A model generated the notes under the pieces. It had not been told where the DNA came from. It searched no databases and saw nothing but the letters and a program-made list of their open reading frames with translations. Below are positions 1 through 34,970 of a stretch of DNA of 34,970 bases, piece by piece. How positions within the stretch are numbered: position 1 is the stretch's first letter; each line of letters starts with the position of its first letter. The position numbers and the translations under genes are program-made. This DNA is from a bacterium. GTDB lineage: Bacteria > Patescibacteriota > Minisyncoccia > UBA6257 > GWB1-50-10. Location of the stretch: NCBI GenBank assembly GCA_021823645.1, contig JAKANR010000001.1, positions 1 to 34,970 on the forward strand. Direction: 5' to 3'.

Positions 1-183
1 AAAATAAAAATACCGAAAAACAGAAACCTCGCGCTTATTGTGGGAAATGAAGTGAAGGGGTTGTCAAAAAACGTATTGGAACTTTCCGACACAATTATGG
101 AAATTCCGATGAATGGGGGGAAAGAGTCATTGAATGTTTCCGTGGCGTTCGGTATCGCGGTGTATGCACTGACTAAAGACTGA
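1..183 (+). CDS. SpoU/TrmH-family RNA 2'-O-methyltransferase, C-terminal fragment
   Basis: This is the last 60 codons of a gene that starts before the window; the reading frame is open from base 1 to the TGA at 181-183. The peptide carries the two C-terminal signature blocks of SPOUT (SpoU) methylases: ALIVGNEVKGLS, followed by EIPMNGGKESLNVSVAFGIA. In this family these blocks form the trefoil knot that binds S-adenosylmethionine and the dimer interface, and the enzymes methylate ribose 2'-OH groups in rRNA or tRNA. The exact target RNA cannot be told from this fragment. The gene ends 25 bases before the DUF192 gene on the same strand, so the two may be cotranscribed. Confidence 0.88.
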   Translation, partial: KIKIPKNRNLALIVGNEVKGLSKNVLELSDTIMEIPMNGGKESLNVSVAFGIAVYALTKD

Positions 184-208
184 AGACAAAAGACTAAAAA
201 CCAACAAC

Positions 209-682
209 ATGAACAAAAAGAAAAAGATTTTTTTTATTTTTTTTGCGGTGGTGATTGTCGGAATTATTTTCTTTTTTGAAAAAGGAAAGGATCCGAATAT
301 CGTGCGTCCGTATTTGAGTGTTGGAGGGGAAAAGATTTTTGTCGAAATTGCGGATACGGAACAAAAAAGGGAACAGGGGCTTTCAGGACGGGATTCGATC
401 GGAGAAAACGAAGGAATGATGTTTCTTTTTTCAGAAAAAGGGAAATACGGATTTTGGATGAAGGGAATGAGTTTTCCTATCGATATCATTTGGATCAATG
501 GAAATAGTGTTGTCGGTGTGGAAAAAAACGTCGATCCGCAGGTTGGGGCATTGGAAGAGGAATTGAAAGTATATTCTCTCCCCGAGGATGTAGATAAAGT
601 TTTGGAAGTAAAGGGAGGGAAGACGGACAAAATCGGAATAAATACCGGGGATGTGATTGATGCGGTTCTGTATTATAATTAG
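209..682 (+). CDS. DUF192 protein, membrane-anchored or secreted
   Basis: A 157-residue protein. Residues about 3-22 are a lysine-rich start followed by a hydrophobic stretch (signal peptide or anchor), so the rest should lie outside the membrane. The body matches the DUF192 family: RPYLSVGGEKIFVEIADT, then GLSGRDSIGENEGMMFLF and YGFWMKGMSFPIDIIWI, the family's most conserved segment. DUF192 proteins have a small beta-barrel fold and no established biochemical role. The stop codon lies 3 bases before the GAPDH start, so the two genes are probably translated from one message. No clear Shine-Dalgarno sequence precedes the ATG. The family call is firm; the function is unknown. Confidence 0.85.
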   Translation: MNKKKKIFFIFFAVVIVGIIFFFEKGKDPNIVRPYLSVGGEKIFVEIADTEQKREQGLSGRDSIGENEGMMFLFSEKGKYGFWMKGMSFPIDIIWINGNSVVGVEKNVDPQVGALEEELKVYSLPEDVDKVLEVKGGKTDKIGINTGDVIDAVLYYN

Positions 683-685
683 TGC

Positions 686-1756
686 ATGAAGAATATAGCA
701 ATTAACGGATTCGGGAGGATTGGGAGACTTTTTTTCAGAAAAGCATTCGACGAAAAAAGGTTAAATATTGTCGCCATCAACGATTTGGGTGACGTGGCGA
801 ATCTCGCGTATCTTTTAAAGTTCGATTCGGTATACGGAAAATACGGACGTGATGTTCGCGTGGAAGAAAAAAACGGAAAGAAATATTTGGTAGTGGGAGA
901 TGCATCGATTCTTTTTCTTCAGGAAAAAGATCCGCTGAAACTTCCATGGAAAGAATTGGAAGTTGATGTGGTCGTGGAGTCAACGGGCGTATTCGAATCG
1001 TATGAAAAAGCAAAGGTGCATTGTGATGCCGGAGCAAAACGCGTGGTGATTACCGCTCCCGCAAAAGATCCCGCACCAGAACCAGTTCGGTGCGGGACAA
1101 GCGCCGACGGGAGTAATATTTTTGGCAGAACCATTTTGATGGGGATTAACGATGAAGAAATGAAAAAAGTTACGATTACTTCAAACGGATCGTGTACCAC
1201 AAACGCAACATCTCCGGTTATACAAATACTCCATGAGGCAATCGGTGTCGAAAAAGCGGCGTTGAGTACGGTCCATGCATATACCGCAACGCAATCGATT
1301 GTCGACAGTCCTGTGAAGGGAAATGATTTTCGTCGCGGGCGCGCGGCGGCACAGAATATTGTTCCTTCAACAACGGGAGCGGCGATTGCGGTGACGCGTG
1401 TTCTTCCGGAACTTGAGGGAAAATTCGACGGAATCGCCATGCGGGTTCCCGTCGTAAGTGGATCGGTTGTTGATCTCACTCTTGTGATGAAAAGAAAAAC
1501 AACCGTGGAAGAAATCAACAATGAATTTCTTAAAGCGACGAACGATAAGCGGTGGAACGGGATTTTTACGGTAAGTAACGAGCAAATTGTTTCGTCCGAT
1601 ATTGTGGGAGAACCGTATGGGGCGATTGTCGATTTGATGTTTACGAAAGTAATCGACGGTGATTTGGTGAAGGTGCTTTCGTGGTATGACAATGAGGCGG
1701 GATATGTGGCAACGCTTTTACGTCATGTGCTTTTATCTTCAGAGTGTGCGAGCTAA
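686..1756 (+). CDS. gap: Glyceraldehyde-3-phosphate dehydrogenase
   Basis: A 356-residue type I GAPDH, which oxidises glyceraldehyde 3-phosphate to 1,3-bisphosphoglycerate with NAD(P)+ and phosphate. The Rossmann motif NGFGRIGR is at residues 7-14. The catalytic cysteine is in SNGSCTTNA (Cys170), where most GAPDHs read SNASCTTNC, and the catalytic histidine is in STVHAYTATQ (His197). The phosphate-site segment RRGRAAAQNIVPSTTGAA is present. It is longer than the usual ~335 residues because of an insertion at about residues 127-150, whose DNA contains a perfect palindrome (1069-1097, listed separately). In this gene set GAPDH links lower glycolysis to the pentose-phosphate enzymes encoded at 6763-9893. 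Confidence 0.97.
   Translation: MKNIAINGFGRIGRLFFRKAFDEKRLNIVAINDLGDVANLAYLLKFDSVYGKYGRDVRVEEKNGKKYLVVGDASILFLQEKDPLKLPWKELEVDVVVESTGVFESYEKAKVHCDAGAKRVVITAPAKDPAPEPVRCGTSADGSNIFGRTILMGINDEEMKKVTITSNGSCTTNATSPVIQILHEAIGVEKAALSTVHAYTATQSIVDSPVKGNDFRRGRAAAQNIVPSTTGAAIAVTRVLPELEGKFDGIAMRVPVVSGSVVDLTLVMKRKTTVEEINNEFLKATNDKRWNGIFTVSNEQIVSSDIVGEPYGAIVDLMFTKVIDGDLVKVLSWYDNEAGYVATLLRHVLLSSECAS
1069..1097 (+). repeat. 29-bp palindrome inserted in frame within gap
   Basis: Bases 1069-1077 (TCCCGCACC) pair perfectly with 1089-1097 (GGTGCGGGA). The 11-base loop contains a second 4-bp stem (GAAC 1079-1082 with GTTC 1085-1088). The palindrome encodes DPAPEPVRCG, inside a segment where ordinary GAPDHs are about 20 residues shorter. 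This resembles palindromic elements that spread inside reading frames in other bacteria, such as the Rickettsia palindromic elements, but I see only this one copy. It could also be a chance GC-rich hairpin in a natural loop insertion. Confidence 0.5.
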
Positions 1757-1816
1757 GTAAAAAAATGAAGAAAGAAAAAATGAGCCACCAAGAACAGTAT
1801 TTTTGGCGATCTTTTG

Positions 1817-1825
1817 TGATATAAT
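1817..1825 (+). promoter_or_regulatory. Extended -10 promoter for the large secreted protein gene
   Basis: TGATATAAT is a perfect extended -10 (TGnTATAAT), 37 bases before the ATG at 1863. No convincing -35 hexamer lies 17 bases upstream, as is common for extended -10 promoters. It predicts a leader of about 30 bases. Confidence 0.6.
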
Positions 1826-1862
1826 ATAAACATATAAAACAAGTCGCGGTATATATAACGAT

Positions 1863-4800
1863 ATGAAAAAATTATTTGTTTCTCTCTTTTGTTCTTTGTT
1901 ACTGCTGGGGGGCACATTTTCAGTTGCTGAGGCAATGACTGCACAGGATCCGAATTCGACAGGAGTTGATTATTCAGCGCTTTATAGTCAGTTACAAGCA
2001 CTTCAGCAACAGATATATGGGTGGCAGTGGCGGAATAATGTGAATACAGGAGGAGGTGTGGGTTCTTCAGTCGGTACCGGTTCATCGGGTGGGGCGGGGA
2101 CGAGTCCGAATTATTGGGTTCCACTGAGCGTTGTACCGACCGATAATAGTGCCCAAGCTACCGTTGCTGATGAAAATGGAACCATCGCCCTTATTACTCC
2201 CGATGGAAACACACTAAAACCCGGAGATTCTTTGAATATTCGGTGGAGAACTTCAGGATTTACAAGTGGAATAAAAACGCTCGGTATATATAAAATAAAT
2301 ACACTTATACAAACTATTTCCAGAAATATTCCGGAAACAGCGAACTCATATAGTTGGACTATTCCATCGGATTTCGCGACCGGGGACTATCGTGTCGCAT
2401 TGAAGGATAATGTAACGGGAGTGACGAGTGCGTTTAATGATGGGATGTTTACGGTAGATACAACCGTTGTTTCTCCTCCTTCGATGCCAGAACAGCCAAC
2501 GGGAAAATCTCTTTCTCTTATTTCCCCCGACGGAAATTCATACAAAGTAGGTTCGGGTGCCACTGTCTATGTCAAATGGACATCGTCGGGTCTTAATGGA
2601 GACGTGACCCTCAGTGTATATAAGGGAACATCATTAATACAAAAAATTTCCGGCGATATTCCGGTAACCCAAAAGACATATTCATGGACACTTCCCAATA
2701 ATCTTGCTGTGGGTGATTATCGTGTTGTGATAAAAAATAATACCACTGGTATAAATAGTGTGGGCGATGAAGGAATATTCACGGTTATAAGTGAGTCAAC
2801 AGATGTTACACCAAAGATTACCGTTCTCTCCCCAAAAGGAGGAGAGAAATATAAAATTGGAGGCACAGTTACAATAAAATGGAGCGCGAAAAATTTACCA
2901 TCACTCGCAAAAGATACGGTTTCAGTTGCCTTGGGAAGGTTTGAAAATGGAAATCTTGTTGAAAATATGGGCGTGTGGCCGTCAGACGGAAGTGGATATG
3001 GAGAAAAAAATACGGGATCAAAATCATGGACGATTCCAGCCAACTTAAAACCCGGTCTCTATAAAATTAGAATAAATCCTGCATGTCCCGGGGGTTCTTT
3101 TGTGGTTACAAATGATGCCCCATGTATGCAACTTGGAGAAAGTGCAAATACATTTGAAATAATGGCAAATTTGTACACCGGTACCCCCGTTAAGCTTACT
3201 TATCCAAATGGAAAAGAAAAACTTGAAATCGGGAAGGTATATACAATTCGCTGGACGGCACGATCGTTCAAAACAATGGCGGATGTTCAACTCGGTATCA
3301 TCGATACACGGTATTCCAGTGAGGGAGGTGACCGATCGGAAAGAGCCATTGCAAATACGAAAAATACGGGAAGTTATAAATGGACGGTTCCGGCAAATAT
3401 TGGAACCCTGGATTTTTCCGACACTTCCGATCCCGTGTACAGAATCAAGTTATATGTGGGAAACCAGGAGGTGAACGATTTTGACCAAAGCGACAATACG
3501 TTTTCAATCATTGATGCGCGAGCAAAAAATGTAAAAGTTTCACTTTCCGCAAGTACGCCGAAGAGCCGTAATGTAAAACTTGGAGAGCAAAATGCTGAAT
3601 TTCTTAAATTTGATGTTAAAAATAACGGGAAAGAAGACATTGTAATTACCGGAGTAAAGTTAAATGGAGCATTTAGTTCGGATGATCTGCAGAATATCTA
3701 TGTGTATAATGACTCGGTGTTGGTGGGAAGCGGAATGGTTCCCAGTAATATCAATGGGTTACAACTATCTATTAATTCTCCGGTAACTATCGATTCGGGA
3801 ATATCCAAAACACTTACCGTAAAAGCGGATCTCGGAATGAATACCGGAGGTATCAAACAGGAGACCAATATTGGTGTAGAAAAAATTAATATCCGCATAG
3901 GCGACAAAACTTTTGAAATTCCGGTTACAAATGTGCAGGGAAAGAAAATGACGATTGTGAGCGAAGGTATTGTTTCTTCTGTAACCCCCGGAGCTCCCAC
4001 GGGTGTCTCCGCTACTGCAACAGGACAAACAACCGCTTCTCTCTCATGGACAAGAAATGCTCCGTTCACCGATTCGTGGTGGGAAGTTTCCGGAGTTGGT
4101 AATGTAGGAGGTGCGGGTGTCACTTCAGGAAATATATCCGGATTGGCGTGTGGCACACAGTATCTATTCAACCTGCGTTCAGCTGTAACTTCCAACGGAA
4201 GGACATATTATTCATCATATGCGCAAAGCAATTATATAACCACCGATCCGTGTTCTCTCTCTGCTCTCGGTACTCCAACTGGTCTCACTGCCACGGTAAG
4301 CGGAAAAAATGTCGTTCTTTCATGGAGCGCGGTATCGGGCGCAACCGCATATAATATTTATCGCGCTCTTCCCACAATATCACGAACAAGTGCTCAATAT
4401 CTCGATTGGGCGAATGGTGTTGCCACATATACGGATGCCAGTATTTGTTCCGGAAAGACCGGACAAATAACGTATATGTATTATATTGACGCATATGCAG
4501 GAACTAGCGCCTCTGGTGCTACGCAACGATCAGCACGGTCACAGGGAGTAAATGCGACAATAAATTGTGGTACCGGCTCTCTTTCCGCTCCGACAAATCT
4601 TACGGTTTCGGGAACTTCCCAAACACAAATCAATCTCTCGTGGGATGCGGTTCAGGGTGCAACGTCATATAATGTCTATCGTAGATTTGTAACGGGAAAT
4701 TATGTGCGCGTCACACACAGTGTATCGGGAACAAATTATTCCGATAAAAGTCTCTCCTGTTCCGCTCCGCTTACACTCGATACGTTTTATGAATATTATG

Positions 4801-5567
4801 TTGTCGCAGTGAATGCCACGGGAATTTCCGGCGAATCAAATCATGTTCATGGAAATACGCAAAATTGTTCTTCTTCCACTTCACTTTCGGCTCCCGCGGG
4901 TCTTACGGGAACGGCGGTGTCTCCGACAAGTGTTAAATTGACATGGAGCGCGGTAACGGGAGCGGACGGATATAATATATATAGAGACGGAAATTTGGTT
5001 GCACGTGAACGGGGACAGGCGTTTCATTATGACGAAGGACTTTCAGTGAGTACAAGTTATGTGTATAAGGTTGAGGCATATAAATATGACTCAAATTGGA
5101 ACATACTTGCGTCAAATAACTTTTCTGATTCGATCACGGTAAAAACTGCCGCAGTGTCTCCAACAACAAGGGTTATTTCACCAAATGGGGGAGAGACGTA
5201 TAAGATAGGTGATACGGTAAGTATAAAATGGATGGTGACGGGTATGGGGAATAGTAATAGCGTTGCGGTGAGTGTCTATAAATATCGTTCCGATAATAAT
5301 TACTACGGTATACGACCGGATTTTGGCGTCACGTGGTACAACGACTATACGTCGAGCGGAACCCTAGATACCGGGTCGTATAATTGGACAGTTCCCACAA
5401 CCCTTGCACTCGGTCAATATGTTGTGTTTGTTGCGGGATCGACGGCAATTTCGGACACGAGTGACGGACCGTTTACCATTGTGTCAAAAAATGTGTCCGC
5501 GACACTTCTCGATACGATACAGGTTCAATTGGATGAGTTACGACAGACACTTCTGAACTTGCGATAA
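1863..5567 (+). CDS. Large secreted protein with Kre9/KNH-like and fibronectin type III repeats
   Basis: A 1234-residue protein with a signal peptide at residues 1-24 (MKK, hydrophobic core, ending VAEA). A Gln- and Gly-rich stretch (about 40-80) precedes four Kre9/KNH-like domains (about 105-550). Each opens with a block like ISPDGNSYKVG...VKWTSSG and closes with a block like SYSWTIPSDFATGDYRV. A beta-rich segment follows (about 550-700), then four fibronectin type III domains (about 715-1095). The FN3 domains share the pattern LSAPTNLT...LSWDAVQGATSYNVYRR. A fifth Kre9-like domain (about 1100-1205) and a short C-terminal amphipathic helix end the protein. There is no LPXTG motif or C-terminal membrane anchor. 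It has its own promoter and terminator. It is probably a surface or secreted adhesin-like scaffold; the ligand is unknown. Confidence 0.85.
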   Translation: MKKLFVSLFCSLLLLGGTFSVAEAMTAQDPNSTGVDYSALYSQLQALQQQIYGWQWRNNVNTGGGVGSSVGTGSSGGAGTSPNYWVPLSVVPTDNSAQATVADENGTIALITPDGNTLKPGDSLNIRWRTSGFTSGIKTLGIYKINTLIQTISRNIPETANSYSWTIPSDFATGDYRVALKDNVTGVTSAFNDGMFTVDTTVVSPPSMPEQPTGKSLSLISPDGNSYKVGSGATVYVKWTSSGLNGDVTLSVYKGTSLIQKISGDIPVTQKTYSWTLPNNLAVGDYRVVIKNNTTGINSVGDEGIFTVISESTDVTPKITVLSPKGGEKYKIGGTVTIKWSAKNLPSLAKDTVSVALGRFENGNLVENMGVWPSDGSGYGEKNTGSKSWTIPANLKPGLYKIRINPACPGGSFVVTNDAPCMQLGESANTFEIMANLYTGTPVKLTYPNGKEKLEIGKVYTIRWTARSFKTMADVQLGIIDTRYSSEGGDRSERAIANTKNTGSYKWTVPANIGTLDFSDTSDPVYRIKLYVGNQEVNDFDQSDNTFSIIDARAKNVKVSLSASTPKSRNVKLGEQNAEFLKFDVKNNGKEDIVITGVKLNGAFSSDDLQNIYVYNDSVLVGSGMVPSNINGLQLSINSPVTIDSGISKTLTVKADLGMNTGGIKQETNIGVEKINIRIGDKTFEIPVTNVQGKKMTIVSEGIVSSVTPGAPTGVSATATGQTTASLSWTRNAPFTDSWWEVSGVGNVGGAGVTSGNISGLACGTQYLFNLRSAVTSNGRTYYSSYAQSNYITTDPCSLSALGTPTGLTATVSGKNVVLSWSAVSGATAYNIYRALPTISRTSAQYLDWANGVATYTDASICSGKTGQITYMYYIDAYAGTSASGATQRSARSQGVNATINCGTGSLSAPTNLTVSGTSQTQINLSWDAVQGATSYNVYRRFVTGNYVRVTHSVSGTNYSDKSLSCSAPLTLDTFYEYYVVAVNATGISGESNHVHGNTQNCSSSTSLSAPAGLTGTAVSPTSVKLTWSAVTGADGYNIYRDGNLVARERGQAFHYDEGLSVSTSYVYKVEAYKYDSNWNILASNNFSDSITVKTAAVSPTTRVISPNGGETYKIGDTVSIKWMVTGMGNSNSVAVSVYKYRSDNNYYGIRPDFGVTWYNDYTSSGTLDTGSYNWTVPTTLALGQYVVFVAGSTAISDTSDGPFTIVSKNVSATLLDTIQVQLDELRQTLLNLR

Positions 5568-5578
5568 AATCGATTTTT

Positions 5579-5606
5579 CTCAGCCCCTTCCGGGGGCTGA
5601 GTTTTT
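5579..5606 (+). terminator. Rho-independent terminator after the large secreted protein
   Basis: CTCAGCCCC (5579-5587) pairs with GGGGCTGAG (5593-5601), a perfect 9-bp GC-rich stem, followed by TTTTT. It lies 11 bases after the stop codon, which makes the preceding gene monocistronic. Confidence 0.93.
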
Positions 5607-5612
5607 GTGATG

Positions 5613-5618
5613 TATAAT
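5613..5618 (+). promoter_or_regulatory. -10 box 7 bases upstream of the capA-like ATG
   Basis: A perfect TATAAT ends 7 bases before the ATG at 5626, just after a strong terminator. Initiation at the usual distance from a -10 box would fall at about the start codon, so the mRNA should be leaderless or nearly so. No clear -35 is visible. Confidence 0.5.
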
Positions 5619-5625
5619 AAAAGAT

Positions 5626-6681
5626 ATGGATGAATCTCCACAAAAACGGAAATTCATATATGGGGTATATGCATGTATCGGATTTTTCCTTTTTTGTATT
5701 TTTTTGTTTTATGTCCGCACCGAAGTACAGAACAGTTTTTTTGTTTCGATACAGGGATCACTGAAACTTCGCGAGGTTTCCGATCAATTCCATCAGTCGA
5801 TACGGGAAAAAATTTTGAAACGCATCGAGACTGCCGAGACGGTACACTTTGTTTTTGTCGGAGATATTATGCTTTCGCGGGGCGTTGATTTGAAGATGAG
5901 AAGAGCGGGTGATTACACGTTTCCGTTTTTGAATGTCGCAAGTACAACATGCGATGCCGACATTACATTCGGAAATTTGGAAGGACCGATTTCCGTTCGT
6001 GGAAAAAATCAGGGAAGCATCTATTCGTTTCGGGCACATCCGAATTCGGTGAAAGGTCTCGTGTTCGCGGGATTCGATGTTGTTTCTTTGGCAAACAACC
6101 ATATATGGGATTGGGGGAGTGATGCGCTGATCGATACGATCGATATATTAAAACAAAATTCCATTCACCCCATCGGAGCGGGAAGGAATGAAGACGAGGC
6201 GAATGCTCCGATATCAATAATGAAGGGGGATCAAAAAATCATATTTTTTGCATATTCCACACTGTATCCTCCGAGTCTCAATGCGCAAGGGGAGAATCCC
6301 GGAGTAAGTACATTTGACGAAAAAAAGATAATCCAACTGATTTCGGAACAGACAAAGCCGGAAGATATTGTGGTAATTTCAATTCATTGGGGAGACGAAT
6401 ACAAAACGGAATCGAATGACGAGCAAAAAAGGATTGCGCATGCGTTTATCGATGCGGGAGCGGATTTGGTGATCGGTCATCATCCGCACGTTTCGGAAGA
6501 GATTGAACATTATAAAGACGGGTGGATTGCGTATAGTCTCGGAAATTTCGTATTCGATCAAAATTTTTCCGAAGAAACAATGAAGGGAATTTTACTTGAG
6601 GTAACCACAAAAAGCGGTGCGGTGCGCAGTGTCGAGCAAAGGGAGATAAAGATAAATAATAATTTTCAGCCGACCTTTTAA
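5626..6681 (+). CDS. CapA-family (PGA_cap) metallophosphatase-like protein
   Basis: A 351-residue protein with one N-terminal membrane segment (about residues 10-30), so the catalytic domain is probably extracytoplasmic. It carries the CapA/PgsA family motifs in order: GDIMLSRG (79-86), NLEGPIS (117-123), LANNHIWDWG (155-164), SIHWGDEY (252-259), GHHPHV (284-289) and SLGNFVFDQ (304-312). The Asp, Asn and His residues match the metal site of calcineurin-like phosphoesterases. Family members are known from poly-gamma-glutamate capsule synthesis, but no pgsB or pgsC gene is in this window, so that pathway should not be assumed. It follows a terminator and has its own -10 box. Confidence 0.88.
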   Translation: MDESPQKRKFIYGVYACIGFFLFCIFLFYVRTEVQNSFFVSIQGSLKLREVSDQFHQSIREKILKRIETAETVHFVFVGDIMLSRGVDLKMRRAGDYTFPFLNVASTTCDADITFGNLEGPISVRGKNQGSIYSFRAHPNSVKGLVFAGFDVVSLANNHIWDWGSDALIDTIDILKQNSIHPIGAGRNEDEANAPISIMKGDQKIIFFAYSTLYPPSLNAQGENPGVSTFDEKKIIQLISEQTKPEDIVVISIHWGDEYKTESNDEQKRIAHAFIDAGADLVIGHHPHVSEEIEHYKDGWIAYSLGNFVFDQNFSEETMKGILLEVTTKSGAVRSVEQREIKINNNFQPTF

Positions 6682-6746
6682 ACAAAAATCCACATAAATA
6701 AAAATGTCGAAATTCGATGTTTTTCTCCTTGTGGAAGAATTTGGTG

Positions 6747-6752
6747 TATAAT
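6747..6752 (+). promoter_or_regulatory. Extended -10 box 10 bases upstream of rpiB
   Basis: TATAAT, preceded in GTGTATAAT context, ends 10 bases before the ATG at 6763. It lies in the 81-base gap after capA. The geometry again predicts a very short or absent 5' leader. Confidence 0.5.
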
Positions 6753-6762
6753 ACATATATCT

Positions 6763-7248
6763 ATGATTATTTATATCGGAGCGGATCATCGAGGGTTTAA
6801 TTTGAAGGAGGCAGTGAAAAATTTTCTCCGGGAGCGGGGATATCAGGTGATTGATGTGGGGGATGAGGTATATAACGAGCAGGATGATTATCCGAATTTT
6901 GCGGTACAAGTGGCGAAAAAAGTGGGAAGCGATTATGAGAACAGCAGGGGGATTTTGATTTGCGGATCGGGAGTGGGAATGAGTATTGTCGCAAATAAAT
7001 TCAGGCGTATTCGCGCGGGACTTATCATGAATGCCGATCATGCATTCGATGCACGAACGGAAGATGATATTAATGTACTCGTTTTGCCGGCGGATTTTTT
7101 GACGTCGGACGTAGTGAGGAAAGTGCTCATCGCCTGGCTTGAAACACCGTTTTCCCGCGAGCCACGGTATCTTCGTCGCATTGAAGAAATTACTCGCATT
7201 GAGGCGGAGCAGGCCATTTCCTCGTTTAAGGACGAGATTCCCCAATAA
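6763..7248 (+). CDS. rpiB: RpiB/LacAB-family sugar-phosphate isomerase
   Basis: A 161-residue RpiB-type enzyme. The family interconverts ribose 5-phosphate and ribulose 5-phosphate in the non-oxidative pentose-phosphate pathway. It opens with IGADHRGF (substrate loop with His9). The signature ICGSGVGMSIVANK contains Cys67, the expected catalytic base. The segment normally written as REHNDANVL reads RTEDDINVL here, so a histidine found in E. coli-type RpiB is replaced by acidic residues; substrate specificity may therefore differ. It is followed 6 bases later by rpe, which supports a role in pentose-phosphate metabolism. No Shine-Dalgarno sequence is evident, which fits its promoter-proximal start. 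Confidence 0.88.
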   Translation: MIIYIGADHRGFNLKEAVKNFLRERGYQVIDVGDEVYNEQDDYPNFAVQVAKKVGSDYENSRGILICGSGVGMSIVANKFRRIRAGLIMNADHAFDARTEDDINVLVLPADFLTSDVVRKVLIAWLETPFSREPRYLRRIEEITRIEAEQAISSFKDEIPQ

Positions 7249-7254
7249 GCGAAT

Positions 7255-7896
7255 ATGGAAATAATTCCGGTAATAAATTGTAGTGACACACATTGTGTCG
7301 AAAAACGGATGCGTATTATTTCCGCACTCGGTGCGTCGTGGGTGCAGATTGACGTTTCGGATGGTATATTCTCCCCGGTTGAATTATGGAACGAGAAATC
7401 TCAAATCTCAAATCTCAAATCTCAAATCTCAAAATTTCCGGGGATAAACATGGAGGTGCACTTGATGGTACGGCACCCGCTGGATGTCGTTCGTGAGTGG
7501 ATTGATTTTGGCGCCAAAAGAATTATTTTTCATGCGGAGACAATCACCCCGGAAGAAATAGAGGTGATAAAAGAAAAAGTTCAAATTGGAATTGCCCTGC
7601 TTCCCGATACTCCCGCACACGTATTTGATAAATTTTCCGACATAATCAATTTTATTCAGGTGCTCGCGGTGCATCAAGGGTTTTCGGGGCAGATATTCAA
7701 CGATGAAATGATTCAAAAAATAAAAAGTCTTCGGGATAAATATCCGCATATTGAAATTGAAGTCGATGGGGGGGTGACTCAACATGTGGCGGAAAAGATA
7801 AAACATGCGGGGGCGACCATTGCCACGGCGGGATCATTTATTTTCGATTCAAAAGATCCGAATGGCGCATATAAAAAACTTCGCGAAGCGGAATAG
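7255..7896 (+). CDS. rpe: Ribulose-phosphate 3-epimerase family protein
   Basis: A 213-residue TIM-barrel protein. Recognisable blocks are VQIDVSDGIFSP (about residues 31-42), MEVHLMV (about 65-71), VLAVHQGFSGQIFNDEMIQKI (usual form MxVxPGFxGQxF), EVDGGV (about 164-169) and AGSFIF. The paired Asp and His residues match the metal and acid-base positions of ribulose-5-phosphate 3-epimerase, which interconverts ribulose 5-phosphate and xylulose 5-phosphate. VHQGF in place of the usual VNPGF is a small deviation. Codons around residues 48-58 come from five tandem heptamers (7396-7430), giving the repeated peptide SQISNLKSQIS. It sits between rpiB and the transketolase genes, completing an interconversion set. 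Confidence 0.9.
   Translation: MEIIPVINCSDTHCVEKRMRIISALGASWVQIDVSDGIFSPVELWNEKSQISNLKSQISKFPGINMEVHLMVRHPLDVVREWIDFGAKRIIFHAETITPEEIEVIKEKVQIGIALLPDTPAHVFDKFSDIINFIQVLAVHQGFSGQIFNDEMIQKIKSLRDKYPHIEIEVDGGVTQHVAEKIKHAGATIATAGSFIFDSKDPNGAYKKLREAE
7396..7430 (+). repeat. Five tandem copies of AAATCTC inside rpe
   Basis: Five perfect, uninterrupted 7-bp units lie in the coding sequence. Seven is not a multiple of three, so gain or loss of one unit would shift the frame and truncate the epimerase. The tract falls in a surface-loop position between the first and second conserved blocks. Confidence 0.9.
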
Positions 7897-7898
7897 GA

Positions 7899-7904
7899 TA
7901 TAAT
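7899..7904 (+). promoter_or_regulatory. -10 box 9 bases upstream of the transketolase N-subunit gene
   Basis: TATAAT ends 9 bases before the ATG at 7914, in the 17-base gap after rpe. It is the third gene start in this region with the same geometry (also 5613 and 6747). It may give an internal, nearly leaderless transcript on top of read-through from rpiB-rpe. Confidence 0.4.
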
Positions 7905-7913
7905 ATATATACC

Positions 7914-8774
7914 ATGTCGGATTTACATGAGGAAAAAATAAAATACTTGGAAGGAATGGCAAATCGGATTCGGGAGAGAATCATCGAAACACTGCTCGAA
8001 GCGGGATCGGGTCATTCCGCGGGACCGCTCGGAATGGCGGACATTTTTACCGCTCTTTATTTTCATATACTGAACCACAATCCAAAAAAACCGAATTGGC
8101 CGGATCGCGATCGACTGGTACTTTCGTGTGGACATATTTGCCCCGTGCAATATGTAACGCTTGCGTATGCTGGATATTTTCCGTTGGAAGAATTGAAAAC
8201 ATTGAGAAAACTGAATTCCCGTTTACAAGGACATCCGCATCGTACGGCATTGCCGGGAGTTGAAACCACATCGGGACCGCTCGGATCCGGTCTTTCCCAG
8301 GCGATAGGATTGGCGCTTGCCGCGCGACTCGACGGGAAAAAATACAGAATTTACTGTGTCGCATCGGATGGGGAACATGATGAGGGAAATTTCTGGGAGG
8401 CGGTGATGTTCGCGGGGAAATATAAATTGAACAATCTTACACTCATTGTCGATCGAAACAACATTCAAATCGACGGGTATACCGAACAAGTGATGCCACT
8501 CGAACCGCTTCGGGAAAAATATGAAGCATTTCGGTGGAATGTGCTTGGTGTCGACGGACATAATATTCACGATTTTGTCGATGCGGTAAACGAAGCGAAA
8601 GCGATTTATGAAAAGCCGACGGTGATTATCGCACATACGATTCCGGGAAAAGGAGTGAGTTTCATGGAGGGAGAATATACGTGGCACGGGAAGCCACCGA
8701 ATAAAGAAGAGGCAAAAAAAGCACTTCATGAACTCCGCACGCTTGGTCGTCACATAGAGTCTGAACATGAGTAA
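7914..8774 (+). CDS. tktA: Transketolase, N-terminal (thiamine diphosphate) subunit
   Basis: A 286-residue protein equal to the N-terminal third to half of a classical transketolase. It contains SGHSAGPLGMADIFTALYF (residues 32-50), LSCGHICPVQY (70-80), the GHPHR substrate loop (106-110) and TTSGPLGSGLSQAIGLA. The thiamine diphosphate/metal motif is SDGEHDEGNFWEA...DRNNIQ (151-185). The partner subunit follows at 8886. Split transketolases are known from archaea and several bacterial lineages including CPR. Together they transfer two-carbon ketol units between pentose and hexose phosphates in the cytoplasm. With rpe and rpiB upstream this forms the core of a non-oxidative pentose-phosphate route; no transaldolase is seen in the window. 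Confidence 0.93.
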   Translation: MSDLHEEKIKYLEGMANRIRERIIETLLEAGSGHSAGPLGMADIFTALYFHILNHNPKKPNWPDRDRLVLSCGHICPVQYVTLAYAGYFPLEELKTLRKLNSRLQGHPHRTALPGVETTSGPLGSGLSQAIGLALAARLDGKKYRIYCVASDGEHDEGNFWEAVMFAGKYKLNNLTLIVDRNNIQIDGYTEQVMPLEPLREKYEAFRWNVLGVDGHNIHDFVDAVNEAKAIYEKPTVIIAHTIPGKGVSFMEGEYTWHGKPPNKEEAKKALHELRTLGRHIESEHE

Positions 8775-8885
8775 GACTAATTTTAAATTTTGAGTTTCGA
8801 ATTTTGAATAAATATCTGAATTCAAAAATTAAGTAAATAAAAATTCAATCGAAATTCATAAGTCGTTATTCGAAATTAAATTATT
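8775..8885. other. AT-rich gap between the transketolase subunit genes
   Basis: This 111-base gap is unusually long for this operon and is made of imperfect direct and inverted copies of words like AATTTTGAAT, AATTCAAAAATT and ATTCGAAATT. The best inverted pair is around 8804-8832. I see no coding potential and no good promoter or terminator in it. Confidence 0.5.
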
Positions 8886-9893
8886 ATGTTGAATGAACAA
8901 TTAAAACTGAACCAAAAGATTTTCGAGAAAGACGTAGAAATGAAACCTGCAAGAGATGGGTATGGTGAGGGACTTGTGATACTCGGCGAAGAAAATCAAA
9001 GTGTGGTGGTTTTATCCGCGGATCTCACTGAATCGACGCGCGCTGAAGGATTTGCGAAAAAATTCCCTGAACGATTTTTTGAAATCGGCGTCGCCGAACA
9101 AAATATGGCGACCATTGCGGCGGGACTGGGCATATCGGGAAAAATTCCGTTTATTTCTTCGTACGCGGTTTTTTCTCCGGGAAGAAACTATGAACAAATT
9201 CGCACGACGATCGCATACAACGATTCAAACGTAAAAATCGCGGGAGCGCATGCGGGGATTTCCGTCGGTCCCGATGGAGCGACCCATCAGGCAACCGAGG
9301 ATATGGCGATTATGCGAGTGATTCCGAATATGAGGGTGATATGTCCCTGCGATTCGATAGAAACGCGAAAAGCGACACTTGCCGCGGGGAACATGTGGGG
9401 TCCTGTCTATATTCGTTTTGGACGCGAAAAAAGTCCCATGATCACCTCAAACGAGACTCCGTTTATTCCCGGACGAGCGGAAATTTTATGGAACTCTTCC
9501 GTGAACGGGAAAAAACCCGATGTTGCGATTATCGGATGCGGAATGCTTCTTTATAATGCGCTTATCGCGGCGAAAGAACTCGAAAATGAAAAAATCAGTG
9601 TCATTGTGGTAAACAGTCATACCATAAAACCACTTGACGAAAAGACAATTCTTGCAGTTGTGGATAAAACGAAAGCGGTGGTAACGGTTGAGGAACATCA
9701 AATTGCCGGTGGACTGGGAAGTGCGGTTGCGGAACTTCTTGCACAAAGATTTCCCGTGCCGATGGAATTTGTCGGAATGCATGATACATTCGGAGAATCG
9801 GGAAAACCGAGTGAACTCATAGAAAAATATGGAATGGGAGTGAAAGATATAAAAGAAGCGGTAAGGAGAGTGTTGAAGAGAAAAAATAATTAA
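8886..9893 (+). CDS. tktB: Transketolase, C-terminal (pyrimidine-binding) subunit
   Basis: A 335-residue protein covering the middle and C-terminal domains of transketolase. RDGYGEGLVILGEENQSVVVLSADL opens the pyrimidine domain. FFEIGVAEQNMATIAAGL holds the conserved glutamate (about residue 71) that activates the thiamine ring. GAHAGISVGPDGATHQATEDMAIMR carries conserved histidines. From about residue 210 the C-terminal transketolase domain follows (KPDVAIIGCGMLL, VEEHQIAGGLGSAVAELL). The ATG at 8886 gives about 20 residues before the conserved domain; an in-frame ATG at 8940 is an alternative start. It should form the active enzyme with the N-subunit encoded just upstream. Confidence 0.93.
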   Translation: MLNEQLKLNQKIFEKDVEMKPARDGYGEGLVILGEENQSVVVLSADLTESTRAEGFAKKFPERFFEIGVAEQNMATIAAGLGISGKIPFISSYAVFSPGRNYEQIRTTIAYNDSNVKIAGAHAGISVGPDGATHQATEDMAIMRVIPNMRVICPCDSIETRKATLAAGNMWGPVYIRFGREKSPMITSNETPFIPGRAEILWNSSVNGKKPDVAIIGCGMLLYNALIAAKELENEKISVIVVNSHTIKPLDEKTILAVVDKTKAVVTVEEHQIAGGLGSAVAELLAQRFPVPMEFVGMHDTFGESGKPSELIEKYGMGVKDIKEAVRRVLKRKNN

Positions 9894-9905
9894 AGATAGG
9901 AATTT

Positions 9906-10580
9906 ATGGGGATTTTATATATTGTCGGAACTCCGATTGGAAATTTGAAAGACATTACGCTTCGCGCACTCGAAGTGTTGAAAACGTGCGATATCGTACT
10001 CGCCGAAGATACACGGGTCACAAAAAAACTTTTGAATCATTACGAAATAAAAAAAACCATATGGAGATACGATGAGTACGCGGGAGAAAAGATGTATAAA
10101 GACATAGGAAATTTTTTGAAGGAAGGGAAAAATATTGCACTCGTAACCGATGCGGGAACTCCGGGAATTGCGGATCCGGGATGGAAGATGGTGAAATATA
10201 TTCGCGACAATCAAAGCGATGTTTCTATTGTTCCGATTCCCGGCGCGTCATCGGTGGTGACGATCCTTTCCGCTTCCGGAATAAACGGAGATGCGTTCAC
10301 ATTTGTCGGATACCCGCCGCATAAAAAAGGAAGAAATAAGTTTTTTGACGAGTTCAAAAACATCCGGATTACTCCGATTGTTTTTTTTGAATCGCCGTAT
10401 CGTGTGCAAAAATCATTTGATGATATTTTGCGTGTTTTCGGGGCGGATATCCGGATTATCGTCGGAAAGGAACTGACCAAAGTATTTGAAGAAGTGTGGA
10501 GCGGAACCGCGGAAGAGGCGAAAAAATATTTTGTGGGAAGTAAATTGAAAGGGGAATTTGTGGTTGCTATAGATATATGA
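9906..10580 (+). CDS. rsmI: 16S rRNA (cytidine-1402 2'-O)-methyltransferase, short form
   Basis: A 224-residue member of the tetrapyrrole-methylase fold. It contains the RsmI pattern IVGTPIGNLKDITLRALEVL at the N-terminus, then AEDTRVTKKLL, VTDAGTPGIADPG, PIPGASSVVTILSASG and FVGYPPHKKGR. RsmI uses S-adenosylmethionine to methylate the ribose of C1402 in the ribosomal decoding centre. Typical bacterial RsmI is about 280 residues, so the small C-terminal domain is missing here; the protein ends at KGEFVVAID. An AGGA sequence 5 bases before the ATG may act as a weak ribosome site. Its stop codon overlaps the start of the next gene (ATGA), so translation is probably coupled. Confidence 0.93.
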   Translation: MGILYIVGTPIGNLKDITLRALEVLKTCDIVLAEDTRVTKKLLNHYEIKKTIWRYDEYAGEKMYKDIGNFLKEGKNIALVTDAGTPGIADPGWKMVKYIRDNQSDVSIVPIPGASSVVTILSASGINGDAFTFVGYPPHKKGRNKFFDEFKNIRITPIVFFESPYRVQKSFDDILRVFGADIRIIVGKELTKVFEEVWSGTAEEAKKYFVGSKLKGEFVVAIDI

Positions 10581-12277
10581 ATTCAGAGACAAAAATCTGT
10601 CAGAACTGTAAACAGAACTTTGTAATAGAAAGTGAAGATTTCCAATTCTACAAAAGAATTGAAGTACCACCACCGACACTTTGTCCGGAGTGTAGACTTA
10701 GACGAAGGATGTTGTGGCGAAATGAGAGATTACTTCACAAAAGAAAATCCAGTCTTTCCGGCGAAGAGATAATCAGTCAGTTTTCCGATGCAGTGGTCTT
10801 CCCCGTATATTCTCCAAAAGAATATTTTTCCAGAATGTGGATGTCGCCTGAGTTGGAATACAATTCGGAGCGAAGTTTTTTCGATCAGTTTCACGAATTG
10901 TTGAATAAGACTCCACAATGTGCCCTTCTCACAGATTTACAATCTCTTGAGCATGGAAGTATTTATCAGAATGGCGCGAGTAGAAATAAAGGGTGTTATA
11001 TGGTGAGCGCGTCCGGAGATAATGAGGATTGTATGTACAGCAACAATCTTGATTATTCAAAATCTTCTCTCGACTCTTTGTGGTGTCGACGGATTGAGTT
11101 TTCATACGATAATATTGACTCTCTCGATTCAAATAAATTGTTTTTTTCACAAGAGTGTGAGCAGTGTGTCGATTGTTGGTTTTCTTATAACTGTAAGAAT
11201 TGCATAAACTGTTTCGGGTGTGTTGGACTTCGCAATAAATCATATTGCCTATGGAACAAACAACTTCCAAAGGAGGAATACGAAAAAGAAATAAAAACCA
11301 TCCTTGCGGATTTGACGCCAGACAAGATTTCTTATTTTCGTTCAAAACTTGATCAACTTGCGCTCCTTTTCCCACGTAAATATATGCACATCGATTTTGT
11401 GAGTAGTGCCACATGTACAGGGGATTATATTGTGAATTCAAAAAATATCTTTCGTGGGTTTACGATACACGAGAGTCAGAATTCCCGTTATTGTTCGAAG
11501 CTTATCGCCGGAAAAGAATGTTTTGATATGACCGATTGGGGCGACCCTGCCGAACTCTGTTATGAGTGTATCACCGTGGGGAAAAGTGCCTACAAGGTTC
11601 TCTTTTCAAATAATTGTTGGCCCGAGTGCAGAGAAATATCGTATTGCGATTCCTGTGTAAACTCACATCATCTTTTCGGGTGTGTTGGATTAAAAGATGC
11701 GTCTTTTTGTATTTTAAATAAAAAATATTCCGAGGATGAATATTACAAGATGACAAAAAATATAATTATAGATATGGTGCAACGGGGAGAGTATGGAGAA
11801 TTTTTTCCGAAAGAACTTTCACCATTTTTGTATAATGAGGCGATTGTGCAAGAATATTTTCCATGTAGTAGAAAGGAGGCGGAATCAAGAGGGTATGCAT
11901 GGGCTGTCCCAGAAGAGCGTGATTATAAAATTACAAAAAAAATAAGTGACCTTCCAGGGAATATAAAAGACATTGATGATTGTATTTTGAATGAGGTGAT
12001 TGAGTGTGCTCATGCGGGAAAATGTACTCATGGGTGTTCGACTGCTTTCAAAATAATCAAAGAAGAATTGATATTTTATAAACGGTTTGGATTGCCGATA
12101 CCTCGGCTATGTTTTAACTGCAGACATGGAGAAAGATTTGCAAAGCGAAATCCAATGAGACTTTGGCATAGGAAATGTATGAATGGAGGATGTATTAATG
12201 AGTTTGAGACAAGCTATTCACCCGAAAGAAAGGAGATTATTTACTGTGAGCAATGTTATCAAGCGGAAGTAATATAA
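10577..12277 (+). CDS. Cysteine-rich zinc-ribbon protein of unknown function
   Basis: A 566-residue protein with about 38 cysteines, many in CxxC pairs. It starts with a zinc-ribbon-like unit (CQNCKQNF...FYKRIEVPPPTLCPECRLRRRM, residues 8-44). A related unit near the C-terminus (FYKRFGLPIPRLCFNCRHGER) is followed by CMNGGC and CEQC. The middle holds an internal duplication: NCFGCVGLRNKSYCLWNKQLPKEEY and HLFGCVGLKDASFCILNKKYSEDEY. No signal peptide, membrane segment or known catalytic motif is visible. I associate this architecture with proteins found widely in CPR genomes and often annotated with uninformative names. Metal binding is likely from the motif; the role is unknown. It overlaps rsmI by 4 bases. 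Confidence 0.75.
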   Translation: MNSETKICQNCKQNFVIESEDFQFYKRIEVPPPTLCPECRLRRRMLWRNERLLHKRKSSLSGEEIISQFSDAVVFPVYSPKEYFSRMWMSPELEYNSERSFFDQFHELLNKTPQCALLTDLQSLEHGSIYQNGASRNKGCYMVSASGDNEDCMYSNNLDYSKSSLDSLWCRRIEFSYDNIDSLDSNKLFFSQECEQCVDCWFSYNCKNCINCFGCVGLRNKSYCLWNKQLPKEEYEKEIKTILADLTPDKISYFRSKLDQLALLFPRKYMHIDFVSSATCTGDYIVNSKNIFRGFTIHESQNSRYCSKLIAGKECFDMTDWGDPAELCYECITVGKSAYKVLFSNNCWPECREISYCDSCVNSHHLFGCVGLKDASFCILNKKYSEDEYYKMTKNIIIDMVQRGEYGEFFPKELSPFLYNEAIVQEYFPCSRKEAESRGYAWAVPEERDYKITKKISDLPGNIKDIDDCILNEVIECAHAGKCTHGCSTAFKIIKEELIFYKRFGLPIPRLCFNCRHGERFAKRNPMRLWHRKCMNGGCINEFETSYSPERKEIIYCEQCYQAEVI

Positions 12278-12293
12278 ACTTAAAGTCATTTTT

Positions 12294-12896
12294 ATGTATT
12301 ATCCATTATGGAAGCGGATGTTTGATATTGCGGGTTCTTTCATAGGACTTATTTTTTTTGCTCTTTTCTTTCCGTTTATCGGATTTGCGATTGTGATTGA
12401 AAGCGGATTTCCGATACTCGTCCGTCTTGATCGGGTGAGTGAGGGAAAACTAACGAGTGTATACAAGTTTCGGACGATGGTAAAAAACGCAAAAGACATG
12501 AAGAAATCACTTTTTCCGATGAATGAGCGAACGGATGGTCCGTTGTTTAAAATGAAAAACGATCCGCGAGTAACGAGGGTTGGAAGAGTGGTCCGAAAAC
12601 TTCGTCTTGATGAATTACCCCAATTTATCGATGTATTTATGGGAAGACTTGCGCTTGTGGGACCCCGTCCGCACGAACCGGAGGAGGTGGAAAAATATCC
12701 GGAAGGATACAAAAAAGTGACTTTTGCGCGCGCGGGACTTACCGGTTTATCGCAGGTGAGCGGCGCATCGTCTTTATCGTTCCAAAAAGAAATTGAACTC
12801 GACACCTATTATATGGAACACCAATCTTTTTTTCTCGACTGCAAAATTGTCATGAAAACCGCACTCATTCTTTTTTTCGATCCAACCGGCGTTTAA
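12294..12896 (+). CDS. Polyprenyl-phosphate sugar-1-phosphate transferase (bacterial sugar transferase)
   Basis: A 200-residue enzyme of the WbaP/WcaJ/PglC superfamily. It would transfer a sugar-1-phosphate from a nucleotide sugar to undecaprenyl phosphate, the first membrane step of a surface glycan. The N-terminal KRMFDIAGS leads into a hydrophobic re-entrant or membrane helix (about residues 13-35). The catalytic core follows: VYKFRTM, DGPLFKMKNDPRVTRVGRVVRKLRLDELPQ (catalytic Asp-Glu pair), LALVGPRPHEP, GLTGLSQVSG and LDTYYMEH. It lacks the extra N-terminal membrane domain of WbaP, so it is a short PglC-like form. It heads a glycan cluster with two glycosyltransferases and a DUF4012 protein. 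The transferred sugar cannot be predicted. Confidence 0.92.
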   Translation: MYYPLWKRMFDIAGSFIGLIFFALFFPFIGFAIVIESGFPILVRLDRVSEGKLTSVYKFRTMVKNAKDMKKSLFPMNERTDGPLFKMKNDPRVTRVGRVVRKLRLDELPQFIDVFMGRLALVGPRPHEPEEVEKYPEGYKKVTFARAGLTGLSQVSGASSLSFQKEIELDTYYMEHQSFFLDCKIVMKTALILFFDPTGV

Positions 12897-12904
12897 CTTT
12901 CAGT

Positions 12905-12917
12905 TAGAAATAACGGG
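12905..12917 (+). repeat. Possible remnant of the CCCGTT/TAACGGG element
   Basis: GTTAGAAATAACGGG (12903-12917) joins what looks like a 5' arm (GTTAGAAA) to the exact element terminus TAACGGG. It can fold GTTA-GAAA-TAAC. It lies 28 bases before the full element at 12946. It is too short to call firmly. Confidence 0.2.
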
Positions 12918-12945
12918 AAAAATGCGGTAAAATTAAGATACTCGT

Positions 12946-13063
12946 CCCGTTAGAGATAACGATCACGGGAACGCGTATTTGTTTATGAAAGACATTGTTG
13001 GAAATATAGTCGAATATTTAAAAAATATAGATTGCGCATTGATTGCGATCTATCTCTAACGGG
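12946..13063 (+). repeat. Start-codon-abutting inverted-repeat element 1 (subfamily A)
   Basis: A 118-bp non-coding element. CCCGTTAGAGATA (12946-12958) pairs perfectly with TATCTCTAACGGG (13051-13063). Inside it a second short helix is possible between GATC (12961-12964) and GATC (13047-13050). The 3' end is followed directly by ATG (13064), the start of a glycosyltransferase. It shares length, terminal helix, GATC helix and the internal word GTCGAATAT with elements at 29397 and 31388. No target duplication is visible: the 5' flank reads ACTCGT and the 3' flank ATGAAA. It could be a structured 5' leader or an inserted mobile element. Confidence 0.8.
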
Positions 13064-14173
13064 ATGAAAGTCGCCGTATTCCACGATTATCTCAATCAAT
13101 TCGGAGGAGCGGAACGGGTGTTGCGGGTGATTCTCGATATGTTTCCGGATGCCGATTTGTATACGCTTCTTTATGACGAAAAAAAGACCTTTGGATTGTT
13201 TCAGAAGAATATAAAAAAAACGAGTTTTATCGATATTCCGATAGTGCGCAAAAAACACAGAGCATTTATTCCACTTATGCCGTTTGCCGCGGGATTTTTA
13301 AAGTTGGAGGGGGAATATGATCTTATTATTTCAAGTTCTGCCGGGTATGCAAAAGGATTCGGAATGTATAGGAAAAAAAATAACGCATATCATATTTGTT
13401 ATTGCCATAGCCCGCTTCGATATGCGTGGGAAATAGATTATCTGAAAAATTTATCTTTTTCTCCCGCCTCAATGTCGAAAGATATTCTTCGTCCCATAGC
13501 CCGGTGGTTGCAACGATGGGATAAAAAAGCCTCCAAGCGCGTGAATCTGTTTGTCGCAAATTCGCATTTTATCGCGGAAAAAATAAAATCATATTACGAA
13601 CGGGAGGCAGAGGTGATTTATCCGCCGGTAAATTTCAAAAAATTTTTCTATGAACCGAAAGAACATGAAGAAGATTTCTATCTCATGGTGGGACGGCTTC
13701 TTTATTACAAAGGATTCGATTTGGGAATTCAGGCGTTCAACAAAATGAAAAAACGGCTGAAGATAATAGGAAGGGGACCGGAAGAAAAAAAACTGCGCCA
13801 ACTCGCAAATCCCGCATATATTGAATTTCTCAATTCGGTGAGTGATAAGGATTTGACGGAATACTACAATACCGCTCAAGCGTTTATTTTTCCCCAAATC
13901 GAAGATTTCGGTCTCGTTGCCGCGGAGGCCCAGGCATGCGGAACTCCGGTGCTCGCATTTCGGGTGGGTGGTGGCGGAGAAATCGTTGAGCATGGAAAAA
14001 CGGGACTCCTATTTAATGAACAAACCCCGGAGGCGATTATCGGCGCCGTGCGGGATTTCGAAACACGCACATTCAACAGAAAACAGATTGGGGAATCGGC
14101 ATATCGTTTCTCCGAAGATGAATTCAAAAGAAGATTATTCGAGGTGGTGCGGGGAGCCGGATTTCACGTGTGA
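13064..14173 (+). CDS. Glycosyltransferase family 4 protein
   Basis: A 369-residue GT-B-fold glycosyltransferase. The N-terminal domain opens with VAVFHDYLNQFGGAERVL, whose GGAE loop is typical of GT4 enzymes, and includes CYCHSPLRYAWE. The C-terminal domain has LMVGRLLYYKGFDLGIQAF, IGRGPEEKKL and FGLVAAEAQACGTPVLAF, the nucleotide-sugar-binding ExxxxxxE region. Such enzymes act at the cytoplasmic membrane face, adding sugars to a lipid-linked glycan begun by the sugar-phosphate transferase upstream. I chose the ATG at 13064, directly after the inverted-repeat element; an in-frame TTG at 13043 lies inside the element's 3' arm and would add seven residues of element sequence. The donor sugar is unknown. 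Confidence 0.92.
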   Translation: MKVAVFHDYLNQFGGAERVLRVILDMFPDADLYTLLYDEKKTFGLFQKNIKKTSFIDIPIVRKKHRAFIPLMPFAAGFLKLEGEYDLIISSSAGYAKGFGMYRKKNNAYHICYCHSPLRYAWEIDYLKNLSFSPASMSKDILRPIARWLQRWDKKASKRVNLFVANSHFIAEKIKSYYEREAEVIYPPVNFKKFFYEPKEHEEDFYLMVGRLLYYKGFDLGIQAFNKMKKRLKIIGRGPEEKKLRQLANPAYIEFLNSVSDKDLTEYYNTAQAFIFPQIEDFGLVAAEAQACGTPVLAFRVGGGGEIVEHGKTGLLFNEQTPEAIIGAVRDFETRTFNRKQIGESAYRFSEDEFKRRLFEVVRGAGFHV

Positions 14174-14204
14174 TGTTCTATGATTAAGGAAGGGGAGGAT
14201 TTGC

Positions 14205-14335
14205 CCCGTTGATGATAGTTTTTATTCATATTTTTAAATTGATAAATAAAATTGTGTGTTACATAAACGAAAATAAAAGGACGATGAGTATAGAAAAAAC
14301 GTACGAAAACGTAAACGTTTTCTATCATTAACGGG
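14205..14335 (+). repeat. Start-codon-abutting inverted-repeat element 2 (subfamily B)
   Basis: A 131-bp element. CCCGTTGATGATAG (14205-14218) pairs with CTATCATTAACGGG (14322-14335) with a single G-T wobble. A nested 6-bp hairpin, GAAAAC (14305-14310) with GTTTTC (14317-14322), sits against the 3' arm. It aligns along its length with the element at 27886: shared words include AATAAAATT, GGACGA and AAAAAAC-TACG-AAACGT. The ATG at 14336 follows at once. The 5' flank (GATTTGC) does not repeat the start-codon sequence. Confidence 0.8.
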
Positions 14336-15508
14336 ATGAAAATACTATTTGACGGTCGGGTGCTCGCAAAAGGAGAGGTTTCGGGAATTCCGGAATATGC
14401 ACGGTTGCTTTTTACTTATCTTCTGAAAATTGATCTTGCGAACGAATATTCGCTTTTCCTGAATTCGTTTCTGGGGATTACTCCTCCCATCAATATTCGT
14501 CATCACGCAAACGCATCGATGGTGAACACGCATATTCCCAATCGTCTCCTCGATTTCTCGTTTAAATTTTTTCACCAGCCGAAAGTGGATTTTTTTGTAC
14601 GTCCCGACGTCATATTCAGTCCGCATTTCAATATTCTCGCGAAAAGAAAAAGCACCCCGCGCATTATTACGTTTCACGATCTTTCGTTTGAACGGTTTCC
14701 CGAATTTCATTCTCCGCGGGAAAAACTTTGGCACTGGAGGCAGAATCCGAAAAAACAAGCGGAAGACGCCGACGAGATTATTGCAATATCGAATTCCACA
14801 AAAGTTGATCTCGTGGAACTGTACAAAATTTCTCCCAAGAAAATTTCGGTGGTATATTCCGGCATCAATCCGTATTATTTGCTTCCCGTTCTTCCGAGTC
14901 AGCTCTATGCATTCCGACAGGATCGTGCACTCCCGAAAAATTTTATTTTTACTCTAAGCACCCTTGAGCCGAGAAAAAATATTTCCGGTGTCGTACGCGC
15001 ATTCAATATTCTCAAAGAGAAAAAAGAATGCAGGGATTTTAAACTTGTGATCGCCGGGAAAGAGGGGTGGCTATGCGATGATATGTATAAAACAATAAAC
15101 GATTCTCCGTGGCGGGACGATATTATTCTATGGGGTCCCGCATCGTATGAAGAAGCGAGGAATCTCTATCATCTTGCCTCGGTGTTTGTCTGTGCGTCGT
15201 TTTTCGAAGGATTCGGATTTCCTCCTCTTGAGGCGCAATCGTGCGGAACGCCGGTCGTTTCTTCAAACACGGGATCGCTTCCCGAGGTGCTCGGACGTTC
15301 GGCTTTGTTGTACGATCCGCGCGATGAAGAAGGGATGGCGTCGGGCGTGTGTTCATTGATAGACAACGAAGAATTGCGAAACGACATGATTGCCCGCGGA
15401 TTCGAAAATATTCAGAGATTCGAGTGGGAAAAAACAGCTGCCGAAACGTTGAATATATTCAAAAAATATACAAAAGGAAGAACGGATATAGAGGCAACGG
15501 AAATCTGA
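14336..15508 (+). CDS. Glycosyltransferase family 4 protein
   Basis: A 390-residue GT4-type glycosyltransferase different from the one upstream. It begins KILFDGRVLAKGEVSGIPEYARLL, a typical N-terminal donor-domain start for mannosyl- or glucosyltransferases of the RfaB/WbaZ group. It contains ITFHDLSFERFPEFHS, ISNSTKVDLVELY, FTLSTLEPRKNISGVVRAF and the conserved SFFEGFGFPPLEAQSCGTPVVSSN region near residue 290, with two glutamates of the nucleotide-sugar site. It should extend the same lipid-linked glycan as its neighbour. The start is the ATG directly after the inverted-repeat element. It ends 55 bases before the DUF4012 gene. Donor and acceptor are not predictable. Confidence 0.92.
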   Translation: MKILFDGRVLAKGEVSGIPEYARLLFTYLLKIDLANEYSLFLNSFLGITPPINIRHHANASMVNTHIPNRLLDFSFKFFHQPKVDFFVRPDVIFSPHFNILAKRKSTPRIITFHDLSFERFPEFHSPREKLWHWRQNPKKQAEDADEIIAISNSTKVDLVELYKISPKKISVVYSGINPYYLLPVLPSQLYAFRQDRALPKNFIFTLSTLEPRKNISGVVRAFNILKEKKECRDFKLVIAGKEGWLCDDMYKTINDSPWRDDIILWGPASYEEARNLYHLASVFVCASFFEGFGFPPLEAQSCGTPVVSSNTGSLPEVLGRSALLYDPRDEEGMASGVCSLIDNEELRNDMIARGFENIQRFEWEKTAAETLNIFKKYTKGRTDIEATEI

Positions 15509-15563
15509 ACTTTCAATTGCGGAGAAGAAGAGGCGCGTTTACAATAAGAGAAGAGATTTTTCC

Positions 15564-17657
15564 ATGTCAAAAAAAGTACCAAAAAAGAACATATCTTCCG
15601 TACTCGTTGATATCAAAAAGCCCGATTACGATTATGAACGTCTTCCGAAATTCGAGACGGTGAATCTCGCGCATATTCCGCAGGCACCGGTGGAAGAATT
15701 CAAAAAAACAAAAAAAATTTTTTGGACCGTATTCGGCGCCTGTATGGCGCTCATATTTATGTTTCTTGCAGTGACATTTTTTAATTTAAATGAGGTGAAG
15801 GTGATTTTTGCCGAAGGTGCGGAGGGGATAGTGAAAAACTTTTCTTCCTCGGTGGAAGCATTAAAGGAATTTCGTCCGGACAAGGCGGAGATATCGCTGA
15901 AGAAAAATAACGAGGAACTTGTGTTTCTCCAAAAAACATTCGACAAGAGTTATGTGCAAACATTCTTTAATCTTATCGGAGGAGTGGTTCCTCTCTTTAA
16001 GGACGCGGGCGATTTGATTGGTACCATCACCACACTCAACTCGGATTTATTGAGTCTTACCCAGACGATTGAGGGTTTAAAAACAAATGGATTTCGTTAT
16101 TTTCAGAGCAATGGAGATATGCTTATTCGGAGCGTGTCCGAGGTGCGCGAACGAATCAGATCGGTGACCGGAGAAATCGAGTCGTTGCGAAATACTATTT
16201 CCGCATTGAAATCGGTCTCTCCGTTTTTTGAAAAATTCGATGCCGTTGTCAGTGACAATTATCTTAAATACAGTTCCGAACTCAGGGACTTGGATCGGTT
16301 TCTCGGCGGTACGATTGATCTTTTAAAAAGCGACGAACGGCATGTATTGATATTTTTCCAAAATATCGCGGAGATAAGACCGGGGGGCGGATTTATAGGA
16401 AGTTATGCGGATGTCACCGTCAAAAACGGACAACTTGCGAATATCGATGTGCGGGACATTTACGATCCGGACGGACAGCTCGATATGAAAGTGGTTCCTC
16501 CGCAGGAAATAAAAACAATGAGTCAGGACTGGGGTGCGCGGGATGCAAATTGGTTTTTTGATTTTCCAACCTCCGCGAAGACGATTGTATATTTTCTCGA
16601 ACAATCGAAGATGTACTCGGAAAAACACATTACCTTTGACGCCGCGATTGGGTTGAATCTGAATGTGATGCGGAGTGTTCTCGATGTTATCGGTCCGGTG
16701 CCGTTGGAAGAGTACGGAGTGGTGATTGACAGTGAAAATTTTTTGAAGGAAATTCAACGGGAAGTGGAAACGGGAAAAGATAAAATGGCGGGTGAACCAA
16801 AAAGAATACTCAAAGTACTCGCCCCGATTGTTCTTGAGCGGATGAAGGTGCTCTCGGAACCGCAGTTGCAGGAATTGGTGAAGGCCATAGGAGTTCATTT
16901 CGCCGATAAGGACATTATGGTGTATGCAAAAGATCAAAACATACGGCATTTTATAGAGACCGCGAATATCGATGGGGGAGTATTTAAACTTCCGAACAGT
17001 TTTTGGGGTTCGTATTTGGCGGTGGTGAACGCAAATGTTGCGGGAGGGAAAACCGATGTGTTTATGGATGAATTTATCGAGGCGCGCATCGATGTGGATA
17101 CGAGTGGAGGAACATTTACGGATCTTCAGGTAACCCGCTCGCATCTTGGGAAAAACGAGAAAGATCCGTGGTGGAAGGCGACAAACAAGAATTTTATTCA
17201 GATATATACAAACCCGAACGCAAGTCTTGTTTCATTGAAGGGGAATGATATAAAAAATTTAGTATCCGATTTCAATTATGAGGCGAACGGATATGTCACA
17301 CTCCCGCAACTTGATTCAATCGAAAAATCAAAAATATTTGTGAACACCTACAACACATGGACTCTCGAAGCGTTCGGAAAAGCGGGGTTCGGAACATGGT
17401 TTAACGTGCCGGCGGGAATTTCAAAAACACTCAGTGTTCGCTATCAAACACCCGAGGACACCCAAACGGCGACGATTACCGGAAGGGTATTCATGTTCGT
17501 TTTTGACAAACAATCGGGGGTGAATACGCGTCTTCGCATTTCCATAAGCGCTCCGCTCGGATATACATGGAAGGAGTCGGAGGGTCCGATTTTTACGTAC
17601 GAAAACGAAAATCCGGAATCGCGAGTCACTCTTCACCTTACCCTTAAAAAGCAGTAG
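15564..17657 (+). CDS. DUF4012 membrane protein
   Basis: A 697-residue protein. A charged cytoplasmic N-terminus (about 50 residues) is followed by one membrane helix (about 52-73). Next comes a long helical, probably coiled-coil stretch (about 130-240). The DUF4012 signature lies near residue 272: RPGGGFIGSYADV, then NGQLANIDVRDIYDPDGQLD. This puts most of the protein outside the cytoplasm. DUF4012 proteins are frequent near polysaccharide genes in actinobacteria and CPR, and have been suggested to act in cell-surface polymer attachment, but no activity is established to my knowledge. Its place just after two glycosyltransferases fits a role in finishing or anchoring the glycan. Confidence 0.83.
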   Translation: MSKKVPKKNISSVLVDIKKPDYDYERLPKFETVNLAHIPQAPVEEFKKTKKIFWTVFGACMALIFMFLAVTFFNLNEVKVIFAEGAEGIVKNFSSSVEALKEFRPDKAEISLKKNNEELVFLQKTFDKSYVQTFFNLIGGVVPLFKDAGDLIGTITTLNSDLLSLTQTIEGLKTNGFRYFQSNGDMLIRSVSEVRERIRSVTGEIESLRNTISALKSVSPFFEKFDAVVSDNYLKYSSELRDLDRFLGGTIDLLKSDERHVLIFFQNIAEIRPGGGFIGSYADVTVKNGQLANIDVRDIYDPDGQLDMKVVPPQEIKTMSQDWGARDANWFFDFPTSAKTIVYFLEQSKMYSEKHITFDAAIGLNLNVMRSVLDVIGPVPLEEYGVVIDSENFLKEIQREVETGKDKMAGEPKRILKVLAPIVLERMKVLSEPQLQELVKAIGVHFADKDIMVYAKDQNIRHFIETANIDGGVFKLPNSFWGSYLAVVNANVAGGKTDVFMDEFIEARIDVDTSGGTFTDLQVTRSHLGKNEKDPWWKATNKNFIQIYTNPNASLVSLKGNDIKNLVSDFNYEANGYVTLPQLDSIEKSKIFVNTYNTWTLEAFGKAGFGTWFNVPAGISKTLSVRYQTPEDTQTATITGRVFMFVFDKQSGVNTRLRISISAPLGYTWKESEGPIFTYENENPESRVTLHLTLKKQ

Positions 17658-17680
17658 TCTGTAGTGGGTGACATAACCGC

Positions 17681-19531
17681 ATGGAATCACATATAAGAAA
17701 TTTTTGCATTATCGCTCATATTGATCATGGGAAATCGACGCTTGCCGATCGGTTTCTTGAATGCACCCACGCGATTGAAGAACGTCGCATGAAGGCTCAA
17801 TATCTCGATCAACTTGAACTCGAACGTGAGCGCGGTATCACCATTAAAATGGCTCCCGTGCGGATGAAATACGATTATGCCGGCGAAAAATATATTCTGA
17901 ATTTAATCGATACGCCGGGTCACAGTGATTTTTCCTATGAAGTGTCTCGAGCGCTGGAAGCGGTTGAGGGGGCGATTCTCTTGGTTGATGTGACGCAAGG
18001 AATACAAGCACAGACGCTTGCGAATTTTCATTCCGCAGAAAAAGCGGGATTGAAAATTATCGGTGCGTTGAACAAAGTCGACGTGTTTCAAAAACCGGGA
18101 GAAGAGAGTGAGGTGTTTCTTTCTCATCCGGAAGTGGCGCGGATGCGCGAAGAACTTGCAATACTGTTACATCAAACTCCGGATGACATTTATCTTGTTT
18201 CCGGAAAGACCGGATACGGAATTCGCACCGTGCTTGATGCGGTGATAGAAAAAGTGCCGATTCCAAAAAAAGAAGAGTCGTTACAGACGATAAAAGGGAG
18301 GGCGCTTGTGTTCGATTCGTTTTATGACAATCACAAGGGAGTGATTGCTTCCATCAGGGTGGTTGACGGATTTTTCGAGGCCACACAAAGCGTTTTTCTC
18401 GCCGCTGAAAATACCGTTTCAAAAATGAAAGAAATCGGTTATTTTATGCCCGAATTGAAAACGACGGAACGTCTCTCCGCGGGAGAAATCGGGTATATCG
18501 CGACAGGAGTGAAAGATCCGGGAAAAATAAAAATTGGCGACACCGTATTCGGTTTTGATAATATACAGACATTTTCGAAGGATGTTGCCCGACACCACAT
18601 GCTTTTGGGATACGAAGAACCGAAGCCGGTGATATTTGTTTCTTTTTATCCGGAACAGAGTGACGAATACGATTTATTGAGACAAAGTCTCGAAAAATTG
18701 AAATTGAACGATTCGGCGCTTGCGATCGATCCCGATCAAAACGAGGTGTTGGGAAGAGGTTTTAAAATAGGATGTTTAGGGCGGTTACACTTTGAAATCA
18801 CGGCGGAACGTTTACGGAGGGAATTCGGGGTGAATATTGTGAACACATTTCCTTCGGTGGAATATAAGGTCAAGACAAAAAACGGATGGATGACGATTGT
18901 AAAACCCGAAGAACTCCCTCTGGATTATTTTGAAATTTGGGAGCCGATGATTCTTATCGATATTATTTTTCCCACAAAATATCTTTCGAGCGCTCTCTCC
19001 ATCCAACAAAAATTTCGTGTTGCGGAGATGCACACGGAAACAATAGGGGAACGAATAAGACTTTCGGCGAAAATGCCACTCGTGGAATTGGTGAGTGACT
19101 TCGATGATTATCTGAAATCGGTGACCGAGGGGTATGCGTCGTTCAGTTATACGCTTGGTGAATATGAAAAAGCGGAAGTGATGCGAGTTGATTTGCTTGT
19201 TTCGGGAAACAGTATCCCGGGACTCAGTCGCTTTCTCCCGAAAGAATCACTGGAGCGCGAGGCGCGAAAAATGGTAGAGAAATTAAAAACACTGCTCCCG
19301 CGACAGCAATACAGCCAGCCGATACAAGCGAGTACCGGGGGGAGAATAGTGGCGCGCGCGGATATCCCGGCGATGCGGAAAGAACTCGGGATATTCGGGA
19401 AAAACGGAGGAGACAGGACGAGAAAAATGAAATTGTGGAAAAAGCAAAAACGTGGGAAAGAACGTCTTAAGGAGAGGAGTGAGGCAACCATTTCTCCCAG
19501 TGTTTTCAAGGAGTTATTGAAGAAAGAATAA
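17681..19531 (+). CDS. lepA: Elongation factor 4 (LepA), ribosomal back-translocase GTPase
   Basis: A 616-residue translational GTPase. G motifs are AHIDHGKST (12-20), RERGITI (switch I), DTPGHSDF (about 78-85) and NKVD (about 130). Domains follow LepA order: G domain, domain II, EF-G-like domain III (FVSFYPEQSDEYDLLRQSLEKL), domain V (YEPMILIDIIFP form WEPMILIDIIFP) and the LepA-specific C-terminal domain with RADIPAMRKEL and a lysine-rich tail. LepA acts on translating ribosomes during initiation or stalling. It is slightly longer than the usual ~600 residues through its C-terminal tail. The start codon is 23 bases after the DUF4012 gene, so it may be cotranscribed with the glycan cluster. 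Recognition is secure. Confidence 0.96.
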   Translation: MESHIRNFCIIAHIDHGKSTLADRFLECTHAIEERRMKAQYLDQLELERERGITIKMAPVRMKYDYAGEKYILNLIDTPGHSDFSYEVSRALEAVEGAILLVDVTQGIQAQTLANFHSAEKAGLKIIGALNKVDVFQKPGEESEVFLSHPEVARMREELAILLHQTPDDIYLVSGKTGYGIRTVLDAVIEKVPIPKKEESLQTIKGRALVFDSFYDNHKGVIASIRVVDGFFEATQSVFLAAENTVSKMKEIGYFMPELKTTERLSAGEIGYIATGVKDPGKIKIGDTVFGFDNIQTFSKDVARHHMLLGYEEPKPVIFVSFYPEQSDEYDLLRQSLEKLKLNDSALAIDPDQNEVLGRGFKIGCLGRLHFEITAERLRREFGVNIVNTFPSVEYKVKTKNGWMTIVKPEELPLDYFEIWEPMILIDIIFPTKYLSSALSIQQKFRVAEMHTETIGERIRLSAKMPLVELVSDFDDYLKSVTEGYASFSYTLGEYEKAEVMRVDLLVSGNSIPGLSRFLPKESLEREARKMVEKLKTLLPRQQYSQPIQASTGGRIVARADIPAMRKELGIFGKNGGDRTRKMKLWKKQKRGKERLKERSEATISPSVFKELLKKE

Positions 19532-19549
19532 TAGGACTTTTCTATGCTA

Positions 19550-19579
19550 TTGATTTTTTGTGGTTCGTTGAACTATGCT
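19550..19579 (+). promoter_or_regulatory. Candidate sigma-70 promoter for the NlpC/P60-like gene
   Basis: TTGATT (19550-19555) and TATGCT (19574-19579) are separated by 18 bases. A Shine-Dalgarno AAAGGAG (from about 19599) then lies 7 bases before the TTG start at 19612. Confidence 0.5.
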
Positions 19580-19611
19580 GATTTCAGTAGATTTAATAAA
19601 GGAGAAATCAG

Positions 19612-20013
19612 TTGATAGTAACTGAAACACAAACTAAAAAAATTATTTCAGTCGCTCTTTCATACCTTGGGCACAAATATGAACATGGGTTTGATTGTAT
19701 TGGTTTTGTAAGAAATGTGTATAAGCACGCTGGAATTGACATTCCACTTATTTCAGGAACAACATTTCCTCCGGAAGAATTTAATATTATGGAGGATCAG
19801 TTGTCTAATTCACCAATTGGACATCTTATTTTTCTCAAAGACAGGTATGATCCAAGGAAAGAGAGAGTATGGACTCACGTTGTTCTTACCCTTTCGGAAA
19901 ATGAGTGTATCCATTCTTCCATCTTTTATGGGGAGAAAGTCTCTATTTCTAATCTCCAAGAAATAATGGAAAAACGGTATGATTTTGTGCCAAGTAAGCC
20001 GCCAAATGAATGA
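19612..20013 (+). CDS. NlpC/P60-like cysteine peptidase domain protein
   Basis: A 133-residue protein matching the NlpC/P60 papain-like fold. The catalytic cysteine is in HGFDCIGFVRNVYKHAGI (Cys29) and the histidine in WTHVVLTLSE (His89), with a further His at 101 that could be the third polar residue. Family members usually cut gamma-D-Glu to diamino acid bonds in peptidoglycan, or act as amidases. There is no signal peptide or binding domain, so it is either cytoplasmic or exported by an unseen route. The start is a TTG with a good Shine-Dalgarno AAAGGAG 7 bases upstream. It has its own promoter and terminator between lepA and tuf, suggesting an independent, possibly acquired, unit. Confidence 0.75.
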   Translation: MIVTETQTKKIISVALSYLGHKYEHGFDCIGFVRNVYKHAGIDIPLISGTTFPPEEFNIMEDQLSNSPIGHLIFLKDRYDPRKERVWTHVVLTLSENECIHSSIFYGEKVSISNLQEIMEKRYDFVPSKPPNE

Positions 20014-20029
20014 AATTGGCGGTTTTTTT
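19999..20029 (+). terminator. Rho-independent terminator overlapping the NlpC/P60-like stop codon
   Basis: CCGCCAA (19999-20005) pairs with TTGGCGG (20016-20022), followed by TTTTTTT. The stop codon TGA (20011-20013) lies in the loop, so the hairpin begins within the last codons of the gene. Confidence 0.9.
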
Positions 20030-20282
20030 GTCCACAGAATTCGGCTTTCTTGACCCTGTGGTGAAAATTTAATATCACAATTTATGATATTGGTTTTTAA
20101 GATCGGGTGTATAAAATATAAGAAAATACCTACCTTTTTCGACATCTGTATTGTGCACAATTGAATTTCTACTGCAGGGTTGACATTATCCATGATATCA
20201 ATAAGAATTATACTTACTATTAGTATCAATAGGTCGAATCATTTTGCTCGAAACAAAAATATAAAAATAAACTCATTTTATT
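20030..20282 (+). promoter_or_regulatory. tuf: Upstream region of tuf-rpsJ
   Basis: This 253-base gap holds several possible signals but no gene. CCACAG (20032-20037) pairs with CTGTGG (20056-20061), and AATATCA (20071-20077) pairs with TGATATT (20085-20091). ATTGTGCACAAT (20150-20161) is a perfect 12-bp palindrome that could be an operator. TTGACA at 20180 is a perfect -35, but the best -10-like word, TATACT at 20209, is 23 bases away, so the promoter assignment is uncertain; AAGAAT at 20203 has correct spacing but is weak. A small hairpin ATACT-AGTAT (from 20210) precedes the leader. Confidence 0.4.
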
Positions 20283-21482
20283 ATGGCAGAAAAACAAAAA
20301 TTTGAGCGTAACAAGCCACATGTAAATGTGGGAACAATCGGGCACGTTGACCACGGGAAGACAACTCTTACCGCGGCGATTACGCACGTGCTTTTCATGA
20401 AAGGTCTTATTAAGAAGGAAGAAGGAGTAAATCAGATTGATAATGCTCCAGAAGAGAAAGCGCGCGGTATTACGATCGCGTTGCACCACTCGGAGTATGA
20501 GTCGGAAAAGCGTCACTACGCGCATATTGATGCGCCGGGTCACGCCGATTACATCAAGAACATGATTACCGGTGCGGCACAGATGGACGGTGCGGTGCTT
20601 GTGGTTGCGGCAACCGATGGTCCAATGCCTCAAACTCGAGAACATATTTTGCTCGCACACCAAGTCGGTGTTCCCCGCATTATTGTGTTTTTGAACAAAT
20701 GTGACATGGTTGACGATCCGGAACTTATCGATCTTGTTGAATCGGAAGTGCGTGAACTCCTCAAAAAATATGAATTTGACGGAGATAATGCGCCGGTTAT
20801 TCGCGGGTCGGCATTGAAAGCGCTCGAATCGAAAACCGCAGATGATCCGAATGCAAAGTGCATTCTCGATCTCGTAAACGCATTGGATACTTATATTGAA
20901 GATCCGGTTCGTGAAACCGAAAAGCCATTCCTTATGCCAATTGAAGATATTTTCTCGATTGAAGGACGTGGAACGGTGGTAACCGGCCGTATTGAAAGAG
21001 GAGCGGTAAATGTGAACGAAGAAATCGAAATTATCGGTCTTCGCCCAACACAGAAAACCGTGGTAACCGGAGTTGAAATGTTCCAAAAAACACTCGACAA
21101 GGGAATCGCGGGAGACAACGTCGGTATTCTTCTCCGTGGATTGAAGAAGGAAGACGTGGAGCGCGGACAAGTACTTGCAAAACCGGGTTCCGTTACCCCA
21201 CATACCGAATTTAGCGCCGAGGTATATATCTTGAGTAAGGAGGAAGGAGGACGTCATACTCCATTCTTCAAGGGATATAAACCGCAATTCTACATTCGTA
21301 CCACCGATGTTACCGGAGAAGTATTTCTCCCCGAAGGAACCGAAATGGTTATGCCTGGAGATACCGTAAGCATCACTGTGAAATTGATTTCGCCGGTTGC
21401 ACTCGAAGAGAAACAGAGATTCGCTATCCGAGAAGGAGGAAAGACTGTCGGTGCGGGAGCGGTAACGAAGATTTCGAAATAG
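20283..21482 (+). CDS. tuf: Elongation factor Tu
   Basis: A 399-residue EF-Tu, the GTPase that brings aminoacyl-tRNA to the ribosomal A site. [10 protein letters not shown] (residues 20-29), [35 protein letters not shown] (136-139) and the domain II and III blocks ([21 protein letters not shown] form [20 protein letters not shown]) are all present. The G3 motif reads DAPGHADY where most bacterial EF-Tu proteins have DCPGHADY; the alanine form is usual in archaeal and eukaryotic EF-1A. It is followed 21 bases later by rpsJ, the usual tuf-rpsJ link, but no fusA, rpsG or rpsL precedes it. Confidence 0.97.
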
Positions 21483-21503
21483 GAAAATTAACATACGATT
21501 CCC

Positions 21504-21836
21504 ATGGCAAAAAAAGAAGATCAAATTCAAAAAGAGCGATTACGATTGCGAGTGAAGGCATACGATGCGAAACTTATCGATTCATCGGTGCGTCAAATTA
21601 TTGAGACAATTCGCGTGCAAGGTGGAGAGGTGGTCGGTCCGATCCCTCTTCCCACCGAGTTCAAGCGATATGCGGTCAACCGCTCGACGTTTGTGCACAA
21701 AAAATCAGGCGAACATTTCGAGCTTCGCGTGCATAAGCGACTTATTGATATCTTAAATCCTCAACAGAAGATTATCGAATCGTTATCGGGTTTGAATTTG
21801 CCCGCGGGAGTGGATGTTGAAATAAAAATGGGTTAG
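21504..21836 (+). CDS. rpsJ: 30S ribosomal protein S10 (uS10)
   Basis: A 110-residue uS10, part of the small-subunit head and also a partner of NusB in antitermination. LRLRVKAYDAKLIDSSVRQIIETIRVQGGEVVGPIPLPTEF and RSTFVHKKSGEHFELRVHKRLIDI are typical. It is a few residues longer than the usual ~102 because of a charged N-terminus (MAKKEDQIQKE). In most bacteria rplC follows directly; here two terminator-like hairpins and an antisense gene come first, so rpsJ is the last gene of a tuf-rpsJ transcript. Confidence 0.96.
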   Translation: MAKKEDQIQKERLRLRVKAYDAKLIDSSVRQIIETIRVQGGEVVGPIPLPTEFKRYAVNRSTFVHKKSGEHFELRVHKRLIDILNPQQKIIESLSGLNLPAGVDVEIKMG

Positions 21837-21872
21837 AAAAAATCATCCCGACATATGTTGGGATGATTTTTT
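21837..21872 (+). terminator. Rho-independent terminator after rpsJ
   Basis: AAAAAATCATCCC pairs with GGGATGATTTTTT around a short loop (GACATATGTT), beginning right after the rpsJ stop codon. The A and T tracts on both sides make it usable in both directions. Confidence 0.92.
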
Positions 21873-21915
21873 ATTTATGGAGAAATAGGGGAGTTAGGTT
21901 TTGAAAAAATAAAAA

Positions 21916-21940
21916 CGCCGGATTTTTTCCGGCATTTTTT
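21916..21940. terminator. Terminator of the antisense small membrane-protein gene
   Basis: GCCGG (21917-21921) pairs with CCGGC (21929-21933), flanked by AAAAA on the left and TTTTTTT on the right. It lies 20 bases after the minus-strand stop codon and should act on leftward transcription, and possibly as a backup for rpsJ. Confidence 0.8.
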
Positions 21941-21959
21941 TAATTTTTAAACGTTGCAG

Positions 21960-22343
21960 TTATTTTGCCTCTAGTCTTTTGAGGGTCTTGGGATCATCAT
22001 TTTCAATTTCCCATCTTTTAACAAAAACGGGAAATGTATATTTCGAAAGTGGTTTTCCGTTTTTGTCATACGCGACTTCCCCCCGACGTTTTGTTTTCCA
22101 GCCGATATTATTTATAAAACCATTTTCGTCGCTGTTTCCGATGAAAACTTCATCCAGTATTTGTTCTGGATGTTTTTTTCCGACATCTGGGAAAAAGAAA
22201 GTCAGCAGAAAAATGATGAAAATAGAGAAAAGATAGGTCAAATCCCAATTGGTAAAGCCCTTAGAGGAACTAACATGAGAGGCAGAAATAAAGAACAATA
22301 TGAGACTAAGAGCACCTATAAAAAGAAATAATTTGCGAGACAT
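21960..22343 (-). CDS. Small membrane protein of unknown function, antisense within the S10 operon
   Basis: A 127-residue protein on the strand opposite to all ribosomal genes here. Two hydrophobic helices (about residues 4-22 and 36-52) are followed by a soluble tail containing GWKTKRRGEVAYDKNGKPLSKYTFPVFVKRW. I do not recognise the family. It is likely a real gene: on the minus strand it has a near-consensus promoter (TTGACC, 17 bases, TGTAAT), a Shine-Dalgarno GGGAGA a few bases before the ATG, and a terminator after the stop. It sits between rpsJ and rplC, where almost all bacteria have contiguous genes. Acquisition by insertion is the likely explanation. Confidence 0.78.
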   Translation of the reverse strand: MSRKLFLFIGALSLILFFISASHVSSSKGFTNWDLTYLFSIFIIFLLTFFFPDVGKKHPEQILDEVFIGNSDENGFINNIGWKTKRRGEVAYDKNGKPLSKYTFPVFVKRWEIENDDPKTLKRLEAK

Positions 22344-22385
22344 AGCATCTCCCTTTCTATTGAAATTATTGATTTGCTATTTGTG

Positions 22386-22414
22386 ATTACAGCATATAAA
22401 AATGTCTCGGTCAA
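22386..22414 (-). promoter_or_regulatory. Promoter of the antisense membrane-protein gene
   Basis: On the minus strand, -35 TTGACC (22414-22409) and -10 TGTAAT (22391-22386) have an exact 17-base spacer. The ATG at 22343 follows, with GGGAGA just upstream of it. Confidence 0.75.
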
Positions 22415-22451
22415 TACTTTGTCAAAGTGGCTTAAAATCAGGGGAAAACGG

Positions 22452-22480
22452 TTGACTAAAATAATGGGGTAGGTTACGAT
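22452..22480 (+). promoter_or_regulatory. Main promoter of the rplC-secY ribosomal operon
   Basis: TTGACT (22452-22457) and TACGAT (22475-22480) have an exact 17-base spacer. Transcription would begin near 22487 and give a leader of about 155 bases before rplC. It diverges from the promoter of the antisense gene 38 bases to the left. Confidence 0.78.
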
Positions 22481-22486
22481 AATACG

Positions 22487-22641
22487 GGTTAGCCATTACT
22501 TTTAATAGGAAAACAGGGCTTTCTCCTGTTGTTTTCTTATCGAAAACATATTAGGATATTTTGGCGTAGTATGAATCCCGTTAAGGTATTAACGGGGATG
22601 GAATGTGCGAATAATAATGCGGGACACTACTTTTAAACATA
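22487..22641 (+). promoter_or_regulatory. rplC: Structured leader of the ribosomal operon
   Basis: The predicted 5' leader of rplC holds a bulged hairpin (GAAAACAGG 22509-22517 with CCTGTTGTTTTC 22525-22536) and the 20-bp mini-element at 22577-22596. A 21-codon open frame from ATG 22571 begins MNPVKVLTG and stops at 22634-22636, five bases before rplC. In E. coli the S10 leader binds L4 for feedback control. A similar role is possible here but the structure is not the same. Confidence 0.45.
22577..22596 (+). repeat. Mini inverted repeat with the termini of the start-codon element family
   Basis: CCCGTTAA pairs perfectly with TTAACGGG around the loop GGTA. It has exactly the ends of the full elements, and ATGAAT precedes it just as at rplX and secY. 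The interior is missing, so it is probably an internally deleted copy or a minimal hairpin of the same kind. The 3' side reads GATGGAAT rather than ATGAAT. Confidence 0.6.
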
Positions 22642-23076
22642 ATGAACAAGATTTTCGCAAAAAAGATAAAAATGACTCAATTCTGGAAGGACGATTCAGT
22701 CGTTCCCGTCACCGTTCTTGAGTTGAAGAAAAAAAATGAAACCGACACACTCGAGATTTTTTCCGTTGGAGAAAAAGTTTCGGTTGCGGGGCTCAGTAAG
22801 GGAAGGGGATTTCAGGGAGTGGTCAAGCGCCATGGATTTCACGGAGGTCCCGCAACGCACGGACAAAAAAATCGATTGAGAGCTCCGGGATCACTCGGTG
22901 CGACCGCTCCTCAGCGTGTTATTAAGGGAAGGAAAATGGCGGGACACATGGGTATGGAGCGCATACACGTGAAAAATCTCGTGGTTGCCGACATTGATAA
23001 AGAAAAAGGATTTATGATGGTTCGCGGAGCGGTTCCCGGAATGCGCGGAACGGTTGTCGAAGTGATAAAGAAATAA
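22642..23076 (+). CDS. rplC: 50S ribosomal protein L3 (uL3), shortened form
   Basis: A 144-residue uL3; the usual length is about 205-215. The N-terminal FAKKIKMTQFW...VVPVTVLE and the C-terminal half (VGEKVSVAGLSKGRGFQGVVKRHGFHGGPATHGQKNRLRAPGSLGA, KGRKMAGHMGMERIHVKNL, VRGAVPGMRGTVVEV) are intact. About 50 residues of the middle domain are missing between VTVLE and IFSVGEK. The long loop that reaches toward the peptidyl-transferase centre is kept. The deletion is clean and in frame, so the protein is probably functional and reduced rather than broken. L3 is an early assembly protein of the large subunit. It is the first gene of the operon driven from 22452. Confidence 0.94.
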   Translation: MNKIFAKKIKMTQFWKDDSVVPVTVLELKKKNETDTLEIFSVGEKVSVAGLSKGRGFQGVVKRHGFHGGPATHGQKNRLRAPGSLGATAPQRVIKGRKMAGHMGMERIHVKNLVVADIDKEKGFMMVRGAVPGMRGTVVEVIKK

Positions 23077-23089
23077 AATCGCACACAGT

Positions 23090-23800
23090 ATGAAACAAAC
23101 AGTTGAAAAAAAATCAAAAAGTGTTCGCACCACCAAACCAAAAACTTCGGATCGCGATGTGCTTTCAAAGGAGATGAAAACCGATATCATCAACAAAGAA
23201 AACAAGAAAGTGGGAACACTCGAGCTTCCCGCGGGAGTTTTTTCGGTGAAATGGAATCCCGAATTGGTGCATCAGATGGTAACCGCGCATCTCGCAAACA
23301 AGAGAAATACGGTTGCACATGCAAAGACGCGGGGTGAAGTTGCGGGAGGAGGGAGAAAGCCATGGCGTCAGAAACACACGGGACGCGCGCGTCACGGATC
23401 AACCCGTTCACCAATTTGGATAGGAGGCGGAGTGACCCACGGACCGAGGAACGATCGTGATTTTTCAAAAAAGACAAATAAAAAAATGAGACGTGCCGCG
23501 CTCTATTCGGCACTGTCGAAGAAATTTACGGACGGACAGTTGATTGTGGTTGATACTTTTAATTTTGGGGCGCCAAAAACAAAAGAGTACGCTGCATTTT
23601 TCAAATATTTTTTCAAAAAGCAGGCAAGCGCACTCGTCGTAGTGGAAAAAGAAACAAAAAATACATTTTTGGGAGCGCGGAATATTCCGGGTGTTTTGGT
23701 TGTCGCCACTCCGGCGGTGAATACCTACGACTGTATGGCGCATAAGTTTATTTTCATCGAGAAAGATGCCGTTGCGGGTATTAAAAAAGCAGACGAATAA
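23090..23800 (+). CDS. rplD: 50S ribosomal protein L4 (uL4)
   Basis: A 236-residue uL4. The conserved exit-tunnel loop is present: KTRGEVAGGGRKPWRQKHTGRARHGSTRSPIWIGGGVTHGP. The later SKKTNKKMRRAALYSALSKK and VVVEKE...ARNIPGVLVVATPAVNTYDC segments are typical. An N-terminal lysine-rich extension of about 35 residues precedes the usual start (INKENKKVGTLELP). L4 lines the peptide exit tunnel and in some bacteria represses its own operon. It lies between rplC and rplW in standard order. Confidence 0.96.
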   Translation: MKQTVEKKSKSVRTTKPKTSDRDVLSKEMKTDIINKENKKVGTLELPAGVFSVKWNPELVHQMVTAHLANKRNTVAHAKTRGEVAGGGRKPWRQKHTGRARHGSTRSPIWIGGGVTHGPRNDRDFSKKTNKKMRRAALYSALSKKFTDGQLIVVDTFNFGAPKTKEYAAFFKYFFKKQASALVVVEKETKNTFLGARNIPGVLVVATPAVNTYDCMAHKFIFIEKDAVAGIKKADE

Positions 23801-23810
23801 ATAGGAGTAT

Positions 23811-24164
23811 ATGGAAACGATTAAAAACAAAACAAAAGAAAAGAAGGTGAAAGCTCCCGCAAAAAAGGAGGAAAACCGCACGTCCGCGATGGCTATTCGG
23901 AATATCATTAAAAAACCGTGGATAAGCGAAAAAGCCCAGCGTTTATACGGCGAAGACCGCTATACGTTTTTGGTAAGTCCCGACGCAAACAAAAGAATGG
24001 TAAAAGAAGAAGTGGAGCGTCGCTATGGAGTGAATGTCGTTTCCATGACCATGACAAGCATTAAGGGAAAAGTAAAAAGGTTTCGCTACTCGACACAACG
24101 CCGAGAGGGAGTGAAAAAGGCCGCGGTGAAAATCAAAAAGGGGCAAAAAATAGAAATCATTTAA
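23811..24164 (+). CDS. rplW: 50S ribosomal protein L23 (uL23)
   Basis: A 117-residue uL23, located at the peptide tunnel exit where chaperones and the signal recognition particle dock. IIKKPWISEKAQRLYGEDRYTFLVSPDANKRMVKEEVERRYGVNVVSMTMTSIKGK is characteristic. A charged N-terminal extension of about 28 residues (MAIRNIIKKPW is where family similarity begins; ATG 23889 is an alternative start) makes it longer than the usual ~95. AGGAG lies just before the first ATG, which supports the longer form. It follows rplD by 10 bases. Confidence 0.95.
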   Translation: METIKNKTKEKKVKAPAKKEENRTSAMAIRNIIKKPWISEKAQRLYGEDRYTFLVSPDANKRMVKEEVERRYGVNVVSMTMTSIKGKVKRFRYSTQRREGVKKAAVKIKKGQKIEII

Positions 24165-24168
24165 TTAT

Positions 24169-24993
24169 ATGAAACAGTATAAGCCAACAACTCCATCGCG
24201 GAGGCACTATACATCAGTTGATTATCGCGCACACATCACCGCAACGAAGCCGTTAAAAAAACTTACCCAGAAATTAAAACAGAACGCGGGAAGAAACAGT
24301 CAGGGGAGAATTACCATGCGCCATCAGGGAGGGGGGAATAAGATCGTGTATCGTACCATTGATTTCAAACAAAATAAAATTGGCGTTCCGGGAGTTGTTG
24401 AAACAATCGAATATGATCCGTATCGCACCGCATTTATCGCACTTGTGAAATACAAAGACGGAGACAAGCGATATATTCTCGCCGCTCACGGATTAAAAGT
24501 TGGAATGTCCGTGATCACTTCGGGGGATGCTCCATTTGAAGTGGGAAATCGAACACAGTTGAAAAGAATTCCTGTGGGAACATTTGTACATAATATTGAA
24601 ATGACGCCGGGGAAAGGGGGACAAATAGCGCGTTCCGCCGGATCTTCTGTACAGGTGCTTGCACATGAAGCGGGATACACTCATTTGAAGATGTCTTCGG
24701 GAGAGGTGCGAAAAGTATTATCGGAGGGTTATGCTTCAATCGGTCAGGTTTCAAATATTGAATATAATCTCGTGAATATCGGAAAGGCGGGTCGTTCTCG
24801 TGCGCTTGGAATACGTCCAACCGTTCGCGGATCCGTAATGAATCCACGCGATCATCCATACGGAGGAGGAGAGGGAAGAACCCAGCGGGGTACCCGAAGA
24901 CCAAAGACAAAATGGGGAAAGATTACCGGAGGACGAAAAACCCGGGATAGGAAAAAGTGGTCGAGTAAACTTATTGTGAAACGAAGAAAATAA
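24169..24993 (+). CDS. rplB: 50S ribosomal protein L2 (uL2)
   Basis: A 274-residue uL2 of normal length, needed for subunit association and close to the peptidyl-transferase centre. Conserved blocks include KPTTPSRRHYTSVDY, GRNSQGRITMRHQGGGNK, RTIDFKQNK, GDAPFEVGNRTQLKRIPVGT and the C-terminal RGSVMNPRDHPYGGGEGRTQ, which holds the conserved histidine (MNPxDHPHGGG in most bacteria; the second His is Tyr here). The start is in the tight context TAATTATATG that recurs throughout this operon, with no Shine-Dalgarno sequence. Confidence 0.97.
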   Translation: MKQYKPTTPSRRHYTSVDYRAHITATKPLKKLTQKLKQNAGRNSQGRITMRHQGGGNKIVYRTIDFKQNKIGVPGVVETIEYDPYRTAFIALVKYKDGDKRYILAAHGLKVGMSVITSGDAPFEVGNRTQLKRIPVGTFVHNIEMTPGKGGQIARSAGSSVQVLAHEAGYTHLKMSSGEVRKVLSEGYASIGQVSNIEYNLVNIGKAGRSRALGIRPTVRGSVMNPRDHPYGGGEGRTQRGTRRPKTKWGKITGGRKTRDRKKWSSKLIVKRRK

Positions 24994-25009
24994 CAGTCAT
25001 CGAATTTTA

Positions 25010-25039
25010 TTGACTGCAAGCGGTGTTATCACGTAGTAT
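25010..25039 (+). promoter_or_regulatory. Possible internal promoter before rpsS
   Basis: In the 60-base gap between rplB and rpsS, TTGACT (25010-25015) and TAGTAT (25034-25039) are 18 bases apart. The -35 overlaps the right arm of a small hairpin, CAGTCA (24994-24999) with TGACTG (25011-25016). This is the largest ordinary gap in this part of the operon. Confidence 0.4.
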
Positions 25040-25053
25040 AGTTAAGCAAAAAC

Positions 25054-25359
25054 ATGAGTAGATCATCAAAAAAAGGCCCATATATCGATCCGAAACTATT
25101 GAAAAAGATAGTGGGGGTAAAGACGGACGGAAAGACCGTGATAAAAACATGGTCGCGTGCGTCCGAAATTTCTCCCGAAATGGTGGGGCATACGTTTGCC
25201 GTCCATAACGGAAAGATATTTATCGAAGTGACCATCTCGGAGGATATGATTGGACATCGACTTGGAGAATTTTCTCCTACGAGAAAATTTGTGAGACATG
25301 GCGGAAAAATACAAAAAGAACTCGAACAAAAAGCAAAAGCGACCGCAGCAGCAAAATAG
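25054..25359 (+). CDS. rpsS: 30S ribosomal protein S19 (uS19)
   Basis: A 101-residue uS19 of the small-subunit head. It begins [19 protein letters not shown] and contains [55 protein letters not shown], all typical. The C-terminal tail ([17 protein letters not shown]) is slightly longer than usual. It lies in standard order between rplB and rplV, and a possible internal promoter sits just upstream. Confidence 0.97.
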
Positions 25360-25362
25360 TTT

Positions 25363-25872
25363 ATGAAAGAATCAAACGCAACAGCCATATTACGATATTT
25401 GAAGATAGCTCCCCGAAAGGTGCGGTTTGTTGCCGACATGATTCGCGGATTATCGCTGAAAGAAGCACAGGCTCAGCTTATGCTTTCGCCCCGAAGGCCG
25501 AGTGAAGATTTATTGAAATTGATTCATTCCGCCCGAGCGAATGCGGTGTTCCAAAAAATGGATCCCGAATCGCTTTATATAAAAGAAATCAGAGTTGATC
25601 AGGGACCGAAACAAAAACGATGGATGGCGCGTGCACGCGGATCTTCGGCATTTATCGAAAGAAAAACAAGTCATATTATCTTGGTGTTGGGAGTGAAGGC
25701 GGGGGTGAAAAAGGTGAAATATACCATTCCCGAAAAACCGAAGAAAAAGGTTTCCGAAAAGAAAGGAAAAAAAGGTGCGGCGAAGAAAAAAGAAGAAAAC
25801 ATTTCCGAAGGCGGAAAGAGAACTTCGGAGCCCACCGGTTTCAGAAAAGTGTTCCGAAGAAAATCAATTTAA
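25363..25872 (+). CDS. rplV: 50S ribosomal protein L22 (uL22) with long basic C-terminal tail
   Basis: A 169-residue uL22; the usual length is about 110. The core is normal: LRYLKIAPRKVRFVADMIRGLSLKEAQAQL, LIHSARANAVFQKMDPESLYIKEIRVDQGPKQKRWMARARG and ERKTSHIILVLG. From about residue 115 it carries a lysine- and glutamate-rich tail of roughly 55 residues ending GFRKVFRRKSI. L22 lines the exit tunnel with L4. The tail should lie on the ribosome surface near the exit; its role is unknown. It begins 3 bases after rpsS. Confidence 0.95.
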   Translation: MKESNATAILRYLKIAPRKVRFVADMIRGLSLKEAQAQLMLSPRRPSEDLLKLIHSARANAVFQKMDPESLYIKEIRVDQGPKQKRWMARARGSSAFIERKTSHIILVLGVKAGVKKVKYTIPEKPKKKVSEKKGKKGAAKKKEENISEGGKRTSEPTGFRKVFRRKSI

Positions 25873-25875
25873 CGT

Positions 25876-26586
25876 ATGGCACAAAAAATCAAACCAACAA
25901 CATTACGTCTCGGCATAACTCTTCCGTGGGGAAGCAGGTGGTTTTATAAAAAATCACTCGCGTTTTTCCTTGAGGAAGATCATCTTATCAGAGAGATTGT
26001 GAGGGAAAAGATTTTAGCCGCAGGAATTGCGAGTATTGAAATCGAGCGCATCGGTACCACAATCCGGGTGCTTGTTCGCGCAAGCCGTCCGGGATTGATT
26101 ATCGGTCGTGGGGGAAAGGGAATTGAAGACTTGAAGGATGTGGTAACGAAAGGAATTCGCAAACTGAGAATAAAAAACAAAAAACCGGGGGCATTTTCGT
26201 TGCATATTAATATTGAAGAGTTAAAAAGATCGGAAGTTTCCGCCGCCGTGACCGCGCAGCAAATCGCATTTGATATCGAAAAGCGGAGACCGTATCGCAC
26301 CGTCTTGAAACGAAACCTTGAACTTATGAAGCAAAACAGGGAGATTCAGGGAGCAAAAATAAAAGTTGGAGGTCGTTTGAATGGAGCCGAAATTTCAAGG
26401 AGCGATTGGATGATTTTCGGAAGAATGCCGTTACAGACACTTCGCGCAAACATCGATTATGGAGAGGCGACCGCATTCAACACCTATGGAACAATCGGGA
26501 TAAAAGTATGGATTTATAAAGGGGAAATATTCGAAGAGGCCCCGAAACAGACGCCTCCACAGCGTTTTCCACAACGGGCAAAATAG
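25876..26586 (+). CDS. rpsC: 30S ribosomal protein S3 (uS3)
   Basis: A 236-residue uS3. It begins MAQKIKPTTLRLGITLPWGSRWF and has a KH domain with the GRGGKGIEDLKD form of the GxxG loop (RPGLIIGRGGKGIE). The C-terminal domain has VAAVTAQQIAFDIEKRRPYRTVLKR (as SAAVTAQQ...), KVGGRLNGAEISRSDW and GTIGIKVWIYKGEIF. S3 helps form the mRNA entry channel and its helicase activity. Length and order are normal. Confidence 0.97.
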   Translation: MAQKIKPTTLRLGITLPWGSRWFYKKSLAFFLEEDHLIREIVREKILAAGIASIEIERIGTTIRVLVRASRPGLIIGRGGKGIEDLKDVVTKGIRKLRIKNKKPGAFSLHINIEELKRSEVSAAVTAQQIAFDIEKRRPYRTVLKRNLELMKQNREIQGAKIKVGGRLNGAEISRSDWMIFGRMPLQTLRANIDYGEATAFNTYGTIGIKVWIYKGEIFEEAPKQTPPQRFPQRAK

Positions 26587-26597
26587 TTTAAAGAAAT

Positions 26598-27011
26598 ATG
26601 TTACAGCCAAAGAAACAAAAACATAGAAAAATGCAGAAGGGACGTTCACGAAAACGCATGAAAGAAACCCGCGGACTCACGGTGAGTTACGGCGAATTTG
26701 GATTGCAGGCGCTTTCAAGTTCGTGGATTACCGCACGTCAAATCGAGGCTGTACGAAAGACGATTGCTCATTCATTAAAACGTGAAGGAAAGATATGGAT
26801 TCGCGTATTTCCGGATAAGCCGGTGACAAAACTTCCTCCCGAGGTTACTCTTGGAGGAGGAAAGGGAAATGTCGATCATTTTGTCGTTCCCGTAAAACCC
26901 GGACGGATTCTCTTTGAAATCGGGGGAGTACCGAAAGCAAGCGCTATCGAAGCGTTTCGTCTCGCCGGACACAAGTTACCCATAAAGACAAAAACAGCAT
27001 TTAGAAACTAA
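26598..27011 (+). CDS. rplP: 50S ribosomal protein L16 (uL16)
   Basis: A 137-residue uL16 of normal length. It begins MLQPKKQKHRKMQKGRSRK and includes GEFGLQALSSSWITARQIEAVRKTIAHSLKREGKIWIRVFPDKPVTKLPPEVTLGGGKGNVDHFVVPVKPGRILFEIGGV, which is typical. The segment usually reading MGKGKG is TLGGGKGN here. It helps place tRNAs in the large subunit. It lies between rpsC and rpmC. Confidence 0.97.
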   Translation: MLQPKKQKHRKMQKGRSRKRMKETRGLTVSYGEFGLQALSSSWITARQIEAVRKTIAHSLKREGKIWIRVFPDKPVTKLPPEVTLGGGKGNVDHFVVPVKPGRILFEIGGVPKASAIEAFRLAGHKLPIKTKTAFRN

Positions 27012-27015
27012 ACCT

Positions 27016-27225
27016 ATGAAAAAGAAAGTATTTCAAGAATATATGGGTAAGCCGACCCCGGAACTCGAAAAAGAATTAAAAACTCTGAAAGAGCGTATGG
27101 TAAATTTGAAAATAGACTTGGCAACTGGTAAGGTGAAGAGCCTGAAAGAAATGAAAGAAATGAAGAAATCGATTGCCCAATTCGAAACCCTCTTGAATGC
27201 ACGGGATGGGAAAAAACAATCATAA
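27016..27225 (+). CDS. rpmC: 50S ribosomal protein L29 (uL29)
   Basis: A 69-residue uL29, a two-helix protein at the tunnel exit. TPELEKELKTLKERMVNLKIDLATGKVKSLKEMKEMKKSIAQFETLLNAR fits the family, which typically reads LREELFNLRFQxATGQL...RRxIARIxTxL. It starts 4 bases after rplP and ends 2 bases before rpsQ. Small size leaves little else to say, but context and sequence agree. Confidence 0.93.
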   Translation: MKKKVFQEYMGKPTPELEKELKTLKERMVNLKIDLATGKVKSLKEMKEMKKSIAQFETLLNARDGKKQS

Positions 27226-27227
27226 TT

Positions 27228-27503
27228 ATGACCATCACAAAAAAGACACAAAAAAGAAAATTACAGGGAGTAATTGTTTCCGATAAAATGAATAAAACTC
27301 GGGTGGTTGCGGTTACAAGAATGAAAAAACATCCCCGATACCACAAGTTTTACAAAACAACGGAACGATATAAAGCGCACGATGAATTAAATACATATAA
27401 AACCGGAACAAAAGTAATTATCGAAGAAACGCGACCTCTTTCAAAAGAGAAGCGCTGGAATATTGTCGAGGCAATTGATATAAAGGAAAAAATCAGCGAA
27501 TAG
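27228..27503 (+). CDS. rpsQ: 30S ribosomal protein S17 (uS17)
   Basis: A 91-residue uS17 with an OB fold that binds 16S rRNA helix 11. RKLQGVIVSDKMNKTRVVAVTRMKKHPRYHKFYKTTERYKAHDELNTYKTGTKVIIEETRPLSKEKRWNIVE matches the family throughout. Length is normal. It starts 2 bases after rpmC in the tight style of this operon. Confidence 0.96.
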   Translation: MTITKKTQKRKLQGVIVSDKMNKTRVVAVTRMKKHPRYHKFYKTTERYKAHDELNTYKTGTKVIIEETRPLSKEKRWNIVEAIDIKEKISE

Positions 27504-27506
27504 TTT

Positions 27507-27875
27507 ATGATACAGGAACGTTCAATATTAAAAGTTGCGGATAACTCGGGAGCAAAATTTGTGCGTTGCTTTCGCGTACTTGGAGGAAGCCGGAAGCGAT
27601 ATGCGTGCGTTGGCGATATTATTATTGCGTCGGTACAGACGGCAGAGCCGAGAAAAGCGGTAAAAAAGAAAGATATTGTTCACGGATTGATTGTTCGCCA
27701 ACGAAAGGCGCTTCGCAGAAAGGATGGTTCATATGTTCGTTTTGACGATAATGCGGTGGTTATTCTTGATAAAGGGAAGGAGCCGAAAGCAACCAGAATT
27801 TTCGGTCCGATACCGAGAGAAATAAAAGAAAAGGGATACGATACCATCGCGTCGCTTGCGGAAGAACTTGTGTAA
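27507..27875 (+). CDS. rplN: 50S ribosomal protein L14 (uL14)
   Basis: A 122-residue uL14 of normal length, part of an intersubunit bridge and the binding site of the silencing factor RsfS. MIQERSILKVADNSGAKFVRCFRVLGGSRKRYACVGDIIIASV and the C-terminal RIFGPIPREIKEKGYDTIASLAEELV are diagnostic. Its stop codon is followed by TTAT and then ATGAAT, which is the left flank of the inverted-repeat element in front of rplX. Confidence 0.97.
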   Translation: MIQERSILKVADNSGAKFVRCFRVLGGSRKRYACVGDIIIASVQTAEPRKAVKKKDIVHGLIVRQRKALRRKDGSYVRFDDNAVVILDKGKEPKATRIFGPIPREIKEKGYDTIASLAEELV

Positions 27876-27879
27876 TTAT

Positions 27880-27885
27880 ATGAAT
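27880..27885 (+). other. Left copy of the rplX start-codon sequence (possible target duplication)
   Basis: ATGAAT directly precedes the element at 27886, and ATGAAA (28019-28024) directly follows it; five of six bases agree. Deleting the element with one copy would leave TAATTATATGAAAATC, the same stop-to-start spacing seen at rplB and rpsH. Confidence 0.55.
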
Positions 27886-28018
27886 CCCGTTAATAATAGT
27901 TTTTACCATTTATTAAAAAAACAAGAAAATAAAATTATGTTTTATATACAGACAAAAAAAGGACGAAATTCATGCAAAAAAACATACGGAAACGTTTGTG
28001 TTTCCTATTATTAACGGG
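27886..28018 (+). repeat. Start-codon-abutting inverted-repeat element 3 (subfamily B), rplX leader
   Basis: A 133-bp element. CCCGTTAATAATAG (27886-27899) pairs perfectly with CTATTATTAACGGG (28005-28018). A nested hairpin, GGAAAC (27988-27993) with GTTTCC (28000-28005), matches the GAAAAC/GTTTTC hairpin of the element at 14205, a compensatory G-C to A-T change. It lies between rplN and rplX, which are normally adjacent, and ends one base before the rplX ATG. Confidence 0.82.
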
Positions 28019-28327
28019 ATGAAAATCAAGAAAGGAGACACAGTAAAAATAATTTCAGGGAAAAACCAGGGAAAAACCGGGAAGGTACTTCGGGTTGATT
28101 CGAAAATCGAAAAAATCACCGTTGAGGGGATAAATGTGTATAAAAAACATGTTCGCCCAAAACGACAGGGAGAAAAGGGAGAGGTTGTTTCGGTAACCCG
28201 CCCACTTCCGCTTTCAAACGCCATGGTCGTATGTCCTTCATGCGGAAAACCGATTCGCGTTGGATTTAAGGCTGAAGGAGACGCAAAGAAAGTACGATAC
28301 TGCAGGAAATGTCACGCAACATTTTAA
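28019..28327 (+). CDS. rplX: 50S ribosomal protein L24 (uL24)
   Basis: A 102-residue uL24 that starts large-subunit assembly. The KOW motif is KKGDTVKIISGKNQGKTGKVLRVDSK, followed by VEGINVYKKHVRPKRQGEKGEVVSVTRPL. The C-terminal part carries two CxxC pairs (VCPSCGKPIR and RYCRKC) typical of zinc-binding L24 forms. I chose the ATG at 28019, right after the element and starting the conserved MKIKKGD; an in-frame GTG at 27998 lies inside the element arm and would add seven residues of element sequence. Confidence 0.96.
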   Translation: MKIKKGDTVKIISGKNQGKTGKVLRVDSKIEKITVEGINVYKKHVRPKRQGEKGEVVSVTRPLPLSNAMVVCPSCGKPIRVGFKAEGDAKKVRYCRKCHATF

Positions 28328-28337
28328 ATAATCGAGT

Positions 28338-28817
28338 ATGGAAATAAAAAAACACATAGAAAAAATCGTAATAAACATCGGAATAGGAAAACTCACTCAG
28401 CGTGCGCACTTTAAGGATAAGGTGTTTCCTGATGTGATAAAAGAACTTTCCGTGATTACCGGACAAAAACCCGCAGTACGCCAAGCAAAGAAAGCAATCG
28501 CGAATTTTAAAACACGTACGGGAGATCCGGTGGGGCTTCAGGTGACACTTCGCGGAACACGCATGGAAGATTTTTTTGGAAGACTGGTGAATCTTGCATT
28601 GCCTCGCGTGAAAGATTTTCGCGGTATTGCGCTTACCAATATCGATCAACACGGAAATTTGAATATCGGATTTCGGGAACAATATGTTTTCCCGGAGATT
28701 AATATCGATCATTCAACGGTAAATTTCGGATTGCAGGTCACCATTGTTCCGAAAAATAAAAACAGAGAGAAGGCAATTGATTTCTATAAGTCGGCGGGGG
28801 TACCATTAAAGAAATAA
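28338..28817 (+). CDS. rplE: 50S ribosomal protein L5 (uL5), lacking the N-terminal segment
   Basis: A 159-residue uL5; the usual length is about 179. It starts directly at the first conserved strand ([16 protein letters not shown]), so the ~20-residue N-terminal helix found in most L5 proteins is absent. [33 protein letters not shown] and [28 protein letters not shown] are typical. No in-frame upstream start exists in the 10-base gap after rplX. L5 binds 5S rRNA and contacts the P-site tRNA. It is probably a normal reduced form. Confidence 0.95.
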
Positions 28818-28821
28818 AAAT

Positions 28822-29007
28822 ATGGCGAAAACATCCACCATTGCACGGGCGAATAAAAAACCAAAATTTTCCACACGAATAGTTCGAAGGTGTTTTCGAT
28901 GCGGTCGCAAGCGGGGATATATGGGAGATTTTAACATGTGTAGAATTTGTTTCCGTGAGCTTGCGAGTAAAGGCGAAATTCCCGGAGTGAAAAAATCAAG
29001 TTGGTAA
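28822..29007 (+). CDS. rpsN: 30S ribosomal protein S14, zinc form (uS14)
   Basis: A 61-residue S14 of the short zinc-binding type. The ligands are visible as [25 protein letters not shown], two CxxC pairs, and it ends [11 protein letters not shown], the family's typical C-terminus. It belongs to the small-subunit head. It lies between rplE and rpsH as expected, with 4-base spacers. Confidence 0.97.
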
Positions 29008-29011
29008 TTAT

Positions 29012-29383
29012 ATGTATATAGACTTTCTTATAAAAATTAAAAATGCGGAACAGGCGGAAAAGAAGAACGTGAAATCGGCATTTTCGAAAATGGATTATGC
29101 GGTCGCGGAAGAATTGGTGCGATACGGTTTTTTGAAACGTGTTGAGATAAAAGGAAGAGCTCCCAAAAAGACGCTGGAGGTGGCATTGAATCCGGAAAAA
29201 CCGATTATCGGAGTAAAATTTTTGAGTCGCCCATCATTAAAGAGATATTCGGGATATGATGAATTCAAGCCGATAAAGGGAGGACATGGACTTCTTATGG
29301 TTTCGACTTCAAAGGGAGTGATGTCCGGAGTTCGCGCAAAAAAGGAACAAGTCGGAGGACAAGTGTTGTTTGAAGTGTGGTAA
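29012..29383 (+). CDS. rpsH: 30S ribosomal protein S8 (uS8)
   Basis: A 123-residue uS8, slightly shorter than the usual ~130 because the first few residues (the DPIADML part) are reduced to MYIDFLIKIKNAEQA. The C-terminal RNA-binding motif STSKGVMSGVRAKKEQVGGQVLFEVW is intact. In E. coli S8 binds its own operon mRNA near rplE as a repressor; nothing here shows whether that holds. The next gene, rplF, is separated by an inverted-repeat element. Confidence 0.95.
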   Translation: MYIDFLIKIKNAEQAEKKNVKSAFSKMDYAVAEELVRYGFLKRVEIKGRAPKKTLEVALNPEKPIIGVKFLSRPSLKRYSGYDEFKPIKGGHGLLMVSTSKGVMSGVRAKKEQVGGQVLFEVW

Positions 29384-29390
29384 TTGAAAT

Positions 29391-29396
29391 ATGAGT
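29391..29396 (+). other. Left copy of the rplF start-codon sequence (target duplication)
   Basis: ATGAGT directly precedes the element at 29397 and the identical ATGAGT (29515-29520) directly follows it as the rplF start. Collapsing the two copies would restore a normal 7-base gap between rpsH and rplF. Confidence 0.65.
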
Positions 29397-29514
29397 CCCG
29401 TTAGAAACCGCGATCGCATGAATGCAATAACAATAATTATGAAATATATAACAAAACAATCAGTCGTTATAAGGCCTTATATAGGTCGCTTAGTCGCGAT
29501 CTGTTTCTAACGGG
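29397..29514 (+). repeat. Start-codon-abutting inverted-repeat element 4 (subfamily A), rplF leader
   Basis: A 118-bp element, the same length as the one at 12946. CCCGTTAGAAAC (29397-29408) pairs perfectly with GTTTCTAACGGG (29503-29514). After a 3-by-1 internal loop, GATCGC (29412-29417) pairs with GCGATC (29496-29501). It is flanked by perfect 6-bp direct repeats (ATGAGT). A reading frame from the left ATG runs through the element and stops at the TAA inside the terminal TAACGGG. Confidence 0.83.
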
Positions 29515-30063
29515 ATGAGTAAAATAGGAAAAAAACCAATAAACGTTCCACAAGGAATTACCGTTGAAGTTTCGGATAACGGGGTCATTGTGAAGAATTT
29601 GAAGGAATCTCTCCATGTTCCGGCCCTTTATGGCGTGAAACCCGTTCTTACCGGAACGGAACTTTCATTCGAAGTTTTGAATAACACGAAGCAGGCGCGG
29701 AGTAACTGGGGGACGATGCGATCGCTTGTGAATAACGCCGTAGGGGGACTTCTCAAAGAATACGAAAAGACCCTTATTCTTGAAGGGGTGGGATATCGTG
29801 TGACCAAAGAAGGAAATGATTTGACCTTAAATCTCGGTTTTTCGCATCCGGTTCGCTATACGGCGGTTCCCAATATCACTTTTGAAGTTGAAAAGAACTC
29901 GATTTTAAAAATACGCGGAGCTGATAAAATGATTGTAGGGAAAATCGCCGCCGAAATTCGTGCATTGAAAAAGCCGGAGCCGTATAAGGGAAAGGGATTT
30001 CACTACAATGATGAAGTTATTCGTCGTAAGGCGGGAAAGAAGGGAGGAAGTTCGTCCTCGTAA
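29515..30063 (+). CDS. rplF: 50S ribosomal protein L6 (uL6)
   Basis: A 182-residue uL6 near the sarcin-ricin loop. It begins MSKIGKKPINVPQGITVEV and includes NTKQARSNWGTMRSLVNNAVGG, LEGVGYRVTKEGNDLTLNLGFSHPV, and the C-terminal signature RGADKMIVGKIAAEIRALKKPEPYKGKGFHY. Length is normal. The start ATG directly follows the element and its target duplicate. A short serine tail ends the protein. Confidence 0.97.
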   Translation: MSKIGKKPINVPQGITVEVSDNGVIVKNLKESLHVPALYGVKPVLTGTELSFEVLNNTKQARSNWGTMRSLVNNAVGGLLKEYEKTLILEGVGYRVTKEGNDLTLNLGFSHPVRYTAVPNITFEVEKNSILKIRGADKMIVGKIAAEIRALKKPEPYKGKGFHYNDEVIRRKAGKKGGSSSS

Positions 30064-30075
30064 AATAATATTTCC

Positions 30076-30438
30076 ATGAGTATAAGAGAAAACGTATTAC
30101 AAAAAAGAAAAGGAAGAAGAATTGCCCGAATTCGCAAATCAATTTCACGGGGTACCGCCGAGCGTCCGCGTCTTTCGGTTTTTCGAAGCAATACGCATAT
30201 TTATGCCCAGCTTATTGACGACACGGTGGGAAAGACGCTTGTTTCGGCTTCATCCGTTTCGGTGAAAAAATCAAAAGAGAAAAAACAGGATATTTCAAAA
30301 GAAATCGGAAAACTTTTGGCAAAGAAAGCGAAAGAAAAAGAAATTACACAAGCGGTTTTTGATCGCGGAAGTTATCGCTATCATGGACGCGTGAAAGCAG
30401 TCGCGGACGGCGCGCGGGAAGGAGGACTTACTTTTTAA
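30076..30438 (+). CDS. rplR: 50S ribosomal protein L18 (uL18)
   Basis: A 120-residue uL18 that binds 5S rRNA with L5. [50 protein letters not shown] and the C-terminal [26 protein letters not shown] are diagnostic. Normal length and order, 12 bases after rplF. Confidence 0.97.
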
Positions 30439-30441
30439 TAT

Positions 30442-30942
30442 ATGATACACATGCAACGAAAAATGGAGCAGAAGAAAAGTGAATTTGACGACAAAGTGCT
30501 CGAAGTGCGTCGCGTGACCCGTGTGGTCGCGGGAGGAAAACGTTTTAGTTTCCGCGCCACGATTGTTATCGGAGACCGAAGAGGGAGGGTCGGGGTCGGG
30601 GTTGCAAAAGGTCTTGATGTTGCCGCGGCGGTACAAAAGGCGAAACATCAGGCGATAAAAAATATTGTTCATGTTGAATTGAAGGATAAGCGCACCATTA
30701 TTTATGATGTGGAGGCGAAATACAGTGCGGCGCGCGTGTTGTTGAAGCCGGCACGTCCGGGAAACGGATTGATCGCGGGGGGATCTTGTCGCGCAATTCT
30801 TGAACTTGCCGGAGTAAAAGATATTTCCGCAAAAATTCTCGGAAGAACAACCAATAAACTTACAAACGCAATGGCAACGATTGAGGCATTAAAAAAGTTG
30901 AAAAAATCGGTTCCGAAAGAAAAGAAAGTAATTAACGAATAA
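30442..30942 (+). CDS. rpsE: 30S ribosomal protein S5 (uS5)
   Basis: A 166-residue uS5, important for decoding accuracy and the mRNA entry channel. The N-terminal domain reads EVRRVTRVVAGGKRFSFRATIVIGDRRGRVGVGVAKGLDVAAAVQKAKHQAIKN. The C-terminal domain has LLKPARPGNGLIAGGSCRAILELAGVKDISAKILGRTTNKLTNAMATIEAL. The next gene is rplO after only 5 bases, so the usual rpmD (uL30) gene is absent at this place. Confidence 0.97.
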   Translation: MIHMQRKMEQKKSEFDDKVLEVRRVTRVVAGGKRFSFRATIVIGDRRGRVGVGVAKGLDVAAAVQKAKHQAIKNIVHVELKDKRTIIYDVEAKYSAARVLLKPARPGNGLIAGGSCRAILELAGVKDISAKILGRTTNKLTNAMATIEALKKLKKSVPKEKKVINE

Positions 30943-30947
30943 ATTTT

Positions 30948-31376
30948 ATGCAAATTCACGAATTACGCTCAAAATATAAGACAATAAAAGAGAAAAGGGT
31001 TGGACGCGGAGGAAAACGCGGTACCACTTCCGGACGCGGTCAAAAAGGACAGGGTGCGCGTGCGGGAAGAAAACTTCGTCCCGCGGAACGAGATATTCTT
31101 CTTAAGTTTCCGAAACTTCGTGGTATAAAAAATCCGGCGAAGCGAGTGAAGGCACGTGTTGTCGAATTCAAACTTTCGAATTTGGAAAAGGTGTTTCACG
31201 GCGAAAAGGTGATTACGAAAGAATCATTTGTGAAGAAAAGACTTATTTCGCGTGCGACGGACAAAGTGAAGATAATCGGAAATAACGAGTTAAAGACGGC
31301 ATTTTCCATTCATGGAATTGCAGTTTCCGAGGGTGCAAAGAAAATGATTGAAAAAGCCGGAGGAGAAGTAAAATAA
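30948..31376 (+). CDS. rplO: 50S ribosomal protein L15 (uL15)
   Basis: A 142-residue uL15. It begins MQIHELRSKYKTIKEKRVGRGGKRGTTSGRGQKGQGARAGRK, the glycine- and arginine-rich extension that penetrates rRNA. It ends with the family signature IHGIAVSEGAKKMIEKAGGEV. Its stop codon overlaps the start of a 12-bp repeat (AACGGGATGAAT) that precedes the element in front of secY. Confidence 0.97.
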   Translation: MQIHELRSKYKTIKEKRVGRGGKRGTTSGRGQKGQGARAGRKLRPAERDILLKFPKLRGIKNPAKRVKARVVEFKLSNLEKVFHGEKVITKESFVKKRLISRATDKVKIIGNNELKTAFSIHGIAVSEGAKKMIEKAGGEVK

Positions 31377-31387
31377 ACGGGATGAAT
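31376..31387 (+). repeat. 12-bp direct repeat flanking the secY element
   Basis: AACGGGATGAAT at 31376-31387 recurs exactly at 31501-31512. The second copy is the element's right end plus the secY start codon. The first copy followed by the element start makes AACGGGATGAATCCCGTT, a palindrome except for the central GA. This arrangement is expected for the junction of two tandem copies, of which the left one is gone except for its last bases. Confidence 0.7.
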
Positions 31388-31506
31388 CCCGTTAAAGACC
31401 GCGATCGTGCGCATATTCAATAGATTTAAAAACATGAATACTTTCGTCGAATATACAAAACATACATACACATCGCATCTTTTGATCGCGATCTGTCTCT
31501 AACGGG
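31388..31506 (+). repeat. Start-codon-abutting inverted-repeat element 5 (subfamily A), secY leader
   Basis: A 119-bp element. CCCGTTAAAGAC (31388-31399) pairs with GTCTCTAACGGG (31495-31506) with one A-C mismatch. After a 3-by-1 internal loop, GATCGT (31403-31408) pairs with GCGATC (31488-31493) with one T-G wobble. These helices have the same layout as at 29397. ATGAAT is repeated on both sides. The left ATG would encode a 13-residue peptide MNPVKDRDRAHIQ. Confidence 0.82.
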
Positions 31507-32778
31507 ATGAATAAATTTCTTCAAATTTTTAAGATTCCAGACTTGAGAAAAAAGGTGCTCATGGTACTCTTTCTCCTTTTGGTATTTCGTCTTCTCGCCG
31601 CAATTCCCGTTCCGGGAGTCGATCCCCAACGTCTTAAGGAATTTTTTGGTTCAAACCAACTATTGGGGTTTCTTGATTTATTTTCCGGTGGAGGGCTTAG
31701 TAATCTTTCCGTAGTGATGCTCGGAGTCGGTCCTTATATTACCGCGACGATTATCATGCAACTTCTGACCATTATTTTCCCGAATCTCAAAAAGGCATAT
31801 TACGAAGAAGGTGCGGAAGGACGCGCTAAATTCAACAGAATTTCAAGATATATCACAGTACCCCTCGCAATGATGCAGGCGTATGGATTTATCAATCTTC
31901 TTACCTCTCGCGGTGTTATTCCGCCGTTGGGCATCAATCAGCTCCTCATCAATGTCATTATTATCACCGCAGGGAGCTTGTTTCTCATGTGGATCGGTGA
32001 ACTTATCTCCGAATATAAAATCGGAAACGGAGTGTCACTCATCATCTTCGCGGGTATTGTCAGTGCGCTTCCACAAAAAATCGGACAGAGCCTTTTGAAT
32101 TTTTCTCCGGAGATGATTCCGACATATATCATGTTTGTTGTTTTGAGTATTGTGGTTATTGCGGGAGTCGTATATGTAAGTGAGGGAGAGCGAAAGGTTC
32201 CCGTTTCGTACGCAAAACAGGTGCGGGGAAATAAAATGTACGGAGGGGTTTCGACATATCTTCCCCTTAAGGTGAACCAGGCCGGGGTGATTCCGATTAT
32301 TTTCGCAATTTCACTTCTTTTGTTTCCGCAGTTTTTCGCTCAGGCGATTTCAATCGTTTCGAAAGAGTGGTCGCTTACGTTGAATCAATTCGTATCCACA
32401 CTTTTCAATAATCTGTTTATCTACAGCGGAATATATTTTGTTTTGGTTGTACTCTTCACTTATTTTTACACCGCGATTACGTTCGATCCGGAGGAGATAT
32501 CAAAAAATCTTCAAAAAAGCGGCGGATTTATTCCCGGTATTCGTCCCGGACAGGCCACTTCGGCAATGATTGGAAAAATCGTGCATCGGACGACACTTTT
32601 TGGAGCGCTTTTTCTCGGTATTATCGCGATACTTCCGAATGTCACTCAAATGATAACCGGAATTAAGGCGTTTTCACTCGGAGGAACAAGTTTGCTTATT
32701 GTGGTATCCGTGGTGCTTGAAGTGATGAAACAAATCGAATCTCAGCTGACCGTGAGAGAGTACGAGGGAATACTGTAG
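31507..32778 (+). CDS. secY: Preprotein translocase subunit SecY
   Basis: A 423-residue SecY with about ten membrane helices, the channel of the Sec translocon in the cytoplasmic membrane. MNKFLQIFKIPDLRKKVLMVLFLLLVFRLLAAIPVPGVD opens the first helix; the plug region is LDLFSGGGLSNLSVVMLGVGPYITATIIMQLL. Other family marks are YEEGAEGRAKFNRISRYIT, GNGVSLIIFAGI, the cytoplasmic loop VPVSYAKQVRG...STYLPLKVNQAGVIPIIFA, and GFIPGIRPGQATSAMI. Length is typical. It starts directly after an inverted-repeat element rather than being coupled to rplO. Confidence 0.97.
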   Translation: MNKFLQIFKIPDLRKKVLMVLFLLLVFRLLAAIPVPGVDPQRLKEFFGSNQLLGFLDLFSGGGLSNLSVVMLGVGPYITATIIMQLLTIIFPNLKKAYYEEGAEGRAKFNRISRYITVPLAMMQAYGFINLLTSRGVIPPLGINQLLINVIIITAGSLFLMWIGELISEYKIGNGVSLIIFAGIVSALPQKIGQSLLNFSPEMIPTYIMFVVLSIVVIAGVVYVSEGERKVPVSYAKQVRGNKMYGGVSTYLPLKVNQAGVIPIIFAISLLLFPQFFAQAISIVSKEWSLTLNQFVSTLFNNLFIYSGIYFVLVVLFTYFYTAITFDPEEISKNLQKSGGFIPGIRPGQATSAMIGKIVHRTTLFGALFLGIIAILPNVTQMITGIKAFSLGGTSLLIVVSVVLEVMKQIESQLTVREYEGIL

Positions 32779-32822
32779 TGAAAAGCTTGTAAAGTTTTAT
32801 AAAGTTGAAAGAAAGTTAAACC

Positions 32823-32840
32823 CCCCGATGTACATCGGGG
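32823..32840 (+). terminator. Palindromic hairpin after secY
   Basis: CCCCGATGTACATCGGGG is a perfect 18-bp palindrome 45 bases after the secY stop codon. No T tract follows, so it may be a weak or factor-assisted terminator, or an mRNA-stabilising hairpin. A new promoter begins six bases later. Confidence 0.55.
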
Positions 32841-32845
32841 AGTTG

Positions 32846-32874
32846 TTGATAGATAAAGCACATTGGTTTAGAAT
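32846..32874 (+). promoter_or_regulatory. Sigma-70 promoter for adk-map
   Basis: TTGATA (32846-32851) and TAGAAT (32869-32874) are separated by exactly 17 bases. A Shine-Dalgarno GGAG lies 8 bases before the adk ATG at 32913. Confidence 0.78.
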
Positions 32875-32912
32875 TGAATCAGTTATTTTCAACATGAAAA
32901 TGGAGATGTATA

Positions 32913-33596
32913 ATGAAAAACATGAAAGCAATAATTATTTGGGGACCTCCCGGATCCGGAAAGGGAACACAGGCGGAATTACTTGCACGTAATTTCGGTT
33001 TTGTTCATTTTGATACGGGACGATTTCTGGAGCGTTTTTATCTCGATAAAAACGCATTGAAAGATCCGACAATAAGAGAGGAAAAGAAACTTTTTGATGC
33101 AGGATTTTTGAATACTCCATCTTTTGTTTTAAAAATTGTTTCGGACGCTATAAAAAAAATCGGAAGAGGTGGTTTGGGTGTTGTTTATAGTGGTTCTCCG
33201 AGAACTATTTTTGAGGCATATGGAGATAAAAAAAACAAGGGACTGCTCGAAACATTAAAGGAATTATATGGAAAGGAAAATGTGCATGTAATCCGACTTC
33301 TTGTAAAAGATGATGTGGTGACAAAAAGGAATGTTGCGAGAAAGGTATGCTCTTTGTGTGGTCTTCCGAAACTTGCTCATGCCCACGGCGATCGTTGTGT
33401 ATTTTGTGATGCACCTCTTCGCACGCGGTCCTTGGATGATCCGACGGTAATGAAAAAAAGGTTGGAAGAATACAAAGGAAGAACATTCCCGATTATCGAA
33501 AAAATGAAAAAGGAAAAGTATCACATCCACAAGATAAACGGAGAACCGATGCCATTTGAAGTATTTGCTTCCGTAAGGAAAGCTCTTAAACTCTAA
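32913..33596 (+). CDS. adk: Adenylate kinase family nucleotide kinase
   Basis: A 227-residue kinase of the adenylate kinase family, which equilibrates ATP + AMP with 2 ADP. The P-loop is GPPGSGKGT (11-19), followed by the AMP-site DTGRFL region. In place of the canonical GFPRT it has SGSPRTIFEAYG. The LID region (about residues 146-166) carries four cysteines as CSLCG...CVFCD, the zinc-type LID. RRLDD-like RSLDDPTVMKKRLEEY follows. The altered NMP-binding motif leaves a little doubt about the exact nucleotide. It has a strong promoter and Shine-Dalgarno site and is followed 5 bases later by map, as in many spc operons. Confidence 0.85.
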   Translation: MKNMKAIIIWGPPGSGKGTQAELLARNFGFVHFDTGRFLERFYLDKNALKDPTIREEKKLFDAGFLNTPSFVLKIVSDAIKKIGRGGLGVVYSGSPRTIFEAYGDKKNKGLLETLKELYGKENVHVIRLLVKDDVVTKRNVARKVCSLCGLPKLAHAHGDRCVFCDAPLRTRSLDDPTVMKKRLEEYKGRTFPIIEKMKKEKYHIHKINGEPMPFEVFASVRKALKL

Positions 33597-33601
33597 TTTG
33601 T

Positions 33602-34360
33602 ATGATTCGATTGAAAACAAAAGAAGATATAAAAAATCTTCGCATCTCCGGAAAGATTCTTAGTGACGTGTTACACGCACTCCAACAAAATACAAGGGAG
33701 GGGACTTATGTTTCCTCCCTTGATTCGTTTGCACGCGAGCTTTTGAAGCGATATAAGGCAAATTCGGCGTTTTTGGGATATCGCCCGGAGGGAGGGGCAA
33801 AAGCCTATCCTGCGGCGATTTGCGCGTCCTTAAACGACGTGGTGGTGCATGGGGTGCCTTCTCGGAAGTTGCTGAAGGAGGGGGATTTATTGAAGATTGA
33901 CATAGGGGTGAATTATAGGGGATATATCACCGATGGCGCCATTACCATTCCGGTGGGAAAAATTTCAAAGGACGCAAAGAGGGTTATGGAAACGACAAAA
34001 CGCGCCCTCGCCGAAGCGGTGAATGAATGTAAGGCGGGAAAACATCTCGGGGATATCGGGAATGTAATAGAGACAATCGCAAGGAAAAACAAATGCTCGG
34101 TTGTTCGAGGACTCACGGGGCATGGGGTTGGATTTGAGCTTCATGAAGATCCGGTAGTGTATAATTCCGGAAAAAAAGGAGCCGGAATGAAAATTGAGGA
34201 GGGATTGGTGATAGCGGTCGAGCCGATGTTGAGTATTGGATCTCCCGACATCATTCAGCTTTCCGATGAAAGTTATGCGACGAGCGACGGGAGTTTGAGT
34301 GCTCACTTTGAACACACGATTGCGGTTACCGAAAACGGACCGGAAGTGCTCACGAGATAA
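33602..34360 (+). CDS. map: Methionine aminopeptidase, type I
   Basis: A 252-residue type I methionine aminopeptidase that removes the initiator methionine from new proteins. The metal ligands of the pita-bread fold are all visible: Asp100 (KIDIGV), Asp111 (ITDGA), His174 (GHGVG), Glu207 (VEPML) and Glu237 (FEHTI); the substrate histidine His83 is in VVHGVPS. No N-terminal zinc extension is present, so it is the short type Ia form. infA, rpmJ, rpsM, rpsK and rpoA, which often follow, are absent; a terminator ends the unit. Confidence 0.97.
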   Translation: MIRLKTKEDIKNLRISGKILSDVLHALQQNTREGTYVSSLDSFARELLKRYKANSAFLGYRPEGGAKAYPAAICASLNDVVVHGVPSRKLLKEGDLLKIDIGVNYRGYITDGAITIPVGKISKDAKRVMETTKRALAEAVNECKAGKHLGDIGNVIETIARKNKCSVVRGLTGHGVGFELHEDPVVYNSGKKGAGMKIEEGLVIAVEPMLSIGSPDIIQLSDESYATSDGSLSAHFEHTIAVTENGPEVLTR

Positions 34361-34380
34361 TTGTAGAATTGACATAAATA

Positions 34381-34413
34381 AAATGGATCGTCAGTTTTTA
34401 ACGATCCATTTTT
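34381..34413. terminator. Bidirectional terminator between map and the converging gene
   Basis: AAATGGATCGT (34381-34391) pairs perfectly with ACGATCCATTT (34401-34411) around a 9-base loop. T and A tracts at the ends allow use on both strands. It lies between converging genes. Confidence 0.9.
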
Positions 34414-34422
34414 AAAATAATT

Positions 34423-34767
34423 CTATGGCATGCGAGAGATTAAAAATGCTATTAATAGGAAAAAAGAACACATTGGAATATAGCCGAGGGCATTCATAAA
34501 ACCTCTGACAAACGGCTTTGTGGGTTCTTGATCTCTAACTCTAAACGGAGTGCCAAGTAAGGTTGATTCCATGTGTGTTTCACCATTTTTTGATGAGATG
34601 GCTGTGCCTATTGCACCGGAAAAGAAAAGAACAAAAAATATGATTCCGCAAAATAACGAGATATCATATCCTCCAATTGTTCCGATATAAACCCCAAGAG
34701 CCGAGATTATAAGCAATAGGGTTCCAAATGCAAACCCTTTCCAATATTGAGACATTCTTATTTTCAT
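34423..34767 (-). CDS. Small membrane protein of unknown function
   Basis: A 114-residue protein on the minus strand, converging on map. Three hydrophobic segments (about residues 10-28, 36-56 and 92-111) enclose a polar loop (SSKNGETHMESTLLGTPFRVRDQEP). I do not recognise the family. The start is the ATG at 34767, with Shine-Dalgarno GGAGAG four bases upstream; an in-frame TTG at 34779 overlaps that site and is less likely. A near-consensus promoter lies 35 bases before the start. The promoter, ribosome site and terminator make this a convincing single-gene unit. Its style matches the antisense gene at 21960. Confidence 0.8.
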   Translation of the reverse strand: MKIRMSQYWKGFAFGTLLLIISALGVYIGTIGGYDISLFCGIIFFVLFFSGAIGTAISSKNGETHMESTLLGTPFRVRDQEPTKPFVRGFMNALGYIPMCSFFLLIAFLISRMP

Positions 34768-34801
34768 TTCACTCTCCAAATGATTTAATTTTCTGTTTTG
34801 T

Positions 34802-34830
34802 ATTCTAGCATTATTTTATAAAAAAGTCAA
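34802..34830 (-). promoter_or_regulatory. Promoter of the minus-strand membrane-protein gene
   Basis: On the minus strand, TTGACT (34830-34825) and TAGAAT (34807-34802) have an exact 17-base spacer. Transcription would start near 34795, about 28 bases before the ATG. Confidence 0.82.
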
Positions 34831-34871
34831 TATTTAAAATCCCCCTCCTTAAGAGGGTTTTTAAATATTAC
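34829..34871. terminator. Long inverted repeat, likely terminator of an upstream minus-strand gene
   Basis: AATATTTAAAA on the left pairs with TTTTTAAATATT on the right around an inner CCCTC-GAGGG stem. Its outer arm touches the -35 of the minus-strand promoter. The rest to 34970 has no open frame I can support. Confidence 0.5.
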
Positions 34872-34970
34872 CAATCGCTGATTACTCGTTACTTATCTTT
34901 GTTAATTTTATGTGGATTATGCATTTTACATCCTTTATTACTGCATCGCTCCGGTATTTTTTTCGTCCCT

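What the first reader, a model, noticed from the sequence alone, without database searches (positions are those of the whole stretch)
21837..22480. The S10 operon is broken between rpsJ and rplC by an antisense gene with its own signals
rpsJ and rplC are adjacent in most bacteria. Here they are 805 bases apart, with two terminators, a minus-strand membrane-protein gene with promoter and Shine-Dalgarno site, and a fresh divergent promoter for rplC. Divergent promoters 38 bases apart could allow cross-regulation of ribosomal protein synthesis by the small gene or its transcription.
Basis: seen in the sequence. Interest (0 to 1): 0.5.

Follow-up and report, generated by a model that had tools for sequence, protein, structure and literature searches.

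The report
Hidden promoter and attenuator before rplC
The gap in this ribosomal-protein operon holds a small extra gene, but the more interesting thing is an old, conserved start signal and folding RNA switch in front of the next gene, shared by many related ultra-small bacteria, and in several compact relatives the previous gene's stop codon is part of the start signal.

Summary
In detail: rpsJ and rplC are 805 nt apart, with a rpsJ terminator and a minus-strand ORF of 127 aa between them. The ORF is a genus-level insertion (a shorter homologue sits at the same place in the one held congener). The rplC promoter is not fresh. In most relatives examined, rplC has its own promoter followed at once by a short leader: a 5'-terminal strand "a" (here CGGGUUAGCC) complementary to the loop and upper stem (a') of a terminator-like hairpin. 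Own a:a' pairing beats swapped pairing over 80 rule-selected leaders (z -8.7, 0/5000; within families z -6.5); shifted-window controls show nothing. In 70 of 80, a' overlaps the terminator's 3' arm, so the two full folds exclude each other: an attenuator-like switch. In compact relatives the promoter usually lies inside rpsJ, with the stop codon as -10 element (stop TAR+NAT in 31/48 compact, 7/62 other genomes). In the window's lineage the promoter lies downstream of the insert. Function, ligand and transcription starts are inferred, not shown. Rfam and the papers searched gave no earlier description. The cross-regulation idea is untested.

The parts
21504..21836 (+). rpsJ (S10); in compact relatives its last codons and stop codon usually contain the rplC promoter, here they do not (TGGATG at the -35 register, TAGAAA at the stop codon)
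   Evidence: Pfam Ribosomal_S10; promoter register table
21837..21872 (+). strong terminator-like hairpin after rpsJ
   Evidence: 16-bp stem with T tail
21911..21939 (.). bidirectional terminator-like hairpin, end of the minus-strand gene
21960..22343 (-). 127-aa ORF: hydrophobic N-terminal half (by eye; no membrane predictor was run) plus small soluble domain of unknown function; genus-level insert
   Evidence: no Pfam or NCBIfam family at cut-off; 61-aa homologue at same place in G001; soluble domain found in scattered genomes
22386..22414 (-). promoter of the minus gene, TTGACC-17-TGTAAT
   Evidence: read; region and Shine-Dalgarno conserved in G001, which has TTGACT-17-TATACT (by eye)
22452..22480 (+). 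rplC promoter TTGACT-17-TACGAT
   Evidence: same arrangement, at least 9 of 12 and 2-14 nt 5' of strand a, in 30 of 35 hand-picked leaders
22464..22472 (+). ATGGGGTAG, possible fossil copy of an rpsJ 3' end (Met-Gly-stop) inside the displaced promoter
   Evidence: similarity of the 55 nt 5' of a to own rpsJ 3' end reached by 19 of 500 shuffles; same nine letters in G026, where the fossil is clearer
22485..22494 (+). leader strand a (CGGGTTAGCC), at or next to the predicted transcription start
22505..22540 (+). terminator-like leader hairpin; its loop and upper stem (a', 22516-22526) are complementary to strand a
   Evidence: fold; hit of the covariance model built with this sequence among 16 (E 7.5e-7, by construction); pairing tests
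22642..23076 (+). rplC (L3), first gene downstream of the leader
   Evidence: Pfam Ribosomal_L3

Best explanation
The gap is an old regulatory boundary, not a new break. In this order of Patescibacteria, rplC and the genes after it are transcribed from their own sigma-70-type promoter. In most compact members that promoter lies inside the 3' end of rpsJ: the -35 in its Val-Asp codons, and the -10 made of the rpsJ stop codon plus three bases. I take this as the older state, though no tree was made. The transcript starts with strand a (about 10 nt). The next structure is a terminator-like hairpin whose loop and upper stem (a') pair with a. While the hairpin's 3' arm is still unmade or inside the polymerase, a:a' can form and act as antiterminator. 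Once the 3' arm is out, the more stable terminator can displace it. rplC expression is thus set by a co-transcriptional choice between two exclusive folds (transcription attenuation). By analogy with known ribosomal-protein leaders, a ribosomal protein of the operon (L3 or L4 first) or polymerase pausing most likely tips the choice. In the window's genus, DNA carrying a small gene lies between rpsJ and this promoter-leader unit, which stayed attached to rplC. Shown by sequence: the promoter-like site and its register in rpsJ, the a:a' covariation, the exclusivity of the full folds, and the genus-level gene. Inferred: transcription start, termination, regulation, ligand and direction of the change.
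For: (1) Pairing. Rule-selected hairpins (3'-most with a T tail) in 80 of 110 genomes: own a:a' energy -939 versus permuted -745, z -8.69, 0/5000; within-family permutation (72 genomes) z -6.51, 0/5000; controls (windows shifted 60 and 100 nt upstream, 60 nt downstream) z +0.6, +0.5, +0.4 (a repeat gives the same). On 35 hand-picked leaders the signal peaks at offset 0 (z -6.9), is weaker at +5 (-4.2, overlapping) and -5 (-2.0), and is absent at -45 to -10 and at +10 and +15; with one leader per group (20), 2/20000. Pairs of quite different sequence: GCUUUAGG/CCUAAAGC (G015), UUAGCUC/GAGCUAA (G004), CGGAUUUAGCU/GGCUAAAUCUG (G222), GGUAAGAACC/GGUUUUCUACC (L132, read). (2) Exclusivity. a' runs into the terminator's 3' arm in 70 of 80; RNA cut before that arm folds a:a' with 5 or more pairs in 63 of 80 (7 pairs in the window), full-length RNA folds the hairpin in 75 of 80. 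(3) Promoter. At least 9 of 12 in 30 of 35. Stop codon TAR+NAT in 31/48 compact versus 7/62 others (Fisher 5e-9), versus 7/48 at the rplC stop of the same compact genomes (8e-7); score 8.33 at the right register, at most 5.81 at 24 others. With other cuts (100, 150 nt) p is 8e-12 and 7e-8; with eight doubtful rplC starts left out, 30/47 versus 7/55, p 1e-7. In the window's family all 5 genomes with a within 11 nt of the stop have TTGACG at that register, 0 of the other 32 have TTGAC there. (4) Place. Of 24 genomes with a model hit, 20 have it 5' of rplC (and coordinates). (5) Displacement. G026 keeps AAGATGGGGTAGGATGGTACGGG starting 31 nt after its true stop; its congener G010 has AAGATGGGTTAGGATGGTACGGG at the true rpsJ end.
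Against: No expression data: start sites, termination and regulation are all inferred. The window's own a:a' is one of the weaker ones (-10.5 to -12.1; 8 of 19 foreign loops do as well; single-genome shuffle p 0.23). Single-genome tests are weak overall (9 of 32 family members and 3 of 12 others at p<=0.05). The automatic rule finds no hairpin in 30 of 110 genomes, and within families f21, f23 and f17 alone the swap test is not significant (z -1.6, -0.5, -1.1). The rule demands a T tail, so T-richness is not independent evidence. The sequence model R1 hits only 24 of 244 genomes of the order, 3 of them with no rplC on the fetched stretch and 1 not checked. 17 of 48 compact genomes lack TAR+NAT at the rpsJ stop. 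Similarity of the DNA before a to the genome's own rpsJ end is no better than shuffles in most of the 22 genomes tested with displaced promoters. A protein-binding site is not evident: little sequence is conserved beyond an AGCC/GGCU tendency. By eye, T tails are often only four T.
Confidence: 0.68

Rival explanations
1. The conserved pair is not a switch but a static structure: a and the hairpin loop form a short pseudoknot at the very 5' end of the mRNA that protects it from 5'-end-dependent decay or positions the ribosome near the rplC start, and termination is incidental.
For: a starts at or next to the predicted 5' end; the hairpin often ends only 7-20 nt before the rplC ATG and little Shine-Dalgarno sequence is seen there (by eye); four pairs (AGCC/GGCU) could coexist with the hairpin.
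Against: The full a:a' duplex (median 9 pairs) should not coexist with the hairpin: a' runs into its 3' arm in 70 of 80 and none of 80 leaves 4 or more free bases there (the geometric argument is from general knowledge of pseudoknots). T-rich tails are common, but the rule demanded them, so this is partly circular.
Confidence: 0.2
2. One reading: the minus-strand gene or its transcription controls rplC through the divergent promoters.
For: The -35 boxes of the two promoters are about 38 bases apart; the minus gene with its promoter and Shine-Dalgarno region is kept in the congener G001.
Against: The rplC promoter and leader exist in relatives without this gene; ten loci with homologues or weak matches of the protein show none of tuf, rpsJ, rplC, rplD, rplW, rplB within about 1.5 kb; other relatives have other DNA in the gap.
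Confidence: 0.06
3. The strand and hairpin are ordinary neutral intergenic sequence and the pairing reflects shared ancestry or composition.
For: Single-genome tests are weak; three families alone are not significant.
Against: Within-family permutation 0/5000, flat controls at other offsets, and strongly different but complementary sequences between lineages.
Confidence: 0.04

Closest known systems
E. coli S10 operon leader, attenuated by uL4 (passages of PMC10931766 seen)
   Same: Ribosomal-protein cluster with rplC and rplD; leader with a Rho-independent terminator; premature termination believed to set expression.
   Different: [quoted passage not shown] here it is short, sits between rpsJ and rplC, and its conserved feature is a 5'-terminal strand paired with the terminator loop. 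uL4 binding untested.
B. subtilis rplJL leader, L10(L12)4 (abstract of PMC4538822 seen)
   Same: Antiterminator and intrinsic terminator before ribosomal-protein genes.
   Different: Other genes, an additional anti-antiterminator structure, known ligand; here no third structure was recognised.
L4 leader motif of Archaeoglobi, rplC-rplD-rplW-rplB (Table 1 in section 5 of PMC7247131)
   Same: Candidate leader in front of rplC as first gene of the unit.
   Different: Archaeal; rated borderline there; that table lists no leader in Patescibacteria.

Membership tests
Ribosomal-protein leader (r-leader) | lies consistently in the 5' UTR of ribosomal-protein genes | tested here: met
   of 24 genomes with a model hit 20 have it 5' of rplC, 1 unchecked, 3 without rplC on the fetched stretch; 80 of 110 rpsJ-rplC gaps hold a T-tailed hairpin by rule; that it is transcribed is inferred
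Ribosomal-protein leader (r-leader) | conserved RNA pairing supported by covariation | tested here: met
   swap and slide tests
Ribosomal-protein leader (r-leader) | binds a ribosomal protein encoded in the operon | not testable with these tools
   no binding data
Ribosomal-protein leader (r-leader) | likeness to the rRNA site of that protein | not tested
   no comparison with 23S rRNA was run
E. coli-type S10 leader | located upstream of rpsJ as first gene | tested here: not met
   element lies between rpsJ and rplC
Any Rfam 15 family | match at or above the gathering score | tested here: not met
   scan of 20000-25000 at E<=5 lists nothing over 22481-22641; the 13 listed matches all lie below their gathering scores
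Intrinsic terminator / attenuator | GC-rich hairpin with T tail, and a competing upstream strand | tested here: met
   termination itself not measured
Recent mobile-element insertion (minus gene) | transposase or repeat at the site | tested here: inconclusive
   none recognised among the ORFs of the window's gap (ends were not searched for target-site duplications); in G001 the contig ends beside the minus gene in an ORF that looks like a transposase start (recalled likeness, not searched), and 43 nt of that end recur at the start of another contig

The most novel reading that the evidence does not exclude
A new class of ribosomal-protein attenuator, widespread in an order of Patescibacteria, in which the first ten nucleotides of the mRNA are the antiterminator. 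Because strand a begins at the transcription start, start-site choice or 5'-end trimming could itself decide whether rplC is read, so the switch might need no dedicated protein. In compact members the promoter is written into rpsJ codons and its stop codon.
Probability: 0.22. Interest if true: 0.82.

Novelty: new variant of a known kind. Interest (0 to 1): 0.62.

Why it matters
Little is known about gene regulation in these ultra-small, mostly uncultured bacteria. A conserved attenuator before rplC would be a candidate ribosomal-protein leader for the group, would suggest that the textbook S10 operon is two units there, and gives a clear case of a stop codon and codon choice constrained by a promoter. 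Each part can be tested with short synthetic DNA in ordinary laboratory strains.

Tried and rejected
Rejected: antisense regulation of rpsJ or rplC by the minus gene (no overlap). Rejected: Rfam weak matches within 21743-22045 (AaHKsRNA41, STnc240 and others), which seem to follow the two terminators and lie far below gathering scores. Rejected: naming the minus protein (best Pfam E 0.044, NCBIfam 0.16). Led nowhere: single-genome shuffle test of a:a' (underpowered, and it often picked another hairpin); MAFFT alignment A1 for pair counting (it misaligns GGGTTAGCC against GGGTTTAGCC; one search failed on string length and was not repeated); G001, whose assembly gave no match to rplC or rplB, so its leader could not be compared.

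Selection told: the 30 and 35 leaders were picked by eye, partly for complementarity; one search repeats the test with a mechanical rule and drops 30 of 110 genomes without a qualifying hairpin. Of 56 relatives with rplC I used 44: six had no rpsJ on the stretch, six were not fetched. That makes 110. The compact cut (132 nt) was chosen after seeing the gap lengths; other cuts are. At least eight rplC starts in the set are wrong or doubtful (G018, G037, G046, G055, G182, G189, G190, G216); correcting three changes no count, leaving all eight out gives 30/47 versus 7/55.

Full report
What is there. The window is one whole contig (G000:C14) of a 0.75-Mb genome. Among named records, the same leader is seen for instance in JAGVBU010000006.1, Candidatus Paceibacterota. 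The order tuf, rpsJ, 805-nt gap, rplC is confirmed; the following ORFs match rplD, rplW and rplB of relatives. rpsJ is followed by a 16-bp terminator-like hairpin. The gap holds a 127-aa minus-strand ORF with promoter-like and Shine-Dalgarno sequences.

The minus gene. It has no Pfam or NCBIfam family. Of 58 other relatives, 4 have a match at E<=0.01: G017 (3e-8, in the soluble half) and three weak ones, two of them with stops inside. Of 333 other genomes of the class, 7 match at E<=0.001, all in the soluble half (HPE..EVF..N..WKTKR.G..AYD..G..PVFV, by eye), one with a stop inside. None of ten such loci examined shows tuf, rpsJ, rplC, rplD, rplW or rplB nearby. The congener G001 has a 61-aa ORF at the same place, similar to the first 54 residues (33% identity, E 1e-6; 0 of 2000 shuffles), with similar promoter and Shine-Dalgarno sequence. 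Against this: the 127-aa search did not report it. The G001 contig ends there, in a sequence of which 43 nt recur at the start of another contig, and no rplC or rplB match is found in that assembly. So the gene is an insertion at least as old as the genus, as far as these two genomes show.

The gap in relatives. rpsJ-rplC gaps run from 61 to 1931 nt in the 110 genomes examined, with at least eight doubtful rplC starts. Some gaps hold other small open frames on the plus strand (G011, G004, G024; by eye). A terminator-like hairpin within about 70 nt of the rpsJ stop occurs in 18 of 62 spread-out genomes; shuffles give 0.4.

The leader. Before rplC most family members have TTGAC-17-TAnnAT, then GGGTTTAGCC or a variant, then a hairpin such as AAAACAACAGGGCTTGCCCCTGTTGTTTT. 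The first strand (a) is complementary to the loop and upper stem (a'). A swap test on 30 leaders gave -368.8 against a permuted mean of -281.4 (sd 13.7), 0 of 20000. As these were picked by eye, I added controls. The signal sits at offset 0 (z -6.9), falls at +5 and -5, and vanishes at the six offsets further away (35 leaders). With a mechanical choice of hairpin and a free 60-nt window, z is -8.69 over 80 genomes and -6.51 when swaps stay within families, both 0 of 5000; three control windows give z near +0.5 (repeated). Families f1, f6 and f27 reach low values alone (0, 6 and 47 of 3000); f21, f23 and f17 do not (162, 914 and 437 of 3000).

How it could work. a' runs into the 3' arm of the hairpin in 70 of 80, and the full duplex (median 9 pairs) leaves no linker to span it, so full a:a' and terminator should exclude each other. 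RNA cut before the 3' arm folds a:a' in 63 of 80, full-length RNA the hairpin in 75 of 80; since a was defined there as the best duplex, the first number is partly built in. I therefore read it as an attenuator whose antiterminator is the 5' end of the transcript. What tips it is unknown; L3 or L4 is a guess from known leaders.

The promoter in rpsJ. In compact genomes the -35 falls in the Val-Asp codons of rpsJ and the -10 is the stop codon plus three bases. TAR followed by NAT: 31 of 48 compact, 7 of 62 others (Fisher 5e-9), 7 of 48 at the rplC stop of the compact genomes. The combined score reaches 8 of 12 in 37 of 48 against 14 of 62. The mean 12-letter score is 8.33 in register and at most 5.81 in 24 shifted registers; part of it comes from the conserved amino acids. 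In the window's family 5 of 5 genomes with a within 11 nt of the stop have TTGACG, 0 of 32 others have TTGAC at that register (a few of these 32 have a longer or shifted rpsJ end, so another register, such as G027). Where the promoter is displaced, traces of an rpsJ end remain in some: clear in G026 and G013, suggestive in the window (9 of 500 shuffles for G013, 19 of 500 for the window; G026's own rpsJ end is no match, 287 of 500, and the case there rests on its congener G010). Most other displaced promoters show no such likeness. No tree was made, so that the compact state is older is a judgement.

Known or new. Rfam has no match. A covariance model of 16 family leaders finds 24 of 244 genomes, 20 of them 5' of rplC, 1 unchecked, 3 without rplC on the fetched stretch; it is tuned to the family's sequence and misses most of the order. 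The results listed by the paper searches (most lists are capped) showed no leader in Patescibacteria by title or abstract; PMC7247131 (section 5 with Table 1 read) lists none there. Subscription papers and supplements were not searchable.

Verdict. It is a new variant of a known kind: a ribosomal-protein leader of attenuator type with an unusual layout.

Noticed in passing
window 22577-22596: A second perfect hairpin (CCCGTTAA-GGTA-TTAACGGG) between the leader and rplC; the following letters TTAACGGGGATGGAA resemble TTAACGGGAATGGAA in the rplC leader of G058.
   Followed up: no
L057 2225-2318 (G001): Contig end next to the minus gene holds an ORF start that looks like a transposase N-terminus (recalled likeness); 43 nt recur at the start of contig C13; no rplC or rplB match in this assembly of about 98% completeness.
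   Followed up: partly
L024, L026, L022 (G011, G004, G024), rpsJ-rplC gap: Other small open frames occupy the same gap in relatives, so the place between the rpsJ end and the rplC promoter seems to tolerate inserts.
   Followed up: no
window 22541-22641 and relatives: By eye, rplC shows no clear Shine-Dalgarno sequence in the window and several relatives, while the minus-strand gene has one.
   Followed up: no
L139 (Portnoybacteria) and L128 (Wolfebacteria): Leader-like a/hairpin pairs before rplC are visible by eye, so the element may be wider than the order.
   Followed up: no
window 34423-34779 (-): 118-aa ORF with TTG start and hydrophobic stretches and no Pfam family at cut-off; unrelated in appearance to the 127-aa protein.
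   Followed up: no
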